This document shows positions 1-64,000 of a stretch of 64,000 nt of DNA, piece after piece. A program made the position numbers and the translations under genes. A model generated the notes under the pieces. It did no database searches. It saw only the letters and a program-made list of their open reading frames with translations, and was not told the DNA's origin. The stretch covers positions 1-64,000 of the forward strand of contig NZ_JAFKRH010000010.1 in the NCBI RefSeq assembly GCF_019038465.1, in the 5' to 3' direction. The stretch's first letter is position 1. Every line of letters begins with the position of its first letter. This DNA comes from Synechococcus sp. CCY 0621 (lineage in GTDB: Bacteria > Cyanobacteriota > Cyanobacteriia > PCC-6307 > Cyanobiaceae).

Positions 1-1950
1 GGGGGGGGTGGTGCGGCTGGGCTCCTGCGGCGGTGGCTCCCATCGCTGGTTGTCGCGCCTGCCGCCGTCCTCGGGCTGGGCGTCGCGTTCGCTGCTTTTC
101 GGCTTGTTGACCGGCTTGAAGCTGCCGGTGAGCACGGGCTTGGGCGGGAACTTCTGCACCGGCATCCCCTTGGTCACCGGCTCCATGAAGGCCCGCCAGG
201 CATAGGTGGCCAGGACGCTGGTGGTGCCCGTCCCCCGGTTGTTGTCGTAGCCCAGCCAGACGCCGGTGGTCAGCTGGGGAATCGAACCGATGAACCACAG
301 GTCCCGGGCCCCCTCGGAGGTGCCCGTCTTGCCGGCCACCGGCCGGTCGGCCAGGGCGGCGCCGCCGCCGGTGCCGCCCTGCACCACCTGCTGGAGCATC
401 CACATCATCGCGTCGGCGATGTCGCTGCTGACCGCCCGGGTGCCGCGGGGGCCGTTGGCCCGGCGTGACCAGAGCAGCTCCCCGTCCGGCCCGAAGATCT
501 CCTCGAAGGGCAGCGGCTGGATGTACACCCCCCGGTTGACCAGCGCCGCGTAGGCCGCCGTCATGTCAAGCACCGTCTGGTCGTTGGAGCCGATCGCCAT
601 CGACAGATAGCGCCCCAGCTCCCGGTGGATGCCAAGGCTCTTGGCGGTGGCGATCACCGGGTCATAGCCCAGCTTCTGCAGCAGCCCCACCGCCACGATG
701 TTGAGCGAGTTCTGCAACGCCGTGGCCAGACTCACCCGGCCCATGTAGCGATTGCCGAAGTTCTTGGGGCAATAGCTGCCAAAGCAGCGGGCCGAATCAA
801 GCACCGTGTCCTCGGGCTTCATGCCCAGTTTCAGGGCCGTGAGGTAGACGAACAGCTTGAAGGTGGAGCCCGGTGAGCGCAGCGCCTGGGAGGCCCGGTT
901 GAACTGGGTTTTCTCCCAGTCGTTGCCGCCCACCATCGCCCGCACCAGGCCGGTGCCGGGCTCCATGGCCACCAGGGCCCCTTCCATGTTCCCGGTGGCG
1001 TAGCTGTCGATTGTTTTCTGGGCCTCGGCCTGCCAGGCTGAATTCAGGCCGCTGCGGATCGTGAGGCCCCCCACCTCCAGCTGCTCCTTGCTGAGCACCT
1101 TCGGCAGCTCCTGCTCCAGCCAGCTGGTGTACCAGGGGGCCGGGTTGTAGAAGAATTTCGGTTCGGCCGGCTTCAGCGCCAGGGGGGCAGCCTCGGCCCG
1201 CTCCAGCTGGTCGTCGTCGATGAAACCCGCCTCCCGCATGCGACCCAGCACCACCGAGCGCCGCCGCAGGGCCACCTCCGGATTCACCAGCGGTGAATAC
1301 ACCGATGGCGCTGGCGGCAGGCCGGCGATCAGGGCGGCTTCCGGCAGGGTGAGCTGGTCGGGGCGTTTGGAGAAGTAGATCCAGGCGGCATCAGAGACGC
1401 CATAGGCGCTGGAGCCGAGGTACACGTAATTGAGGTACTGCTCGAGAATCTGGGCCTTGCTCAGCTGGCGCTCGATCTTCCCGGCCAGCGCCGCCTCCTT
1501 GAGCTTGCGCACGATCGTGCGGTCCTGGCTCAGGAACACGGTGCGGGCCAGCTGCTGGGTGATCGTGCTGGCCCCTTCCTCCACGGCGCCCTGCTGCAGG
1601 TTGCGCAGCATGGCCCGGCTGATGCCGAACAGATCGATGCCGTCGTGCTGGTAGAAGCGGCGGTCCTCGGCGGCCACGAAGGCGCGCTGGATCAGCAGCG
1701 GCATCTTGCCGGCAGGCAGTTTCTCGCGCGTGGCCGGGCCCTTCTTGAGCACCACCTGGCCGTCGGAGGACAGGATCGTGATCGTCCCCGGCCGGTTGAA
1801 GCTGGTGATGCGGCCGGCGTCGGGGAGCAATCCGTCGAGGCTGCGCACCAGGGTTGTCTGGCCCAGGGCCACCAGGCCACCGGCGGCGACGGCGGCCATG
1901 GCTGGACCGAGCAGGCGCCAGTTGGAACGGCGTGCTGCACCGCTGGTCAT
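1..1950 (-). CDS. Class A penicillin-binding protein (PBP1A-like), 3' end cut by window edge
   Basis: Bifunctional peptidoglycan synthase that polymerises lipid II and cross-links stem peptides on the periplasmic side of the inner membrane. The visible 650 codons start with a short cytoplasmic tail and one membrane anchor (about residues 10-35). The GT51 transglycosylase domain follows, with the motifs AAEDRRFYQHDG and GASTITQQ. The transpeptidase domain has the SxxK motif STFK (about residue 360), an SLN triad and KTGTS (about residue 539). The tail is rich in P, E, R and Q, and the frame is still open at base 1, so the C-terminus is missing. The ATG at 1950 overlaps the chlG stop by 4 bases (ATGA), implying translational coupling to chlG. 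Confidence 0.93.
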   Translation of the reverse strand, partial: MTSGAARRSNWRLLGPAMAAVAAGGLVALGQTTLVRSLDGLLPDAGRITSFNRPGTITILSSDGQVVLKKGPATREKLPAGKMPLLIQRAFVAAEDRRFYQHDGIDLFGISRAMLRNLQQGAVEEGASTITQQLARTVFLSQDRTIVRKLKEAALAGKIERQLSKAQILEQYLNYVYLGSSAYGVSDAAWIYFSKRPDQLTLPEAALIAGLPPAPSVYSPLVNPEVALRRRSVVLGRMREAGFIDDDQLERAEAAPLALKPAEPKFFYNPAPWYTSWLEQELPKVLSKEQLEVGGLTIRSGLNSAWQAEAQKTIDSYATGNMEGALVAMEPGTGLVRAMVGGNDWEKTQFNRASQALRSPGSTFKLFVYLTALKLGMKPEDTVLDSARCFGSYCPKNFGNRYMGRVSLATALQNSLNIVAVGLLQKLGYDPVIATAKSLGIHRELGRYLSMAIGSNDQTVLDMTAAYAALVNRGVYIQPLPFEEIFGPDGELLWSRRANGPRGTRAVSSDIADAMMWMLQQVVQGGTGGGAALADRPVAGKTGTSEGARDLWFIGSIPQLTTGVWLGYDNNRGTGTTSVLATYAWRAFMEPVTKGMPVQKFPPKPVLTGSFKPVNKPKSSERDAQPEDGGRRDNQRWEPPPQEPSRTTPP

Positions 1951-2939
1951 GGCAGGGTCAGGTCGCTGTGGCCGATGGCCAGGGCGGTCACGAGCATGCC
2001 CAGCACCAGGAACGGCTGGGCGCTGGCCTGATACTTCACATCGAAGGCGACGGGATCACGCAGCAGCCAGATGTCCTGGAAGGTGATCTGGGGGACGATC
2101 AGCAGCACCAGCAACACGGCGGCGAAGTGCTGGCCGATGGCGATCAGCACCGCCACCATCGCCAGCTGGAAGAGATCGATCATGCCGGCACTGATCCAGC
2201 TGGCCCGTTCGATGCCGAACACCACCGGCAGCGATTGCAGACCCAGGGCCCGGTCGCCCTCGACGCTCTTGAAGTCATTGACGACGGCGATGCCCAGCCC
2301 CGCCAGGCTGTAGGCGAGGGTCAGCAGGGCCGTGGCCCAGGTGAGCTGGCCGAACAGGGCCTGGCCGGCCCACCAGGGCAGGGCGATGTAGCTGGCGCCC
2401 AGGGCGTAGTTGCCCAGCCAGCCGTTCTGCTTGAGCTTCAGCGGGGGCGCCGAGTAGATGTAGCTCACGAAGGACCCGCCCAGGGCCAGCAGCAGCAGCA
2501 CCGGTGTGCTGTGGCCAGCCCAGACATCCAGACCCCAGGCCACCGCCAGCCCGGCCAGCAGCAGCACGATGATCTGCAGCCGCACCTGGCCCAGGGGGAT
2601 GGCACCGGAGGGAATCGGCCGGTAGGGCTCGTTGATCGCGTCGATCTCGCGGTCGTAGTAGTCGTTGATCGTCTGCGTGTAGCCGGCCAGCAAGGGGCCG
2701 CTCATCAGCATGCAGGCCACCGAGGCCCCCACCTCCGGCAGGGTCCAGTGGAAATTCCCGGACGCCGCCGCTCCGCAGATCACCCCCCAGATCAGGGGGA
2801 TCCAGGTGACCGGCTTCATCAGCTGCAGCCGGATCTTCCAGATGTTGGAGCTGCCACTGGCGCCCTTCATGCCGAGCAGCTGCCGGGCGCCACCGGAAAC
2901 GCCTGGCGAGCCGGCGTTGGTTTCGGGGCTCTGGCTCAT
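1947..2939 (-). CDS. chlG: Chlorophyll a synthase ChlG
   Basis: Membrane prenyltransferase of the UbiA superfamily that esterifies chlorophyllide a with a geranylgeranyl or phytyl tail, the last step of chlorophyll synthesis at the thylakoid. The 330-residue length is normal for ChlG. The first Asp-rich motif [20 protein letters not shown] (NDxxDxxxD, about residues 111-130) binds the Mg-diphosphate substrate. A second Asp-rich segment, [13 protein letters not shown], lies near residue 215, and eight or nine hydrophobic helices surround them. DUF2862 lies 12 bases upstream on the same strand and the PBP gene overlaps downstream, so the three probably form one transcript. Confidence 0.97.
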
Positions 2940-2951
2940 GGGTGGGCCGTC

Positions 2952-3164
2952 TCAGGCAGGGGTGATCTCGTCATCGAAGAACCAGGTGGTGGTGCCTCCG
3001 CTGAGCTCCACCACCACACCGATGCCCGTCCCGTCGGTGACGCGGAAGTCCTTCACGGTGCCGGTGGCATCGGCCTTGAGCGCCGCCACCAGATTGGCCG
3101 GAATCCGATCGCGCACGCGGGTGACCCGCACCTTCGAGCCGATGGTGATGCCAGCCTGGGCCAT
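2952..3164 (-). CDS. DUF2862 family small protein
   Basis: A 70-residue soluble protein with the SH3-like pattern of the cyanobacterial DUF2862 family: [14 protein letters not shown] near the start, then short beta strands ending in [10 protein letters not shown]. No catalytic motif is visible and the family has no established function. I start at the ATG at 3164 ([12 protein letters not shown]), because an in-frame ATG further upstream would run into hisF on the other strand and would add a tail unlike the family. The stop lies 12 bases before chlG, which suggests a link to pigment or photosystem assembly. That link is inference from context only. Confidence 0.82.
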
Positions 3165-3207
3165 GTCCGGCGCGAGTAGAAAGTGGCGCAACCCTAACAG
3201 TGAACCC

Positions 3208-4005
3208 GTGGTCGCCAAGCGGATCATCCCCTGCCTCGACGTGGCCGGCGGCAGGGTGGTGAAGGGCATCAACTTCGTCGGGCTGCGCGATGCCGGCGAC
3301 CCGGTGGAGCTGGCCTGTCGCTACAGCGTCTCCGGCGCCGACGAGCTGGTCTTCCTCGACATCGCCGCCAGCCACCAGGGCCGCGCCACCCTGGTGGACA
3401 TGGTGCAACGCACCGCCGAGGCGGTGACGATCCCGTTCACCGTCGGCGGCGGCATCGTCAGCGTCGAGGGCATCACCGAGCTGCTGCGGGCCGGTGCCGA
3501 CAAGGTGAGCCTCAATTCATCGGCGGTGCGCACCCCGGAACTGGTGGCGGCCGGGGCCGATCGCTTCGGCTGCCAGTGCATCGTCGTGGCCATCGATGCC
3601 CGTCGCCGTCCCTCCCAAGGAGAAGAACCGCCGGCCTGGGATGTTTTCGTCAAGGGTGGGCGCGAGAACACCGGCCTCGATGCGGTGGCCTGGGCCCGGC
3701 GCGTGGTGGCGCTCGGCGCCGGGGAGATCCTGCTCACCTCCATGGATGGCGATGGCACCCAGGCGGGATACGATCTGGCCCTCACCCGGGCCGTGGTCGA
3801 GGCCGTGGAGGTGCCTGTGATCGCCTCCGGAGGCGCCGGTTGCATCGATCACATCGCCGCCGCCCTTGAGGTGGCCGGGGCCTCCGCCGCCCTGCTGGCC
3901 TCCATGCTCCATGACGGGGTGCTCACCGTGGAGGAGATCAAGCGCGACCTGCTGCGGCGCGGCCTGCCGGTGCGGCCCCTGCTGGCCCCGCTGCCCACGG
4001 CCTGA
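3208..4005 (+). CDS. hisF: Imidazole glycerol phosphate synthase subunit HisF
   Basis: Cyclase subunit of the HisF-HisH complex. It uses ammonia from HisH to turn PRFAR into imidazole glycerol phosphate and AICAR, joining histidine and purine synthesis in the cytoplasm. The protein is a (beta/alpha)8 barrel of 265 residues. The N-terminal strand [19 protein letters not shown] carries the catalytic Asp of CLD, and the second catalytic Asp lies in [12 protein letters not shown]. Phosphate-binding glycine loops are GGGI and ASGGAG. The GTG at 3208 is the start, because the strand-1 motif begins directly after it. The gene is divergent from DUF2862, with 43 bases between the two starts. Confidence 0.96.
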
Positions 4006-4045
4006 AGCGGCGGGGACGCTGCCGATCGCATCACCCGCTTCACTG

Positions 4046-4070
4046 GCCTTAACATTGATATACATACGAA
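4046..4070 (+). promoter_or_regulatory. Possible promoter in an AT-rich pocket
   Basis: The gap after hisF contains an unusually AT-rich stretch for this window. An extended -10-like TGATATACAT runs from about 4056 to 4065, with a weak TTAACA-like element just before it. A start site near 4071 would give a leader of about 15 bases to the GTG at 4086. There is no clear -35 element at normal spacing, so this is suggestive only. Confidence 0.3.
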
Positions 4071-4085
4071 GTTCTTGGTGCATCG

Positions 4086-4412
4086 GTGAACGCCTTTCTG
4101 CTTCTGCCAACGCCCGTGTTCACGGCAATCGCGCTGGTGGTGGTGGTTGTGGTGATCGCCCTTGTGGCCTGGGCGCTGCAGCTGATGCAGGCCGCCACCG
4201 ACCGCCGCGAATTCTCCCTGATGCTGGCCGGCTGCATGGTCTGCTCGGCGGCCGTCGGCCTGGCCACGGTGATGGTGCTCACCTTCACAAGCCCGGTCCG
4301 CCTCGAGGCCCGTGGCCTGACAGCCCCCGAGCTTGAATCGGCCGGTGTCAGCCTCGATGCCATCGTGCTGCCCTGGGATGACTCCGTGACACCTCGCCTT
4401 GGCCCCAGTTGA
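4086..4412 (+). CDS. Small two-helix membrane protein of unknown function
   Basis: A 108-residue protein starting with GTG. Two strong hydrophobic helices are visible, about residues 11-33 (very valine-rich) and 45-67, joined by a short charged loop (ATDRRE). An acidic, soluble C-terminal tail follows. I do not recognise a family. Its last 14 bases overlap the TTG start region of menG in another frame, so it is likely co-translated with the phylloquinone methyltransferase. A thylakoid or plasma-membrane role near quinone metabolism is a guess from context. It is real rather than chance because it fills the hisF-menG gap and has coherent topology. Confidence 0.6.
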   Translation: MNAFLLLPTPVFTAIALVVVVVVIALVAWALQLMQAATDRREFSLMLAGCMVCSAAVGLATVMVLTFTSPVRLEARGLTAPELESAGVSLDAIVLPWDDSVTPRLGPS

Positions 4413-5100
4413 TCCCGGGCAGATCAGCGATCTGTTCGACACCATCGCCCCCCGCTACGACCAGCTGAACGATCTGCTCAGCCTGGGGCTGCATCGCCTC
4501 TGGAAACGGCAGGCCTTGCTGGTGTTGCGCCCCCGCCCCGGCCAGCGCCTGCTGGATCTCTGCTGCGGCACCGGCGACCTGGCCCTGGTGCTGGCCTCCC
4601 GCGTCCGTCCCGGCGGCTTGGTGCTCGGCCTGGACGCGGCCGCCGCCCCGCTGGCCATCGCCCGCCGCCGCGCTGCCCGCCAGCCCTGGCTGCCGCTGCA
4701 GTGGCAGCAGGGCGATGCCCTGGCCACCGGCCTGGCCGATGGCTGGGCCGATGGCGCGGTGATGGCCTACGGCCTGCGCAACCTGGCCGATCCCGCCGCC
4801 GGCCTGGTGGAGCTGCGGCGCCTGCTGCGGCCGGGCGGGCGGGCGGTGGTGCTGGATTTCAACCGGCCCGATCCGGCCTCGGCCCCGGCGGCCTTCCAGC
4901 GCCTCTACCTGCGCCGTCTGGTGGTGCCGGCCGCCCGTGCCGTGGGCCTGCCCGAGCAGTACGCCTGGCTGGAGGAGAGCCTGGCCCGCTTCCCCACCGG
5001 CCCAGCCCAGGAGCAGCTGGCCCGGTCCGCCGGATTCTCAGAGGCCCGGCACCGGCCCCTGGCCGGCGGCCTGATGGGGCAGCTGGAACTCCTGGCCTGA
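4399..5100 (+). CDS. menG: Demethylphylloquinone methyltransferase MenG (UbiE family)
   Basis: SAM-dependent methyltransferase that completes phylloquinone (vitamin K1, the photosystem I cofactor). The 233-residue protein begins with the family signature [10 protein letters not shown]. The SAM-binding motif I is [13 protein letters not shown] (about residues 50-62), followed by the post-motif Asp of GLDAA. The UbiE-type segment [10 protein letters not shown] appears near residue 122, and [12 protein letters not shown] is motif III. The start is TTG at 4399, since an in-frame TGA at 4387 blocks longer forms and no ATG precedes the conserved region. In a cyanobacterium without menaquinone, phylloquinone is the expected product. 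Confidence 0.9.
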
Positions 5101-5201
5101 GCCACTGGCGTCAGACCCCGGCCGCACCGCTCCGGGTGCATCGATCTGGCAGCATCGAGCCGACTTCCCCGCCGTCCTGGCCAGAACCCGACCGGCCCGC
5201 C

Positions 5202-6080
5202 ATGCTCTTCCAGGACATCATCGCCAGCCTCAACCGGTTCTGGGCCGACCAGGGTTGCCTGATCCTGCAGCCCTACGACACCGAGAAGGGCGCCGGCACC
5301 ATGAGCCCCCACACCGTGCTGCGGGCGATCGGCCCGGAGCCCTGGGCGGTGGCCTACCCCGAGCCCTGCCGGCGCCCCACCGACGGCCGCTACGGCGACA
5401 ACCCCAACCGGGCCCAGCACTACTTCCAGTACCAGGTGCTGATCAAGCCCTCCCCGGATGCCATCCAGGAGACCTACCTGGCCTCGCTCGAAACCCTGGG
5501 CATCCACGCTGCCGAACACGACATCCGCTTCGTGGAGGACAACTGGGAGTCCCCCACCCTCGGCGCCTGGGGCGTGGGCTGGGAGGTGTGGCTCGATGGC
5601 ATGGAGGTGACCCAGTTCACCTATTTCCAGCAGTGCGGCGGCCTCGACTGCCGACCCGTGTCGATCGAGATCACCTACGGCCTGGAGCGGCTGGCAATGT
5701 ACCTCCAGGACGTGGAGAGCATCTGGGACCTGCGCTGGAACGGCGAGCGCAGCTACGGCGACATCTGGCTGCCCTTCGAGAAGGGGCAGTGCACCTACAA
5801 CTTCGAGGCCTCCAACCCCGAACGCCTGCTGCAGCTGTTCGCCCTGCATGAGGCCGAGGCCGCCGATCTGGTGGCGGCGGGACTGCCGGCCCCGGCCCTC
5901 GACCACGTGCTCAAGTGCAGCCACACCTTCAACCTGCTTGAGGCCCGCGGCGTCATCTCGGTGACCGAGCGCACCGCCACCATCGGCCGCATCCGCCATC
6001 TGGCGCGGCAGGTGGCAGAGGCCTGGCTGGAGGAGCGCCGGGCCCTGGGCTTCCCGTTGCTGGGCGCGCCGCCGGCGTGA
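5202..6080 (+). CDS. glyQ: Glycyl-tRNA synthetase alpha subunit
   Basis: Catalytic alpha subunit of the tetrameric (alpha2 beta2) bacterial GlyRS, which charges tRNA-Gly in the cytoplasm. The 292-residue length is typical. The N-terminus [18 protein letters not shown], the segment [19 protein letters not shown] and the class II motif region [18 protein letters not shown] are diagnostic. The beta subunit gene is not in this window, as is common in cyanobacteria. The ATG at 5202 matches the family start; a longer reading frame upstream is only the absence of stops in GC-rich DNA. Confidence 0.97.
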
Positions 6081-6259
6081 AGGGCACCCTGCTGGTGGGG
6101 GTGCTGGTGCTCGGCGCCTTCCAGGCTGGCCGGCTCACCGAGCGGGCCATCTGGCCCTGCCGGTTGCGTCCCCTCGCCGCGCTGGTGGCTCCCTTGCTGG
6201 GTCAGGAGCTGCCCAGCCCCCAGCTCTGCGAGCTGATGCTCAGGCTGCCGAGTTTCTGA
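6077..6259 (+). CDS. Small hydrophobic protein overlapping glyQ
   Basis: A 60-residue frame beginning with GTG that overlaps the glyQ stop by 4 bases (GTGA), the usual arrangement of coupled genes. It has a hydrophobic N-terminal segment (residues 4-17) and an amphipathic second half containing two Cys. No family is recognised. The precise coupling and the otherwise empty space to 6278 argue for a real gene, but the short length leaves doubt. Confidence 0.4.
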
Positions 6260-6277
6260 GGCCCCTGGCTGCTGGGC

Positions 6278-7273
6278 TCAGGGCGCGGTGGCCACCGCCG
6301 TGCCTCTGGGAGCGCCACCGAAGAAGAACTTCACGCCCACTTCGATGCCATTCATGTTGACGGAAAAGCCGTTGGCCTGCTGGTCCCCGTTGTTCCATTT
6401 CAGGCCCATGTAGCGCCACGACAGGTTCAGATCGGTGTTGTCGCCGATCGCATAGCCCAGACCCACCTGGGCATTGCCGCTGAGGTCCTGCTGGCCGCCC
6501 AGCCCGAAGCCGCCGATATCGCCGCGGGCGAAGGCCCGCAGGCGCGGCGAGAGGAAGACGGTGGCCTGGGTGCCCACCAGGGGCTGCACCCAGGTCCGCT
6601 GGAAGTTGCGGGTGGGCTCCAGCAGGGTGCGTCCGAAGGGGCCGTCCAGGGAGGCGGCCAGATTCAGGCGGCCATCGATCAGCCGTATCCCGGCATAGGG
6701 GATCACCGAGTAGGACCCGGGCTTGCCGATCGCCGATTCCCGCTCACCGAACCGGTAGCGCAGGGCGACGTCGTAGATCCCCAGGGTCTGGCCCACATCG
6801 GCCGTCGTCGTGAACAGCTGCCGGGGGCCGACCAGGCGCCCCGCCGAGTCGCCCAGGCTGGTGTACCAGAGGTCGGCCTGCAGGCCCACCCGGTCCTTTT
6901 CGATGCTGCCGCGGGCGGAGGCGGCGAACCGCAGGATGTCGAGGATTTGCCCCAGATCCTGGTCCACCTCCGCCTCCAGGCCCCGGATCGTGGTGGTGCC
7001 GGTGGTGCGCAGCGGTGCGAAGCCGTACACCTCGACGGTGCCACTCCAGGGGGGGGCGGCAGGGGCCGTCTCCCCAGGTACTGGCGCGGCCTGGGCGGTC
7101 TCCGGCGCGGCCGCCAGCTCCGGTCGCGGCAGCCGCAGCTCCTGGCCGATCCAGGTGGCCTCCGGCGCGGAGCCCCGCACCGGGCCGGCCAGGCTCGCCG
7201 CCGGCCACAGCGGGGGCAACACCACGGCCAGGCCAGCCAGGACGGGGACCAGGCGGGAGGTGCTCTCGTTCAT
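6278..7273 (-). CDS. Outer-membrane beta-barrel protein
   Basis: A 331-residue protein with a signal peptide: charged MNESTSR, a hydrophobic stretch to about residue 28, then AxA-like ASLAG. A Pro/Ala-rich linker (about 30-75) is followed by a long run of alternating polar and aromatic residues typical of barrel strands, for example VEVYGFAPL, QADLWYTSLGD and LNLSWRYMGLKWN. The final strand, IEVGVKFFFGGAPRGTAVATAP, carries aromatic residues but ends in a short extra tail. It resembles OmpW- or Omp25-like transport barrels rather than large OprB porins. It lies 26 bases downstream of the AraC-type gene, so it may deliver the substrate of the adjoining sulfatase; that is inference. Confidence 0.8.
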   Translation of the reverse strand: MNESTSRLVPVLAGLAVVLPPLWPAASLAGPVRGSAPEATWIGQELRLPRPELAAAPETAQAAPVPGETAPAAPPWSGTVEVYGFAPLRTTGTTTIRGLEAEVDQDLGQILDILRFAASARGSIEKDRVGLQADLWYTSLGDSAGRLVGPRQLFTTTADVGQTLGIYDVALRYRFGERESAIGKPGSYSVIPYAGIRLIDGRLNLAASLDGPFGRTLLEPTRNFQRTWVQPLVGTQATVFLSPRLRAFARGDIGGFGLGGQQDLSGNAQVGLGYAIGDNTDLNLSWRYMGLKWNNGDQQANGFSVNMNGIEVGVKFFFGGAPRGTAVATAP

Positions 7274-7299
7274 GGGGAGGGGAGTGGGAGTCAGGACGT

Positions 7300-8337
7300 T
7301 CAAGCCCGGAGGCTGGTACGGGGATGCTCGCCGAACAGGCTGCGGTAATCGCGGGCGAAATGGCCCGCGTTCATGAATCCCCACTGAGCGGCCAGCTCGT
7401 GGATCCTCAAGGCCTGTGGATCGGCCGCCAGCAAGGCACGCCGCACGCTGTGCAGGCGACGGATCTTGAGGTAGGCCATCGGGCCCATCCCCAGGTGCTC
7501 CCGGAACCCCTGCAGCAGGCTGCGCCGACCGGCCGCGACCTGGCGGCAGAGTCCATCGAGGCTGATCGGCTCCTCGGGATGGTCCTCCATCCAGGCCTGG
7601 GCCGCCTTCACCAGCTCGATCCGGGCCGGCGGCCGGGCCAACCGCTCGCCGTGGCCGGTGCGGTGCACCAGGGCCTCCACCAGCAGGGGCACCAGATCCC
7701 CGCCCAGCCTCCGGCGGATCACTGCATCCGCCATCAGGGCCGGAGACCGCTCGGCCAGACGGAAGATCCCGCGCAGACAGGCCCTCACCCGCCCGAAGCG
7801 CAGCGGATCGATCGCCTGCCAGTTGACACCCTCCAGCGACTCCTCCAGGCCCGTTCCGCCCAGATCGTGGGCCCACTGCAGGAACCGCCCCCGATCCAGG
7901 CTCAGCAAGGCCAGGCTGCAGCGTTCGGGGGTGGTGAGGTGGATCTCGCCGGCGGCGGCCAGGCCGAAGAACGCTGTGGACGGCAGCTCCAGCCCGTGGG
8001 AGCGCATCACAGGCACGCCGGACTCCTCGCCCAGGTCGAGGGCGATCAGCTGGCGGCCCTTGGGTTTGGGCCCACCCCCGTGCAGGGGGCGATCGAAGCG
8101 CAGGCGCAGGACCTGGAGTGCATCGAGGTCGAGGGCCAGCAGCTCGCTGTTTAGCCGGCCGCCGGCGAGCTGGGTGAGCTGCACCGGCAGCAGGGGACTC
8201 AGCACCCCTTCCAGGCGGGCGATGTCCTGGATGGAACGGGAGACGGGAGCAGCGGATCCGCACTTTTTGAGTGTTCGGATCGCTCCGCTCTGTGCATCCT
8301 TTGGGGGCGTGTCCCCCGAAGGCGTGGCGTCCGTCAC
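7300..8337 (-). CDS. AraC family transcriptional regulator
   Basis: DNA-binding regulator of about 345 residues. The C-terminal 100 residues hold two helix-turn-helix units: ISLDGLCRQVAAGRRSLLQG and, near the end, IHELAAQWGFMNAGHFARDY, the AraC signature. The N-terminal 220 residues form a ligand or dimerisation domain that begins around SIQDIARLEGVLSPLLPVQL. The start is uncertain. No ATG lies between the sulfatase start and this domain, and the GTG at 8337 is the only standard start codon I found there, though no ribosome site precedes it. The gene is divergent from the sulfatase operon and precedes the barrel gene, so it probably controls both. Confidence 0.85.
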   Translation of the reverse strand: MTDATPSGDTPPKDAQSGAIRTLKKCGSAAPVSRSIQDIARLEGVLSPLLPVQLTQLAGGRLNSELLALDLDALQVLRLRFDRPLHGGGPKPKGRQLIALDLGEESGVPVMRSHGLELPSTAFFGLAAAGEIHLTTPERCSLALLSLDRGRFLQWAHDLGGTGLEESLEGVNWQAIDPLRFGRVRACLRGIFRLAERSPALMADAVIRRRLGGDLVPLLVEALVHRTGHGERLARPPARIELVKAAQAWMEDHPEEPISLDGLCRQVAAGRRSLLQGFREHLGMGPMAYLKIRRLHSVRRALLAADPQALRIHELAAQWGFMNAGHFARDYRSLFGEHPRTSLRA

Positions 8338-8342
8338 GTGAC
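8255..8342. promoter_or_regulatory. Cluster of inverted repeats between AraC gene and sulfatase
   Basis: Three inverted repeats lie in the shared 5' region. GATCCG-CACT and AGTG-TT-CGGATC face each other at 8255-8281. GGGGG and CCCCC flank five bases at 8303-8317. A perfect 10-base palindrome, GTCACGTGAC, lies at 8333-8342. They overlap the presumed 5' coding part of the AraC gene and sit 60-150 bases before the sulfatase start, a plausible place for an operator. Binding is not shown. Confidence 0.4.
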
Positions 8343-8401
8343 AACTGGGGACCTGAGCCCTCTTCCTACCCCACTTCCTCACCCGCCGGGTGTTCCCCAC
8401 C

Positions 8402-9907
8402 ATGCCCAACGGCCAGCCCAACATCCTCATCCTCTGGGGCGATGACATCGGCCAGAGCAACCTCAGCTGCTACAGCGACGGCCTGATGGGGTACCAGACC
8501 CCCAACATCGACCGGGTCGCCAAGGAGGGCGGCCGCTTCATCCACTACTACGCCGAGCAGAGCTGCACCGCCGGCCGGGCGGCCTTCATCTCCGGCCAGA
8601 GCGTGTTCCGCACCGGCCTGAGCAAGGTGGGGCTGCCGGGTGCCGAAATCGGCTATCGCGCCGAGGATCCCACCATCCCCGAACTGCTGCAGCCGCTGGG
8701 CTACCGCACCGGCCAGTTCGGCAAGAACCACTTCGGCGACCGCGATGAACATCTGCCGACGATGCACGGCTTCGATGAGTTCTTCGGCAACCTCTACCAC
8801 CTGAACGCCGAGGAGGAGCCGGAGCTGCCCGACTATCCCAAGCCGGAAGACTTCCCCGATTTCAAGAAGAACTTCGGCCCCCGCGGGGTGCTGCACAGCT
8901 GGGCCAATGGTGATGGCACCCAGCGGATCGAGAACACAGGCCCGCTCACCAAGAAGCGCATGGAGAACTGCGACGAGGAGTTCATGGCCGAGGCCAAGCG
9001 CTTCATCCGTGACGCCGTGGCTTCGGGAGAGCCGTTCTTCGTGTGGTTCAACACCACCCACATGCACTTCCGCACCCATGCCCGTCCCCAGGACGTCGGC
9101 CAGGCGGGGCGCTGGCAGTCGGAGTACCACGACGTGATGATCTATCACGACAACTGCATCGGCGAGATGCTCAACCTGCTCGATGAGCTGGGCATCACCG
9201 ATGACACGATCGTGATGTACAGCACCGACAACGGGCCCCACATGAACAGCTGGCCCGACGCCGGCATGACCCCCTTCCGCAACGAGAAGAACTCCAACTG
9301 GGAAGGGGCCTATCGGGTGCCGGCCATGGTCCGCTGGCCAGGCAAGATCGCCCCGGGAACCCTGTTCACCGGCATCGTCAGCCATCTCGACTGGCTGCCC
9401 ACCCTGCTGGCGGCCGCTGGCGAACCGGAGATCAAGCAGAAGCTCCTGGAGGGCCACACGGTGGGCGCCAAGACCTTCAAGATCCACCTCGACGGCTACA
9501 ACATGCTCGACTACTGGACCGGCCAGAGCGACAAGAGCCCCCGGGTGGAATTCTTCTACTTCTCTGACGACGGCGACCTCACCGGCCTGCGCTACGACAA
9601 CTGGAAGTTCGTCTTCATGGAGCAGCGTCAGCCCGGCACCTGTCAGATCTGGGCCGAACCCTTCGTGACCCTGCGGCTGCCGAAGATCTTCAACCTGCTC
9701 ACGGATCCCTATGAGCGGGCCGACGTCACCTCCAACACCTACTGGGACTGGATGCTCGACCACGCCTTTGCCCTGGTGCCCGCCCAGACGATCGTGGGCC
9801 GATTCCTGGCCACCTTCCAGGCCTATCCGCCCCGCCAGAAGGCCGCCAGCTTCTCCCTGGAGGAGGTGATGGCCAAGATGACCTCCGCCGCCAGCGGCGG
9901 TCACTGA
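8402..9907 (+). CDS. Sulfatase (arylsulfatase family, Cys-type)
   Basis: Hydrolyses sulfate esters using a C-alpha-formylglycine made from a cysteine. The 501-residue protein has the N-terminal metal site ILILWGDDIG, the modification motif SCTAGRAAFISG with Cys55, GKNHFGD (about residue 107) and the second metal pair in STDNGP (about residue 275). The motif has Ala where the consensus CxPxR has Pro; the ITG/ISG tail that guides the maturase is kept. No signal peptide is visible, so it should act in the cytoplasm on an imported substrate. I start at the ATG at 8402 rather than an in-frame ATG at 8390. Its maturase gene follows 26 bases later. The substrate cannot be read from sequence. Confidence 0.93.
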   Translation: MPNGQPNILILWGDDIGQSNLSCYSDGLMGYQTPNIDRVAKEGGRFIHYYAEQSCTAGRAAFISGQSVFRTGLSKVGLPGAEIGYRAEDPTIPELLQPLGYRTGQFGKNHFGDRDEHLPTMHGFDEFFGNLYHLNAEEEPELPDYPKPEDFPDFKKNFGPRGVLHSWANGDGTQRIENTGPLTKKRMENCDEEFMAEAKRFIRDAVASGEPFFVWFNTTHMHFRTHARPQDVGQAGRWQSEYHDVMIYHDNCIGEMLNLLDELGITDDTIVMYSTDNGPHMNSWPDAGMTPFRNEKNSNWEGAYRVPAMVRWPGKIAPGTLFTGIVSHLDWLPTLLAAAGEPEIKQKLLEGHTVGAKTFKIHLDGYNMLDYWTGQSDKSPRVEFFYFSDDGDLTGLRYDNWKFVFMEQRQPGTCQIWAEPFVTLRLPKIFNLLTDPYERADVTSNTYWDWMLDHAFALVPAQTIVGRFLATFQAYPPRQKAASFSLEEVMAKMTSAASGGH

Positions 9908-9933
9908 GGGCGAGACGCCATGCAGGTCGCGCC

Positions 9934-10851
9934 ATGACTCCGGGGCGCCCCCCGGCGCGGGACATGGTCTGGATCCCAGCAGGCTCCTTCCTGATGGGCT
10001 CCGACCACCACTACCCGGAGGAGGCCCCGGCCCACCGGGTGGCGGTGGCGGGGTTCTGGATCGACCGTGCCCCGGTCACCAACGCCCAGTTCCGCAAGTT
10101 CGTCAAGGCCACGGGCCACGTCACCGTGGCCGAGCAGCCAGCCGATCCGGCCGCCTATCCCGGCGCCCTGCCGGAGCTGCTGGCGCCGGCCTCGATCGTG
10201 TTCGTGCCACCGCCCGGACCGATCGGCACGGGTGATCCCTACCGCTGGTGGCAGTACCTGCCCGGTGCTTGCTGGCGCCATCCCGAAGGCCCGGGCAGCT
10301 CCATCAAGGCCCGGGATCACCACCCCGTGGTCCACGTGGCCCATGCGGACGCGGCGGCCTATGCCGCCTGGGCCGGCAAGCAGCTGCCGGCTGAGGCCGA
10401 GTGGGAATGGGCCGCCCGCGGCGGACAGGCGGAGGGTGAATTCGCCTGGGGGGATGAGCTGCATCCCGGCGGCCGGCCCATGGCCAACACCTTTCAGGGG
10501 GACTTCCCGCACCACAACAGCCTGCTCGACGGCTGGGAGCGCACCTCACCGGTGGGGGCCTTCCCGCCGAACGGCTACGGGCTGCTCGACATGATCGGCA
10601 ACGTCTGGGAGTGGACCGACGACTGGTACGGCAGCCATGCCGCCACCGCCGACCAGCCTGGGGGATGTTGCCGGGAGGCCAGCATCGACCCCGCGTCCCA
10701 GCACGGCAGCCTCCCCCGCAAGGTGGTGAAGGGCGGGTCCTTTCTCTGTGCCCCGAGCTACTGCCGCCGCTACCGGCCCGCCGCGCGCATGGCCCAGGGG
10801 ATCGACACCTCCACCTGCCACATGGGCTTTCGTTGTCTTGTGAGGAGCTGA
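9934..10851 (+). CDS. Formylglycine-generating enzyme (SUMF1/FGE family)
   Basis: Oxidises the sulfatase active-site Cys to formylglycine with O2 and copper. The 305-residue protein opens with the FGE-sulfatase fold start MVWIPAGSFLMGSD. The core has EAEWEWAARGG and NVWEWTDDWY, and the catalytic pair is Cys272 and Cys277 in GGSFLCAPSYCRRYRPAAR, spaced exactly as in the aerobic FGE active site. The C-terminal HMGFRC is also typical. The pair of active cysteines separates true FGE from the many related ergothioneine or regulatory homologues. No signal peptide is present, matching the cytoplasmic sulfatase directly upstream. Confidence 0.93.
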   Translation: MTPGRPPARDMVWIPAGSFLMGSDHHYPEEAPAHRVAVAGFWIDRAPVTNAQFRKFVKATGHVTVAEQPADPAAYPGALPELLAPASIVFVPPPGPIGTGDPYRWWQYLPGACWRHPEGPGSSIKARDHHPVVHVAHADAAAYAAWAGKQLPAEAEWEWAARGGQAEGEFAWGDELHPGGRPMANTFQGDFPHHNSLLDGWERTSPVGAFPPNGYGLLDMIGNVWEWTDDWYGSHAATADQPGGCCREASIDPASQHGSLPRKVVKGGSFLCAPSYCRRYRPAARMAQGIDTSTCHMGFRCLVRS

Positions 10852-10854
10852 ACC

Positions 10855-11286
10855 ATGCCGGACCTTCCCCTGCTGGAGTGGATCGACCACTTCGCCATCG
10901 CACTGCGGGTCGTGCTGGAGGGCGTGTCGTTGGTGTGCGTGGCGCTGGGGTTTGCAGCCACGCTGCGCCTCAGCGTTCGTCAGACCCTGCGCCAGTCGCA
11001 GCTCCTGGGCCACGGGCGCCAATCCCAGGGGCGGCGGTTCAACAGCCTCCGCCTCACTTTCGGCAGCTGGCTGTCGATGGCGCTGGAGTTTCAGTTGGCC
11101 GCCGATATCGTGGCCACCACTACGACACCTTCGAACCAGAACCTGATCCAACTGGGAGTCATCGCCGTGATCCGCACCTTCCTCAACATCTTCCTGGGCA
11201 GGGAAGTGGAACTGGAACTGAAGTTCGAGGACGCCCAGCGCCAACAGAACCAGCCAGGTTCTCCCACCGATACCTCCCCGACCTGA
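10855..11286 (+). CDS. DUF1622 family membrane protein
   Basis: A 143-residue membrane protein with three hydrophobic helices (about residues 17-38, 68-90, 98-116). It has the DUF1622 pattern LEFQLAADIV, then IAVIRTFLNIFLGREVELE. The C-terminus is a short Gln-rich tail. The start is 3 bases after the FGE stop and the stop overlaps the next start (TGATG), so it is part of the sulfatase operon. The family has no established function; a role in transport or as a small channel-like subunit is only a guess. Confidence 0.85.
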   Translation: MPDLPLLEWIDHFAIALRVVLEGVSLVCVALGFAATLRLSVRQTLRQSQLLGHGRQSQGRRFNSLRLTFGSWLSMALEFQLAADIVATTTTPSNQNLIQLGVIAVIRTFLNIFLGREVELELKFEDAQRQQNQPGSPTDTSPT

Positions 11287-11672
11287 TGGCCAACCTCAAC
11301 AACGAACTGGCCAAGGAGCGCAACCGGGCGGCCGCTGAACGCACATTGATGGCCTGGATCCGCACCTGCCTGTCGCTGATCAGCTTCGGCTTCGGCCTCG
11401 ACAAGATCATCGGGGCGATCAACAGCAGCCGCTTCGATGGCAGTGCCCATGCCGGCCTGAGTGTGCGGCTGGTGTCCATGGGGTTCATTCTGGTCGGAAT
11501 CCTGGCGATGGCGGCGGCCACCCGCCAGCACCTGCGCACCCTGAAGCTGATCCGGCGTGACGACTTTCTCTATGCCGATCAGCGTTCGATCAGCACCCTG
11601 ACGGCCATCGCACTCACACTCATCGGTGTTGTCGCGTTTGCGCTGCTGGTGATGGGTTCCCCTCTCGGTTGA
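11286..11672 (+). CDS. DUF202 (YidH-like) membrane protein
   Basis: A 128-residue protein with the DUF202 signature NELAKERNRAAAERTLMAW at the N-terminus, followed by three membrane helices (about residues 24-42, 60-80, 104-124). The ATG at 11286 shares one base with the DUF1622 stop, so the two are translationally coupled. The following transporter gene starts 5 bases after this stop. DUF202 proteins are widespread, small and poorly characterised. Confidence 0.87.
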   Translation: MANLNNELAKERNRAAAERTLMAWIRTCLSLISFGFGLDKIIGAINSSRFDGSAHAGLSVRLVSMGFILVGILAMAAATRQHLRTLKLIRRDDFLYADQRSISTLTAIALTLIGVVAFALLVMGSPLG

Positions 11673-11677
11673 CCTCC

Positions 11678-12574
11678 ATGCCCCAGGCCGCTTCCCTTCT
11701 TGTCACGGCCACGATCGTGACCCTGATGTTCAGCCTCGGTCTGGGGCTGAAGCAGTACCCATTCCTGCTGCTCAGGGATCGCCCCGCCTTTCTCTGGCGC
11801 GTGGTGCTCGGCACCTGCCTGCTGGTCCCCCTGGCGGGGCTGGTGCTGGTGCTGCTGCCCCTGTATGGCCTGCTGAGCCGCCCGGCCTGGGTGGCCATGG
11901 GCCTGATGCTGGCCTGTCCCAGCGCCCCTTTGATCCTGTTCCGGGTGCGCAGCAGTGGCGGCACGGCCGAACTCGCGGCGCGGCTGCAGATTGCTGCGGC
12001 GCTGCTGGCCATCGTCACGATTCCGCTGCTGGAGGTCGTGTTCCGTGTCGGCGCCGGACTGCGCGGCTGGGAGATGGTGGATTGGGGCATCACTCCGGCC
12101 CAGGTGGCGGGCCAGGTGCTGAAGGTGCAGGTGCTGCCGGTGATCGCCGGCGTCCTGTTGGGCCAATGGAAGCCGCAGCTGGCCCAGCGCTGCAGCCAGG
12201 CCCTCGGCCGCCTGGCCACTGTGCTGCTGCTGCTGATGATGGTGGCCTTGCTGCTCCTGAGCAGTAAGCAGTTGCTGCCCTTCCTGCAGCAGAACCTGGT
12301 GGGGCTGGCCGCCATGGCCGTCCTCAGCGTGCTCAGCCTGGCGATCGGCTACGGCCTGGCTGGCGCGGACCCACTGGAGCGCCGCACCGTGGCCCTGGTG
12401 ACGGGCATGCGCAACACGGGCCTGGCGGCCCAGCTGGCCGTGACCTACGGCAAAGGCCTGCCCGATCTGGTTCCCGGGATCCTCTCCTACGTGCTGATCA
12501 CGGTGATCGTCACCAGTCTGTTTCTGAAATGGCAGCAACGGCAGCTGGCGCCCTCCGGCCAGGCCTCTGGCTGA
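11678..12574 (+). CDS. BASS-type (bile acid:sodium symporter-like) transporter
   Basis: A 298-residue protein with about nine or ten hydrophobic helices, resembling the Na+-dependent organic-anion symporters of the BASS superfamily. Fold features include MGLMLACPSAPLILFR in the first half and VTGMRNTGLAAQLAV in the second, where the crossover helices bind Na+ and substrate in this family. I use the ATG at 11678; an in-frame TTG at 11669 overlaps the previous stop. As the last gene of the sulfatase operon it may import the sulfate ester or carry the desulfated product. That job is inference from position. Confidence 0.8.
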   Translation: MPQAASLLVTATIVTLMFSLGLGLKQYPFLLLRDRPAFLWRVVLGTCLLVPLAGLVLVLLPLYGLLSRPAWVAMGLMLACPSAPLILFRVRSSGGTAELAARLQIAAALLAIVTIPLLEVVFRVGAGLRGWEMVDWGITPAQVAGQVLKVQVLPVIAGVLLGQWKPQLAQRCSQALGRLATVLLLLMMVALLLLSSKQLLPFLQQNLVGLAAMAVLSVLSLAIGYGLAGADPLERRTVALVTGMRNTGLAAQLAVTYGKGLPDLVPGILSYVLITVIVTSLFLKWQQRQLAPSGQASG

Positions 12575-12657
12575 TCAGGCGTTCGGGTCGCCGGTCTTTG
12601 GCACGGTGCTGGTGTTGCCTCGGCGGGGCCGCCTGTCTTTCGGCGCCGTTCGCCAAC

Positions 12658-12674
12658 CTGTACAGGCTGTACAG
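12658..12674. promoter_or_regulatory. Tandem CTGTACAG palindromes upstream of comEC
   Basis: Two perfect 8-base palindromes CTGTACAG stand side by side, separated by one G, in the 192-base gap before comEC. The GTAC cores are 9 bases apart. This resembles but does not fit the cyanobacterial LexA pattern RGTACNNNDGTWC, where the spacing is one base shorter. It could be an operator for another repressor. Nothing else is recognised in this gap apart from a GCC-rich simple repeat near 12720-12755. Confidence 0.35.
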
Positions 12675-12766
12675 AAGTCCTCCCGGCCAGGTAGGCGGCA
12701 CTCCCCCCTTGGGGACACGATCGCCGCCGCCGCCACCACCGCCGCCGACGCCGGGAACTCTGGAGC

Positions 12767-14758
12767 ATGCTCCGTTCCCCCCTGCTGCCGCTGCTGCTGC
12801 TGCTCCTGGTGCTGCTGCAGGCCCAGCTGCGGCCGCTCCAGCCAGCCGCCGGGGATCCGCTGCGGCTGCTCGCCGGTGGGGACGGGCCCCAGCCGGCGAT
12901 CCTGACGGGTCGGCTCTTGAGCGATCCGGTGGCCAGCGCGGCTTCCGGGGCTCCCCCCGCCGGCCAGGCCGGCCCCTGCCGGGTACTGCTGCAGACGGCA
13001 GGGGGCCGCAGCGAGTTGAGCTTCCGCACCTGTCCGGCCCTGCGCGAGGGCTGGGAGGTGCGGGTGAGCGGCCAGCTGCGGCGTCCCCGGCCGGCCCCCC
13101 ACCCGCTGCTGGCCGGGCCGGCCGAGCGCCTGGCCCGCCAGGGCAGCTGGACTCGCCTGACGGTGGAGGAGCAGGAGGTGCTGCGCCGGCCCGCCACCCC
13201 GATCGCCGATCTGCGCCGCAGCATCGCCGCCCGATTCATCGCCGCGGCGGGTCCGGAGCGGGGCGGCCTGTTGGCGGCCCTGGTGCTGGGCAGCGCCGTG
13301 GTGCCCCTGCCGGCGGAGCTGCGCGCCGACTTCCGGGTCGCCGGCCTCTCCCATGCTCTGGCGGCCTCGGGATTCCACCTCAGCGTCCTGCTGGGGGCGG
13401 TGCTGGCCCTTGGCCGGGGCCTCGGTCGCTGGACGCGGCTGGCCCTGGGCGGTGGCGCCATGGCCCTGTTCCTGATGCTGGCCGGGGCCCAGCCCTCGGT
13501 GGTGCGGGCGGTGCTGATGGGGGCCATCGCCCTGGTGCTGCTCGAGAGCGGCCGGCGGGCCCGCCCCCTCGGACTTCTTGGCCTGAGCCTGGCGGGCATG
13601 CTGCTGCTGCGGCCGGCCTGGCTGCACGACGTCGGTTTCCAGCTCAGCGCCGCCGCCACCGCCGGCCTGGTGTTGACGGCCAGGCCCCTGGAGCAGGCCC
13701 TGGCCCAGCGCCTGCCTGGGCTGGGCTGGCTGGCGCCCGCCGTGGCGGTGCCGGTGGCGGCCAGCCTCTGGACCCTGCCGCTGCAACTGCTCCACTTCGG
13801 TGTGGTGCCCCTCTACGCCGTGCCGGCCAACCTGCTGGCGGCCCCCCTGCTGACGCCGCTCACCCTCGGGGCCATGGCCCTGGCGGTGGTGGCCGTGTCG
13901 CTGCCGGCCCTGGTGGTGCCGTTGCTGCTGCCCCTCGGCTGGCTGGCCGCGTTACTGCTCCAGCTCGCCCACGCCGTCGCCGGCCTTCCCCTGGCCCAGT
14001 GGCAGAGCGGCCGACCCCTGCCCCTGCTGGTGCTGCTGTTCACGCTGGCCTTGCTGGGGCTGGTGCTTCCCGGCCTGGGTCAGCGCCGGCGGCGGCTGGC
14101 GGCTGGCCTGGGCCTAGGGGTTCTGGTTCTGCATCTGGTGCTGCTGGGCGGCGACCAGCTGCTGCTGGTGCACCAGGGGGTGGGGGGCCCCGCCCGCAAC
14201 CTGGTGCTGGCCCGGCACCGTGGCCGCGCCGCCCTGGTCAGCACCCGCGCCGATGGCTTCAGCTGCCGCCAGGCCGGCCAGCTGGCCCAGGGGCTGGGGG
14301 TGGCCCGCTTCGACTGGACCCTGCTGCTGGATCCGGTGGCGGGCGCCGATCCGGCCTGCTGGAGCCGTCTGGCGGCGCGGGTGGTGGCCTATGGCGATGG
14401 GGCGGCCCCTTTGGCGGCCGGTCAGCGGCTGGCGAGCCAGGGGCTGGCGGTGCAGGCCCTGGCCATGGACAGCCACGCCCTGCGTCTGCAGCTGGGCCGT
14501 CAGCGCTGGTTGCTGCTGCCCGATCGGCAGTCACTGGCCAGCTGGCGATCGGGCCAAACAGCAACGGCTGCAAAGGCGTCCGCAGGCAAGGCGGCGGAGT
14601 CCGTGTGGCTGGGCGTCCGCCCCCGGCCCGCCGACCACCGCGCCCTGCTGGCCCACGGGCCGCGGCAGGTGTGGCTCAGTGGACCTGGCCCCGCCGGAGC
14701 CCCCCTGCCGCGGGGGTGGCGGGCCAGTGGGCCGAACGGCGCGCTGACCGCTCCGTAA
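12767..14758 (+). CDS. comEC: ComEC/Rec2-type DNA uptake channel protein
   Basis: Predicted inner-membrane channel that passes single-stranded DNA into the cytoplasm during natural transformation. The 663-residue protein has an N-terminal membrane segment, a soluble OB-like domain (about 30-140), then the Competence domain. That domain carries ALVLGS, GLSHALAASGFHLSVLLG and VVRAVLMGAIAL, and about ten hydrophobic helices. The last 200 residues occupy the place of the metallo-beta-lactamase-like domain, but I find no HxHxDH motif there, and the protein is shorter than full ComEC proteins. The ATG at 12767 is the first start preceding the membrane segment. Confidence 0.9.
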   Translation: MLRSPLLPLLLLLLVLLQAQLRPLQPAAGDPLRLLAGGDGPQPAILTGRLLSDPVASAASGAPPAGQAGPCRVLLQTAGGRSELSFRTCPALREGWEVRVSGQLRRPRPAPHPLLAGPAERLARQGSWTRLTVEEQEVLRRPATPIADLRRSIAARFIAAAGPERGGLLAALVLGSAVVPLPAELRADFRVAGLSHALAASGFHLSVLLGAVLALGRGLGRWTRLALGGGAMALFLMLAGAQPSVVRAVLMGAIALVLLESGRRARPLGLLGLSLAGMLLLRPAWLHDVGFQLSAAATAGLVLTARPLEQALAQRLPGLGWLAPAVAVPVAASLWTLPLQLLHFGVVPLYAVPANLLAAPLLTPLTLGAMALAVVAVSLPALVVPLLLPLGWLAALLLQLAHAVAGLPLAQWQSGRPLPLLVLLFTLALLGLVLPGLGQRRRRLAAGLGLGVLVLHLVLLGGDQLLLVHQGVGGPARNLVLARHRGRAALVSTRADGFSCRQAGQLAQGLGVARFDWTLLLDPVAGADPACWSRLAARVVAYGDGAAPLAAGQRLASQGLAVQALAMDSHALRLQLGRQRWLLLPDRQSLASWRSGQTATAAKASAGKAAESVWLGVRPRPADHRALLAHGPRQVWLSGPGPAGAPLPRGWRASGPNGALTAP

Positions 14759-14781
14759 GATGCTGTCTGGCCGAAGGGTCA

Positions 14782-14866
14782 GGAGAGGTGGCTGAGTGGT
14801 CGAAAGCGAACGACTCGAAATCGTTTGAAGGGAAACCTTCCGTGGGTTCGAATCCCACCCTCTCCG
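14782..14866 (+). tRNA. tRNA-Ser (anticodon CGA)
   Basis: An 85-base tRNA with a long variable arm, as expected for serine. The acceptor stem GGAGAGG pairs with CCTCTCC, followed by discriminator G at 14866. The anticodon stem AACGA/TCGTT encloses loop CTCGAAA, giving anticodon CGA at 14816-14818 (reads UCG). The T-arm is GTGGG-TTCGAAT-CCCAC. CCA is not encoded. Confidence 0.97.
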
Positions 14867-14923
14867 TTTCACTTCAACAGCCAGCGTGGCCGTTGCCATC
14901 AACCTGACAACGCCAGGCTTGAA

Positions 14924-15166
14924 TCAGGAATGGAACAGCAACACCAGGCCTGATTTCACCTGGTGAAACTCCCGTTCCTCCCGGCTCAGATCCAGGCCCA
15001 CCTGCAGCCCCTCCTTCAGCGCCACATCAAACGGCGGGGCCGGTGGCGGCTTGCCGTCGCACCAGAGCGCCGCAATGCCCACCGAGGTGGCATGCCAGCG
15101 GAAACAGGCGGTCTCGCCGATGGAAGGCTCAAGCAGGGCGTCTTCGAGAAGCTCGCGGATCGCCAT
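14924..15166 (-). CDS. Small soluble protein of unknown function
   Basis: An 80-residue acidic protein starting with ATG, divergent from the GT4 gene with 107 bases between starts. It has an N-terminal helix [14 protein letters not shown], then beta-like segments [19 protein letters not shown] and a hydrophobic C-terminal stretch. No signal peptide, membrane helix or known motif is visible. Codon use matches its neighbours, so I accept it as a gene. Confidence 0.6.
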
Positions 15167-15273
15167 CGTGTCCCGGCTCTCGCCATCCCAGTCGTCGCCT
15201 TAGCTTCGGCAGGGAGCCCCGCAAGGGCAATCGGCTGAGAGTTTTCGTGATACTGGCGCCTACGGTGCCTGGC

Positions 15274-16467
15274 ATGGAGGCCTTCCCCACACCTGTCGCC
15301 CTGGTGCACGAGTGGTTCACCCCCCGGTCCGTGGGTGGGTCCGAGCAGGTGGTGGCGGAACTCGATCGGCTCTTGCTGGAGAGGGGAGCCCCGCCCGAGC
15401 TCTTCGCCCTCGTGGACGGGGAAAGCGACCGGCCCGGCAGCTGGCTGTCAGGGCGCCACGTCCAGACCAGCTTCATTCAGCGGCTGCCCTGGGGGGTGAG
15501 CCACGTCCAGCAATACCTGCCACTGCTGCCCCTGGCCATCGAGCAACTCGACCTGTCAGGCCATCCCCTGGTGATCAGCAGCAGCCATCTGGTGGCCAAA
15601 GGGGTGATCACCGGCCCGGATCAGCTGCACGTCAGCTATGTGCACACCCCGGCCCGCTACGCCTGGGACCAGATGCACCCCTACCTGGCCCGTTCCGCCC
15701 TGGCCCGCGGTCCCCTGGGTCCCCTGGTGCGGCTGCAGCTGCACCAGTTGCGTCAATGGGACGTGGTCAGCAGCGCCCGGGTGGATGCCCTGGTGGCCAA
15801 TTCGCGCTTCACCGCCCGCCGGATCCGCTCCTTCTGGCGCCGGAGTGCCCACGTGATCCATCCCCCCGTGGCTGTGGAGCGGTTCCGTTGGGATCAGCCC
15901 CGGGACGATGTTTATGTGAGCCTCTGCCGGTTGGTGCCCAACAAGCGGGTGGATGTGGTGGTGGAAGCCTTCAACCGCACCGGGCTGCCCCTGGTGGTGC
16001 TCGGCGATGGCCCCGAGCGGCGGCGGCTGGAGGCGATGGCGGGGCCCCAGGTCCGCTTCCTCGGTCGCCTGTCGGATCAGGAGACCGCCGGTTGGTTGGA
16101 GCGGGCCCGGGCCTTTGTATACGCCGGGATGGAGGACTTCGGCATCGCCCCGGTGGAGGCCATGGCCGCCGGTGCCCCGGTGATCGCCTTGGGTCAGGGC
16201 GGGGTGCTCGACAGTGTGCGCTGCCTCAGGCAGGGGGAGCCAGGCCCCACCGGCCTGCTGTTCCCGGAGCAGAGCGCCAGCAGCCTGGCGGCGGCCCTGG
16301 AGCAGTTTGAGGCGGGCCGGCTGTGGCGATCGCTGCCGGCGGAGGGGCAGCGGCTCTGGGCCGAGGGCTTTGCCCCGGAAGTCTTCCGGCAACGCATGCA
16401 TACGCTGCTGGAGAAGCTGTGGCAGCAGCACCTCCGCCGCCTTTGCCGTCCTGTGCCTCTGATCTGA
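15274..16467 (+). CDS. GT4 family glycosyltransferase
   Basis: Retaining GT-B glycosyltransferase of 397 residues, using a nucleotide sugar to extend a cell-surface or exopolysaccharide chain at the cytoplasmic face. The N-domain starts [20 protein letters not shown], a glycine loop typical of GT4. The C-domain has [32 protein letters not shown] and the E-x7-E motif region [21 protein letters not shown], which binds the sugar nucleotide. The ATG at 15274 is used; the upstream reading frame overlaps the divergent gene. A sugar transferase gene follows 65 bases later, so both likely act in one polysaccharide pathway. Confidence 0.92.
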
Positions 16468-16532
16468 GTGGCCCTCCACCCTGGAGTTCTGGTCGGGCTG
16501 ATCCTTAACTTCATCTATCGAAGCAGTCCCCC

Positions 16533-17249
16533 ATGCTCTCTTCCATCGGGACCCCCTACGCCTCTCGCCAACTCGTGACGGCACCGGCGCAGGTGTTCTC
16601 CGCAGAAGAGTTGATTGCCTTCCAGTCCAAGCGGGATCGCTTCGTCAAGCGTGGCGGCGACGTGCTGTTTTCGCTCACGGTGCTCACCCTCGGGGCACCG
16701 GTGCTGCTCGCCCTGGCCCTGCTGGTGAAGGTCACCTCCAGGGGTCCGGTGTTCTACGTGCAGCAGCGGGTGGGCCGGGATTACCGCAGTTTCGGTTGCA
16801 TCAAGTTCCGCACCATGCGCCGGGATGCCGATCGCTTGCTCTCCAAGCTGCTGGCCGAATCACCCGATCTCGACGAAGAATTCCGCAACGATTTCAAGCT
16901 CAAGAACGATCCCCGCATCACCCGTCTCGGCAAGTTCCTGCGTCGCTCCAGCCTCGACGAGTTGCCCCAGTTCCTCAACGTTCTTCGTGGCGAAATGAGT
17001 GTGGTGGGTCCCCGTCCCATCGTCAAAAGCGAGCTGGTCCGCTATGGCGACCGCATGGATGAAGTGCTTGCCGTACGCCCCGGCCTGACGGGTCTGTGGC
17101 AGGTGTCCGGCCGCAACAACCTCAGCTACCCCGAACGGGTCCGGCTGGATGTGCGCTACGCCCGTCGCCGCAATCTGTTGATGGACCTGCGCATCATCGT
17201 TCGCACGATCAGCGTGATGCTCGATCCCCGCGACCGCGGCGCCTACTGA
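16533..17249 (+). CDS. Bacterial sugar transferase (initiating polyprenyl-phosphate glycosyltransferase)
   Basis: Transfers a sugar-1-phosphate to undecaprenyl phosphate to begin an O-antigen, capsule or exopolysaccharide unit. The 238-residue protein contains only the catalytic WcaJ/RfbP C-terminal module. One re-entrant or membrane helix lies at about residues 45-67, then GPVFYVQQRVGRDYRSFGCIKFRTM, the FLRRSSLDELPQ signature, MSVVGPRPI and RPGLTGLWQVSGRNN. The large N-terminal membrane domain of WcaJ is absent, as in many short forms. The last 7 bases overlap the convergent cbiB stop. Confidence 0.93.
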   Translation: MLSSIGTPYASRQLVTAPAQVFSAEELIAFQSKRDRFVKRGGDVLFSLTVLTLGAPVLLALALLVKVTSRGPVFYVQQRVGRDYRSFGCIKFRTMRRDADRLLSKLLAESPDLDEEFRNDFKLKNDPRITRLGKFLRRSSLDELPQFLNVLRGEMSVVGPRPIVKSELVRYGDRMDEVLAVRPGLTGLWQVSGRNNLSYPERVRLDVRYARRRNLLMDLRIIVRTISVMLDPRDRGAY

Positions 17250-18253
17250 AACGCCCAGAGGCACGGCAACGCCGCCAGCAGCCAGAGCAGCTCCAGCCGA
17301 TCCCCCAGTTCCAGAATCCGCTCCACGGCTTCCGCATCGGCTGGTCGCCCTGCGGCCGCCAGGATCGGCTTGATCCGGATTCCATCGGCGTAGGTGTTGG
17401 CCCCTCCCAGGCGCACGCCGGCGGCGTGGGCGAAGGCGGCCTCCGACACCCCGGCATTGGGGGAGGGGTCGGAAGCGCCGTCCCGCAGGGCCGCCCGCAG
17501 CCATCGCCAGGTCTGCCGGGGTTGCCCTGCCGCCAGGGGCAGGGTCAGGGCCACCAGGCGGGTGGGCACCCAGGTGAGCAGGTCGTCAAGGCGGGCGCCA
17601 GCGGTGCCCAGCCAGCGCAGGCGTCCGTGGCGGTAACCGAGCATCGAATCGAGGGTGCTGGCCGCCTTGAAGCTCCAGGCCAGGGCCAGGGGCCCCGGTT
17701 GTGGCAAGGAAGGCAGGTACAGCGATGGCAGTGCCGGCCCCAGCTGCAGCAGCACCGCCCCGACCAGCATCCAGAACAGCGGCGCGAACAGACCGTCGAC
17801 GGCATTTTCGGCGGCGGTTTCAGCGGCGGCCCGCAGGATCTCCGCCTCCGGCAACTGGCTCACCTGGCGGCCCACGATCCGGGCCAGGCGCTCCCGGGCC
17901 AAGGGGACATCCGGCAGGGCCTCAAGCACGTCCCGCACCGCCCGGGCCAGGCTGCCGCCCGCCAGGGCACTGGCCAGGCCCATCACCAGCAAGGGGGTGC
18001 CCAGCAGGGGGGCGTGCCTGGCGAGGGCCTCGATGCCCCAGCCCGCCAGGCCGCTGCCGGTCACCACCACCAGGGTGAGGAGTGTCCCGCCCAGGCGCAG
18101 GCGCCATGGGGCGTCGCCGGCCCAGGCTTCCACGGCCCGGCGCAGCACCGTGATGGTCCAACCCATGGCCTGCACCGGGTGCGGCCACCAGAGCGGGTCC
18201 CCCAGCAGCCGATCCAGCCCGCAGGCGAGCAGCACGAGCAGGGCGGGGCTCAA
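17243..18253 (-). CDS. cbiB: Adenosylcobinamide-phosphate synthase CbiB/CobD
   Basis: Membrane enzyme of cobalamin or pseudocobalamin synthesis that joins cobyric acid to an aminopropanol (or ethanolamine) phosphate arm. The 336-residue protein has the family start GLDRLLGDPLWWPHPVQAMG, the core segment AAETAAENAVDGLFAPLFW and YRHGRLRWLGTAGARLDDL. About four or five hydrophobic helices are visible. It is the last gene of the clpR-clpP-ilvC run; its ATG overlaps the stop of the preceding membrane protein (ATGA). Confidence 0.95.
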   Translation of the reverse strand: MSPALLVLLACGLDRLLGDPLWWPHPVQAMGWTITVLRRAVEAWAGDAPWRLRLGGTLLTLVVVTGSGLAGWGIEALARHAPLLGTPLLVMGLASALAGGSLARAVRDVLEALPDVPLARERLARIVGRQVSQLPEAEILRAAAETAAENAVDGLFAPLFWMLVGAVLLQLGPALPSLYLPSLPQPGPLALAWSFKAASTLDSMLGYRHGRLRWLGTAGARLDDLLTWVPTRLVALTLPLAAGQPRQTWRWLRAALRDGASDPSPNAGVSEAAFAHAAGVRLGGANTYADGIRIKPILAAAGRPADAEAVERILELGDRLELLWLLAALPCLWAFQ

Positions 18254-19302
18254 CGCCTGGGACGTTGCAACAGTGGCAGCAGGGCGCCGGCCCCCAGGAA
18301 CGCCAGCAGCTGAATCGGCAGGCTGCCGGCCAGGCCAATCACCTGGGCGATCAGGCCCATCCCCAGACTCCCCAGCAGTCCCCCCAGGGCGGAGGAGCGC
18401 TCCAGCCGGTTCCAGTTCCGCTGCAGGTCTCCGGCCGGATCCACCCCGACGGCCAGGCGGGCGTCCGCCAGGGCCGCCAGCAGGCCGAAGGGCACGAACA
18501 GCAGCACGGCTCCCCAGCCATCGATGAACTGGGTGGCCACCAGCACGGCGGCCATCAGCAGGTAGGGCAGCCGCGGCGGGAGCCGCAGGCCCCAGGCTTC
18601 GGCGCCGGTGCGGCCCAGGCCGTAGGCCGTCAGCACCAGGCCGAAATCAAAGCAGTTACCCGCCGCCTCCTGGCGCACCCACAGGGGCAGCAGCGCGAAC
18701 AGGCCCCCGAACAGCAGCCCCTGCAGCACGCCGCCGGGCTCCAGCCCGAGGTCTTCCTTGCTCTGTTCGGCGCTGGAGCCTGGCCGGGGGTGGTCGCCGG
18801 CCTGAAGCTGAAGCGCGCCGACCAGCGGTGCCAGGGGCAGCAGCAGCACCACGGCGCTTCCGAGCTGCAGCAGGGCCTTGCCCAAAGGAAACAGCAGCGC
18901 CGTGAGCAGGTTGCCCACCAGCCGGCCCGCTTCCGCCCCCGCCCGCAGTTCGCCGATCGGCACCGCCCCGAAGCCGTGCAGCTGGCGCTGCAGCGGCTCC
19001 TGGGCCAGGCGCAGACCGATCGCCAGCAGGGCGATGCCCAGCAGGGGACCCAGCACCGAGCGGCCCAGCAGGCCGGCCGCCACGGCCAGCAGCAGCAGCA
19101 GGCTGAGCAGCTGAACCACGTAGCCGAGCCGGATCCGCTGGGGCAGGGGCAGCAGCAACGGCAGGGTGGCCAGGGCCGGCAACACCCCGTTCACCAGCGG
19201 CGAGGGGGTGAGGCCGCTGAGCAGCCAGGCGGTGGCGCCGATGGCCAGGGTGCCGCCGGCCTGACTGCTGCTCCAGGCCAGGGTCAGCAGGCGCCTGTGC
19301 AT
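18250..19302 (-). CDS. MFS-like multi-helix membrane protein
   Basis: A 350-residue integral membrane protein with about ten hydrophobic helices in two halves separated by a polar loop (about residues 165-190, QAGDHPRPGSSAEQSKEDLG). The helix pattern suggests a major-facilitator-type transporter, but no MFS signature (GxxxDRxGRR) is clear and the substrate is unknown. The ATG at 19302 lies 11 bases after the ilvC stop. The gene overlaps cbiB by 4 bases, so a role linked to cobalamin or branched-chain amino acids is possible but unproven. Confidence 0.75.
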   Translation of the reverse strand: MHRRLLTLAWSSSQAGGTLAIGATAWLLSGLTPSPLVNGVLPALATLPLLLPLPQRIRLGYVVQLLSLLLLLAVAAGLLGRSVLGPLLGIALLAIGLRLAQEPLQRQLHGFGAVPIGELRAGAEAGRLVGNLLTALLFPLGKALLQLGSAVVLLLPLAPLVGALQLQAGDHPRPGSSAEQSKEDLGLEPGGVLQGLLFGGLFALLPLWVRQEAAGNCFDFGLVLTAYGLGRTGAEAWGLRLPPRLPYLLMAAVLVATQFIDGWGAVLLFVPFGLLAALADARLAVGVDPAGDLQRNWNRLERSSALGGLLGSLGMGLIAQVIGLAGSLPIQLLAFLGAGALLPLLQRPRR

Positions 19303-19312
19303 GGGCTGGGGC

Positions 19313-20338
<1,026 letters not shown>

Positions 20339-20361
20339 TTAGGTGTGCGTCCGCACCGTCC

Positions 20362-20973
20362 TCAGCCGCCCGCCGCTTCCGAGGGGTGGGCGATCACCCG
20401 GTCAATCAGGCCGTACTCCTTGGCTTCGGCGGCGCTGAGGAAGTAGTCGCGGTCGGTGTCCTTGGTGACTTTCTCCAGCGGCTGGCCGCACATTCCGGCC
20501 AGGGACTGGTTGAGCATGTCCTTGATGCGCAGGATCTCCCGCGCCTCGATCTCGATGTCGCTGGCCTGGCGTTGGCTGGTGCCGCCCAGGGGCTGGTGGA
20601 TCATGATCCGGCTGTGGGGCAGGGCCAGACGCTTGCCCTTGGTGCCGGCCGCCAGCAGGAAGGCCCCCATGGAGGCCGCCAGCCCGACGCAGATCGTCAC
20701 CACGTCGGATTTGACGTATTGCATGGTGTCGAAGATCGCCAGGCCGGCGGTCACCGAGCCGCCCGGGGAGTTGATGTACAGGTAGATCGGTTTGGAGCTG
20801 TCGTCCGAGTCGAGGTACAGCATCTGGGCCACCAGGCTGTTGGCGATGCCGTCGGTCACTTCCTGACCGAGGAACAGGATCCGCTCGACTCCCAGTCGCG
20901 TGTAGATGTCGACCCAGCGCTCGTACTGGCTGCCGGGAAGGCGGTAAGGAACGCTGGGGGTGCCGATGGGCAT
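20362..20973 (-). CDS. clpP: ATP-dependent Clp protease proteolytic subunit ClpP (ClpP3-like)
   Basis: Serine peptidase that forms a mixed barrel with ClpR and works with a Clp ATPase in protein quality control. The 203-residue protein has the full catalytic triad: Ser101 in GLAASMGAF, His126 in MIHQP and Asp in KDTDRD near residue 174. The strand INSPGGSV binds the substrate. It lies directly after clpR on the same strand, which matches the clpP3/clpR arrangement known in cyanobacteria, where the two proteins form one core. The 117-base spacer contains two hairpins. Confidence 0.95.
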
Positions 20974-21019
20974 GTCGGGAAGGCTCTCGTTCGGAGCCGG
21001 GGCGAAGAGGTGGTGGAAG

Positions 21020-21085
21020 GGTCCGGCCGAGGGCCGGATGTTGGCGAGGGTCGGCGAGGGCCCTTCGGAGGGCTCAGCCCAGCTG
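21020..21085. repeat. Two hairpins in the clpR-clpP spacer
   Basis: TCCGGCC and GGCCGGA pair around a three-base loop at 21022-21038. A second imperfect hairpin (GCCCT facing AGGGC) lies at about 21058-21078. Neither is followed by a T run, so they are not standard terminators. They could mark processing or modulate clpP translation. Confidence 0.4.
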
Positions 21086-21090
21086 GTGCG

Positions 21091-21762
21091 TCACGCCATT
21101 GGGGCGGCCGTCGGCAGGTCCTTGCGGCTGGTGAGCACCCGGTCGATCAGGCCGTAGGCCTTGGCGTCCTCAGCCGTCAGGTAGGTCATCCGGTCGGAGT
21201 CGCGGGAGAGGTCCTCGACCGTCTTGCCGGTGTTCTCGGAGAGGATTTCGAGCATGCTCTGCTTGTTGTGCAGCACCTCCTTGGCCCGGATCTGAATGTC
21301 GCTGGCCTGGCCGCGGGCACCGGAGCGGGGCTGGTGCAGCACGATCGAGGCGTGGGGCAGCGCGGCCCGCTGGCCCTTGGTGCCGGCCGAGAGGATCATC
21401 GCGGCGGTGCCCATAGCCTGGCCGATGCAGATGGTGTGCACCGGAGGCTTCACGTAGCGGAGGGTGTCGCAGATGGCGAAGGCCTCGGTCTCGAAACCGA
21501 TGGCCTCGCCGGAGTACCAACTCGTTCCGGTGGAATTGATATAGAAAAAGATCGGCTTTTCCGGATTGTCAAATTCCAGGTAAAGCAGCTGGGCGATGAT
21601 CAACTCGGTGACATCAATGCCCATCTGACGCTTGGCGTCGTCGTCGGAGAAGAGGGGCAGGCCCAGATAGACGATCCGCTCCTTGAGCAACAGGGACGGC
21701 AGATCCGGCGGCGGCGTGCGCATCACTGCGGAATCGCCGTAGTAGGGGGCCGACACCGTCAT
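21091..21762 (-). CDS. clpR: ClpR, inactive Clp protease subunit
   Basis: A ClpP paralogue of 223 residues that lacks peptidase activity and assembles with ClpP3. Compared with ClpP in the next gene, the segment CIGQAMGTAAMILSAGTKG places Gly118 where the catalytic Ser should be. The His segment (IVLHQP) is kept. It also has a family-specific insertion STGTSWYSGEAIGFETEAFA between strands. This Ser-to-Gly change is the known hallmark of cyanobacterial ClpR. It heads a minus-strand run that continues through clpP, ilvC, a membrane protein and cbiB. Confidence 0.94.
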   Translation of the reverse strand: MTVSAPYYGDSAVMRTPPPDLPSLLLKERIVYLGLPLFSDDDAKRQMGIDVTELIIAQLLYLEFDNPEKPIFFYINSTGTSWYSGEAIGFETEAFAICDTLRYVKPPVHTICIGQAMGTAAMILSAGTKGQRAALPHASIVLHQPRSGARGQASDIQIRAKEVLHNKQSMLEILSENTGKTVEDLSRDSDRMTYLTAEDAKAYGLIDRVLTSRKDLPTAAPMA

Positions 21763-21793
21763 CCGCGCTCACCAGCACTCTTGAGGCAGGAGC

Positions 21794-22957
21794 CTAGCCG
21801 GGGCCAGGAGGCTGGTGCTCCTGCACAGCGACGGGTTTCCCACCCTGCTTGTCGAGGCCCCGGCCGTTGCCCCGCTCCCCGGGACGGTCCTGGTTGCGGT
21901 CGCAGCGGGCGAACACCATGCGGCCGGTGGGCGTCTGCAGTGCACCGGTGACGGTGACGGGCAGACGCTCGCCGATGCGGCGGCGGGCATCCTCCACCAC
22001 CACCATCGTGCCGTCCTCCAGGTAGCCGACGCCCTGGTCGGCCTCCTTGCCTTCGCGCACGATCTTGAGCTGGAGCCCATCGCCGGGCTGCACTTCAGGC
22101 CGCAGGGCGATCACCAGCTCGCTGAGGTTGAGCACCTTCAGCTCCTGCACCTGGGCCACCTGGGCCAGGTTGAAGTCGGCGGTGAGCAGGGTCCCGCCGG
22201 TGTCGGCGGTGAGCTTGAGCAGTTTGTCGTCGGCGCCGTTGCCGCTGTAGCGGGTGCTGTTGACCACCAGTCGGCGGCCGTAGTCCTCGCGCAGCTCGGT
22301 GAGCAGCTTCAGGCCCCGCCGTCCCTTGGCGCGCTTTTCGCTGTTGGAGGAGTCAGCCAGGGCCTGAAGTTCATCGATCACGGCCTGGGCGACGATCACC
22401 TGGCCCTCCAGCAGTCCGGAAGCCAGCAGGCCACGGATGCGGCCGTCGATGATCACGCTGGTGTCGAGGATCTTGGCGCTGGCGGGCAGCAGCACGCCAT
22501 CGGCCACCAGCAGGGCCTCGGTGCTGGCCGGGTTGAACAGCCGCAGCAGGGTGCGGCCGTGGACCTCCGCCAGGTTGTACCCCAGCACCCCGAAGAAGAC
22601 GTTGCTGAGCACCGCCGCCAGGGGCTTCACCAGCACCACCTCCCAGGGCAGGGGCAGCAGCAGGATCGGCGCCAGCAGCAGGTTGGCCACCAGCAGGCCG
22701 AGAATCAATCCCACCGCCCGGCTGATCAGCAGATCGGTGGGCATGCTGCGCACCTGGGCCATCAGGCGCCGGCGCAGTTGCTGGAAGAAGATGCCCGCGA
22801 TCAGCCCGAAGAAGGCGCCGAAGCCCCCCATCACGGTGCGCAACCCCTCCTGGTTGGTGACCTGGAGCAGCAGCTGCTCCGGCAGCAGGTCGACCCCGAG
22901 CCAGCCGGTGGCTGCCCCTGAGATCAGGAACAGCAGCAAGATGAGGGTGTCCACCAT
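21794..22957 (-). CDS. PIN/TRAM domain protein (YacL-like)
   Basis: A 387-residue membrane-anchored predicted ribonuclease. The N-terminal third has four hydrophobic helices (about residues 4-22, 42-60, 78-105, 112-130). The PIN domain begins KILDTSVIIDGRI with conserved Asp residues, followed by VIDELQALADSSN and TADTGGTLLTADFN, the acidic residues expected to bind metal. A TRAM RNA-binding domain follows (about 295-355, VREGKEADQGVGYLEDGTMV). The last 35 residues are Arg/Gly/Gln-rich and disordered. It may cut structured RNA at the membrane; targets are unknown. Confidence 0.9.
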   Translation of the reverse strand: MVDTLILLLFLISGAATGWLGVDLLPEQLLLQVTNQEGLRTVMGGFGAFFGLIAGIFFQQLRRRLMAQVRSMPTDLLISRAVGLILGLLVANLLLAPILLLPLPWEVVLVKPLAAVLSNVFFGVLGYNLAEVHGRTLLRLFNPASTEALLVADGVLLPASAKILDTSVIIDGRIRGLLASGLLEGQVIVAQAVIDELQALADSSNSEKRAKGRRGLKLLTELREDYGRRLVVNSTRYSGNGADDKLLKLTADTGGTLLTADFNLAQVAQVQELKVLNLSELVIALRPEVQPGDGLQLKIVREGKEADQGVGYLEDGTMVVVEDARRRIGERLPVTVTGALQTPTGRMVFARCDRNQDRPGERGNGRGLDKQGGKPVAVQEHQPPGPG

Positions 22958-23050
22958 GCTTCGAAGTCCCGACGCCTTGGCCGCCCAGCTGGTCTGGAAA
23001 GCAGCTTGGCCGATCTTCCGCCGTTTGGGTCCCAGGGATTACCGCCCGTG

Positions 23051-24247
23051 ATGGATCCCCGATCCGCCTACGTCCACATCCCCTTCTGCCACCGGCGCTG
23101 TTTCTACTGCGATTTCCCGGTGGTGCCCCTCGGGGACAAGGCCGACGGGGCCAGCTCCGGCTCCGTCGCCGCCTACCTGGAGCTGCTGCACCGGGACATC
23201 GCCGCCTCCCCCGGCGGCCCGCCGCTGGCGACGGTGTACCTGGGTGGTGGCACCCCGTCGATGCTCAGCAGTGCCCAGGTGGCGGCGATCCTGGAGGCCC
23301 TTGAGCGCCGCTTCGGCCTGGCCCCGGGGGCGGAGCTGAGTCTGGAGCTGGATCCGGCCAGCTTCGATCAGGCCCGCCTGGCGGGCTACCTGGCCGCCGG
23401 CATCAACCGCGTCAGCCTGGGGGGCCAGAGCTTCGACGATGGGGTGCTGGCGGACCTGGGCCGTCGCCACCGCGGCGCTGACCTGCGCGAGGCGGCCGGC
23501 TGGCTGGGCCTGGCCCAGCGGCGGGGCGACCTGGCCAGCTGGAGCCTGGATCTGATCCAGGGGCTGCCGAGTCAGAACGTCGCCCACTGGGACGACCAGC
23601 TCAGCGCGGCCCTGGCGCTGGAGCCTCCCCATCTGTCGGTGTACGACCTGAGCATCGAGCCCGGCACGGTCTTCGAGCGGCGCCTGGCGCTGGGGGAGCT
23701 GGCCCTGCCGCCGGAGGATCTGGCCGCCGACCTGATGGACCTGACCTGGAGCCGGCTGACGGCCGCCGGCTACGGCCACTACGAGGTGTCGAACTACGCC
23801 CTGCCCGGTCACGCCTCGCGCCACAACCGCGTCTACTGGAGCGGTGCCGGCTGGTGGGGATTCGGCATGGGCGCCACCGGGGCGCCCCGCGGTCGCCGGC
23901 GGGCCCACCCCCGCACCCGCGCCGGCTACGCGGAAGCGCTGGCGGCGCGCGCGGAGGAGCCGGCTGATGCCGAGGGGATGCCCTTCGATGAGCGGCTGAT
24001 GGTGGGCCTGCGCTGCCGGGAGGGGGTGAACCTCGAGCGACTGGCCCGCCAGGAGAATCTGAAGGCGTCCCAGCTGGAGGGGCTGCGGCAGCGGCTGGCG
24101 ACTTACGAGCAGCGGGGCCTGCTGCGCATCGAGGGCCCTCGCTGGCGCCTGGCGGATCCGGAGGGGCTGGCGCTCAGCAATGGGGTGCTGCGGGAGCTGC
24201 TGGCCTGGTGGCAGGAGCAGGAGCCGCTGCCGGCCCCTGCTCCCTGA
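23051..24247 (+). CDS. hemW: HemW-like radical SAM heme chaperone
   Basis: Radical SAM protein of 398 residues, related to HemN but carrying the HemW-type cluster motif. The 4Fe-4S motif CxxxCxxC is in [14 protein letters not shown] near the N-terminus. The SAM-binding glycine motif GGGTPS lies about residue 65, and [12 protein letters not shown] and [16 protein letters not shown] follow. HemW proteins deliver heme to respiratory or other acceptors rather than oxidising coproporphyrinogen. I use the ATG at 23051; longer frames use TTG. The last 74 bases overlap panB, which is convergent. Confidence 0.9.
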
Positions 24248-25007
24248 CCCAGCGGCCGAGCACCTCCACCGCCAGGGCCCGGCCCTGCATCAGGGGGGGG
24301 CTGAAGGGGGGCTGGCGGCTGGTGAGCCCCAGCAGATCGGCCGTGACCCGCACCTGGCCGTCACAGCCGTCACCGGCGCCGATGCCGATCACCGGAATCA
24401 CCAGGGCGGCGCTCAGCGCGCTGGCCAGCTCCGCCGGAACGTGCTCGATCACCAGGGCGAAACAGCCGGCCTCCTGCAGGGCCAGGGCCCGCCGCCGCAG
24501 CCGCTCCTGGCTGACCGGATCGCCGGCCTGGCGCCGGTAGCCCAGCTGGTGCACCGACTGGGGGGTCAGCCCGAGGTGGCCCATCACCGGAATGCCGCTG
24601 CGCACCATGCGATCGATCACGGCGAGGGTCTCGGGTTCGGCCCCCTCCAGCTTCACCGCCACCGCCGGCGTTTCCTTCAGCACCCGGCCTGCCGCTGCCA
24701 CCGCCGCATCGGCGCCGCACTGGTAGCTGAGGAAAGGGAGGTCGCAGATCAGCAGCGGCGGATGCTGCGGTGCTGCGGCCGCCAATCCCCGGCCAGCGGC
24801 GCGGCAGTGGTGCAGCATCTCCTCGAGGGTGACCGGCAAGGTGGTGGCGTGGCCCAGCACCACCATCGCCAGGGAGTCGCCCACCAGGACCGCATCCACC
24901 CCGGCGCTGGCCACGACGGCGGCGGAGAGGGCGTCCCAGGCGGTCAGCATGGTGATCGGCAGACCTCCCTGCTTGCGCCGTGTCAGATCAGCGGGTCGCA
25001 GCGGCAC
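24174..25007 (-). CDS. panB: 3-methyl-2-oxobutanoate hydroxymethyltransferase PanB
   Basis: First enzyme of pantothenate synthesis: transfers a hydroxymethyl group from methylene-tetrahydrofolate to ketoisovalerate, giving ketopantoate. The barrel protein shows [12 protein letters not shown], the metal-binding [28 protein letters not shown] and the catalytic Glu in [11 protein letters not shown] long Ala/Pro-rich tail comes from the part overlapping hemW. The start is uncertain. The first ATG (25058) would overlap the SRP RNA gene, so I choose GTG at 25007 ([13 protein letters not shown]), which fits the family length better at 277 residues. Confidence 0.9.
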
Positions 25008-25033
25008 GGCACGGTGGGCGGAGGGGGCATTGC

Positions 25034-25039
25034 TAGCAT
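25034..25039 (+). promoter_or_regulatory. Possible -10 element for SRP RNA
   Basis: TAGCAT stands 12 bases before the predicted 5' end of the SRP RNA and inside the 5' leader of the divergent panB gene. No convincing -35 element is seen. It supports a panB start at 25007 rather than at 25058. Confidence 0.3.
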
Positions 25040-25050
25040 CATCCCGACTC

Positions 25051-25139
25051 GGACCCACGCGGCTCTGACGCCCAAATCTGGTCAGGACCGGAAGGGAGCA
25101 GCCACACGGGATGCTCAGGGCAGGCGTGGATTCCGGGTC
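25051..25139 (+). ncRNA. ffs: Signal recognition particle RNA (4.5S-like, small bacterial type)
   Basis: The core GGTCAGGACCGGAAGGGAGCAGCC (25080-25103) matches the invariant domain IV of bacterial SRP RNA that binds Ffh. The flanks pair: GACCCACGC at 25052-25060 can base-pair with GCGTGG and GGGTC near 25124-25139, closing a hairpin of about 90 bases. With Ffh it directs membrane proteins to the translocon. The ends are estimated from pairing. It lies between divergent panB and convergent ftsZ. Confidence 0.9.
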
Positions 25140-25158
25140 ACCCTCTTCAAGCTGGGTC

Positions 25159-26250
25159 TCAGTCGACCCGGTTCTGGCGATTGATCAGGAACGGCGGAAT
25201 CATGGCGCCGCGCTCCTCGGGTGTGTGGGTGAGGTTGTCGGCGAAGCTCGCGGCGGTGGTGCGCTCCGGCCGGTAGTGGCCACCACTCTGGAAACCCGTG
25301 GCGATCACCGTCACATGGATCTCGCCTTCCAGGGATTCATCCACGACGGCGCCGACGATGATGTTGGCATCGGGGTCGACCACGTCGTAGATGACCTCGG
25401 AGGCGGTGGTCATGTCCTCCAGGGTCATGTCCTTGCCGCCGCTGATGTTGATGACGCAGCCGTTGGCGCCGTCGATGCGGGCCGACTCCAGCAGGGGGCT
25501 GCTCATGGCGGCCTGGGCGGCCTCGATGGCCCGTGAGCGCCCGGAGCCCACGCCGATGCCCAGCAGGGCGGTGCCGGCATCGGCCATCACCGAGCGGATG
25601 TCGGCGAAGTCGACGTTCACCAGACCCGGCCTGGTGATGATGTCGGTGATCCCCTTCACGCCCATGCGGAGCACGTCGTCGGCGGCCCGGAAAGCCTCCT
25701 GGAGCGGCGCGCCGGCGATGGCATCCCGCAGGCGGTCGTTGGGAATGATGATCAGCGTGTCGACGTGTTCGGCCAGGCGGGCGATGCCCTCCTCGGCCTG
25801 ACGCAGCCGTTTGCGGCCCTCGAAGCCGAACGGTTTGGTGACGATGCCCACGGTGAGGGCACCACATTCCTTGGCCACCTCCGCCACGATCGGCGCGGCG
25901 CCGGTGCCGGTGCCGCCGCCCATGCCAGCGGCGATGAAGACGAGATCGGCGCCCTCGAGCGACTGCTGCAGATCGGCCCTGGACTCCTCCGCCGCTTTCT
26001 GGCCGATCACCGGGTTGCCGCCGGCCCCCAGGCCACGGGTGAGTTTCTGACCCAGCTGGATGCGCTGGCCCGCCGCCGACTGCAGCAGGGCCTGGGCGTC
26101 GGTGTTGAGCACCCGGTAGCCCACCCCGGTGAGGTCGGTGGCGATCATCCTGTTGACCGCGTTGCTGCCGCCTCCCCCCACGCCGATCACCTCGATCCGG
26201 GCCGACTGGCTCGGGACGATCCCGTTGCTGCTGGGCGAGATCTGGCTCAT
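25159..26250 (-). CDS. ftsZ: Cell division protein FtsZ
   Basis: Tubulin-like GTPase that polymerises into the Z-ring at mid-cell. The 363-residue protein has [18 protein letters not shown] at the N-terminus, the tubulin signature [10 protein letters not shown] (about residue 110), NDRLRDAI and the catalytic T7-loop segment [11 protein letters not shown]. The conserved C-terminal peptide for partner binding is present as [13 protein letters not shown] at the very end. I start at the ATG at 26250: a ribosome site AGGAG lies 9 bases upstream, while longer in-frame starts add a non-homologous Pro-rich tail. It ends the miaB-ddl-ftsQ-ftsZ run. Confidence 0.96.
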
Positions 26251-26259
26251 CGCGTGGGG

Positions 26260-26264
26260 CTCCT
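26260..26264 (-). promoter_or_regulatory. Ribosome binding site of ftsZ
   Basis: AGGAG on the minus strand, 9 bases before the ATG at 26250. It decides between this start and upstream in-frame ATGs at 26313 and 26352. Strong ribosome sites are rare in this window. The rest of the 215-base ftsQ-ftsZ gap (26251-26465) shows no other feature I can name. Confidence 0.55.
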
Positions 26265-26465
26265 GCGGGGACGAAAGATCGACGTGGTATGGGCGGTCCT
26301 GATCGCGCGACATCGCGGGAGGGGGAGTGTGGCCGTTGATCTGCGGCTGCATTATGTCGGTGGCCAGCTCAGCCAGAGTTGCCGATAGATCACATTGGAC
26401 CGAATCTCAGCAGGGCGCAACGGCCTGTGAGGATTGTCTGGCTGGGTGGCGGCGGCTGAGATCCC

Positions 26466-27353
26466 TCACTGGGTGCGCCCTGGTGCGGCGGGACTGGGCT
26501 GGGGCGGACGGGGCGACGCGGCGGATCCGCCTCGGGTGCCCACGCTCAGCTCGGGCTGTTCGGGATCGCTCAGATCGATCAGCTGAGGTGGGGCACCTTT
26601 CATGCTGGCCGGCAGGGTGCGGCTGAGGTGGGCCACCACCTCCAGCCGGCGGGGCAGACGGGCATCCGGCGGACCCAGCCGCACCTGGCCCAGCTGCGTG
26701 GTGCTGAGCCACAGGCTGCCGTCCGGTTCGAAGCGGATTTCGCGCAGGCCGGGACCCAGCACCTCCCGTTCCTTCAGCACCCTGGCCAGCACGGCCCGGT
26801 GGCGGGCGTTCCAGCCGACGACCAGCAGGGAAAGGTCGCCCTGGCTGCGCACCCCCATGTGCTGACGGATGCTGATCCAGTTGCCCAGGCCATCAACGAA
26901 GCCCATCTCCGGTCCGCGGTCGGTGCGGCGCTCGGCCCGGGCCACCGCCTCCCGGTCCTTGAGTTCCACCCGAAGCCGCGGCGGCAGCATCAGCCGGCTC
27001 ACCTTCACCTGCTCCACGGGCAGGGCCCCCATCAGGTTGCTGGCCACCTGGCGGGGCTGCAGCGCCATCAGCGGCTGGGGAAAGCGCAGGCCGGCCGCCG
27101 CGATCACCTGGTCGCGACTGACCACGGCACTGCCCATCACCTCCACCTGGGCGGGCTCCCGCAGGGTCCAGCCCTGCCGCAGCAGCAGGTAGCCCAGGCC
27201 GGCGGAGACGGCGCTGAAGACCAGGATGCGCCAGAGCAGTCGCAGCCGCTCGCTGCGGCGCTGACGGCGCAGTTCCTTGCGGCGCAGCACACCCGGCGGC
27301 AGCGGCACGCCTGGCGACGGGGGCGCTCCCTGCGAAGAGGGGGCCTGCTTCAC
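26466..27353 (-). CDS. ftsQ: Cell division protein FtsQ (POTRA domain)
   Basis: Bitopic divisome protein of 295 residues. A cytoplasmic basic N-terminus (RRKELRRQRRSERL) is followed by one membrane helix (about 40-60, LLWRILVFSAVSAGLGYLLL). The POTRA domain follows (about 67-140), beginning VEVMGSAVVSRDQVIAAAGL, then an FtsQ/DivIB beta domain. The C-terminus is Pro/Ser-rich. FtsQ links early and late division proteins in the periplasm. The start overlaps the stop of the preceding small protein by 4 bases, and ftsZ follows after 215 bases. Confidence 0.9.
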   Translation of the reverse strand: MKQAPSSQGAPPSPGVPLPPGVLRRKELRRQRRSERLRLLWRILVFSAVSAGLGYLLLRQGWTLREPAQVEVMGSAVVSRDQVIAAAGLRFPQPLMALQPRQVASNLMGALPVEQVKVSRLMLPPRLRVELKDREAVARAERRTDRGPEMGFVDGLGNWISIRQHMGVRSQGDLSLLVVGWNARHRAVLARVLKEREVLGPGLREIRFEPDGSLWLSTTQLGQVRLGPPDARLPRRLEVVAHLSRTLPASMKGAPPQLIDLSDPEQPELSVGTRGGSAASPRPPQPSPAAPGRTQ

Positions 27354-27760
27354 AGCTCGCAGCGGGAGCGGGCCATGAGTTCATCCATCCAGGTGCGGGC
27401 CCGGCGGGCGTCGGCGAAGGGCAGTTCCTCCTGCTGGCCTCCTCCCACCAGCCGCAGCCGGCAGGCGCCTTCGCTCTCCTCGGTCAGGGGCGCCTCCCCG
27501 GAGCTGAGCGAGAGCAGCTCGACCATTTCCAGACGCTTGACGCTGAAGCAGCCCACCGGCTGGAAGCTGCCGGCCACGAACTTGCTCCAGCTCAGTTCCC
27601 CCTCGATGAGCCGGGCGGCCCCGCAGCCATCCAGCTTGGCCAGTTCGGCGCCATTGGCCCAGTCACGGAAGAGCTGCTGCCGTCGCCGCTCGATCCAGCC
27701 GAGGGCCACCAGGAGCACGAAGGCCGCCAGCAGGGGCAGCCACAGCAGGCCATGGATCAT
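27350..27760 (-). CDS. Unknown membrane protein between ddl and ftsQ
   Basis: A 136-residue protein with one N-terminal membrane helix (residues 3-24, [20 protein letters not shown]), a basic stop-transfer ([11 protein letters not shown]) and a soluble domain of about 100 residues with three Cys. I recognise no family. The ATG at 27760 overlaps the ddl stop (ATGA), and its own stop overlaps the ftsQ start. All three are therefore translationally coupled. Position argues for a role in septal wall synthesis, but that is inference. Confidence 0.72.
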
Positions 27761-28875
27761 GCCGCCGTTCCTTCCACGTTCATCCGGTGCTCCGATCTTC
27801 CCGCGCCCAGCACCAATTCGTGCACCAGGTCGGGGAGTGGTAATCCACTGGCCTCCCACAGCATGGGGTACATGCTCTGGCTCGTGAAGCCCGGGAGGGT
27901 GTTGATCTCGTTCAGCCAGAGGCTGCCTGTGGCCTCGTCGTAGAAGAAATCAACCCGGGCCAGGCCCCCGGCCGCCACCGCCCGGCAGGCGTCGAGCGCC
28001 ATCGCCCGGGCCCGGGCGCTCACCGCTTCGCTCACCATCGCTGGGATCACGGTGTGGCTGAGCCCCTCGCTGTATTTGGTCTCGTAGTCGTACCAGTCGG
28101 CATCGAAGCGGATTTCGCCCAGCACTGAGGCACTCAGCCCGTCCCCCTGGCCATCGGGGCGCTGCAGCACGGCGCATTCCAGTTCCCTGGCCCTCACGCC
28201 CTGCTCCACCACCAGGCGCCGGTCGAGGCCGGCGGCCAGCTCCAGGCCCGAGAGCAGGGCAGCCCGGTCGCCGGCCTTGCTGATGCCAACCGAGGAGCCC
28301 ATGTTGGCCGGCTTGACGAAACAGGGATAGCCCAGCTGGCTCTCCACCCGTTCCAGCAGGTCGTCCCGGGCACCGGGACGGGTGGCGTCCAGCTCGGAGG
28401 CCTCGACACAGGCGTAGGGCACCTGGGGCAGGCCGGCGGCGGCGAAGGCGGCCTTCATGGCCTGCTTGTCCATGCCCAGGGACGACCCCAGCACGCCGGA
28501 GCCCACGAACGGCACCCCCATCAAGGTGAACAGCCCCTGGACCGTGCCGTCCTCCCCGTTGGGGCCATGCAGCACTGGAAACCACACCTCCATGTCCAAG
28601 GCCCCCTCCGGAAAGCCCCGGAACCCCCCCGGCTGCGGCGGGCCGGGCAGCGCGTCGGCTTCAGCGGGCAGACCCCGCTCCAGCACCGCCGTCGCCACAG
28701 CCTCCGGCCACCAGCCGCCGCGGCGATCGATGTAGAAGCAGCTGACCCGGTAGCGCTCGGCATTGGCGCCGCTGCGCAGACCCCGCAGCACGGTCTGGGC
28801 CGAGCGGATCGAGACGGCGTGTTCGCCGGAGGCTCCCCCGAACACCAGGCCGACGCGGGTGGGGTGGGGGGCCAT
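27757..28875 (-). CDS. ddl: D-alanine--D-alanine ligase
   Basis: ATP-grasp enzyme that makes the D-Ala-D-Ala end of peptidoglycan precursors. The 372-residue protein has [19 protein letters not shown] at the N-terminus, the glycine-rich [30 protein letters not shown] (phosphate loop) and the metal-binding [17 protein letters not shown] use the ATG at 28875; a TTG at 28896 also lies in frame. It follows miaB by 26 bases and overlaps the next gene. Confidence 0.96.
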
Positions 28876-28901
28876 CGGCACAGGAAAGAGGGCCAAACGT
28901 A

Positions 28902-30311
28902 TCAGCGAACCGGTTCCCGGCCCAGGGGCCGGCCGCTGAGGCTGAACGGCCGCACCGTCTCGATCAGCACGTCGACCAGGTCCCCCGGGACATAGGGGCG
29001 GCCATCGCCGGGGTCGGCGGCGAAGAAGGTGAGCCGATTGGTGCGGGTGCGGCCCATCAGCTGATCCGGATCCCGGGGGTTGACCCCCTCGGCCAGCACC
29101 TGCTCCCGGCGGCCCAGGTAGCGGGCGCTGCGCTCGGCAGCGACCCTCTCCACCAGGGCGTTCACCTCCTGCAGCCGTTCCACCTTCACCGCTTCCGGCA
29201 GCTGGTCGGGCCAGTCGGCCGCCGGCGTGCCCGGCCGCGGTGAGTAGGCGGCGGTGTTGACCTGGTCGAAGCCGACCGCCTCGATCAGCTCAAGGGTGCG
29301 GCGGTACTGGGCATCGGTTTCGCCGGGGAAGGCCACGATCACGTCGGCGCTGATGGCCGCATCGGGGAGGCGCTGACGGATGCGGTCGATGATCCGCCGG
29401 TAACGCTCCACGGTGTAGCCGCGGGCCATGGCCCGCAGCACGGTGTCATCGCCGCTCTGGAACGGGATGTGGAAGTGCTCGCACACCTTGGCCAGGTCGG
29501 CGCAGGCGTCGATCAGCCGGTCGGTGAAGTAGCGCGGGTGGCTGGTGGCGAAGCGAATCCTCTCCAGGCCCCGCACGTCATGCACCGCCCGCAGCAGGTC
29601 GGTGAGGGTGTGGGCCCGCCGGCCCTCGGCGGTGATGCCGGGCAGGTCACGGCCGTAGGCGTCGATGTTCTGGCCCAGCAGGGTCACTTCCCGGAAGCCC
29701 CGTGCCGCCAGCCCCTCCATTTCCAGACGGATGGCCTCGGGCAGGCGGGACTGCTCCCGGCCCCGTACGGCCGGCACCACGCAATAGGTGCAGTGCTCGT
29801 TGCAGCCATAGATGACATTCACCCAGGCGCAGACGGCGCTGTCCCGCCGGGCCGTGGTGATGTCCTCGAGAATGTGCTGCTCATCGGTGGCCACCACCTG
29901 CTGGCCGGTCTCCACCCGGGTGAGCAGGGCCTCGAGCCGGTTGGCGTGCTGGGGGCCCATGACCAGATCCAGTTCCGGCACCCGGCGCAACAGGGATTCC
30001 CCCTCCTGCTGGGCCACACAGCCGGCCACCACCAGGGTGAGGCCGGGGTTGCCCCGTTTGCGCTGGGCCTGACGCCCCAGGTAGCTGTAGACCTTCTGTT
30101 CGGCGTTGTCCCGGATCGTGCAGGTGTTGTAGAGCACCAGATCGGCCGTGTGCTCGTCGTCGCCAAGGGTGTAGCCCATGGCTTCGAGGATTCCGGCCAT
30201 GCGCTCGGAATCGGCCTTGTTCATCTGGCAGCCGAAGGTGGTGATCCAGTAGCTGCCGCGCCGTGCCGAGGGCGCCTGGTCGGCCTGCGGGCCGGAAACG
30301 GTGGCTGTCAT
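28902..30311 (-). CDS. miaB: tRNA-2-methylthio-N6-dimethylallyladenosine synthase MiaB
   Basis: Radical SAM methylthiotransferase that adds a methylthio group to i6A37 of tRNAs reading U-initial codons. The 469-residue protein has an N-terminal UPF0004 domain with [11 protein letters not shown] and two more Cys binding the auxiliary cluster ([18 protein letters not shown]). The radical SAM motif is [22 protein letters not shown] and a C-terminal TRAM domain (about 395-460) complete the fold. It is divergent from the dipeptide epimerase, with 71 bases between starts. Confidence 0.97.
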
Positions 30312-30382
30312 GGGATCCAGTTTCCGCTATCGCCGCCGACGTGATGGTTGTGGCAGCGTGAACGCCCCGGCCCTTTTCTGGA

Positions 30383-31462
30383 ATGCGCTGCCGTCTGAGC
30401 CGCTTTCCCCTCACCAAGGCGGTGCCCCTGGCCATCAGCCGCGGCACCACCGGCGCCGTGGAGCACCTGGTGCTGGAGCTGGAGCACGACGGCTGCACCG
30501 GCCTCGGCGAAACCGGTGGCTTCGATACGGGCCACCGGGCCTACAGCAGCGAAGCCCTGGCGGCCGAACTGGAGGCCATCCTGCCGGCCCTGGAAGGGCT
30601 CGAGCCGGAACCGTTCCAGGCCTTCGAGTCCCTGCTGCAGGCGTTGTCGCCCCCGGCCCGCTGCGCCGTGGATCTGGCCCTGCACGACTGGTGGGGCCGG
30701 CGGTTGGGGCAGCCGCTGTGGCGGCTCTGGGGCCTCGACCAAGCCGCCATCAGCCCCACCAGCGTCACGCTTGGCCTGGGCAGCGAGGCGGCGGTGCTGG
30801 AGCGGCTGGAGCGTTGGTGGGGCCAGCTGCCGGCCAGCCGCATCAAGCTGAAGCTGGGCAGCCCGGAGGGGCTCGACCACGACCGGGCGCTGGTGCAGGC
30901 GGTGGCCCAGGCGCTGGAGCGGCGCCACCAGAGCCACGGGGTGGCCTGCGAGCTGCAGGTGGATGCCAACGGTGGCTGGAGCCTGGAGCAGGCCCTGCCG
31001 ATGCTGGGCTGGCTGGACGCCCAGGGCGTGGTGCTGGTGGAGCAGCCCCTGGCCCCCCTGGAGGATCCGGAGGCCGACTGCGCCGCCTTCGCCGCCCTGG
31101 AGCTGGATTGCCCCATCGCCCTGGTGGCCGATGAGAGCTGCTGGAACCTGGCCGACCTGGTGCGGCTCGCCCCCTACGTCGATGGGGTGAACATCAAGCT
31201 GCTCAAGAGCGGCGGGCTGGCGGAGGCGCTGCTGATGGCGAAAGCTGCCCAACGGCTGGGGCTGGGTGTGATGCTCGGCTGCTATTCCGACAGCGCCCTG
31301 CTCAACGGCGCCGCCGCCCAGCTGCTGCCGCTGGTGCGCTGGCCGGATCTCGACAGCCACCTGAATCTGGTCGACGACCCCTTCACCGGGCCCGTCCTGG
31401 ACGGCGATCGGTTGCGGCCCGCCGTGTCGCCAGGTCTGGGGGTGATCCGTGCTCGGGGCTGA
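30383..31462 (+). CDS. dgcA: Dipeptide epimerase / DgcA-like enolase-superfamily racemase
   Basis: A 359-residue enolase-superfamily enzyme of the L-Ala-D/L-Glu epimerase group. The barrel carries the KxK pair in SRIKLKLG (about residue 155), Asp of LQVDANGGW, Glu of VVLVEQPL, Asp of VADESC and Lys of VNIKLLKSGG. These are the two opposed bases and three metal ligands. The neighbour is a DUF1611 protein overlapping by 14 bases. That pairing matches DgcA-DgcN, in which DgcA epimerises N-acetyl-D-glutamate. Alone, the sequence also fits a murein dipeptide epimerase. Confidence 0.85.
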   Translation: MRCRLSRFPLTKAVPLAISRGTTGAVEHLVLELEHDGCTGLGETGGFDTGHRAYSSEALAAELEAILPALEGLEPEPFQAFESLLQALSPPARCAVDLALHDWWGRRLGQPLWRLWGLDQAAISPTSVTLGLGSEAAVLERLERWWGQLPASRIKLKLGSPEGLDHDRALVQAVAQALERRHQSHGVACELQVDANGGWSLEQALPMLGWLDAQGVVLVEQPLAPLEDPEADCAAFAALELDCPIALVADESCWNLADLVRLAPYVDGVNIKLLKSGGLAEALLMAKAAQRLGLGVMLGCYSDSALLNGAAAQLLPLVRWPDLDSHLNLVDDPFTGPVLDGDRLRPAVSPGLGVIRARG

Positions 31463-32540
31463 CACCCCGATCGTTCTGCTGCAGCACGGGGGCCTGGACA
31501 ACCTCAGCGGCAAGACGGGCCTGGCGATGCTGCGCTACCGCCAGGGTCCGATCGTCGCGGTGGTGGATCCGGCCCACCCCGGCGCCGATCTGGGGCAGCT
31601 CACCGGGATCGACCGGGCCGTGCCTGTGGTGGGATCCCTGGCGGAGGCGCTGCCGTTCGCTCCAGAGGTGGCGGTGGTGGGGCTCGCCCCCTCCGGCGGC
31701 CGCCTGCCCGAGGGGATGGGCGCCGATGTGGCGGCCGCCCTGGCGGCGGGCCTGTCGCTGGCCAGTGGTCTGCACAGCCGCCTGGGGGACGATCCAGCCC
31801 TGGCGGCCCTGGTGCAGCCGGGCCGATGGATCTGGGATCTGCGCCGGGAGCCCCCGGACCTGAGGGTGGCCTCCGGACGCGCCGCCGGGCTGCCGGGCCG
31901 CCGCTTGCTGGCGGTGGGGACGGACATGTCGGTGGGCAAGATGAGCGCCTGCCTGGAGCTGCAGGCCGCCGCCCGGCGCCGCGGTCTGGATGCTCGGTTT
32001 GTCGGTACCGGCCAGGCCGGCATCCTGATCAGCGGCGCTGGCGTGGCCCTGGACGCCGTCCGCATTGATTACGCCGCCGGTGCCGTGGAAGGGGCGGTGC
32101 TGGCCGCCGCCGTGGGCGCCGGCCCGGACACCCTGGTGCTGGTCGAGGGGCAGGGATCGCTCTGCCACCCGGGCTCCAGCGCCACGCTGCCCCTGATCCG
32201 CGGCAGCCAGCCCACTGAGCTGGTGCTGGTGCACCGGGCCGGGCAGCGCATGGTGCAGCGCCTGGACGCCTTCCCCCTTCCCCCCCTGGGCCAGTTGATC
32301 GCCGCTGTCGAGGCCCTGGCGGCCCTGGGCCGGCCGGCGGGCTGCGGTCCTCCGCCCCGGGTGGCCGCCATCGCCCTCAACACCGCCCTGCTGGACGGGC
32401 CGGCGGCGGCAGAGGCGCTGGAGGTCACGGCGGCGGCAACGGGACTGCCCTGCGTCGATCCGGTGCGCCAGGGCGGCGAGGCCCTGCTGGATCTGTTGCC
32501 GGGCCAAAAAAGAGGCCCGACGCCGAAGCGCCGGGCCTGA
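31449..32540 (+). CDS. dgcN: DUF1611 protein, DgcN-like D-glutamate N-acetyltransferase
   Basis: A 363-residue protein with the DUF1611 two-domain pattern. The N-terminal Rossmann-like part ends near DLRREPPDL. The C-terminal P-loop-like part has AVGTDMSVGKMSACLEL, FVGTGQAGILISG and LVEGQGSLCHPG. DgcN was described as acetylating D-glutamate before epimerisation by DgcA. The start is GTG at 31449, inside the epimerase gene. The final residues GPTPKRRA are encoded by DNA that also forms the terminator of the opposite tRNA-His. The substrate here is inferred from the pair, not proven. Confidence 0.82.
   Translation: MLGADTPIVLLQHGGLDNLSGKTGLAMLRYRQGPIVAVVDPAHPGADLGQLTGIDRAVPVVGSLAEALPFAPEVAVVGLAPSGGRLPEGMGADVAAALAAGLSLASGLHSRLGDDPALAALVQPGRWIWDLRREPPDLRVASGRAAGLPGRRLLAVGTDMSVGKMSACLELQAAARRRGLDARFVGTGQAGILISGAGVALDAVRIDYAAGAVEGAVLAAAVGAGPDTLVLVEGQGSLCHPGSSATLPLIRGSQPTELVLVHRAGQRMVQRLDAFPLPPLGQLIAAVEALAALGRPAGCGPPPRVAAIALNTALLDGPAAAEALEVTAAATGLPCVDPVRQGGEALLDLLPGQKRGPTPKRRA
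32506..32538 (-). terminator. Rho-independent terminator of tRNA-His, inside dgcN 3' end
   Basis: On the minus strand, directly after tRNA-His, an 11-base-pair stem AGGCCCGGCGC / GCGTCGGGCCT closes a TTCG tetraloop at 32524-32527 and is followed by six T (32506-32511). One pair is a G-T wobble. It overlaps the last codons and the stop of dgcN on the other strand. Confidence 0.85.
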
Positions 32541-32542
32541 AG

Positions 32543-32616
32543 GGCGAGCGAGGGGACTCGAACCCCCGAATGGTGGCGCCACAAGCCACTGCCTTAACCA
32601 CTTGGCGACGCCCGCC
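32543..32616 (-). tRNA. tRNA-His (anticodon GTG)
   Basis: The acceptor stem GCGGGCG pairs with CGCTCGC (one G-T). The extra G at position -1 (base 32616) faces C73 at 32543, the identity mark of tRNA-His. The anticodon stem GTGGC/GCCAC encloses TTGTGGC, giving anticodon GTG at 32580-32582. The T-arm is GGGGG-TTCGAGT-CCCCT. It is divergent from the DUF4359 gene. Confidence 0.96.
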
Positions 32617-32658
32617 GCGGTCTTTGCCAATGTATCAAGTGAGCCCGCCGGCCCCCGC

Positions 32659-33093
32659 TTGCCCCCGCCGACCACCGCCACCCGCACCGTTTCCGGCCTC
32701 CTGGGCCTGACCGCCGTTTCGGCGGGCCTCATCGGCCTGGCCGTCACCAACCCTGGCCCCGCCGCCTTCGAGGAGTTCGCCGCCGACAAGCTGACCGAGC
32801 TGGCCAGCGAGGAGCTGTGCCAGAACGAAGGGCTGCCGCTGCTGGCCCGGATGCTGATCCAGAACTGTCCGGAACTGGTGCGATCCCAGCGCAAGGTGCT
32901 GGGCCGTCTGGCGCGCGAGAACTCGCGTCGTTACAACCTCGGCCTGCTGAGCTTCTACGGCACCCGGTTGGGTGGGGAGAAGGTGTTGCCCAACTGGAGC
33001 ATCCCCCGCTACGACGCCGTCACCCTGGCGGTCGCGGGCCAATTCGTGCTGCTCTCCGCCGGCGAGAGCGCGCCGGGGAGCCCGATGCCGTGA
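32659..33093 (+). CDS. DUF4359 family protein
   Basis: A protein of about 144 residues with one N-terminal membrane or signal segment (LLGLTAVSAGLIGLAVTNPG), then an alpha-rich soluble domain. It has the DUF4359 pattern VTNPGPAAFEEFAADKLTEL, Cys residues in SEELCQNEG and IQNCPELV, and a C-terminal segment LGLLSFYGTRLGGEKVLPN that would face outside the cytoplasm. The start is uncertain: frames beginning at 32602 lie inside tRNA-His, so I choose TTG at 32659. The stop overlaps the amidohydrolase GTG (GTGA). The family's function is unknown. Confidence 0.72.
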   Translation: MPPPTTATRTVSGLLGLTAVSAGLIGLAVTNPGPAAFEEFAADKLTELASEELCQNEGLPLLARMLIQNCPELVRSQRKVLGRLARENSRRYNLGLLSFYGTRLGGEKVLPNWSIPRYDAVTLAVAGQFVLLSAGESAPGSPMP

Positions 33094-34385
33094 GCGCCGC
33101 GCCGCTGCCGGCCGGGCTGCTGCCGCCGATGCGCTTCCCCAGGTCCCTGCTCGATCCCCTGGCCCGGCTGCCGGCCGCCGACGACCAGGGCCTGGTGGCG
33201 GTGCAGCTGGAGCAGGCCGACGGCCGGATCCGTGCCATCCACACGCTGGCCGCTGGCTCCGGCGCCTCCCTGCCCCTGGCGCTGACGCCGCTGGTGGAGC
33301 CCCATGCCCACCTCGACAAGGCCTTCAGCGGTGAGTCCTTCCCCAATCCCGATGGCACCATGGCCGGGGCCATGGCGGCGAACGGCCGCGAAGCGGCCGA
33401 GCGGCGGGCCGATGGGGTGCGGCGGCGGGGTGAGCAGGCCCTGGAGCGGGCCTGGCGTTACGGGTTGCGGGCGATCCGCAGCCACATCGACAGCCTCGGT
33501 CCCTGGGCCACCCCCAGCTGGGAGGCGCTGCTGGAGCTGCGCGACCGCTGGCGGGGCCGGGTGGAGCTGCAGCTGGTGGCCCTGGTGCCGGTGGGCCACT
33601 GGCGCACGCCGGAGGGAGAGGCCTTCGCCGCCTGGGTGGCTGGCCATGGCGGCCTGCTGGGCGGCGTGCTTGGCGCCCCCTTCCGCTCCACCCCGGCCGA
33701 TCGGGCGGCGCTGCTGGCCCTGCTGCAGCTGGCAGAGCGCCTCGGCTGCGGGGTGGATCTGCATGTCGATGAGAGCGCTGAGGAGCACGGCCGCGGTGTG
33801 GCCCTGGTGAGCGATCTGCTGCGGCGCCACCGCCTGGCCGTGCCGCTCACCTGCAGCCATGCCAGCAGCATGGGCCTGCTGGCCGATGGCCCCTGCCGCC
33901 GCCTGGCGGAGGCGATGGCGGCGGCGGCGGTGGGGGTGGTGGCCCTGCCCACCACCAACCTGTGGCTGCTCGGCAAACACCAGCGCCGCACCCCGTCGCT
34001 GCGGCCCCAGGCCCCGATCCGCCAGCTCCAGGAGGCTGGCGTGACCGTTGCCGTGGGGGGTGACAACGTGCAGGATCCCTGGTTCCCCGGGGGGGATTTC
34101 GATCCGATCGGCCTGCTGCGTTTCAGCCTCGCTGCCAGCCACCTGGTGCCCTGGCGGCGGCTGGGCCTGAGCCCCTTCAGCACCGCCGCGGCCCAGCTGC
34201 TGGGCCTCGACTGGGACGGGGTCCTGCGGCAGGGATCCCCGGCCGATCTGCTGGTGCTGGGGGCCTCCTCCTGGGGCGAGCTGCTGGCCCGTCCGCCCCG
34301 GCGGCGGGTGCTGCGGGCCGGCCGCTGGCTGGAGCCGCCCCTGTGCGAAGAACCGTCCCCACTGCTGGCCGCCTGCCATGGATGA
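33090..34385 (+). CDS. Cytosine deaminase-like amidohydrolase
   Basis: A 431-residue metal-dependent hydrolase of the CodA / TRZ-ATZ group. Metal ligands and catalytic residues are visible: the HxH of EPHAHLDKAF (about residue 73), DLHVDESAEEH, CSHASSMG and GGDNVQDPWFPGGDFDPIG, which match the order in cytosine deaminase. It may deaminate or hydrolyse a cyclic amidine or ring compound; the substrate is not readable. The GTG at 33090 overlaps the DUF4359 stop and the end overlaps the FAD oxidase start by 8 bases, so the three are coupled. Confidence 0.85.
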   Translation: MSAAPLPAGLLPPMRFPRSLLDPLARLPAADDQGLVAVQLEQADGRIRAIHTLAAGSGASLPLALTPLVEPHAHLDKAFSGESFPNPDGTMAGAMAANGREAAERRADGVRRRGEQALERAWRYGLRAIRSHIDSLGPWATPSWEALLELRDRWRGRVELQLVALVPVGHWRTPEGEAFAAWVAGHGGLLGGVLGAPFRSTPADRAALLALLQLAERLGCGVDLHVDESAEEHGRGVALVSDLLRRHRLAVPLTCSHASSMGLLADGPCRRLAEAMAAAAVGVVALPTTNLWLLGKHQRRTPSLRPQAPIRQLQEAGVTVAVGGDNVQDPWFPGGDFDPIGLLRFSLAASHLVPWRRLGLSPFSTAAAQLLGLDWDGVLRQGSPADLLVLGASSWGELLARPPRRRVLRAGRWLEPPLCEEPSPLLAACHG

Positions 34386-35757
34386 CTTCAGACCGGTTGA
34401 TCCCGAGCGGATCCGGGCCCTGGTCGATGAACTGGGCGCCAGCCCGCTGGCGTTGACGCCGATCCTTGCCCCCGCCGAGCTGGGCCGGCTTTCGGCCGAC
34501 TTCCACGACTATTCCCCCGTGCTGGAACCGCTGCTCAAGGGCCGCTGCGCCCAGGTGGCCGTGAAGGTGGAGCGGCTGGAGCAGGTGATGGCGGTGGCCG
34601 GCGCCTGCGCCCGCCACCGGGTGCCGCTGACGCTGCGGGGTGCCGGCACCGGCAACTACGGCCAGTGCGTGCCCCTGGCCGGTGGGTTGGTGCTCGACCT
34701 CAGCGGCCTCAACCGGCTGCGGTCCGTGGACCCGGTCAGCGGCATCGTGGAGGCGGAGCCCGGCTGCACCCTGGCCCACCTGGACGGGCAGCTGGCGCTC
34801 CACGGCCGGGCCCTGCGGCTGGCCCCGAGCACCTACCGCAGCGCCACCCTGGGGGGCTTCTTCGCCGGTGGCTCGGGCGGCCTGGGCTCACTGCGCTGGG
34901 GCTTCCTGCGCGATCCCGGCCACCTGCTGGGGCTGGAGGTGGTGACCCTGGAGGCCGAGCCCCGGCTGCTGCGGCTCGACGCCGCCGCCAGCGCGCCCCT
35001 CAACCACGCCTACGGCACCAACGGCATCATCACCGCCCTGCGGCTGGCCAGCACCGAAGCGGTGGCCTGGCAGCAGCTGGTGGTGGGTTTCAGCCGCTGG
35101 GAGGCGGCCCTGGAGGCGTCCCGGGAACTGCCGACCACGGCCCTGCTGCTCAACGCCCTCTGTCTGCTGGAGGCCCCGGTGGCCGACCGGATGCCCTGGC
35201 CGGTCGGCTGTCCCGCCGCTGGTCCAGGGGAGCACCGGCTGCTGCTCCATGCGGCCCCCGACACCCTGGAGCTGTTGCCCGGCTGGCTGGCGGCCCGGGG
35301 CGGCCAGCTGCGCTGGCAGGGCCCCCGGCCGGAGGCGGGGCGGGCTCGGGGTCTGCCCCTGGGGGAACTCACCTGGAACCACACCACCCTGCACTGGCGG
35401 GCCCAGGCCCCCGACTGGACCTACCTGCAGCTGCTGCTGCCCCGGCCGGAGGCCCCCCTGCTGGAGGCCGTGCGCCAGCGCTGGGGGAGCGACGTGCTCT
35501 GGCACCTCGAGGCGGTGCGCTACCAGGGGGCGCCGCGGCTGACGGCCCTGCCCCTGGTGCGCTGGCAGGGACCCCAGGCCCTGGCCGACCTCGTCGCCCA
35601 GTGTCGTGAGCTGGGGGCGGTGCCGTTCAACCCCCACGTGATCACCGTCGAGGACGGAGGCCTCGGGGTGGTGGACGCCGATCAGGTGGCGGCCAAGGCC
35701 GCCTACGACCCGGCCGGACTGATGAACCCTGGAAAACTCAGGGGCTGGGCGGGCTAG
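34378..35757 (+). CDS. FAD-binding oxidase (GlcD-like, PCMH fold)
   Basis: A 459-residue flavoprotein. The PCMH-type FAD domain contains VPLTLRGAGTGNYGQCVPLA, VVEAEPGC-like IVEAEPGCTLAHLD and TYRSATLGGFFAGGSGGLGS, which hold the FAD pyrophosphate. The C-terminal domain ends DPAGLMNPGKLRGW, the usual end of D-2-hydroxyacid and glycolate dehydrogenase flavoproteins. No Fe-S motif or signal peptide is seen. It is coupled to the upstream amidohydrolase, so it probably oxidises a product or related metabolite. The substrate is unknown. Confidence 0.85.
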   Translation: MDDFRPVDPERIRALVDELGASPLALTPILAPAELGRLSADFHDYSPVLEPLLKGRCAQVAVKVERLEQVMAVAGACARHRVPLTLRGAGTGNYGQCVPLAGGLVLDLSGLNRLRSVDPVSGIVEAEPGCTLAHLDGQLALHGRALRLAPSTYRSATLGGFFAGGSGGLGSLRWGFLRDPGHLLGLEVVTLEAEPRLLRLDAAASAPLNHAYGTNGIITALRLASTEAVAWQQLVVGFSRWEAALEASRELPTTALLLNALCLLEAPVADRMPWPVGCPAAGPGEHRLLLHAAPDTLELLPGWLAARGGQLRWQGPRPEAGRARGLPLGELTWNHTTLHWRAQAPDWTYLQLLLPRPEAPLLEAVRQRWGSDVLWHLEAVRYQGAPRLTALPLVRWQGPQALADLVAQCRELGAVPFNPHVITVEDGGLGVVDADQVAAKAAYDPAGLMNPGKLRGWAG

Positions 35758-35775
35758 GGGTGTGCGCTCCGCGCC

Positions 35776-36342
35776 TCAGCCGCACTCCAGGCTGAGCCGG
35801 GTGTCGGCGCCGGTCACCGGATTGGTGCCGCGGGCGTCGCGGCAGAGGTTCCGCTGGTCCACCCGGTCGAGCAGGGCGTCAGTGAAGTCCGCATCGGTGA
35901 CGGTGGCGCCGGTGAAGTTGCTGCCGGAGGCGATCGCCCCCCGCAGCACCGCGCCGGTGAGGTCGGTGCCGCTCATGTCCACCTTGTCCATCAGGGCGTC
36001 ACTGAGATCGGCAGCGCGGAAGTCGGCGCCGGGAAAGGCCGCCTGGGTGAGGATCGCCCCGTGCAGATCGGCCTCCCTGAAAATCGACTGGCGGGCCGTG
36101 GCACCGGCGAAGGAACTGCCGGCCAGCTGCTGGCCGCTGAAGTCCTTGCCGCTCTGGTTGGTGAGCGTGTAATCCACCCGGTCCTGGTTGTCGGCCCAGG
36201 CGCTGGGGGCGGCCAGCAGCAGGGGGGCCAGGAGCACCAGAGACAGCAGCACTGGCACGATCCCCCTGCGGAGGGTCTGCCCCGGCGGCCTTGGGGAATG
36301 GCCGGCGGGCCTGGGGGCATCGGATCCGATGGCCGTCGTCAT
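35776..36342 (-). CDS. Pentapeptide-repeat protein, probably thylakoid lumen
   Basis: A 188-residue protein with a signal peptide: a basic region (LRRGIVP), a hydrophobic stretch (about 29-45) and the cleavage site SAWA-DN. About 12 pentapeptide repeats of the A(D/N)LXX type follow (about 65-160, FSGQQLAGSSFAG and so on), forming a right-handed square helix. Two Cys (NLC and LEC) near the C-terminus could make a disulfide. It resembles the small lumenal pentapeptide proteins of cyanobacteria and chloroplasts. Its ATG overlaps the folC stop by 4 bases. Confidence 0.88.
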   Translation of the reverse strand: MTTAIGSDAPRPAGHSPRPPGQTLRRGIVPVLLSLVLLAPLLLAAPSAWADNQDRVDYTLTNQSGKDFSGQQLAGSSFAGATARQSIFREADLHGAILTQAAFPGADFRAADLSDALMDKVDMSGTDLTGAVLRGAIASGSNFTGATVTDADFTDALLDRVDQRNLCRDARGTNPVTGADTRLSLECG

Positions 36343-37655
36343 GGGCCGTTGCTGCCGGGGACCTTCCCAGGCTGGCCCAGCGCCGCGGCTTCGTCAGCCT
36401 GGGCGGCATCGAGCAGCGGAAGTACAGCGCCCAGCAGGAACAGGGAGCCGGCCACCAGCGGCAGCGGGCCGGGGGCCAGCAGGCTGTCCAGTCCGGCCTC
36501 CAGGCTGCCGGCTTCCTCGAGCTGGTGGGCCAGGTCGGGACAGGCGGCGGCCAGCTCCTGCCGCGACCAGCTGGCATGCTCCGGCACCGCCACCACCACC
36601 GCCCGATCACCGGGGCGCAGCAGCAGCTCCAGCATCACTGCCCCCTCCTTGTGGCGCTGGATGCCCAGCAGCCAGCGGCGTGGACGGCCAGCCTCCATCC
36701 CACCATCGAGCTGGTCGAGTTCCCGGCGCAGGGCCGCCGCCGCCGGGGGGTTGTGGGCGCCATCGATCAGCAGATTGCGGCCCCGCCAGCGGTGGCTCTC
36801 CAGCCGCCCGGGCCAGCGGGCCGCCGCCAGGCCGGCGCGGACCATGCCCTCGTCGAGGGGCCTGCCGGCCAGCGGACCGTCCGGGGCCGTCAGGGCCCGG
36901 GCCATGGCCACGGCCACGGCGCCGTTATGGCGCTGCAGTTCCCCCGCCAGGCCCAGCACGGGGCCGCCGTCGGCCACGGCGGGCAGGGGGTCGAGCCAGT
37001 GCAGGCTGGCGCCGCAACCCAGCGCTGCGGCCTCCAGCACCCGGCGGGCCTCCGGTGCCTGGGCGGCGCTGAAGGCCCGGCAACCCGGCCCCATCACGGC
37101 CGCCTTTTCGGCGGCGATGGCGGCCAGGGTGTCGCCTAGGTGTTCGCGGTGGTCGAGGCCGATGGCCCCGAAGCCGATCACGGGCCGTTGGGGATGGAGG
37201 GTGGTGGCATCGAGACGGCCCCCGAGGCCCACCTCCAGCACCGCCAGATCCACCCGCTCGCGGGCAAAGCGGTCGAAGGCCGCGGCGGTGATCAGCTCGA
37301 AGGGGGTGAGTCGGTGGCGTCGGGCGAGGGGCTGCCAGCGGGCCAGGTCGGCCCGCAGGGTGGCGGCGGCGATCCAGGCGTCATCGATCTGGATGCGTTC
37401 GCACCAGCTCACCAGATGGGGGGAGCGGTAGGTGCCCACGTGGATGCCGGCGGCCCGCAGGATGGCGTGCAGAAACGTGCAGATCGAGCCCTTGCCGTTG
37501 GTGCCGGCCACCTGGGCGGCGGCGAAGCCCTGCTCCGGGTGCCCCCCGGCGGCGAGGGCGCCGCCCAGCCGTTCCAGGCCCAGGTCGACGCCGCGGCGGG
37601 CGAAGGGTTCGAGCAGGTCGCCCAGGTCGACCGGTGGGGGCAGCGGGGACGGCAC
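36339..37655 (-). CDS. folC: Folylpolyglutamate synthase / dihydrofolate synthase
   Basis: Mur-ligase superfamily ATPase of 438 residues that adds glutamate to folates, and likely to dihydropteroate. The ATP loop is VAGTNGKGS (about residue 49). The metal and folate-binding segments are GTYRSPHLVSWCERI and VGLGGRLDATT, followed by GLDHREHLGDT and DGAHNP in the C-domain. Its stop overlaps the pentapeptide gene, and argD lies 11 bases upstream. Confidence 0.95.
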   Translation of the reverse strand: MPSPLPPPVDLGDLLEPFARRGVDLGLERLGGALAAGGHPEQGFAAAQVAGTNGKGSICTFLHAILRAAGIHVGTYRSPHLVSWCERIQIDDAWIAAATLRADLARWQPLARRHRLTPFELITAAAFDRFARERVDLAVLEVGLGGRLDATTLHPQRPVIGFGAIGLDHREHLGDTLAAIAAEKAAVMGPGCRAFSAAQAPEARRVLEAAALGCGASLHWLDPLPAVADGGPVLGLAGELQRHNGAVAVAMARALTAPDGPLAGRPLDEGMVRAGLAAARWPGRLESHRWRGRNLLIDGAHNPPAAAALRRELDQLDGGMEAGRPRRWLLGIQRHKEGAVMLELLLRPGDRAVVVAVPEHASWSRQELAAACPDLAHQLEEAGSLEAGLDSLLAPGPLPLVAGSLFLLGAVLPLLDAAQADEAAALGQPGKVPGSNGP

Positions 37656-37666
37656 GGATGGACGGA

Positions 37667-38845
37667 TCAGGCCAGGCTGTGGAGAGCCTTCTCCAGGCGC
37701 TTCACCGCCTTGCGCAGCTGGCGGGGCTTGATCACCAGCGGCGGCACGAAACGAACCACCCCTGGTCCGGCCGGCACCAGCAGCAGGCCTTCCGCCATGG
37801 CCGCCTTGACGATCTCCGGGGCCGTGACCCCGCCTTCCCGCAGCACCAGGCCCCGCAGCAGTCCCCAGCCCCGCTCACCGGCCAGGGTGGCGGGGTGGCG
37901 GGCCACCAGCTCCTGGAGCAGGGACTGCAGCAAGGCGCCGTTGGCGCTCACCTTGGCCAGCAGGCCGCGGCGTTCGATCTCCTCGATGACCGTGAGGCCG
38001 GCCCGGCAGGCGAAGGGGTTGCCGCCGAAGGTGCTGGCGTGGTCGCCGGGGCGGAAGTGGTCCACCGCGGCCTTCACCGCCAGGGCGCCGATGGGGATGC
38101 CACCGCCCAGGCCCTTGGCCATGGTCAGGGCATCCGGCTCCACCCCCAGCTGTTCGTAGCCCCACCAGCGGCCGCTGCGGCCGACGCCGATCTGCACCTC
38201 GTCAAAGATCAGCAGGATCTGGTGGGCGTCGCAGAGCTCGCGCACCCGCTGGAAGAAGGCGGGATCACCGGGGTTCACCCCCCCCTCCCCCTGGAGAGGT
38301 TCGAGCAGCACCGCGGCCACGCGGGGACCCTGGGCTTCACAGGCGGCCAGCAGCGTTTCGAAGCCGGCCGTGTCGTTGTAGGGGAAGTAGCGGAAGCCCG
38401 ACACCATCGGCTCGAAGCCCTGGTGGTACTTGGGCTGGCCCGTGGCGGTCACCGCCGCCAGGGTGCGGCCGTGGAAGCTGGCCTGGGCGGTGAGGATCAG
38501 GGGTTCGGCGATGCCGCGCACCAGATGGCCGTGCTTGCGGGCCAGCTTGATGGCCGCCTCATTGGCTTCGGCGCCGGAATTGCAGAAGAAGACCCGGTCG
38601 GTGCAGCTGCGGGCCGTGATCGCCGCGGCCAGGGCCTCCTGTTCCGGGATCCGGTACAGGTTGGAGACGTGCTGGAGGCGGCCCAACTGGTGACAGAGAC
38701 GCCGCCGCAGCACCGGGTCGCTGTGACCGAGGGTGCAGACGGCGATGCCGGCCACCATGTCGAGGTAGCGCCGGTTCTGCTGATCCCACAACCAGACCCC
38801 TCGGCCCCGCTTGAGCTCCAGGGGGTAACGGGCGTAGGTGTCCAT
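37667..38845 (-). CDS. argD: Acetylornithine aminotransferase ArgD
   Basis: PLP enzyme (class III aminotransferase) of arginine synthesis, making N-acetylornithine from the semialdehyde. The 392-residue protein has MDTYARYPLELKRGRGVWLW, CNSGAEANEAAIKLAR, FDEVQIGVGRSG and the PLP lysine in TMAKGLGGGIPIGA. I start at the ATG at 38845; the open frame further up runs into tRNA-Leu. It might also act as succinyldiaminopimelate aminotransferase, as ArgD can. Confidence 0.96.
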   Translation of the reverse strand: MDTYARYPLELKRGRGVWLWDQQNRRYLDMVAGIAVCTLGHSDPVLRRRLCHQLGRLQHVSNLYRIPEQEALAAAITARSCTDRVFFCNSGAEANEAAIKLARKHGHLVRGIAEPLILTAQASFHGRTLAAVTATGQPKYHQGFEPMVSGFRYFPYNDTAGFETLLAACEAQGPRVAAVLLEPLQGEGGVNPGDPAFFQRVRELCDAHQILLIFDEVQIGVGRSGRWWGYEQLGVEPDALTMAKGLGGGIPIGALAVKAAVDHFRPGDHASTFGGNPFACRAGLTVIEEIERRGLLAKVSANGALLQSLLQELVARHPATLAGERGWGLLRGLVLREGGVTAPEIVKAAMAEGLLLVPAGPGVVRFVPPLVIKPRQLRKAVKRLEKALHSLA

Positions 38846-38856
38846 CACCGGTTGGA

Positions 38857-38938
38857 TGGGAGCGGTGGGACTCGAACCCACATGCCCGAAGGCGCTCGAT
38901 TTTGAGTCGAGTCCGTCTACCAATTCCGGCACGCTCCC
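38857..38938 (-). tRNA. tRNA-Leu (anticodon CAA)
   Basis: The acceptor stem GGGAGCG pairs with CGCTCCC, with discriminator A at 38857. The anticodon stem CTCGA/TCGAG encloses CTCAAAA, giving anticodon CAA (reads UUG). A class II variable arm is present (CGCCTTCGGGCA). The T-arm is GTGGG-TTCGAGT-CCCAC. It ends 11 bases before argD on the same strand. Confidence 0.96.
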
Positions 38939-38968
38939 GAAGGGACGACTCTAGGCCGCGACGGCTGG

Positions 38969-40276
38969 CTAAGCCGCGACAGAGGGCAGCCTGCGGATCG
39001 AAGCGCCGGCGGCGTTGAGTTTGCCCTCGAGATCGGCATAGCCCCGATCCAGGAACTCAAGCCCCCGCACGGTGGTGATGCCATCGGCGGCGAGTCCCGC
39101 CAGCACCATGGCGGCGGAGGCGCGCAGGTCGGTGCCGTGCACCGGGGCACCGCTGAGGCGGGCGACCCCCTCGACGCAGGCGGTGTTGCCCTGCATGCGG
39201 ATGTCGGCGCCCATGCGCTGCAGTTCGGCCACGTGCTGCAGGCGGTTCTCGAAGATGTTCTCCACCACCATGCTGGTGCCTTCGGCGGTGGCGAGCAGGG
39301 CCATGAAGGGGGCCTGCAGGTCGGTGGGGAAGCCGGGGAAAGGCTGGGTGCGCAGATCCACCGCCCGCACCTTGCTGGCGGTGATGATCAGGCCCTGGCC
39401 ATCGGCTTCGATGCGACAGCCGGCCTCCTCGAGTTTGGTGATCACGGCGCCCAGGTGCTCCGGCAGGGCGGGGAACACCCGCAGGCGGGAGCGGGTGATG
39501 GCGCCGGCCAGCAGGAAGGTGCCGGCCTCGATGCGGTCGGGGATGACGGCGTAGTCAGCCCCGTGCAGCCGCTCCACCCCGACGATGGTGATCGTGGGGG
39601 TGCCGGCGCCGCGCACCTTGGCCCCCATGGCCAGCAGCAGCCGGGCCAGGTCAATCACCTCGGGCTCCTGGGCCGCGTTGTCGATCACCGTCTCGCCATC
39701 GGCGAGGGCGGCCGCCATCATCAGGGTCTCGGTGGCGCCGACGCTGGGACAGTCGAGGTGGATGTGGCCGCCGGTGAGACGGCGCTGACGGCCGGGCACC
39801 ACGGCGGTGACCACACCGTGCTCGATGGTGACCTGGGCGCCGAGGGCCTTGAGTCCCTTGACGTGCTCCACCACAGGCCGGGTGCCGATCTGGCACCCAC
39901 CGGGCAGGGGCACCTGGGCCATGCCCATGCGGGCCAGCAGGGGACCAATGCAGAAGAAGCTGGCCCGCAGGCTGTTGACCAGTTCGTAGGGCGGGGCGGC
40001 GGTGGTGATGTGGTCACCGTGCAACACGATGGCGTCGCCCCCCCGCTGCACCCGCACCCCCAGGGCGGCAAGGATCTCCCCCATCGCCGTGATGTCGGTG
40101 AGCGGGGGCACATTGCTGAGCCGCAGCCCGTCTTCCGTCAGCAGACAGGCGGCCATCAGCACCAGGGCCGAATTCTTGGCGCCGCTGACCCTCAGTTCCC
40201 CGTCCAGTCGCCGTCCACCACTGATCTCCAGCCTGGTGCCGGCGATGACCTTGACAGGCATGGGGGATACGGTCAT
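38969..40276 (-). CDS. murA: UDP-N-acetylglucosamine 1-carboxyvinyltransferase MurA
   Basis: First committed enzyme of peptidoglycan synthesis, adding enolpyruvate from PEP to UDP-GlcNAc. The 435-residue protein shows [16 protein letters not shown] near the start, the catalytic loop [12 protein letters not shown] with the active Cys (the fosfomycin target), and [13 protein letters not shown]. The start is uncertain among ATG at 40309, 40276 and 40261. A promoter just upstream, with an expected transcript start near 40283, excludes the longest form. Confidence 0.96.
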
Positions 40277-40289
40277 GGACGGAAGTCCT

Positions 40290-40317
40290 AGTATCAATTT
40301 CTGGGGCATCTTGACAA
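40290..40317 (-). promoter_or_regulatory. Promoter of murA (sigma-70 type)
   Basis: On the minus strand TTGTCA (40312-40317) and GATACT (40290-40295) are separated by 16 bases, close to -35 and -10 consensus. Transcription would begin near 40283, leaving almost no leader before the ATG at 40276 or a 22-base leader before the ATG at 40261. The rest of the gap to the tRNA (40318-40486) shows nothing else I recognise. Confidence 0.55.
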
Positions 40318-40486
40318 CGAATGATCCTGTCGTCTAGGGGGTCGCCGCTCAAACTGTCTTGTTCTTCCAGGTCTTTGCGGCGACGTTCCTCGGGGGCGGC
40401 TGCCATTGGACGCTCAAGCGGAGGTGCCCCACCGGTGATGATTTATGCTCCCTGGAGCGCCGCGGTTTCCGTGGCGGCTAACGCCC

Positions 40487-40570
40487 GCGGATGTGGCGGA
40501 ATTGGTAGACGCGCTAGTTTCAGGTACTAGTGGCAGCAATGTCGTGGGAGTTCAAGTCTCCCCATCCGCA
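40487..40570 (+). tRNA. tRNA-Leu (anticodon CAG)
   Basis: The acceptor stem GCGGATG pairs with CATCCGC, with discriminator A at 40570. The anticodon stem CTAGT/ACTAG encloses TTCAGGT, giving anticodon CAG (reads CUG). The variable arm is long (TGGCAGCAATGTCG). The T-arm is TGGGAGTTCAAGTCTCCC. CUG is a frequent leucine codon in these genes. Confidence 0.96.
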
Positions 40571-40580
40571 TGATCACTCC

Positions 40581-40829
40581 ATGATTGTTCTCAAGATCAC
40601 CAACGCCTCCGATGTCGTCGCAGCGAACATCGGCAGGTTTCTGGAGCGACTCACTCCCGACGGCTACGACCAGACCAAGGTGGAGGACATCGTGATTGAT
40701 CGTCTGGTCGCCAATCTCAAAGCGGAGGGCATTCGCGGTGAGGTGGCGGCCTTCAAGGGTCTTGATCTCAACGAGGATGACCTGGTCATCCACGATCACC
40801 TCAAGCTCCGGCGCCGCAAGACCATCTGA
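40581..40829 (+). CDS. Small conserved-looking protein of unknown function
   Basis: An 82-residue acidic protein starting with ATG 10 bases after tRNA-Leu. It begins MIVLKITNASDVVAANIGRF, with helices and strands alternating, and ends in a basic tail RRRKTI. No signal peptide or membrane segment is visible. I do not recognise a family, though the compact alternating pattern suggests a small folded domain. The SpoU methyltransferase gene follows 5 bases later, so both may be co-transcribed. Confidence 0.65.
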   Translation: MIVLKITNASDVVAANIGRFLERLTPDGYDQTKVEDIVIDRLVANLKAEGIRGEVAAFKGLDLNEDDLVIHDHLKLRRRKTI

Positions 40830-40834
40830 CGGCC

Positions 40835-41692
40835 GTGGGCGCTCCCCCTGCGCTTCCCGGCCATCCCCCTGGCGGCGAGACGATTCGTAGTGTCCGCAAC
40901 CCCCTCATCCAGGCGGTGCGGCGCCTGCACCGCTCCAGTGGCCGGCTGGAGCAGGGCCTGCTGCTCCTGGAGGGAACCCACCTGCTCCAGGAAACCCTCG
41001 GGCTTGGCCTGCGGCCCGAACTGGTGCTGGCCACCCCGGACTGGCTGGAGCGCCACGGCGCTCTGTGGGAGCGGCTGCCGGAGACCGGCCGGTTGCGGAC
41101 CGCCAGCCCCGAGGTCCTGGCCGCTGCCGCCACCACCCGCCATCCCGACGGGGTGCTGCTGACCCTGGCCCTGGCCCAGCTGCCTGCCCCCGCAGCAGGA
41201 GGCTCAAGGCCGGGCTTTGTCCTCGCCCTCGACCGGCTCCAGGATCCGGGCAACCTCGGCACCCTGCTGCGCACCGCCCTGGCGGCGGGGGTGGATCAGG
41301 TGTGGCTGGCCGAGGGGGCCGATCCGCTGCAGCCCAAGGTGCTGCGGGCCTCCAGCGGAGCCGCCCTGGCCCTGCCGATCGAGCGGATGACGTCCGCCGA
41401 TCTGCATCGCCGGCTGGCCGCGGCCCAGGGCGGCGGCCTGCAGCTGGTGGCGGCGATGGTGCCCGAGGCGGCTGGCACGGTGCGGCCCTACTGGGACCTG
41501 GACTGGTGCCGGCCCACGGCCCTGTTGCTGGGCAACGAAGGGGCGGGGCTGGCGCCGGAACTGGCCCGGCTGGCCGACCACTGGGTGACGATCCCCCACA
41601 GCCCCGCGGTGGAGTCACTCAATGTGGCGGCCGCAGCGGCCCTGCTGCTGCTGGAGCGCCCCCGCCAGGCCCACGGCCGGCCCGCGCCCTGA
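40835..41692 (+). CDS. SpoU/TrmH family RNA 2'-O-methyltransferase
   Basis: A 285-residue SPOUT methyltransferase, likely modifying a ribose in rRNA or tRNA. The N-terminal substrate-binding domain (about 15-85) contains IRSVRNPLIQAVRRLHRSS and LLLEGTHLLQET. The SPOUT core has ALDRLQDPGNLGTLLRTALA, then ALLLGNEGAGLAPEL and IPHSPAVESLNVAAAAAL, the trefoil-knot SAM site. The start is GTG at 40835. It precedes lpdA by 9 bases. Whether it modifies 23S rRNA (RlmB-like) or tRNA cannot be told. Confidence 0.9.
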   Translation: MGAPPALPGHPPGGETIRSVRNPLIQAVRRLHRSSGRLEQGLLLLEGTHLLQETLGLGLRPELVLATPDWLERHGALWERLPETGRLRTASPEVLAAAATTRHPDGVLLTLALAQLPAPAAGGSRPGFVLALDRLQDPGNLGTLLRTALAAGVDQVWLAEGADPLQPKVLRASSGAALALPIERMTSADLHRRLAAAQGGGLQLVAAMVPEAAGTVRPYWDLDWCRPTALLLGNEGAGLAPELARLADHWVTIPHSPAVESLNVAAAAALLLLERPRQAHGRPAP

Positions 41693-41701
41693 CAGGGGAG
41701 A

Positions 41702-43201
41702 ATGCCTCCACCCATGCAGCCCCATCCGGTGACCGCAGCACCCGCCACCCCCCCCTCCGGGTTCGATTTCGACGTCATCGTGATCGGCGCCGGCTATGGC
41801 GGTTTCGATGCGGCCAAGCACGGGGCCGACCACGGCCTGAAGGTGGCGATCGTGGAATCCCGCGACATGGGCGGCACCTGCGTCAACCGGGGCTGTGTCC
41901 CCTCCAAGGCCCTGCTGGCGGCCAGCGGCCGGGTGCGCGAACTGGCCGATGCTGAGCACCTCAAGGGGTTCGGCATCCATGCGGCGCCGGTGCGCTTCGA
42001 GCGCCAGAAGATCGCCGACCATGCCGCCCAGCTGGTGGCCACGATCCGCACCAATCTGACCAAGACCCTGGAGCGTTCCGGCGCCACGATCCTGCGGGGC
42101 AAGGGACGCCTCGACGGGCCCCAGCGGGTGGCGGTGCGGGAGGCCAGCGGGGTGGAGCGCGTCTACGCAGCCCGCGAGGTGATCATCGCCACCGGCTCCG
42201 ATCCCTTTGTGCCCCCCGGCATCGAGACCGACGGCCGCACCGTGTTCACCAGCGACGAGGCCATCAACCTGGAATGGCTGCCCCGCTGGATCACGATCAT
42301 CGGCAGCGGCTACATCGGCCTGGAGTTCGCCGATGTGTACACGGCCCTGGGCTGCGAAGTCACGATGATCGAGGCACTCGATCGGGTGATGCCCACCTTT
42401 GATCCGGACATCGCCAAGATCGCCGCCCGCCATCTGATTGACGGCCGCGACATCGACGCCCGCGCCGGCGTGCTGGCCAGCAAGATCACCCCCGGCTGCC
42501 CGGTGAAGATCGAACTGGTGGACATGGCCAGCCGCGAGCCGGTGGAGACCCTGGAGGTGGATGCGGTGCTGGTGGCCACCGGCCGGGTGCCGGTGAGCAA
42601 GGAGCTCAACCTGGCCAGCGTCGGCGTGGAGACCAACCGGGGCTTCATCCCGGTGGACGACGGCCTGCGGGTGCTGGCGAACGGTGCGCCGGTGCCCCAT
42701 CTCTGGGCCGTGGGCGACGTGACCGGAAAGATGATGCTGGCCCACACCGCTGCCGCCCAGGGCACGGTGGCGATCGAGAACATCCTCGGCCACGCCCGCC
42801 GCATCGACTACCGCTCGATCCCCGCGGCCACCTTCACCCACCCGGAGATCAGTTCCGTGGGGCTCTCGGAAGCCGATGCCAAGGATCTGGCCGAACAGGA
42901 AGGCTTTGCCCTGGGCAGCGTGCGCAGTTACTTCAAGGCCAATTCCAAGGCCCTGGCCGAACTGGAGAGCGATGGGCTGCTCAAGCTGCTGTTCCGCAAG
43001 GACACCGGCGAGGTGCTGGGGGCGCACATCTATGGCCTGCATGCGGCTGACCTGATCCAGGAGATCGCCAATGCGGTGGCCCGGCGCCAGGGGGTGCGGC
43101 AACTGGCCAGCGAAGTGCACACGCACCCCACGTTGAGTGAGGTGGTGGAAGTGGCCTACAAGCAGGCCGCCGCCAGCCTGGCCACGGCGGTGGGTGCCTG
43201 A
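41702..43201 (+). CDS. lpdA: Dihydrolipoyl dehydrogenase LpdA
   Basis: FAD-dependent E3 component of pyruvate dehydrogenase and glycine cleavage, reoxidising lipoamide with NAD+. The 499-residue protein has the FAD motif [14 protein letters not shown], the redox disulfide [14 protein letters not shown], the NAD motif [30 protein letters not shown] and the C-terminal catalytic dyad region [11 protein letters not shown]. The N-terminus has a 20-residue polar Pro-rich extension. trpC follows with only a single base between. Confidence 0.96.
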
Positions 43202-43202
43202 G

Positions 43203-44087
43203 ATGGAGATCCGACGCCGCCCCCCCAACCCTTCGGTCCGGGTGGCCCACCTGGAGTTCGGCACCCCCCACCCGGAGGAGCGCCCCCGCCACATCCTTGA
43301 GGAGATCGTCTGGGAAAAGGACAGGGAGGTGACCGCCGCCCGCGAGCGGGTCAGCCTGGACGCGCTGAAGCAACAGATCGCGGACCTGCCCCCCACCCTG
43401 GATTTCTGCGGTGCCCTGCGCGCCAGTTGCCGCAAACCGGCGGTGATCGCCGAGATCAAGAAGGCCAGCCCCAGCAAGGGGGTGATCCGGGAGGATTTCG
43501 ATGCCGTCGCCATTGCCAGGGGCTACGAAGGCGGTGGCGCCAGCTGCCTGTCGGTGCTGACCGACAAGCGCTTCTTCCAGGGGGGCTTTGACGTGCTGGT
43601 GGCGGTGCGCGACGCGGTGGCGCTGCCCCTGCTCTGCAAGGACTTCATCCTCAGTCCCTACCAGCTGTTCCAGGCCCGGGCCGCCGGGGCCGATGCGGCC
43701 CTGCTGATTGCCGCGATCCTCACCGACCAGGATCTGGCCTACCTGCTCAAGGTGGCCAGGGGCCTGGGGCTGGCGGTGCTGGTGGAGGTGCACGACGCGG
43801 CTGAGATGGAGCGGGTGCTGCAGCTGGAGGGTGTGAATCTGATCGGCATCAACAACCGCGACCTGGCCAGCTTCACGGTGGATCTGGCCACCACCGAACA
43901 GCTGATGGAACGCTTCGGCGAGCAGGTGCGTGCCCGCGGCGCCCTGCTGGTGAGCGAATCGGGCCTGTTCAGCCGCGCTGATCTGGACCGGGCCGTCGGC
44001 GCCGGTGCCGACGCGGTGCTGGTGGGGGAAGCCCTGATGCGGCAGGAGAACGTGACGGCGGCCCTGGAGACCCTGATCGGGGGCTGA
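43203..44087 (+). CDS. trpC: Indole-3-glycerol-phosphate synthase TrpC
   Basis: Tryptophan pathway enzyme that closes the indole ring. The 294-residue barrel shows [20 protein letters not shown] (catalytic Lys), [52 protein letters not shown] and [13 protein letters not shown]. About 40 extra residues precede the barrel, as in cyanobacterial TrpC. The gene ends 25 bases before the convergent methyltransferase, after lpdA. Confidence 0.96.
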
Positions 44088-44112
44088 TGGCTCGGGCCGA
44101 TTCGGCCTGCTC

Positions 44113-44868
44113 TCAAAGGACTTTCGATGCCTTCACGGTCAGCGGCCAATGCAGGCGCCGTGGTGTCTCCGATTCCCCCCAGGCGGCGGCCAGGGCCTGA
44201 CGCAGATGGTCGATCGGGTCGCTGCCCAGGGCCTCGCGGTAGCGGGCGCTGGCCGACCAGCTGGAGCAGTAGCCGAGCACCTGCTCCAGGCTCCAGGCGA
44301 TGTCCATGGCGAACGATGGGGCCTGCAGGCCTTCGAAGGGCAGTACCAGGTCGCGGTAGCCGTTCTCCACCAGCGCCTTTTCGGCTGGCCAGTAAGGACC
44401 AACGATGTCGGCGTAAAAGTGCTGCAGCTGGCCGTCGGCCGTCTCGCCCTCCAGGTGAGGAATGCCGTAGCTCCAGACGGCCAGGACGCCGCCGGGGCGC
44501 AGCACCCGTTCCACCTCTGCGAAGAAGCGGGGCCGCTCCAACCAGTGCAGGGCCTGGGCGACTGTGACCAGATCGATGCTGTTCGCCTCCAGCCCGGAGC
44601 GCTCTGCCGCCGCCAGCCGGTAGTGCACGCGGGGATGGGGGCTGGCGGCGGCGAGCTGGCTGGCGCTGGCGTCGGTGGCCACCACCTCGCTGAAGTGGCC
44701 GGCCAGGCCGATGGCGGCCTGGCCCGTACCGGTGGCGCAGTCCCAGGCCCGATGCCGGCCCGGTGCCACCGCGGCCAGCCACCCGAACAGGGGCGGCGGG
44801 TAGGTGGGGCGGAAGTGGGCGTAGGTGCCGGCGACGCTGCCGAAGTGATCGGTGAAGGGTTGGCTCAT
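44113..44868 (-). CDS. Class I SAM-dependent methyltransferase of unknown substrate
   Basis: A 251-residue methyltransferase. The SAM motif is AWDCATGTGQAAIGLA (about residue 43), followed by VVATDASASQLAAA and DLVTVAQALHWL, a pattern close to the UbiE/Coq5 and trans-aconitate groups. A late segment, VLRPGGVLAVWSYG, is motif III. The start MSQPFTDHF (ATG 44868) lies just before the terminator of rpsD. The substrate cannot be read. Confidence 0.85.
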   Translation of the reverse strand: MSQPFTDHFGSVAGTYAHFRPTYPPPLFGWLAAVAPGRHRAWDCATGTGQAAIGLAGHFSEVVATDASASQLAAASPHPRVHYRLAAAERSGLEANSIDLVTVAQALHWLERPRFFAEVERVLRPGGVLAVWSYGIPHLEGETADGQLQHFYADIVGPYWPAEKALVENGYRDLVLPFEGLQAPSFAMDIAWSLEQVLGYCSSWSASARYREALGSDPIDHLRQALAAAWGESETPRRLHWPLTVKASKVL

Positions 44869-44880
44869 CGCCCCACGGGC

Positions 44881-44930
44881 AAAAAAATGCCGTCTGCGCC
44901 CCTGCCTAGCAGCAGGGAACGCCAACGGCA
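44881..44930 (-). terminator. Rho-independent terminator of rpsD
   Basis: On the minus strand TGCCGT faces ACGGCA, with an inner stem GCG..CCCTGC facing GCAGGG.CGC around a short loop, followed by seven T (44881-44887). It lies 25-74 bases after the rpsD stop and ends 13 bases before the methyltransferase ATG, so it should separate the two genes. Confidence 0.85.
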
Positions 44931-44954
44931 CATCGTTGATGGAGTGTGGGGTGC

Positions 44955-45563
44955 TCAGACCTTGCGGCTGTAGAACTCCACCACCAGCAGTTCGTTGATC
45001 TCGAGGGCGACCCATTCGCGCTCGATGCGGCCGCCCACCTTGGCGGTCATCTTGGCCTTGTCGAACTCCAGGTGGGGCGGGATGTTGGCCAGGCCGGGGA
45101 AGGCCAGGTTGGCTTCGGCCAGGGTCTTGCTGCACTTGCGCTCGCGGATGGCGACCACGTCGCCGGCCCTGCACTGGTAGCTGGGGATGTCCACCACGCG
45201 GCCGTTCACGGTGACGTGGCCATGGTTCACCAGCTGGCGGGCGCCGGGAACGGTGGGACCGAGGCCGAGGCGGAAGCAGATGTTGTCGAGGCGGTTTTCG
45301 AGCAGCTTGAGCAGGTTGGTTCCGGTGGAACCCTCCTGGGCACGGGCTTTCTTCACGTAGCGCACCAGCTGACGTTCGGAAATGCCGTAGTTGAAACGCA
45401 GTTTCTGCTTTTCTTCGAGACGGATCGCGTATTCGGAGCGCTTGCGACGGGCTTGGCCGTGCTGACCGGGGGGGTAAGACCGTTTGGCGGCCTTACGGGT
45501 GAGACCGGGAAGGTCCCCCAAGCGCCGCGTGATCCTCAGGCGAGGGCCGCGGTAGCGAGACAT
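44955..45563 (-). CDS. rpsD: 30S ribosomal protein S4
   Basis: Ribosomal protein that starts assembly of the 16S 5' domain. The 202-residue protein has [20 protein letters not shown], the S4 core [20 protein letters not shown] and the S4 RNA-binding motif [37 protein letters not shown] follows, and it ends VVEFYSRKV. Its length matches the cyanobacterial form. The ATG at 45563 is well placed; yidD starts divergently about 65 bases away. Confidence 0.97.
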
Positions 45564-45628
45564 AAGGGATGGTGACGGAGGTGGACGTTGCGGCCCTGGG
45601 GCCAGACGGGGCGGTTCACGGTTGCGGC

Positions 45629-45937
45629 ATGCTGGGAGAACCCGGATGCCTGCGCGTGCAGCGCCAACCACCCACCCTAAGCGGCGACGGTCCCTCAGCG
45701 GTTGCGTCGACACTCTCGTCCGCCGTGGCGGCCGTGTTGCTGGCCCTGATCGGCGCCTACCGCCGCTGGCTCTCCCCCCTGCTGGGCCCCCGTTGCCGCT
45801 TCATTCCCAGCTGCAGCGCCTATGGGCTGGAGGCGATCGGCCGCCATGGTCCCTGGCGCGGCGGCTGGCTCACCCTGAAGCGGATCGGCCGCTGCCACCC
45901 CTTCACCCCCTGCGGCTGCGACCCGGTTCCCGATTGA
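45629..45937 (+). CDS. yidD: YidD, membrane-protein insertion efficiency factor
   Basis: A small protein carrying the YidD domain: [19 protein letters not shown], then [16 protein letters not shown] and a C-terminal [15 protein letters not shown]. Conserved Cys-rich segments and an amphipathic N-terminal helix fit its proposed help to YidC-dependent insertion. The start is not certain: ATG at 45629 gives about 102 residues, GTG at 45656 about 93; both add a tail before the hydrophobic helix. The TGA shares a base with the next ATG. Confidence 0.85.
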
Positions 45938-46203
45938 TGCAGGAGCTGTTGCTGTTCACACGCCAGGGCTGCTGCCTTTGCGAGGGCCTCGAGGAGAAGC
46001 TGCGGGCCCTGGATCCCCCGCAGCCCCTGCAACCGATCGACGTGGACACCGATCAGGCCCTGCAAGGGCGCTATGGGCTGGCCGTTCCCGTGCTGGCGGT
46101 GGCGGCCAGCACAGACGCTCCCTTCCGCGAGCTGCCGCGGGTGTCCCCCCGCTTGGCGGGAGCCCAGCTGCAGGCCTGGCTGATCAAACAGGGCGTCCGC
46201 TGA
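45937..46203 (+). CDS. Glutaredoxin-like (DUF836) thiol protein
   Basis: An 88-residue thioredoxin-fold protein. The active-site-like segment [19 protein letters not shown] carries CCLC near residue 12, and VPVLAVAA gives the cis-Pro. It is shorter than classical glutaredoxin and matches the DUF836 group. The substrate is unknown. The ATG at 45937 overlaps the yidD stop by one base (TGATG), and murE begins shortly after, so it sits between membrane insertion and cell-wall genes. Confidence 0.85.
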
Positions 46204-46258
46204 GCGTCACGCTATGAAAGGCGCCAGCTTCGTCCCGCCGGACGCCGCCGGCGCCGCC

Positions 46259-47770
46259 ATGTCACCGCTGCTTCAGCCGCTCCTGCATCAGGTGGGCCTG
46301 CCGCCGCTCCCCGACCCCACCGGTGCCCTGGCCCAGGCGGCGGTGAGCGGCGTCAGCTGCGATTCCCGCCGCGTCGCCCCCGGCAGCCTGTTCGTGGGCC
46401 TGCCCGGCACGGCGGTGGATGGCGGCAGCTTCTGGCCCGAGGTGCTGGCCGCCGGTGCGGTGGCGGCGGTGATCGGGCCGGCGGCTGCTGCTGCCCGGCC
46501 CCCGGCCCCCGGCGATCCGGTGCTGGTGGTGGAGCCCCCCCTGGCCCGCTGGGCCGGCCGGCTGGCGGCGGAGTTCTGGGGCCAGCCCAGCGGCCGACTG
46601 GCGCTGATCGGCGTCACCGGCACCAACGGCAAGACCACCACCACCTATCTGATCGAGCACCTGGCTGCCGCGGCCGGCCGGCCGGCGGCCCTGTTCGGCA
46701 CCCTGCAGAACCGCTGGCCGGGTCACAGCGCCACAGCCACCCACACCACTGCCTTCGCCGATCTGCTGCAGGCGGATCTGGCCCAGGCGGCGTCAGCCGG
46801 CAGCGCCATCGCCGCGATGGAGGTGAGCTCCCACGCCCTCGACCAGGAGCGGGTGGCCGGCTGCCGCTTCGCCGGCGCGGTGTTCACCAACCTCACCCAG
46901 GACCACCTCGACTACCACCCGTCGATGCAGGCCTACTTCGAGGCCAAGGCCCGGCTGTTCGCCCCGGAGCTGCTTGCAGGCGGCGCCGTGGTGAATGTGG
47001 ACGACCCCTGGGGGGCCCGCCTGGCCGAGCGGTTGGCGGGGGCCGGCCCCTGCTGGCGCTGCTCCCTGGAGGATCCGTCGGTGGAGCTGCACATCAGCGA
47101 TCTGCTGATGGGTGCTGAAGGGGTGAGCGGCCGGCTGCACAGCCCGTCAGGCGAGGGGCTGTTCCGCTCGCCCCTGGTGGGACGGTTCAATCTGATGAAC
47201 CTGCTGCAGGCGGTGGGGGCCCTGTTGCAGCAGGGATTGCCCCTGGCCCAGCTGCTGGACGGCCTGGCCAGCTTCCGGGGCGTGCCGGGGCGCATGGAGC
47301 GGGTGGGTGGCCCGGCGGGAGTGGCCCTGCCGGCGGTGCTGGTGGATTACGCCCACACGCCTGACGGCCTTGAGAGCGCCCTGGCGGCCTGCCGGCCCTT
47401 CACCGATGGCCGGCTGATCTGTGTGTTCGGCTGCGGCGGTGACCGCGACCGCAGCAAACGGCCCCAGATGGCCGCCATTGCCGCCCGCCTGGCCGATGCG
47501 GTGGTGGTCACCTCCGACAACCCCCGCACCGAGGACCCGCAGCGGATCCTCGATGACGTGGTGGCCGGGATTCCAAGCGGCACCGAGCTGGTGGTGGAGG
47601 GCGACCGTGCCGCCGCCATCGCCGCTGCCATCGCCGCCGCCGCGCCGCAGGATCTGGTGCTGATCGCCGGCAAGGGCCATGAGGACTACCAGATCCTCGG
47701 CACCACCAAGGTGCATTTCGATGACCGGGAGGAAGCCGCCAGGGCCTTGAGCGTCCGCGCCGGCGGTTGA
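46259..47770 (+). CDS. murE: UDP-MurNAc-tripeptide synthetase MurE
   Basis: Mur ligase that adds the third stem residue to UDP-MurNAc-L-Ala-D-Glu. The 503-residue protein has [15 protein letters not shown], the ATP loop [37 protein letters not shown] and [15 protein letters not shown]. The motif SDNPRTEDP contains DNPR, the signature of meso-diaminopimelate-adding enzymes, so DAP is the expected substrate. The start may be ATG 46259 or 46214; neither has a clear ribosome site. Confidence 0.94.
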
Positions 47771-47853
47771 GCCGGCTTTGCCACGTGATCCACACGAATC
47801 CCCGGGTGGGGTTCCGTTCGGGTGTAACTTCCCGATGAAACTGACCGGTGTAT

Positions 47854-48594
47854 ATGTCCGCTTCGATTCCCATGCCGAAGAAGTTCCTGGCGGAACTGAT
47901 CGGCACCTTCTGGCTGGTGCTGGGAGGTTGCGGCAGCGCCGTGCTGGCGGCCGTGTTCCCCTACGACAACGCCGCCGCCAACCCCCTGGGCCTGGGCTTC
48001 CTGGGCGTCTCCCTGGCCTTCGGCCTGACCCTGCTCACGGCCGTTTATGCCATCGGCCATATCTCCGGCTGCCACATCAACCCGGCGGTGAGCTTCGGCC
48101 TTTGGGCTGGCGGCAAGTTCCCCGGTTCCGGCCTTCTGCCTTACATCGTCGCCCAGGTGCTGGGTGCGGTGATCGCTGGCGGCGTGATCAAGCTGGTGGC
48201 CAGCGGCCGTCCCGGCTTTGAGTTGGCTGGCTCCAACCCCTTGGCCACCAATGGCTTCGGTGCCCACTCCCCCGGCGGCTACAGCTTGCTGGCCGCCCTT
48301 GTGATCGAGGTGATTCTCACCTTCATCTTTCTGCTGGTGATCCTGGGGGCCACCCACAAGCAGGAGCTGGGCGCCATCGCCGGTGTGCCGATCGGCCTGT
48401 CCCTCACCCTGATTCACCTGATCAGCATCCCGGTCACCAACACCTCGGTGAACCCGGCCCGCAGCACTGGCGTGGCCCTGTGGGTGGGCGGCGAGGCCAT
48501 CGGTCAGCTGTGGCTGTTCTGGCTGGCCCCGATCCTGGGAGCCCTGCTGGCGGGCTGGTTCTACCGGGCCTTCTTTCAGCCCGCCGAAAGCTGA
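47854..48594 (+). CDS. aqpZ: Aquaporin Z
   Basis: Water channel of the MIP family, 246 residues with six hydrophobic helices. Both NPA motifs are intact: [13 protein letters not shown] and [13 protein letters not shown]. The second-half Arg after NPA (NPAR) and the preceding residues fit a narrow, water-selective pore rather than a glycerol facilitator. It may help osmotic adjustment. I start at the ATG at 47854; a GTG at 47848 and an ATG at 47872 are also in frame. The last 19 bases overlap the convergent PLP-enzyme gene. Confidence 0.95.
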
Positions 48595-49787
48595 ATCAGC
48601 TCAGCCAGCTGAGTCAGCAGCCGCTCCACCTCCTCAGCCGTGCTGACCAGGTGGGTGCAGGCCCGCAGGCAGCGGGGGGATTCCAGGGTTCGCAACCAGG
48701 TGCCCCGGTCCCCCAGCTGCTTGACGACAGCCTCCGGATCCAGGGGGGCACCCTTGGGATCCGCCATGGTGAAGCTCACCAGCCCCGCCGGCGGGGGCAC
48801 CGCCAACAGGGTGTGGATACCGGGCATCTGTTGCAACCCCTCCCACAGCTGGCTGCTGCGACGCCGGATCGCCGCCAGCCTTGCGTCAGCATCGCCTTCG
48901 GCCTCCAGCAGCTGCAGTGAGCTGTCCAGCCCGGCGAACAGGGGGGTGCAGGAGGTGGCCACCTCGAAGCGGCGGGCGTCGCGGTGGTAGCCGCCGCCTG
49001 CGCCGGGTCCGTCGTGCTCCAGGGTGCGCCAGCCGATGAGGGTGGGGCTGCTCGCCTCCAGCAGCCGCTGGGAGACCGCCACCGCACCGAGCCCTTCGGG
49101 ACCGCAGCACCACTTGTGGCCGGTGCAGGCATAGATATCGGCGGCGGCGGCCGCCTCGGCCACCGGCAGACTCCCCAGGGACTGGGCCGCATCCACCAGT
49201 AGCCAGGGGTGGCGGGGATAGCCGGCCAGCCGGGCCGCCACCGCCGCGATCGGCATCGTCTGGCCGGTGTTCCAGAGCAGGTGGGAGAGCACGACCAGCC
49301 GGGTGCGGGGGGTGAGGGCCGCCTCCAGCCGCTGGCCCACCGCCGCGGCTGTTGCGTCCGCGTCACCGGTGAGATCCGCCACCGCCAGGGAGGTGACCCG
49401 CAGCCGATGGCGCCGGGCCAGCTCCTCAAGGGCGGCCACCACGCCGTAGTGCTCGGCATCGCTCACCAAAAGTTCGTCGCCCGCCTGCCAGGGCAGGCCC
49501 CAGAGGGGCAGCACGCAACCCGAGGTGACGTTCTCGGTGAAGGCCACCCGCTCCGGCACCACGCCGAACCAGGCCGCCAGCCGCTGCCGCAGCCCTGAGA
49601 CCGTGCGGTTCACGTAGGGCCAGACGTTGTCGCTGAACGGTCCCAGCTCCTGGATGGTGGCGAAGGACGCACTGATCGCCGCCAGCGATGGGGTGGGCAA
49701 GGGGCCCTGGCCGCCGTAGTTGAAGTAGAGCTTGTTGCCCAGGGCGGGCATCAGATCCCGCAGGGGGATGGGGGGCTCAATGGGCAA
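48576..49787 (-). CDS. Class V PLP enzyme, C-DES / cysteine desulfurase-like
   Basis: A 403-residue fold-type I enzyme. It has [52 protein letters not shown] and the PLP lysine in [17 protein letters not shown]. This resembles cyanobacterial L-cysteine/cystine lyase C-DES and NifS/SufS relatives. I see no conserved catalytic Cys loop typical of SufS (RxGHHCA), so C-S lyase or isopenicillin N epimerase-like chemistry is more likely than classical desulfurase. The reaction is not certain. Confidence 0.82.
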
Positions 49788-49980
49788 GGCAGACGACCAT
49801 GAATGGAAGAAAGCATGGCAGTGGATTCCTACGGCTGGGCAAGGACTCCGGCGGGATGGACACGGACGTTTTGCTCGACGCTACCCACTGGAATCCAGCC
49901 CCAGGCCTTCCTCGGGGGCAGGAACCACGCCCCCCACCCTGCCTTGCGGCTCAGTCCATGCGAGCAGCCCGGCTGATGGA

Positions 49981-51150
49981 TCAGTCATTCACGGCAAGGG
50001 CGCATCGCTTCTGGCCGTTGATGCGTTTCCTCAGTCTGCGGCTGTAGCCGAAGGCCACACCGATGCCGACAACAGGGAGTGGGCCAGGAACCCTCGCGAC
50101 GACGTCGCTGTATAAGGCATTGCCCACGTTCTGATACAGGGCCGTGGTTGGATGGAGTTCATCCCAGAATATGCGCCGACCGGCTACCTGCGGATCGCTC
50201 AGGCAGGCGAGATCGCGGATGCAGGGCACCGAGGAGTCATCCAGGCCATAGGCATTCGGGTCGTCATAGATCCTGTTGGTTAACGCGTAGAAGTCGAACA
50301 ATTGCAGGTCGGATCCAGCCAGAGTCGGCCGGATGGCATCCAGTGCACCCTTTAGAGATGCATTGAAGATGTTGGAAAAGAGCGTGAGCGTCTGCGATTG
50401 TGCTCCTGCCCCTGGGATACGACCCAGATCCGGGGAATTGAAGACAAGAATATTGCGTGCACCACGCTGATAGAAATCCGCAACAGTTGAGACGTTGTTG
50501 GTTACCGCGTTGGCGATGATCTGTTGAAACACCTGTACGCCCACCTCGGGTGGTGGGGCCTGGATCGTCGGGGGTCCCGGCTGCAGGCTTGCGTCGAAAG
50601 TTCCCACCAGATCTCCCGTGGTGTTGTTGTAGAGCACGTCATTGGGGAACAGCTCGATCACGAACAGCGACGTGGCTGGATTAAAAGCCGGGTCCGATGC
50701 GATGAAGGCCTCCCGCTGCCAGGCATTGCCGAGATTCTTGAAGTAGCCCGGAATCACCGAACCCAGGTCTGGTGACACGCCGTTGTTGTTGCCCACGCCG
50801 CTGCTGGCTCCACCAATCGCGTAGTTGGTGCCTCCGGCCAGGGAGGGCCGGAACGGAGCCAAAGGGTTGCTGACACTGTAGAAAGGGTCGCTGGGGTTGA
50901 AGCGATTCCACAGATATTCCACGGATGTCGGCCCATTGCTGAATCGCCCATCCGCATAGGGTGGCGGTGGAAAGCTGATGGTGCCACCGGATTGCATCTG
51001 GGTTCTCAGGCCCGCGTTGCCACCGTCAAGGACGCTATCTCCGATCACAAAAAGCTTGTCGAGGCTGGCAATTCGTGCCAGTGCAGGCAGCGGAGCGAGC
51101 AGTGCTGTGCAGGCAGTAGCTATGCCAAGCCATTGTGAAATGGTACGCAT
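49981..51150 (-). CDS. Secreted GDSL/SGNH esterase with PEP-CTERM-like sorting signal
   Basis: A 389-residue lipase or esterase with an N-terminal signal peptide (to about ALA, residue 25). The GDSL block is FVIGDSVLDGGNAG with nucleophile Ser39. TNYAIGGASS and a catalytic Asp-His pair in WDELHPTTAL (about residue 334) complete the SGNH set. The C-terminus VPGPLPVVGIGVAFGYSRRL followed by RKRI matches the cyanobacterial PEP-CTERM pattern: a PGPLP motif, a hydrophobic helix and a basic end, here with 12 extra residues. That predicts exosortase processing and surface or outer-membrane delivery. The gene looks less GC-rich than its neighbours. Confidence 0.88.
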   Translation of the reverse strand: MRTISQWLGIATACTALLAPLPALARIASLDKLFVIGDSVLDGGNAGLRTQMQSGGTISFPPPPYADGRFSNGPTSVEYLWNRFNPSDPFYSVSNPLAPFRPSLAGGTNYAIGGASSGVGNNNGVSPDLGSVIPGYFKNLGNAWQREAFIASDPAFNPATSLFVIELFPNDVLYNNTTGDLVGTFDASLQPGPPTIQAPPPEVGVQVFQQIIANAVTNNVSTVADFYQRGARNILVFNSPDLGRIPGAGAQSQTLTLFSNIFNASLKGALDAIRPTLAGSDLQLFDFYALTNRIYDDPNAYGLDDSSVPCIRDLACLSDPQVAGRRIFWDELHPTTALYQNVGNALYSDVVARVPGPLPVVGIGVAFGYSRRLRKRINGQKRCALAVND

Positions 51151-51429
51151 GCCTGCATCTTGAAATGTTCTCTAGGACTCTACGCACAGAGCAAGAAATC
51201 CCTGAACTGATGCATCACATCAGCTGATCAATCTTTGTTGCGATGATGTCGGTAATTCGGCTGCAACGGCTGTTCGCTGTTTCTCGCACGATCCATGTCG
51301 CGTGGAACGAGTGCCGGCCATACACCGGAGGGTTGCTGTTCGGTGAGGCGGGAGGTGCTGATCTGCCAGCACCCTCCACCTTTCCTCCTCATGGAGCTGT
51401 GGCCACCGGAGGGCGATGCCGCTTCCGTT
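51151..51429. other. Intergenic stretch with no gene recognised
   Basis: These 279 bases lie between the GDSL esterase start and a small membrane-protein gene. They are less GC-rich at the esterase side, and I can name no terminator, RNA or operator. A plus-strand frame across 51243-51488 has no family likeness and I do not accept it. The promoter of the esterase should lie near 51151-51240. Confidence 0.5.
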
Positions 51430-51618
51430 TCAGTTGCTGGAGATCACTTGGCCCACCACCACGGCCGCCACGGCCGAGAACAGGGTGATGCCTAGCGCCG
51501 TGAGGGGGCTCTGGCCCTGGGCCACCGCCAGGGTGGTGATCACGCCGGCCCCGAGGCTGGCCACGGCGAGCTGAGACGTGAGTTCACTGCCGGTGCGGGG
51601 GCTGGGGCTCGGGGTCAC
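51430..51618 (-). CDS. Small one- or two-helix membrane protein
   Basis: A 62-residue protein starting with GTG. A polar N-terminus (TPSPSPRTGSELTS) is followed by two hydrophobic segments (about 17-33 and 40-59) with small residues (Ala, Gly), ending VGQVISSN. No family is recognised. The gene stands alone between the GDSL esterase and ycf46. The regular hairpin-like topology supports a real gene; the weak start leaves doubt. Confidence 0.45.
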   Translation of the reverse strand: MTPSPSPRTGSELTSQLAVASLGAGVITTLAVAQGQSPLTALGITLFSAVAAVVVGQVISSN

Positions 51619-51759
51619 GGCGGCTTCGTCACGGTTGATGGCCTGACGCTACGGGCGATGAATCGTTCGTCACGGTCACCCGCTCAAGCTGTTACCAGGC
51701 GTGGTGGTTCTTCATGAAGCCGTTACATCGAATATCTTCCACTTTCGTGCCGATTGGCC

Positions 51760-53250
51760 TTACGAAAGCCGGCCGGCCCCGGAAGCAGGCCGGGCGCGGC
51801 CACTGCTGGCCCAGCTGCGCAGGGCCTCCAGTTGCTCCCTGGCCGTGCGCGACAGGGGCACCACCTGGCTGGCGGCGGCGATCAGATCGGCTTCCCCGAG
51901 TTCGCGGCCCTCGCCGAAGGCCAGGTGCATGGCCTCGATCACGGTCTGCTCCAGCTCGGCGCCGGAGAACTCGGCGGTGCGGTCCACCAGCACCTCCAGC
52001 GGAATCGTGTGGGCCGGCCGCCGCCGCCGCAACTGCAGATCCAGGATCGCCCGGCGTTCCTCGGCATCCGGCAGTTCCAGCAGGAAGATCTCGTCGAAGC
52101 GGCCCTTGCGCAGCAGTTCCGCCGGCAGCCGTTCCACCGCATTGGCGGTGGCCACCACGAACACGGCGCTGCTCTTCTCGGCCATCCAGGTGAGCAGGCT
52201 GGCCAGCACCCGTTGGCTGGTGCCGCCGTCGCTGCGACCGTCGCCACCGCCGAAGCCCTTGTCGATCTCATCGATCCAGAGCACGCAGGGGGCCATGGCC
52301 TCGGCCCGCTGGATCATCTCTCTGGTGCGCGCTTCACTGGCCCCCACCAGGCCCGCGAACAGGCGCCCCACATCCAGCCGCAGCAGTGGCATCGCCCAGC
52401 TGTGGGCGATCGCCTTGGCGGTGAGCGATTTGCCCGTGCCCTGGGGGCCAATCAGCAGCACCCCCCGGGGCAGGGGCAGGCCGTAGCGCTGCGCCTCTTC
52501 GCTGAAGGCGCGGTGGCGTTGCTCCAGCCAGTGCTTGAGGGTCTCCAGGCCGCCGATGTCGGCGGGGGTGGCTTCGGTGGGGCAGTACTCCAGCAGTTCA
52601 CTGCGGGCGATGGCCTGACGTTTCTCCTCCAGAACCTCCGTCAGGTCTTCAATCCCCAGCTGGCCCCGCTGGGCCAGGGCCCGGGCCGCCAGCTGGCGCA
52701 CCCGCTGCTCGCTCAGCCCGTGGCAGGCGGCCGTGAGCTGCTCGAGCACTCCCGGGGCCAAGGGCTGGCCGCTGGCCTCGGCGATCGCCCGCAGCAGGCG
52801 GCCGATCTCGCGGGCCTCAGGCAGGGGCAATTCCAGCAGGGTGACGCTGTCTTCCAGCTCCCGCGGCATCTGCCACTCGGGGGCGCTGATCACCAGGGTG
52901 TGGGGCACCTGCCGCAGGCCCGCGGCCAGGTTGCGCAGCCTTCGGCAGATCCCTGGATCATCGGCATAGCGGTGGAAGTCCTTCAGCAGCAGGATCGCCC
53001 CCTGCTCCGGTGGGAGCCCGTCCAGGCCGCTGAGAGCGGCCATGGGCTGACGCACGGCCTGGCCCTGCAGGTTGGGGGCCCCCGCCAAGCCGCCGATGAA
53101 GTCCCAGCGCAGCAGGGTGCGCCCCCCCAGGCGCTCGGCGGCCCGTTCCAGCAGCCCCTCCACCCGCTCCTCCTCCAGGCTGCGGATCCAGAGGATCGGC
53201 GTGCGGGAGCGGATCAGAAGATCCAGCTGATCGGCCAGGTCGTGGACCAT
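51760..53250 (-). CDS. ycf46: Ycf46-like AAA ATPase
   Basis: A 496-residue AAA+ protein. The N-terminal 250 residues form a degenerate ATPase-like domain. The C-terminal AAA core has the Walker A motif VLLIGPQGTGKSLTAKAIAH, the Walker B motif CVLWIDEIDKGF, sensor 1 FVVATAN and the arginine-finger region LLRKGRFDEIFLLELP. This matches the cyanobacterial and chloroplast Ycf46 family; a Synechocystis member is linked to CO2 acclimation. It follows yceD with 3 bases between, at the end of the rpmH run. Confidence 0.9.
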   Translation of the reverse strand: MVHDLADQLDLLIRSRTPILWIRSLEEERVEGLLERAAERLGGRTLLRWDFIGGLAGAPNLQGQAVRQPMAALSGLDGLPPEQGAILLLKDFHRYADDPGICRRLRNLAAGLRQVPHTLVISAPEWQMPRELEDSVTLLELPLPEAREIGRLLRAIAEASGQPLAPGVLEQLTAACHGLSEQRVRQLAARALAQRGQLGIEDLTEVLEEKRQAIARSELLEYCPTEATPADIGGLETLKHWLEQRHRAFSEEAQRYGLPLPRGVLLIGPQGTGKSLTAKAIAHSWAMPLLRLDVGRLFAGLVGASEARTREMIQRAEAMAPCVLWIDEIDKGFGGGDGRSDGGTSQRVLASLLTWMAEKSSAVFVVATANAVERLPAELLRKGRFDEIFLLELPDAEERRAILDLQLRRRRPAHTIPLEVLVDRTAEFSGAELEQTVIEAMHLAFGEGRELGEADLIAAASQVVPLSRTAREQLEALRSWASSGRARPASGAGRLS

Positions 53251-53253
53251 GGC

Positions 53254-53745
53254 TCAGCGCAGGGAGCGAAGGGCCGCCCAGCGGGGATCACCTTCCCCTG
53301 CGTCGCTGGCGTCGCCTGGGGGCCGCGGCGGGCCTGGACAGTCGGCCCCGCAGCGGTTCACCAGGGGCAGCTGCAGGCTGAGCTGTTCGAACAGCCAGCG
53401 CTCCGGATCGAAGCTGCCCCCCGGATCGAGGCACTCCACCGGATCCTCGGCCGCGAACACCACCTCCTCCTCCTCTGGACCCGCCACCGCGATCTCCAGG
53501 AGTTCCCGGGCCTTGGCCGTCAGGGCGTAGTTGTAGGTCTGCAGACAACGGTCGCAGCAGAGCGTGATGATCGTTTCGGCTGAGCCCTCCACCTCGAGCA
53601 CCGTGCCGTGATGGATCGCCCGCATCTGGCCCCGCACCGGGGTGAGGCTGGCCAGCCCGGCGATGGGCTGGTCGATCGGCCAGTTGCGGCCCTCGCCCAG
53701 CAACCGCAACTCCTGCAGGGGCAGCGGCTGCAGCCGGGGAGTCAT
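53254..53745 (-). CDS. YceD family (DUF177) protein
   Basis: A 163-residue soluble protein with the YceD pattern: beta strands of [21 protein letters not shown], then a second half containing [20 protein letters not shown] and CGADCPG. The two CxxC-like pairs (CCDRC and CGADC) suggest a zinc site. In other bacteria YceD is needed for normal 23S rRNA levels, and it often sits before rpmF; here it is inside the yidC run. The ATG overlaps the yidC stop by 4 bases. Confidence 0.85.
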
Positions 53746-54875
53746 TTCTTGGCCTTGGGCTCGAAGGGCAACCGGCCTCCGCCACCACCGGCCGTGGCCG
53801 TGGCCGGCTGCTGGGCGAGCTGCTTGTCGAGGATCGCCTGCAGGTTGTCGGGCAGGGCCTCACGGGTCAGCAGGAAGGTCTGGACACCCTGGAACACGTT
53901 GGCCACCACCATGTAGAGCAGCACTCCGGCGGGAAGCGGGAAGAACAGGAACATCGCCGTGATCATCACGGGCGTGATCTTGTTGGCCGTGGCCTGCTGG
54001 GGGTTGGCGGGCATGCCCATGCCCGAGAGCAGCTGGGAGGCGAACAGGGAGGCGCCGAAGGCTCCCACCAGGATGGCGATGTCCCAGTTGATCGCCCCAT
54101 CGGTGTAGAAGCCCACCTGGCCGAGGGCCTTGATGAACAGGAAACCGCTGCGTGCCGCCAGGCCTGGAATGCGCGCCTCGACGGTGGCGTCGCCGGGGGC
54201 CAGGGCCGTGATGTTGCCCTGGTCATCCACCAGGACCACGCCCTCGCCTTTGGTCACCACCCAGCTGGGGGTGAAGCTGTCGCCGTGCTCCACGGTGCCC
54301 AGCAGGGAGGCAAAGCTGGTGCCGTCCTTGCCGTGCAGCTCCACCTTGGTGCTGTCACCGACGCCAAGCTTGGTGCCCCCGTCGAGGCTGGCGATCACGG
54401 GAACGTGCTCGGTTTCGCTGATGAAGATGGAGTGGCTGGCGCTGTTGAAGGGCTTGGTTTCCACCGCCGCGATCTCCTCGGCCGGCAGCACCTTGAGGTT
54501 GACCGGGTAGGGGACATCGGCGAACGGCGATCCCCGCAGGGTCGCGAACAGGGCGAAGAGGATCGGCATCTGCACCAGCAAGGGCAGACAGCCCGACAGG
54601 GGGCTGCCGAACTCCTTCATCAGGCCGCCCAGTTCTTCCTGTTGTTTCTGGGGGTTGTTGGCGTACTTGGCCTTGATTTCCGCCTGGCGCTGCTGCATCA
54701 CCGGCTGGGCGATGCGCATGCGCCGGGCGCTGCGGATCGAGCCGGCGCTCAATGGGAACAGGGCCAGGCGGATGACCACGGTGAGGGCCACGATCGCGAG
54801 CCCATAGCTGGGGACCAATCCGTAGAAGAAGTCGAGGATCGGGAGCAGCAGGTTGTCGGAGATGTAGCCGATCAC
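53742..54875 (-). CDS. yidC: Membrane protein insertase YidC
   Basis: Oxa1/YidC/Alb3 insertase of 377 residues that places proteins, including thylakoid proteins, into the membrane. It has N-terminal helices (about 10-60), the cytoplasmic basic helix pair [20 protein letters not shown] and [21 protein letters not shown] polar loop follows (about 140-240), then two or three more helices, ending [19 protein letters not shown]. The loop of about 100 residues is larger than in many homologues. The C-terminus is basic (FEPKAKK). It is in the rpmH-rnpA run. Confidence 0.95.
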
Positions 54876-54950
54876 GGCAGGGGTTCGCTGGGGTGGGGAC
54901 TCTCGGCAGCCAGTGTGCCCGACCGGGGAGACCGGATGGGGGTCAGGTGC

Positions 54951-55397
54951 TCAGGCGCTTTCACGGGCCGGGGGGGCGAAGCCGGCCGCACCGGTGCCAC
55001 CGGGCGTGCGGGGGGCGGCTTTGCTGCGGCTGTCGCGACGCTCTTCGATGTAGGTCTCGAGCTCACGGAAGCGCGGCACCGCACGCATTTCGAGCTTGGC
55101 GCCATCGTTGAGGACCAGCACCATGTCGCCCCAGGCGCCGAAGCCCCGTGGGACCGAGCGCACCTCGCGGATCTGGCTGTAGACCACCTGGGTGCGATCA
55201 CGGCCGAGCCAGCCGCCACTGACGCTGATGCGTCGGCTGGTGATGCGGAACCGCAGCCACAGGGCCCGCACGATGGCTCCAACGGCAAAAGGGATGCCGA
55301 TCAGCGTCAGGCCGAACAGCAGGTTGATGACCAGGTCGCCCTTGGCGGGTCCTCCTTCGTAGAAGACCGTTTCATTGATCTCAAGCTTGTTCTCCAC
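54951..55397 (-). CDS. PH domain membrane protein (YdbS/bPH2-like)
   Basis: A 148-residue protein with the bacterial PH-like domain of DUF304 type. It begins VENKLEINETVFYEGG, has a hydrophobic segment (about 26-50, LVINLLFGLTLIGIPFAVGAI) and strand-rich FRITSRRISVSGGWLG and VLVLNDGAKLEMRAVP. It ends in a Pro/Gly tail. The start is GTG at 55397: GGAGG lies just upstream on the minus strand, whereas the first in-frame TTG has no such site. It overlaps rnpA by 17 bases and yidC follows after 75 bases. Confidence 0.85.
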   Translation of the reverse strand: MENKLEINETVFYEGGPAKGDLVINLLFGLTLIGIPFAVGAIVRALWLRFRITSRRISVSGGWLGRDRTQVVYSQIREVRSVPRGFGAWGDMVLVLNDGAKLEMRAVPRFRELETYIEERRDSRSKAAPRTPGGTGAAGFAPPARESA

Positions 55398-55788
55398 CCT
55401 GTCCTCCGGGGTCAAGGAGCAATCCTGCCTGGCGCAGCAGATGGGTGCATTCTCCCAGCAGCTGGGCCTCGCCGCGTTCCAGGCAACCTGGCTTGAGCGT
55501 GATCAGCAGCCAGAGCGGACTGGCCGGTGCCGGGGGGTGGCGCAGCAGCTGGTCGTGAAACAGGCGCCTGAGGCGGTTGCGGCGTACCGCCAGCTTGCTG
55601 ACCTTGCTGCTGACCACGATCCCGCAGCGCCAGGGGCTGGGGCGTGGCGGTGTGCCGGGCGGGAGCAGGGACGGGTCCGCGGCAAGAATGCGCAGAACCA
55701 GGGCCGGGCCCTGGAACCGGCGACCCTGGCGGTAGAGGCGATCAAAAACCCGTCGGCCCCGGAGCCGGTGTTGCTGTGGCAGGGCCAT
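55381..55788 (-). CDS. rnpA: Ribonuclease P protein component
   Basis: Basic protein of 135 residues that binds RNase P RNA and helps mature tRNA 5' ends. It has LRGRRVFDRLYRQGRRFQGP and the RNR motif region CGIVVSSKVSKLAVRRNRLRRLF, which contacts the RNA. The C-terminal 35 residues are a non-conserved extension. It is 18 bases after rpmH, the classic pairing, and overlaps the PH domain gene. Confidence 0.95.
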   Translation of the reverse strand: MALPQQHRLRGRRVFDRLYRQGRRFQGPALVLRILAADPSLLPPGTPPRPSPWRCGIVVSSKVSKLAVRRNRLRRLFHDQLLRHPPAPASPLWLLITLKPGCLERGEAQLLGECTHLLRQAGLLLDPGGQGGEQA

Positions 55789-55806
55789 GGCCCCTCACGG
55801 TCAGCC

Positions 55807-55944
55807 TCAGACCGCCAGGCGGGCACGACCCCGGCGACGGCGGGTGCGGATCACGCGACGACCCGTATGGGTGCGCATCCGCACCCGGAACCCGGAAACC
55901 CGCTTGCGCTTGCGGCTTGTCCCTTCGAGTGTGCGCTTCGTCAT
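55807..55944 (-). CDS. rpmH: 50S ribosomal protein L34
   Basis: A 45-residue very basic protein, short enough to be easily missed: [20 protein letters not shown], then [20 protein letters not shown] and ARLAV. This is the L34 family, with the cyanobacterial variation [11 protein letters not shown] in place of the usual TYQPSNRKRKR. The ATG at 55944 and TGA at 55807-55809 fit exactly. It precedes rnpA by 18 bases, the arrangement common to bacteria. Confidence 0.96.
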
Positions 55945-55972
55945 GCTGCTGTCTGCTCAGTGGGTCACCCTA

Positions 55973-56608
55973 TCAGTTGGTGTTGCTTGGCACGATCTGG
56001 ATCAGCCAGCTGCCCAGGTAGCCGGAGACGGGGATGTCGCCGGGGGCCTGGGCCAGGGCGTTGAACTGATACATGCCGGCGTTGAACGGGTTGAACACGT
56101 TCATGTAAACACCGATGGTGTCCTTGTCAGAGACAGGCGTTTCAGGGAAAATGTCGATGGATCTGCCATTCGCCGACACTTCGATCGTGGCAGGGATCGT
56201 TTCCAGGCAGCGGGTTCTTTTCAGCATCCCCCCTTCACTCATCCTGCAGAGCTTGACCTGCTTGGGATCGATCTTGGTGTCGAAGTGGCTGGGAACGCTG
56301 ATGCTCAACTTCAGAATCGCGGTCTTGCGGTCCTTCGGCCGCAGCATCAGGTAGTACTCCGCTCGCTGCATGCGGACCGTGTCGGTGCTGAAGAAGTAAA
56401 GCTTGCGGTAATCCTTGTTGTTCTCCCAGCGGAATTCCATCAGCCCAGGCGTGCCCTGGGCGAGGGCCGGAGCAGTGCCGACAGGGGAGAGGGCGGTGGC
56501 GGTGGCGACGGCCAGCGCTCCGAGGGCAGCTGTGCCCAGACGGCCGATCAGGCCCGTGGGATGGGACCGCTCAGGCGGAAAGGAGGGCATGGCTTGGAAG
56601 AATGTCAT
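55973..56608 (-). CDS. DUF2808 family secreted protein
   Basis: A 211-residue protein with an N-terminal signal region (hydrophobic about 20-45, cleavage likely after ALAQ). The DUF2808 domain follows: LMEFRWENNKDYRKLYFF, AEYYLMLRPKDRKTAILKLS and a strand-rich C-terminal half, VYMNVFNPFNAGMYQF. The domain is widespread in cyanobacteria and without known function. It is expected in the periplasm or lumen. It lies between aroH and rpmH, 28 bases before the rpmH ATG. Confidence 0.88.
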   Translation of the reverse strand: MTFFQAMPSFPPERSHPTGLIGRLGTAALGALAVATATALSPVGTAPALAQGTPGLMEFRWENNKDYRKLYFFSTDTVRMQRAEYYLMLRPKDRKTAILKLSISVPSHFDTKIDPKQVKLCRMSEGGMLKRTRCLETIPATIEVSANGRSIDIFPETPVSDKDTIGVYMNVFNPFNAGMYQFNALAQAPGDIPVSGYLGSWLIQIVPSNTN

Positions 56609-56646
56609 GTTGAAAGTCTCAACACGCCGGCGCGTCTGCCGCGCCT

Positions 56647-57063
56647 TCAGTGGTCGGCGGGGGAGCTGGCTGGGGCCGAAGGCTGGCCCGCCTCGACCCG
56701 ATCGGGCCTCAGCCGGGCGGCGTCCCGCAGGTAGGGATGGACCACCTCCCGATGGGCGTCCATCCAGGCGTGGGCCAGCAACCGGATGCAGCGGGGCAGG
56801 TCCCCGGCCACCGCCATCTGCTGGCAGTCCAGCAGGGCCACCCGTCCCCAGTCGGCCCGGCGCCTGGCGATCGCGGCCGGGAAGCAGGCGTCCAGATCGG
56901 CGGTGACGGAGAAGGTGACCGAGAGCACCCGGTCCCCCACCAGGTCGTTGCGGCGCAGCAGCTCCTCGATCAGCTCGGCCACGGCCTCCGCAATCGCGTC
57001 GCCGCTGTTGGCGCTGGCGGTGGTGGCTCCCCGCAGGGCCCTCAGCTCGAGACCAGGCTTCAT
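56647..57063 (-). CDS. aroH: Chorismate mutase AroH
   Basis: Monofunctional AroH-type chorismate mutase of 138 residues, converting chorismate to prephenate for Phe and Tyr. LRALRGATTASANSGDAIAE holds the active-site Arg, with RNDLVGDRVLSVTFSVTADL and VALLDCQQMAVAGDLPRCIR completing the trimer interface. The C-terminal 25 residues are not conserved. The gene stops 38 bases before DUF2808 and follows sppA by 4 bases. Confidence 0.94.
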   Translation of the reverse strand: MKPGLELRALRGATTASANSGDAIAEAVAELIEELLRRNDLVGDRVLSVTFSVTADLDACFPAAIARRRADWGRVALLDCQQMAVAGDLPRCIRLLAHAWMDAHREVVHPYLRDAARLRPDRVEAGQPSAPASSPADH

Positions 57064-57067
57064 GACG

Positions 57068-57880
57068 TCAGGGGCGATGGAGCCAGAGGGGCTGGCCGTT
57101 CCAGGCCAGTTCCAGGCTCAGGGACTGGGACAGCTGCTGCAGCAGTGTGGCGCCCGGCAGCAGGCCCAGCAGCTTCCTGGGCGGTTTGCCGAAGCTGACG
57201 GTGCGGGTTTTCTCCGGATCCAGCCCCGCCAGCTCCGCCGCCAGCAGGCGAGCACTCTCCTCGTCCCCCAGGACGTCCACCAGGCCCAGGGGTAAGGCCT
57301 GGGCGCCACTGAAGACCCGGCCGTCGGCGAAGACCCGCACGGCCGCCTCCTCCAGGCCCCGTCCCACGGCGACCGCGGAGACGAACTGGGTGTAGCTGGA
57401 ATCGATCAGCTCCTGCAGCAGCAGGCGCTCCGCTTCGGAAAGGGCGCGGTCGGGGGAAAGGATGTCCTTGTACAGGCCGCTCTTGACGGTTTCGAAGCGG
57501 ATGCCGATCCGCTTCAGCAGCCGTGAGAGGTCATTGCCCCGCAGGATCACGCCGATCGAGCCGGTGATGGTGCCGGGGTTGGCGACGATCTTCTCCGCGG
57601 CCACCCCCACGTAGACGCCGCCGGAGGCGGAGATGTTGCCGAAGCTGGCCACCACCCGGCAGCCCTTCTGCCGTAGACGCAGCAGGGCCGCATGGATCTC
57701 CTGGCTATCGCCCACGGTGCCGCCGGGGCTGTCGATGCGGAGCAGCAGCGCGGGGCACTCCCGCTGCTGCACCTGCTCAATGGCCTTCAGCACCCGGACG
57801 CGGGTGCCCCCGGCGATCGGCCCTTCGATGGCGATGCGCGCCAGGGTTCGTCGGGACTTGCGGCGCCAGGGCCAGGGCAT
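57068..57880 (-). CDS. sppA: Signal peptide peptidase SppA (short form)
   Basis: Membrane-associated serine protease of 270 residues, cleaving leftover signal peptides or thylakoid proteins. The dyad is Ser in NISASGGVYV (about residue 86) and Lys in VKSGLYKDILSPDR (about residue 137). LLRIDSPGGTVGDSQ is the ClpP-like core. The N-terminus has no clear membrane helix, unlike long SppA. Cyanobacterial SppA acts on phycobilisome and photosystem parts in light change; that role here is unproven. Confidence 0.92.
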   Translation of the reverse strand: MPWPWRRKSRRTLARIAIEGPIAGGTRVRVLKAIEQVQQRECPALLLRIDSPGGTVGDSQEIHAALLRLRQKGCRVVASFGNISASGGVYVGVAAEKIVANPGTITGSIGVILRGNDLSRLLKRIGIRFETVKSGLYKDILSPDRALSEAERLLLQELIDSSYTQFVSAVAVGRGLEEAAVRVFADGRVFSGAQALPLGLVDVLGDEESARLLAAELAGLDPEKTRTVSFGKPPRKLLGLLPGATLLQQLSQSLSLELAWNGQPLWLHRP

Positions 57881-57983
57881 TGTGGAGATGCGCGGTGGCT
57901 GGATCTTAAAAAGAAGGCCTGGAAAGGCCTGCTGTCAGGCCTCCCACCCCTCCACCTCCACCGACGCCCAGGTCGCACGCCCC

Positions 57984-58946
57984 ATGCCCCGGACCCTGCG
58001 CTGGGTGTTGATGCTTCTGCCCTTCGCCCTGTGGGGCACAGCGATGGCGGCAATGAAGCCGTTGCTGGTGGGGGCGTCCCCGGCGATGCTGGCCAGCCTG
58101 CGGCTGCTGCCCGCCGGGCTGGTGCTGCTGCTGGCGGCCCGCCTGCTGGGGCGTTCCTGGCGCATCGATCCCGTGGATTGGCCCTGGCTGCTGTTGTTCG
58201 CCGCCGTCGACGGCAGCCTGTTCCAGGGGTTGCTGGCCCGGGGACTGGGCCAGACCGGGGCGGGCCTCGGCTCGGTGCTGATCGATTCCCAGCCCCTGCT
58301 GGTGGCCCTGCTGGCCCGCACCCTGTTCGGCGAAGCGATCAATCCGGTGGGCTGGCTGGGCCTGTTGATCGGCCTGCTCGGCATCCTCTGCCTGGGCCTG
58401 CCGGGGGAGGTGCTGCGCCACTGGTGGCTGCAGGGGCCCCCGGCCCTGCAGGGGCAGGCCTGGAGCCATGGCGAGGCCTGGATGCTGGCGGCGGCGGCGG
58501 CGATGGCGGTGGGCACGGTTCTCTGCCGCTATGCCACCCGGCGCAGCGACCCTGTCGCCATCACCGGCTGGCACATGCTGTTCGGCGGCGTTCCCCTGCT
58601 GCTGCTGGCCGGCGCCGAATCCCTGCTGCGGCCTGAGGCTGTCGCCTTCTGGCCCCACTGGAGCCTGGGCCAGTGGGGGCTGATGGCCTATGCGGCCCTG
58701 TTGGGCAGTGCCCTGGCCTACGGACTGTTCTTCTGGTTCGCCAGCAGCGGTGATCTCACCGGTTTCACCGCCCTCACCTTCCTGACGCCGGTGTTCGCGG
58801 TGCTCTGCGGGGTGCTGCTGCTTGAGGAACGGCTGGGCCCCCTGCAATGGCTGGGTGCCGTGCTCGCCCTGATCTCGGTGCTGCTGATCAACCAGCGCGG
58901 CCGGCTCTGGCAGGCGAGCGGGAGGACGGAGCCGGCTTCGCCATGA
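57984..58946 (+). CDS. EamA/DMT family permease
   Basis: A 320-residue membrane protein with ten helices in two EamA repeats. The first begins LMLLPFALWGTAMAAMKPLL and ends near VGWLGLLIGLLGILCLGLPG. The second ends ALTFLTPVFAVLCGVLLLEE, then ALISVLLINQRGRL. It is an exporter or importer of small metabolites (amino acids, nucleotide sugars), substrate unknown. The ATG at 57984 lies 104 bases from the divergent sppA. The stop overlaps the following glycosyltransferase (ATGA). Confidence 0.88.
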   Translation: MPRTLRWVLMLLPFALWGTAMAAMKPLLVGASPAMLASLRLLPAGLVLLLAARLLGRSWRIDPVDWPWLLLFAAVDGSLFQGLLARGLGQTGAGLGSVLIDSQPLLVALLARTLFGEAINPVGWLGLLIGLLGILCLGLPGEVLRHWWLQGPPALQGQAWSHGEAWMLAAAAAMAVGTVLCRYATRRSDPVAITGWHMLFGGVPLLLLAGAESLLRPEAVAFWPHWSLGQWGLMAYAALLGSALAYGLFFWFASSGDLTGFTALTFLTPVFAVLCGVLLLEERLGPLQWLGAVLALISVLLINQRGRLWQASGRTEPASP

Positions 58947-60172
58947 CCCGCACACTCCTGTTTGTTCACCAGAACTTCCCTGGCCAGTACCGTCACCTGG
59001 CGCCGGCCCTGCAGCGCCGCGGCGACCGGGTGGTCGCCATCGGCGGCCCCACCAGCCAGCCCCTCCCAGGCTTCCCACTGCATCGCTACGACCCACTGCC
59101 GGCCGGTGGGGTGCCCCCCTGCCATCCCTGGGCGGCTGATTTCCAGACCAAGGTGCTGCGGGCCGAGGCGGTGGCCCGGTGTCTGGAGCCCCTGCTGCAG
59201 GCAGGCCTGCGGCCCGATCTGGTCATCGGCCATCCCGGCTGGGGCGAGCTGCTGGTGGTGAAGGATCTGCTGCCGGACGTCCCGGTCCTGCACCAGGTGG
59301 AGTTCATCTATCAGCTGCAGGGGGCAGATGTGGGATTTGACCCGGAGTTCGCCGACTCCGACTGGCGGCTGCGGGCCCGGTTGCGGTTGCGGCGGGCCCC
59401 CCAGCTTCTCGCCCTCCAGGATCTGGACTGGGGGCTGGCCCCCACCCCCTGGCAGGCCAGCACCGTGCCAGCTCCCTACCGCCAGCGGCTGAGCGTCATC
59501 CATGAGGGCATCGATACCGCCGCCATCGCCCCGCAGGGGCCCGCCCGGCTGCAGCTGCAGCGCGCCGGTCTGAGCTTCACCCCCGGTGACGAACTGGTGA
59601 GCTTCGTGGCCCGGAATCTGGAGCCCTACCGCGGCTTCCACACCTTCATGCGCATGCTGCCTCTGCTGCAGCGGCTGCGCCCCAGGGCCCAGGTGGTGAT
59701 CGTGGGTGGGGAGGGTGTGAGCTACGGCGCGGCGCCCCCCGGTGGTGGCAGCTGGAAGGAACTGATGCTCCAGGAGCTCGGCGACAGCCTCGATCGCTCC
59801 CGGATCCATTTCGTCGGCCACGTGCCGCACCCGGTGCTGCATGAGCTGTTCCGGGCCACGGCCTGCCATGTGTATCTCACCGTTCCCTTCGTGCTCAGCT
59901 GGAGCCTGCTGGAGGCGATGAGCTGCGGCGCCCTGGTGATCGGCTCGGCCACGGCACCGGTGCAGGACGTGCTCACCGATGGCCACAACGGCCTGCTGGT
60001 GGATTTCTTCGACCACCGGGCCCTGGCCGAGCGGTTGGCGGCCGTGCTGGCCGATCCCTCGTCCCACCATGGGCTGCGGCAAGAAGCGCGCCGGACCGTG
60101 GTGGAGCGGTTTGATCTGACCCGGGTGTGCCTGCCCCAGCAGCTTGAACTTGTGGACCGGCTGATCGCCTGA
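58943..60172 (+). CDS. GT4 family glycosyltransferase
   Basis: A 409-residue glycosyltransferase. It opens TRTLLFVHQNFPGQYRHLAP, a pattern of GT4 enzymes using Rossmann folds. The C-domain shows LVSFVARNLEPYRGFHTFMR, VVIVGGEGVSYG and LSWSLLEAMSCGALVIGSAT, with E-x7-E-like acidic residues. It differs clearly from the GT4 enzyme at 15.3 kb. It is coupled to the permease by an ATGA overlap and followed by an ArnT-like enzyme after 22 bases, which suggests a common role in glycolipid or polysaccharide synthesis. Confidence 0.88.
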   Translation: MTRTLLFVHQNFPGQYRHLAPALQRRGDRVVAIGGPTSQPLPGFPLHRYDPLPAGGVPPCHPWAADFQTKVLRAEAVARCLEPLLQAGLRPDLVIGHPGWGELLVVKDLLPDVPVLHQVEFIYQLQGADVGFDPEFADSDWRLRARLRLRRAPQLLALQDLDWGLAPTPWQASTVPAPYRQRLSVIHEGIDTAAIAPQGPARLQLQRAGLSFTPGDELVSFVARNLEPYRGFHTFMRMLPLLQRLRPRAQVVIVGGEGVSYGAAPPGGGSWKELMLQELGDSLDRSRIHFVGHVPHPVLHELFRATACHVYLTVPFVLSWSLLEAMSCGALVIGSATAPVQDVLTDGHNGLLVDFFDHRALAERLAAVLADPSSHHGLRQEARRTVVERFDLTRVCLPQQLELVDRLIA

Positions 60173-60194
60173 CGGGCGACACAGGACCTCAGGG

Positions 60195-62081
60195 GTGGGG
60201 AGCGATAGGTTCCCTCCGATTCGCCCCGCCCGTTTGCCCGCCCTGCCCCGCCCCCAGCGCCGCCGGTTGCTGTTGATCACCTTGCTGCTGGGCTTGGTGC
60301 TCTACGCCTGGCAACTGGGCAGCACGGGCCTGGTGGATGAAACGCCGCCCCTGTTTGCGGCATCGGCGCGGGCCATGGCGGAAACGGGCGACTGGCTGAT
60401 CCCGCGGGTCAACGGCCTGCCCCGCTACGACAAGCCGCCCCTGGTGTACTGGCTGATGGGGCTCGTCTACGCCCTGCCCGGCCAGGACCAATGGAATCCC
60501 CTGGGCACCTGGGCAGCCCGGTTTCCCTCTGCCCTGGCCGCCATCGGCGTGATGCTGGCCCTGGCGGACACCCTGCTGCGCTGGCCCCAGCCTCCCTGCG
60601 CCGGCCGGGTGCCGGATGCGGTGGCCGTGCGGCCGGGGCTGACGGCCCTCACTGCCGCCCTGGCCTTCGGCCTCTCCCCCCTGGCCCTGGCCTGGGGACG
60701 CACGGCCGTGAGCGATTCCCTGTTCAGTGGCCTGGTGGCCCTGGCGCTGTTGCTCTGTTGGCAGGCCTATGCCGACCCGGCGCGGCCTTGGTGGCTGCCG
60801 TGGCCCGTCCTGGGGCTGGCCGTGCTGACCAAGGGGCCGGTGGCCGTGGTGTTGCTGGCGATCACCCTGCTGCTGTTCGGCTGGCTGCAGGACGACATCG
60901 GTGGGCTCTGGCGGCGGCTGCGGCCCCTGCGGGGCCTGGCGCTCACGGCCCTGGTGGCCCCGCCCTGGTATCTGCTGGCACTCCACAGCGAAGGCCGCCC
61001 CTTCTGGGACAGTTTCTTCGGCTACCACAACCTGCAGCGATTCACCGAGGTGGTGAACCGCCACCTGCAGCCGTGGTGGTTTTTCCTGCCGGTGATGCTG
61101 GTGGCCAGCCTGCCGGTGACGCCGCTGCTGCTGGTGGGGCTGGCCCGGGCCATCGGCCCGCTGCGACGCGCCTGGTGCCCCACCCTGCCGCAGCCCCCTG
61201 CCGCCTCGTTGGCCCGCTTCGCCGCTTGCTGGCTCCTGGCGGTGCTGCTGTTCTTCACCGCCGCCGCCACCAAGCTGCCGAGCTACTGGTTGCCGGCCAC
61301 GCCCGCCGCGGCCCTGCTGGTCGCCCTGGCGGCCCAGACGGCCTGGACCGGCGGTGGCGGCCGCCCCTGGGAGCGCTGGGCCTGGGGCCTGAGCCTGTTG
61401 CTGGTCACGGGTCTGGGGCTGGTGTTCCTTGCGGCCCGCCTCTGGCTGCCCCTGATCAACGATCCAGAGATGCCCACGCTGGCGGCGGAGCTCGACGGCA
61501 GCCCACTGGTGCCCCTGGTGGCCGCCTGCTGGCTGCTGGCGGCCCTGCTGGGCTGGCTCTGCCGCCGCCGCCGCCCCCCCCTGCGACTGCTGGCCCTGCA
61601 ACTGCCGCTGGTGCTGTTCGTTCCCACGGCCCTGCTGCCCCTGTGGAGCGTGGGCGATCGCCTGCGGGGCGAGCCCGTGCGCCGGATGGCGGCGGCCCTG
61701 CAGCGCGAGGGCCGTGCCGGCGAGCCCGTGGCGATGGTGGGCGTCCTCAAGCCCTCGCTGCACTACTACGGGCGGCGGGTGGTGATCTACGAGGGCATCG
61801 GAGTGGAGGGGCCCATCAACCTGGCGGAGCGGCTGCGCCGGGAGCGACGGGTGGGCCAGCAGCCCAGCACACCGGACGCGCAGCCCACCGTCCTGGTGGT
61901 GATCGACCAGACCACCGCCCGCGCCCCCTTCTGGCGCCACCTGGGGGCCAGCGAGATCGCCAGTGCCGGGGTGTATCGGCTCTGGCGCCTCGACCGCCGC
62001 CGCCTTGAGGCGTCGGTGGCCCATCTGCGCCGTAATGGCATTGCTCCCGACTGGCAGGCGCCCCGGCCGGAGCGGTACTAA
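60195..62081 (+). CDS. ArnT/PMT-like membrane glycosyltransferase (GT-C)
   Basis: A 628-residue GT-C protein of the GT83/PMT type, using a polyprenyl-phosphate sugar as donor. The first external loop has GLVDETPPLFAASARAMAET with the catalytic-like DE pair, then RVNGLPRYDKPPLVYWLMG. About eleven hydrophobic helices follow, then a soluble C-terminal domain (about 470-628) with VAMVGVLKPSLHYYGRRVVI. It may decorate lipid A, proteins or sugars on the periplasmic face. The start is GTG at 60195. The stop overlaps the convergent histidine kinase. Confidence 0.88.
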   Translation: MGSDRFPPIRPARLPALPRPQRRRLLLITLLLGLVLYAWQLGSTGLVDETPPLFAASARAMAETGDWLIPRVNGLPRYDKPPLVYWLMGLVYALPGQDQWNPLGTWAARFPSALAAIGVMLALADTLLRWPQPPCAGRVPDAVAVRPGLTALTAALAFGLSPLALAWGRTAVSDSLFSGLVALALLLCWQAYADPARPWWLPWPVLGLAVLTKGPVAVVLLAITLLLFGWLQDDIGGLWRRLRPLRGLALTALVAPPWYLLALHSEGRPFWDSFFGYHNLQRFTEVVNRHLQPWWFFLPVMLVASLPVTPLLLVGLARAIGPLRRAWCPTLPQPPAASLARFAACWLLAVLLFFTAAATKLPSYWLPATPAAALLVALAAQTAWTGGGGRPWERWAWGLSLLLVTGLGLVFLAARLWLPLINDPEMPTLAAELDGSPLVPLVAACWLLAALLGWLCRRRRPPLRLLALQLPLVLFVPTALLPLWSVGDRLRGEPVRRMAAALQREGRAGEPVAMVGVLKPSLHYYGRRVVIYEGIGVEGPINLAERLRRERRVGQQPSTPDAQPTVLVVIDQTTARAPFWRHLGASEIASAGVYRLWRLDRRRLEASVAHLRRNGIAPDWQAPRPERY

Positions 62082-63580
62082 GCCGCCGGCAGGTGGATGT
62101 GGAAGCGGCTCCCGACCGCGATCTCGCTCTCGACGTCGATGGAGCCCCCCATCGCCTCCACCAATAGCTTCACCACCGACAGGCCCAGCCCTGAGCCCCG
62201 CTCATGCTCGATGGCGTTGCGGCCGCGGTGGAAGCGGTCAAACACCTTGGGGATGTCCTCGGGGGCGATGCCGATGCCCTGGTCCTGGACGCTGATGCAG
62301 AGCGTCCCTGCGCCCTGGGACAGGTCGAGGTTGATCGGCCGGCCAGGAGGCGAATACTTGTCGGCGTTTTCGATCAGGTTGAGCAGCACCTGCTGCAGGC
62401 GGTCGGTTTCGGCCACGGCCTTGATCGGCCCTTCGGCGGCCTCCTTGGGCAGGGTGAGCAGCAGCGGGCGTGACAGCTGGCTGCGGGCCAGGTCGCAGGC
62501 GGTGGTGAGCACCTCATCCACCGCCACCGGCGTCAGCACCATCTGCAACTGGCCGGATTCGCTGCGGGAAAGATCCAGCAGGTCGTTGAGCATCCGGGTG
62601 ATGCGGTGGGTCTCGGCCTCGGTGGTGGCCAGGGCACGCATCTGCTCCGGATCCAGGTTCTGGCCGCGGCGCTGCAGGCGGCGCAGATAGCCGCCGATGA
62701 TCATCAAGGGGTTGCGCAACTCGTGCGAGACAAGCCCCACGAAGTGCCGCTGCTGACTCCAGGCCAGGGCCAGCCGGTCGAGGAGGTCATTGAAGGACCC
62801 TGCCAGTTCCGCCACCTCCAGGGGGGCCCGCTCCAGCTTGAGGTGGCTGGTGGCGAGGCTTTCCGACGTCACACCAGCCGCCATCAGATGGAGATCCCGC
62901 AGGGGCTGGAGGAGGCGTCGCGTCAGGATCGAGATCGCCACCAGGGTGAGGACCAGGCACAGGATCCAGACCCCGAGCAGACCCAGCAGGATGGTGCGCA
63001 GCGTGGTGATGTTGGGGCTGATGTCCTCGGCCACCCACAGCTGGCTGCCTTCGGCGGAGCGATGCAGGGGATGGCTGAGGTAGCTGTTGCCCTCAAGATC
63101 CTTCACCAGCCGGTAGTCCGTCCCGATCAACAGCGGCGTGATGCTGGGCCCGGGCCAGGGGCCCTTGGGCGCCGCCATGGACTGCTCGACGAGCCCTGAA
63201 AAGGCAGTGGTCTGGCTGGAACTGGGCCTTGGCACCACCAGGGAGCCGTCGCTGTGCTGCACCCAGAAGAAGCGCTCCTTGACGCTGAGGCGATCCAGTT
63301 CCTGGCGCAGGTGGCTGGCATTTCCAGGGGAGGGGTCGCTGCTGCTCTGATCGAGTGAGAGCGTGAGCGATCCCGCCGTCAGCCGTTGCCCCGCCTGTTG
63401 CTGGCGCAGCAGGCACTGCTGATTGATCAGCAGGGTGAAAGCAGAAGCGGCGGTGAATCCAAGGAACACCGACGTGAAGGCCGCCAGCCTGAGCTGGCCG
63501 AGCAGGCTGCCGAACAGGCGGTGCCGCCAGCGATGGGCAGGTGACCCAGCCTGGGGGGGGACGGGTGGCTGGGTCGTCAC
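62078..63580 (-). CDS. Sensor histidine kinase
   Basis: A 500-residue transmembrane kinase. The N-terminus has a helix (about 27-50), then a periplasmic sensor of about 140 residues (to about 190), a second helix (about 197-222) and a HAMP linker. The HisKA box is FVGLVSHELRNPLMIIGGYL with the phosphorylated His. HATPase motifs are LLNLIENADKYSPPG (N box), DQGIGIAPED (G1) and GSGLGLSVVKLL (G2). It is coupled to the receiver-only gene just upstream (4-base overlap). The signal is unknown. Confidence 0.93.
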   Translation of the reverse strand: MTTQPPVPPQAGSPAHRWRHRLFGSLLGQLRLAAFTSVFLGFTAASAFTLLINQQCLLRQQQAGQRLTAGSLTLSLDQSSSDPSPGNASHLRQELDRLSVKERFFWVQHSDGSLVVPRPSSSQTTAFSGLVEQSMAAPKGPWPGPSITPLLIGTDYRLVKDLEGNSYLSHPLHRSAEGSQLWVAEDISPNITTLRTILLGLLGVWILCLVLTLVAISILTRRLLQPLRDLHLMAAGVTSESLATSHLKLERAPLEVAELAGSFNDLLDRLALAWSQQRHFVGLVSHELRNPLMIIGGYLRRLQRRGQNLDPEQMRALATTEAETHRITRMLNDLLDLSRSESGQLQMVLTPVAVDEVLTTACDLARSQLSRPLLLTLPKEAAEGPIKAVAETDRLQQVLLNLIENADKYSPPGRPINLDLSQGAGTLCISVQDQGIGIAPEDIPKVFDRFHRGRNAIEHERGSGLGLSVVKLLVEAMGGSIDVESEIAVGSRFHIHLPAA

Positions 63581-63987
63581 AGGGGACTGTTCTCGCTCCG
63601 CTTGGGCAGGAGCCGCTCCAGCAGATCGGGCAGCTTGGCGAGAAGTTCGTGTTTCAGCACGTAGTCGTCGGCGCCGGCCTCCTGGGCCTGTCGGCGCCGT
63701 TCGGGATCGTTCAAGGAGGTGAAGATCACCACCGGTACGGTGAAACCGTGGGCGCGCAGATCACGCAGGCATTCGATGCCGTCGCAGTCGGGCATCTGCA
63801 CGTCGAGGATGACGAGATCGATTCCCCCTTCTCCCAGCACCTTCTGAAGGCCCAGGCCATCGGTGAGGGTGCGGACGTCGCAGCCGGCATCCGCCAGCTC
63901 TTCGGCCACCATGGCGCGGATGTGGGGGTCATCGTCGACGATCGAGACGGTGGGTCGTTCGGACGTTGGCCGTTCAGGGCAGGTCAT
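63577..63987 (-). CDS. Receiver-domain response regulator (no output domain)
   Basis: A 136-residue single-domain regulator. VSIVDDDPHIRAMVAEELAD carries the acidic pair; the phosphorylated Asp lies in LVILDVQMPDCDG; Thr in VIFTSLND and Lys in DYVLKHELL complete the switch. No DNA-binding or enzyme domain follows, so it likely works by protein contact or phosphotransfer. The gene starts with ATG at 63987 near the right edge and its stop overlaps the kinase start. Confidence 0.9.
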   Translation of the reverse strand: MTCPERPTSERPTVSIVDDDPHIRAMVAEELADAGCDVRTLTDGLGLQKVLGEGGIDLVILDVQMPDCDGIECLRDLRAHGFTVPVVIFTSLNDPERRRQAQEAGADDYVLKHELLAKLPDLLERLLPKRSENSPL

Positions 63988-64000
63988 GACCTGGGTGGCG

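Follow-up and report, generated by a model that had tools for sequence, protein, structure and literature searches.

A GDSL hydrolase with a variant PEP-CTERM-like tail and an interrupted exosortase frame in a freshwater picocyanobacterium

The GDSL hydrolase gene and its slot

The window analysed here, a 64,000-nucleotide stretch of Synechococcus sp. CCY 0621 that corresponds to positions 1-64000 of contig C10, carries a GDSL/SGNH hydrolase gene that stands alone on the minus strand (Table 1). The open reading frame begins with ATG, and its product matches the Pfam family Lipase_GDSL over residues 33-346 (E 6.4e-16; score 59.6 bits, cut-off 23.6), which bears out the sequence-only reading of the gene as a GDSL esterase. 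That reading had also described an N-terminal signal peptide, a C-terminal PGPLP followed by a hydrophobic helix and RRLRKRI, and a lower GC content at the gene, and all three features are found. Specifically, the N-terminus, MRTISQWLGIATACTALLAPLPALA, reads by eye as a Sec-type signal peptide, in which A23 and A25 are almost invariant among 13 aligned proteins, and the protein closes with ...ARVPGPLPVVGIGVAFGYSRRLRKRINGQKRCALAVND, where VPGPLP, the hydrophobic stretch and RRLRKRI follow one another. The gene has a GC content of 58.4% and a GC3 of 0.67, compared with 69.8% GC for the window and a GC3 of 0.87-0.91 in five checked genes nearby; a GC content this low is reached by 0.6% of the 1170-base sliding windows across the 64 kb. 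A single-sequence AlphaFold2 model of the protein had a mean pLDDT of 32 and was left unused.

Table 1. Positions of the hydrolase gene, its motifs, its slot and the exosortase locus. Coordinates are those of the window unless a contig (C10) or a locus (L001) is named.
Feature	Position	Strand	Basis
GDSL/SGNH hydrolase gene, 389 aa, single gene	49981..51150	minus	ORF, translation, Pfam PF00657, PDB profile matches
Predicted Sec signal peptide, residues 1-25, ends PALA	51076..51150	minus	by eye
Block I GDS, presumed nucleophile Ser39	51034..51042	minus	G37, D38 and S39 invariant in 13/13 aligned proteins
Block III Asn170, in FPND	50641..50643	minus	N170 and D171 invariant in 13/13
Block V DxxHP, Asp330 and His333	50152..50163	minus	invariant in 13/13 aligned proteins
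Predicted sorting tail, residues 354-377, VPGPLPVVGIGVAFGYSRRLRKRI, 12 residues after	50020..50091	minus	sequence, genome search, tail alignment and profile
Slot between aminotransferase gene and small ORF	49790-51425		neighbour comparison
Small ORF, 62 aa, slot border, flank outside the system	51430..51618	minus	alignment in G015, G016, G019
Exosortase frame	C10 168052-168987 (L001 1435-2370)	minus	PF09721 profile match
P0002, 224-aa protein	L001 761-1435	minus	overlaps end of exosortase frame

The residues that mark an SGNH hydrolase are in place, with S39, N170, D330 and H333 invariant in all 13 aligned proteins of the genus. Ser39 is presumably the nucleophile, and Asp330 and His333 are presumably catalytic, as judged from their roles in the SGNH family. 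Block III of SGNH hydrolases usually has the form GxND, whereas the window protein reads FPND, as do 12 of the 13 aligned proteins, the remaining one (L060) reading GAND. A profile search against solved structures returned ChoE (6uqv), PlaA (8a24) and the GDSL esterase 5xtu, all at E near 1e-38; the match to ChoE forms one stretch over profile positions 33-339, and those to 5xtu and PlaA form two stretches each. Because of these matches, the window protein is likely an ester hydrolase of the broad ChoE/PlaA/GDSL esterase group.

Matches to the hydrolase at E below 1e-26 occur in 18 of the 42 genomes of the genus. Seventeen loci were read besides the window's own, of which 14 reach the C-terminus, two run off the locus (L064, L065) and one ends early (L066), and each of the 14 homologues that reach the C-terminus carries a tail of the VPGPLP kind. 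One homologue (L061, on contig C83 of G020, a draft that is 78% complete) has a TAG inside the match. Across the class, matches at E up to 1e-15 were found in 24 of 388 genomes. Among 27 GDSL loci from other cyanobacterial families, seven bear a PEP-type tail at the same place (for example VPEPSTI or VPEPATVLGL) and 20 have no such tail, several of them carrying long repeat-rich extensions; the best-scoring full-length distant loci, L124 and L126, have a hydrophobic-basic end and no PEP motif. Since related enzymes bear PEP-CTERM tails elsewhere and VPGPLP tails here, there is a hint that both kinds of tail serve the same job.

The gene sits in a slot that is occupied in some genomes and empty in others. 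Seven of the 42 genus genomes were viewed at this slot, the window included, and the gene is present in four and absent from three. G001, G004 and G010 have it flanked by the same pair of genes, its product being about 74% identical; in G015, G016 and G019 it is missing, the end of the small ORF aligns beside the end of the aminotransferase gene, and the neighbours stand 145-265 bases apart. Measured against G001, G004 and G010, dS is 0.79-0.87 for the window's GDSL gene and 0.21-0.40 for two flanking genes, and two comparisons of the GDSL gene among those three genomes gave 0.31-0.36. Among these alleles, that of the window stands apart, diverging far more than the genes that flank it. Import of the allele by exchange at the flanks would be the simplest reading of these distances, with faster evolution of the window's allele as its rival. 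As for a mobile-element origin of the gene, positions 49700-51500 held no clear terminal repeats, just short matches, and the idea was rejected.

The tail family and its exosortase

Searching all six frames of the genome (3.23 Mb in 101 contigs) with the 26-residue tail returned 18 matches at E up to 10. Fifteen of them lie close to the C-terminus of open frames, the motif beginning 25-53 residues before the end: the window gene and 14 others, which answers the count of same-tail proteins that the sequence-only reading had proposed. Two further matches, L017 (1294-1599, plus strand) and L019 (1345-1620, minus strand), are short frames with degraded tails and possible remnants of lost tail genes; L019 adjoins two related tail genes, L008 and L009, on contig C25. 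The match in L018 was judged spurious after being viewed in context.

The 15 tails align without gaps, and 8 of the 27 columns are invariant (P5, P7, L8, P9, G12, R21, R24 and R26). The signature motif is PGPLP in 14 tails and PAPLP in one, and the Glu of the PEP motif is absent from them. The window protein has the general layout of PEP-CTERM proteins, with a signal peptide (by eye), a short motif, a hydrophobic stretch and a basic end. Among the other tail proteins, L014 is cut by the end of its locus so that its start is unseen, and it is uncertain where L007, L012 and L013 begin. As in PEP-CTERM systems, the tail is spread over many mostly unrelated proteins of one genome: once the tails of the 15 are removed, similarity at E up to 0.001 is left in 2 of the 105 protein pairs (L005/L011 and L008/L009). 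GC3 of the tail genes ranges from 0.40 to 0.89 and lies below 0.78 in 12 of the 15.

Family scans covered 10 of the 14 other tail proteins (all but L009, L013, L015 and L016). The one Pfam match above cut-off is the NHL repeat of L006, and NCBIfam named a ScyD/ScyE-family protein (280.7 bits, cut-off 80). Below cut-off, NCBIfam gave 'cistern family PEP-CTERM protein' (47.2 bits against 60) and a choice-of-anchor repeat in scanned tail proteins. The cyanobacterial PEP-CTERM model TIGR04155 falls near the ends of 3 of the 10, scoring 11-12 bits where 21.6 is the cut-off, and has no match in the window GDSL protein.

The sequence-only reading had found no exosortase in the window and had suggested looking for one elsewhere in the genome. 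Both points hold: the sole PF09721 match of the genome (E 1.2e-27) lies at C10:168118-168813, on the window's contig and about 117 kb off, and the search, run at E up to 10, returned no second exosortase. The refuting outcome named in that reading, a genome lacking both an exosortase and any further protein with the tail, is contradicted on both counts. The match scores 97.2 bits against a cut-off of 25.7, across the frame including an inner stop, and CNG (Cys), NTLRI (Arg) and FFH (His) are all contained in the frame. Those named relatives of the exosortase that share 81-87% identity with it belong mostly to Cyanobium and Synechococcus, in agreement with the earlier placing of this DNA in a picocyanobacterium.

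Among curated models, cyanoexosortase A (TIGR03763) is the best for the own exosortase, at 99.7 bits for its 265-aa piece, and also for the exosortases of five intact named relatives, at 123.9-132.1 bits; all six stay below the cut-off of 150. The broad signature TIGR04178 (cut-off 23) is reached by the five relatives (43.8-48.9 bits) and by the own piece (31.9 bits). The neighbours of the exosortase encode an SLBB/Poly_export protein, a Wzc-like protein (Pfam AAA_31) and glycosyltransferases, and further genes of the locus encode carbamoyltransferase, asparagine-synthase-like and phosphatase-like (below cut-off) proteins; the gene for a Polysacc_synt_2 protein overlaps the start of the exosortase. 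P0002, at the other end of the frame, has no NCBIfam match (E up to 10) and no Pfam match (E up to 0.01). A relative of P0002 stands behind the exosortase in 27 of the 29 genus loci and in 13 of the 14 named ones, with identities as low as 30-40% in some cases; against G015, the dN of P0002 is 0.038 and its dS 0.10, so that its protein changes faster than that of the exosortase.

Across genomes, the tail was sought with a profile built from the genome's own tails, as TIGR04155 found nothing over cut-off; depending on the search, the best 150 (genus) or the best 21 or 6 (order) candidates per genome at most were scored, so that the resulting counts are lower bounds, and a tail-negative genome could be a miss. 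The tail occurs in all 42 genomes of the genus, with 2 to 48 matches as lower bounds, and the exosortase in 39; the three without an exosortase match, G009, G035 and G041, are drafts that are 95, 91 and 84% complete. In a sample of 399 genomes from the order, tail and exosortase occur together in 50, the tail alone in 7, the exosortase alone in 15 and neither in 327; outside the genus the corresponding numbers are 14, 4, 15 and 327 (Fisher p 3.7e-14, not corrected for kinship). An exosortase is present in 50 of the 57 tail genomes of the order, a tail-profile match is absent from 327 of the 334 genomes without an exosortase match, and 15 of the 65 exosortase-bearing genomes have no match to this tail. 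The seven tail-only genomes are the three drafts of the genus, G132 and G182 with one weak match each, and G308 and G322, which are 85-88% complete. G009 counts most against the tail-exosortase rule, with 48 tail matches in an assembly of 340 contigs where PF09721 finds nothing at E up to 0.001. A chance or degenerate tail was rejected in view of the 14 other proteins that carry it and of the way it tracks the exosortase across genomes.

TIGR04155 as the sole test was dropped. It scored at best 15.3 bits in the genome of the window and 20.6 bits across 30 genomes, among them the 15 with an exosortase and without this tail, and in none of the 30 did it pass the cut-off, many-tail genomes included; the control genomes likewise gave nothing over cut-off, which left the search without a positive control. 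Because TIGR04155 reached its cut-off in 0 of 30 genomes and the exosortases of the relatives fall short of that for cyanoexosortase A, the picocyanobacterial pair of tail and exosortase lies outside the specific curated models.

The in-frame TAG of the exosortase

A single in-frame TAG interrupts the genome's own exosortase frame, six codons ahead of the His of FFHD, which we take to be the catalytic residue of the Cys-Arg-His set; the Cys of CNG and the Arg of NTLRI precede the TAG, and the His lies behind it. Among the 46 PF09721 matches of the genus, the inner stop is confined to the own match and occurs in none of the 45 others, which come from 38 of 41 genus-mates and are in some cases partial. 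Of the 44 loci supplied, 35 (with the own one) showed the exosortase motif, and the 34 others all have Trp (14) or Leu (20) in place of the TAG; some of the named loci (L079-L092) seem to come from the same genomes as unnamed ones (L020-L048), with which they share identical motif stretches. The own frame spans 265 aa and that of G015, the nearest genome found, 312 aa. Over 3.7 kb, G015 is 95.6% identical without gaps, and its exosortase is open.

On either side of the TAG, the comparison with G015 yields a dN/dS of about 0.08, a weak test in that the rear part comprises only about 46 codons, 5 of them differing. Because the two sides are alike, a recent change or an error fits, and the stop looks recent: the isolate has either lost sorting recently or carries a sequencing error at the TAG. 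A more far-reaching reading, slightly short of an even chance, is a joint statement: that freshwater picocyanobacteria possess an exosortase subclass of their own, in which the VPGPLP tail goes with an exosortase that is CrtA-like yet under the curated cut-off and with a coupled accessory protein outside the families scanned, and that this strain is a recent natural exosortase-null in which 15 tagged proteins, the GDSL esterase among them, would be stranded in the inner membrane.

The most serious competitor, itself somewhat below an even chance, is that the TAG is a base-calling or assembly error and that the strain sorts normally. The interruption concerns one codon, the frame runs on to the end seen in the relatives and overlaps the next gene, dN and dS are each alike on either side, and the gene is open in so close a genome as G015. 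Set against this, a 19-kb alignment to G015 (96.2% identity, 6 gap openings) covers 15 genes, 14 of which end at the same residue as their counterparts, the exosortase alone being shorter, which argues that the assembly there is not generally poor; furthermore, a recent natural mutation would look identical to an error.

The intact state of the tail genes bears on a second alternative, namely that the tail is a permanent, uncut C-terminal anchor that keeps the esterase in the inner membrane, facing the periplasm, in every strain. A hydrophobic stretch followed by RRLRKR agrees with the positive-inside rule, and all 15 tail genes are open despite the interrupted exosortase. However, open tail genes say little because the stop looks recent, and a mere anchor would have no need for a conserved VPGPLP with 8 invariant positions in 15 mostly unrelated proteins, nor would it need to track the exosortase across genomes; we consider such an anchor unlikely. 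Readthrough of the TAG by a suppressor tRNA or its context, yielding some full-length exosortase, would suit a downstream frame about as conserved as the upstream one but is highly improbable, as none of the 8 loci with a CUA-like pattern yielded a CUA-anticodon tRNA in ARAGORN (the pattern being narrow and covering part of the tRNA genes of a 101-contig genome), and readthrough is needed neither by the 14 other tail genes nor by 14 genes near the exosortase.

A lineage-specific form of exosortase sorting

The preferred reading is that the tail is a picocyanobacterial variant of the PEP-CTERM signal, consisting of VPGPLP, a short hydrophobic stretch and RRLRxR, on a secreted SGNH/GDSL hydrolase that is predicted to be sorted to the outside by an exosortase; we put its probability at about 0.8. 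The sequence data that point to it are the tail family, the lone exosortase in an exopolysaccharide locus, their co-occurrence, the esterase residues and the PEP-type tails of some distant relatives. Against it stand the missing Glu of the PEP motif, a tail below TIGR04155, an exosortase below the cyanoexosortase A cut-off, the 7 of 57 tail genomes without PF09721, the 15 of 65 exosortase genomes without this tail, the 20 of 27 distant GDSL loci without a PEP-type tail, and the interruption of the own exosortase. The earlier proposal that an exosortase recognises the tail thus survives in part: the tail family, an exosortase on the same contig and the co-occurrence speak for it, and the TAG in the exosortase frame leaves sorting in this particular isolate in doubt.

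Several features connect this system to described ones. According to Haft et al. 2006 (PMC1569441), the PEP-CTERM/EpsH system shares with it a signal peptide, a C-terminal motif with a hydrophobic stretch and a basic end, the spread over many unrelated proteins per genome, mostly in single-gene units and with strain-unique members, and an exosortase near exopolysaccharide genes, the own locus resembling the described neighbourhood. The same study reports PEP-CTERM genes confined to one of two close relatives in the pair Nostoc/Anabaena. In contrast to that system, the own motif is PGPLP without a Glu, the hydrophobic stretch is short, and the cyanobacterial curated model stays below cut-off. 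The exosortase resembles cyanoexosortase A in having it as the top curated model, as do the five intact relatives, and differs in that all score below 150 bits, the own copy is interrupted by the TAG and the accessory gene has no NCBIfam or Pfam match. Cyanoexosortase B of Nostoc punctiforme (PMC12188702) is the one tested case of cyanobacterial exosortase function in the literature consulted; its gene likewise lies in a polysaccharide locus with an associated protein after it, whereas it belongs to another subclass (29.8 bits for the own piece), serves PEP-type tails and resides in a filamentous host. Literature searches found no paper joining PEP-CTERM with Cyanobium, nothing but a Janthinobacterium genome paper on PEP-CTERM with GDSL, and nothing but work on Planctomycetota on exosortase with picocyanobacteria.

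A proposed model of export, holding, cutting and transfer for VPGPLP proteins is drawn by analogy from Nostoc cyanoexosortase B and the archaeosortase ArtA; the cleavage, the acceptor, the final place and the substrate of the GDSL enzyme are inferred. The Sec system would export the protein, and its signal peptide would be removed. The tail would then retain the protein in the inner membrane with the basic end inside, until a cysteine transpeptidase resembling cyanoexosortase A cleaves it in or close to PGPLP and hands the enzyme to an acceptor. The enzyme would thereby arrive outside together with exopolysaccharide, where it may cut ester bonds of lipids or acylated polymers. What the sequence supports is an SGNH-type hydrolase; action on lipids, polymers or neighbours, as the sequence-only reading suggested, is conjectural. 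In this isolate, the final sorting step may be lost.

Should the TAG be real, then this isolate has recently become a natural sorting mutant whose GDSL enzyme is probably left in the inner membrane on the periplasmic side. The window strain and G015 would then form a natural off/on pair for the role of the system; G015 bears a second PF09721 match, a complication for such a pair. The system belongs to a known kind, here in a form peculiar to the lineage that scores below the specific curated models; the interrupted exosortase is unexpected. This form is present in nearly every sampled genome of a small-genome freshwater picocyanobacterial genus, and because it lies below those models, most of its tagged proteins went without a family name in the scans.
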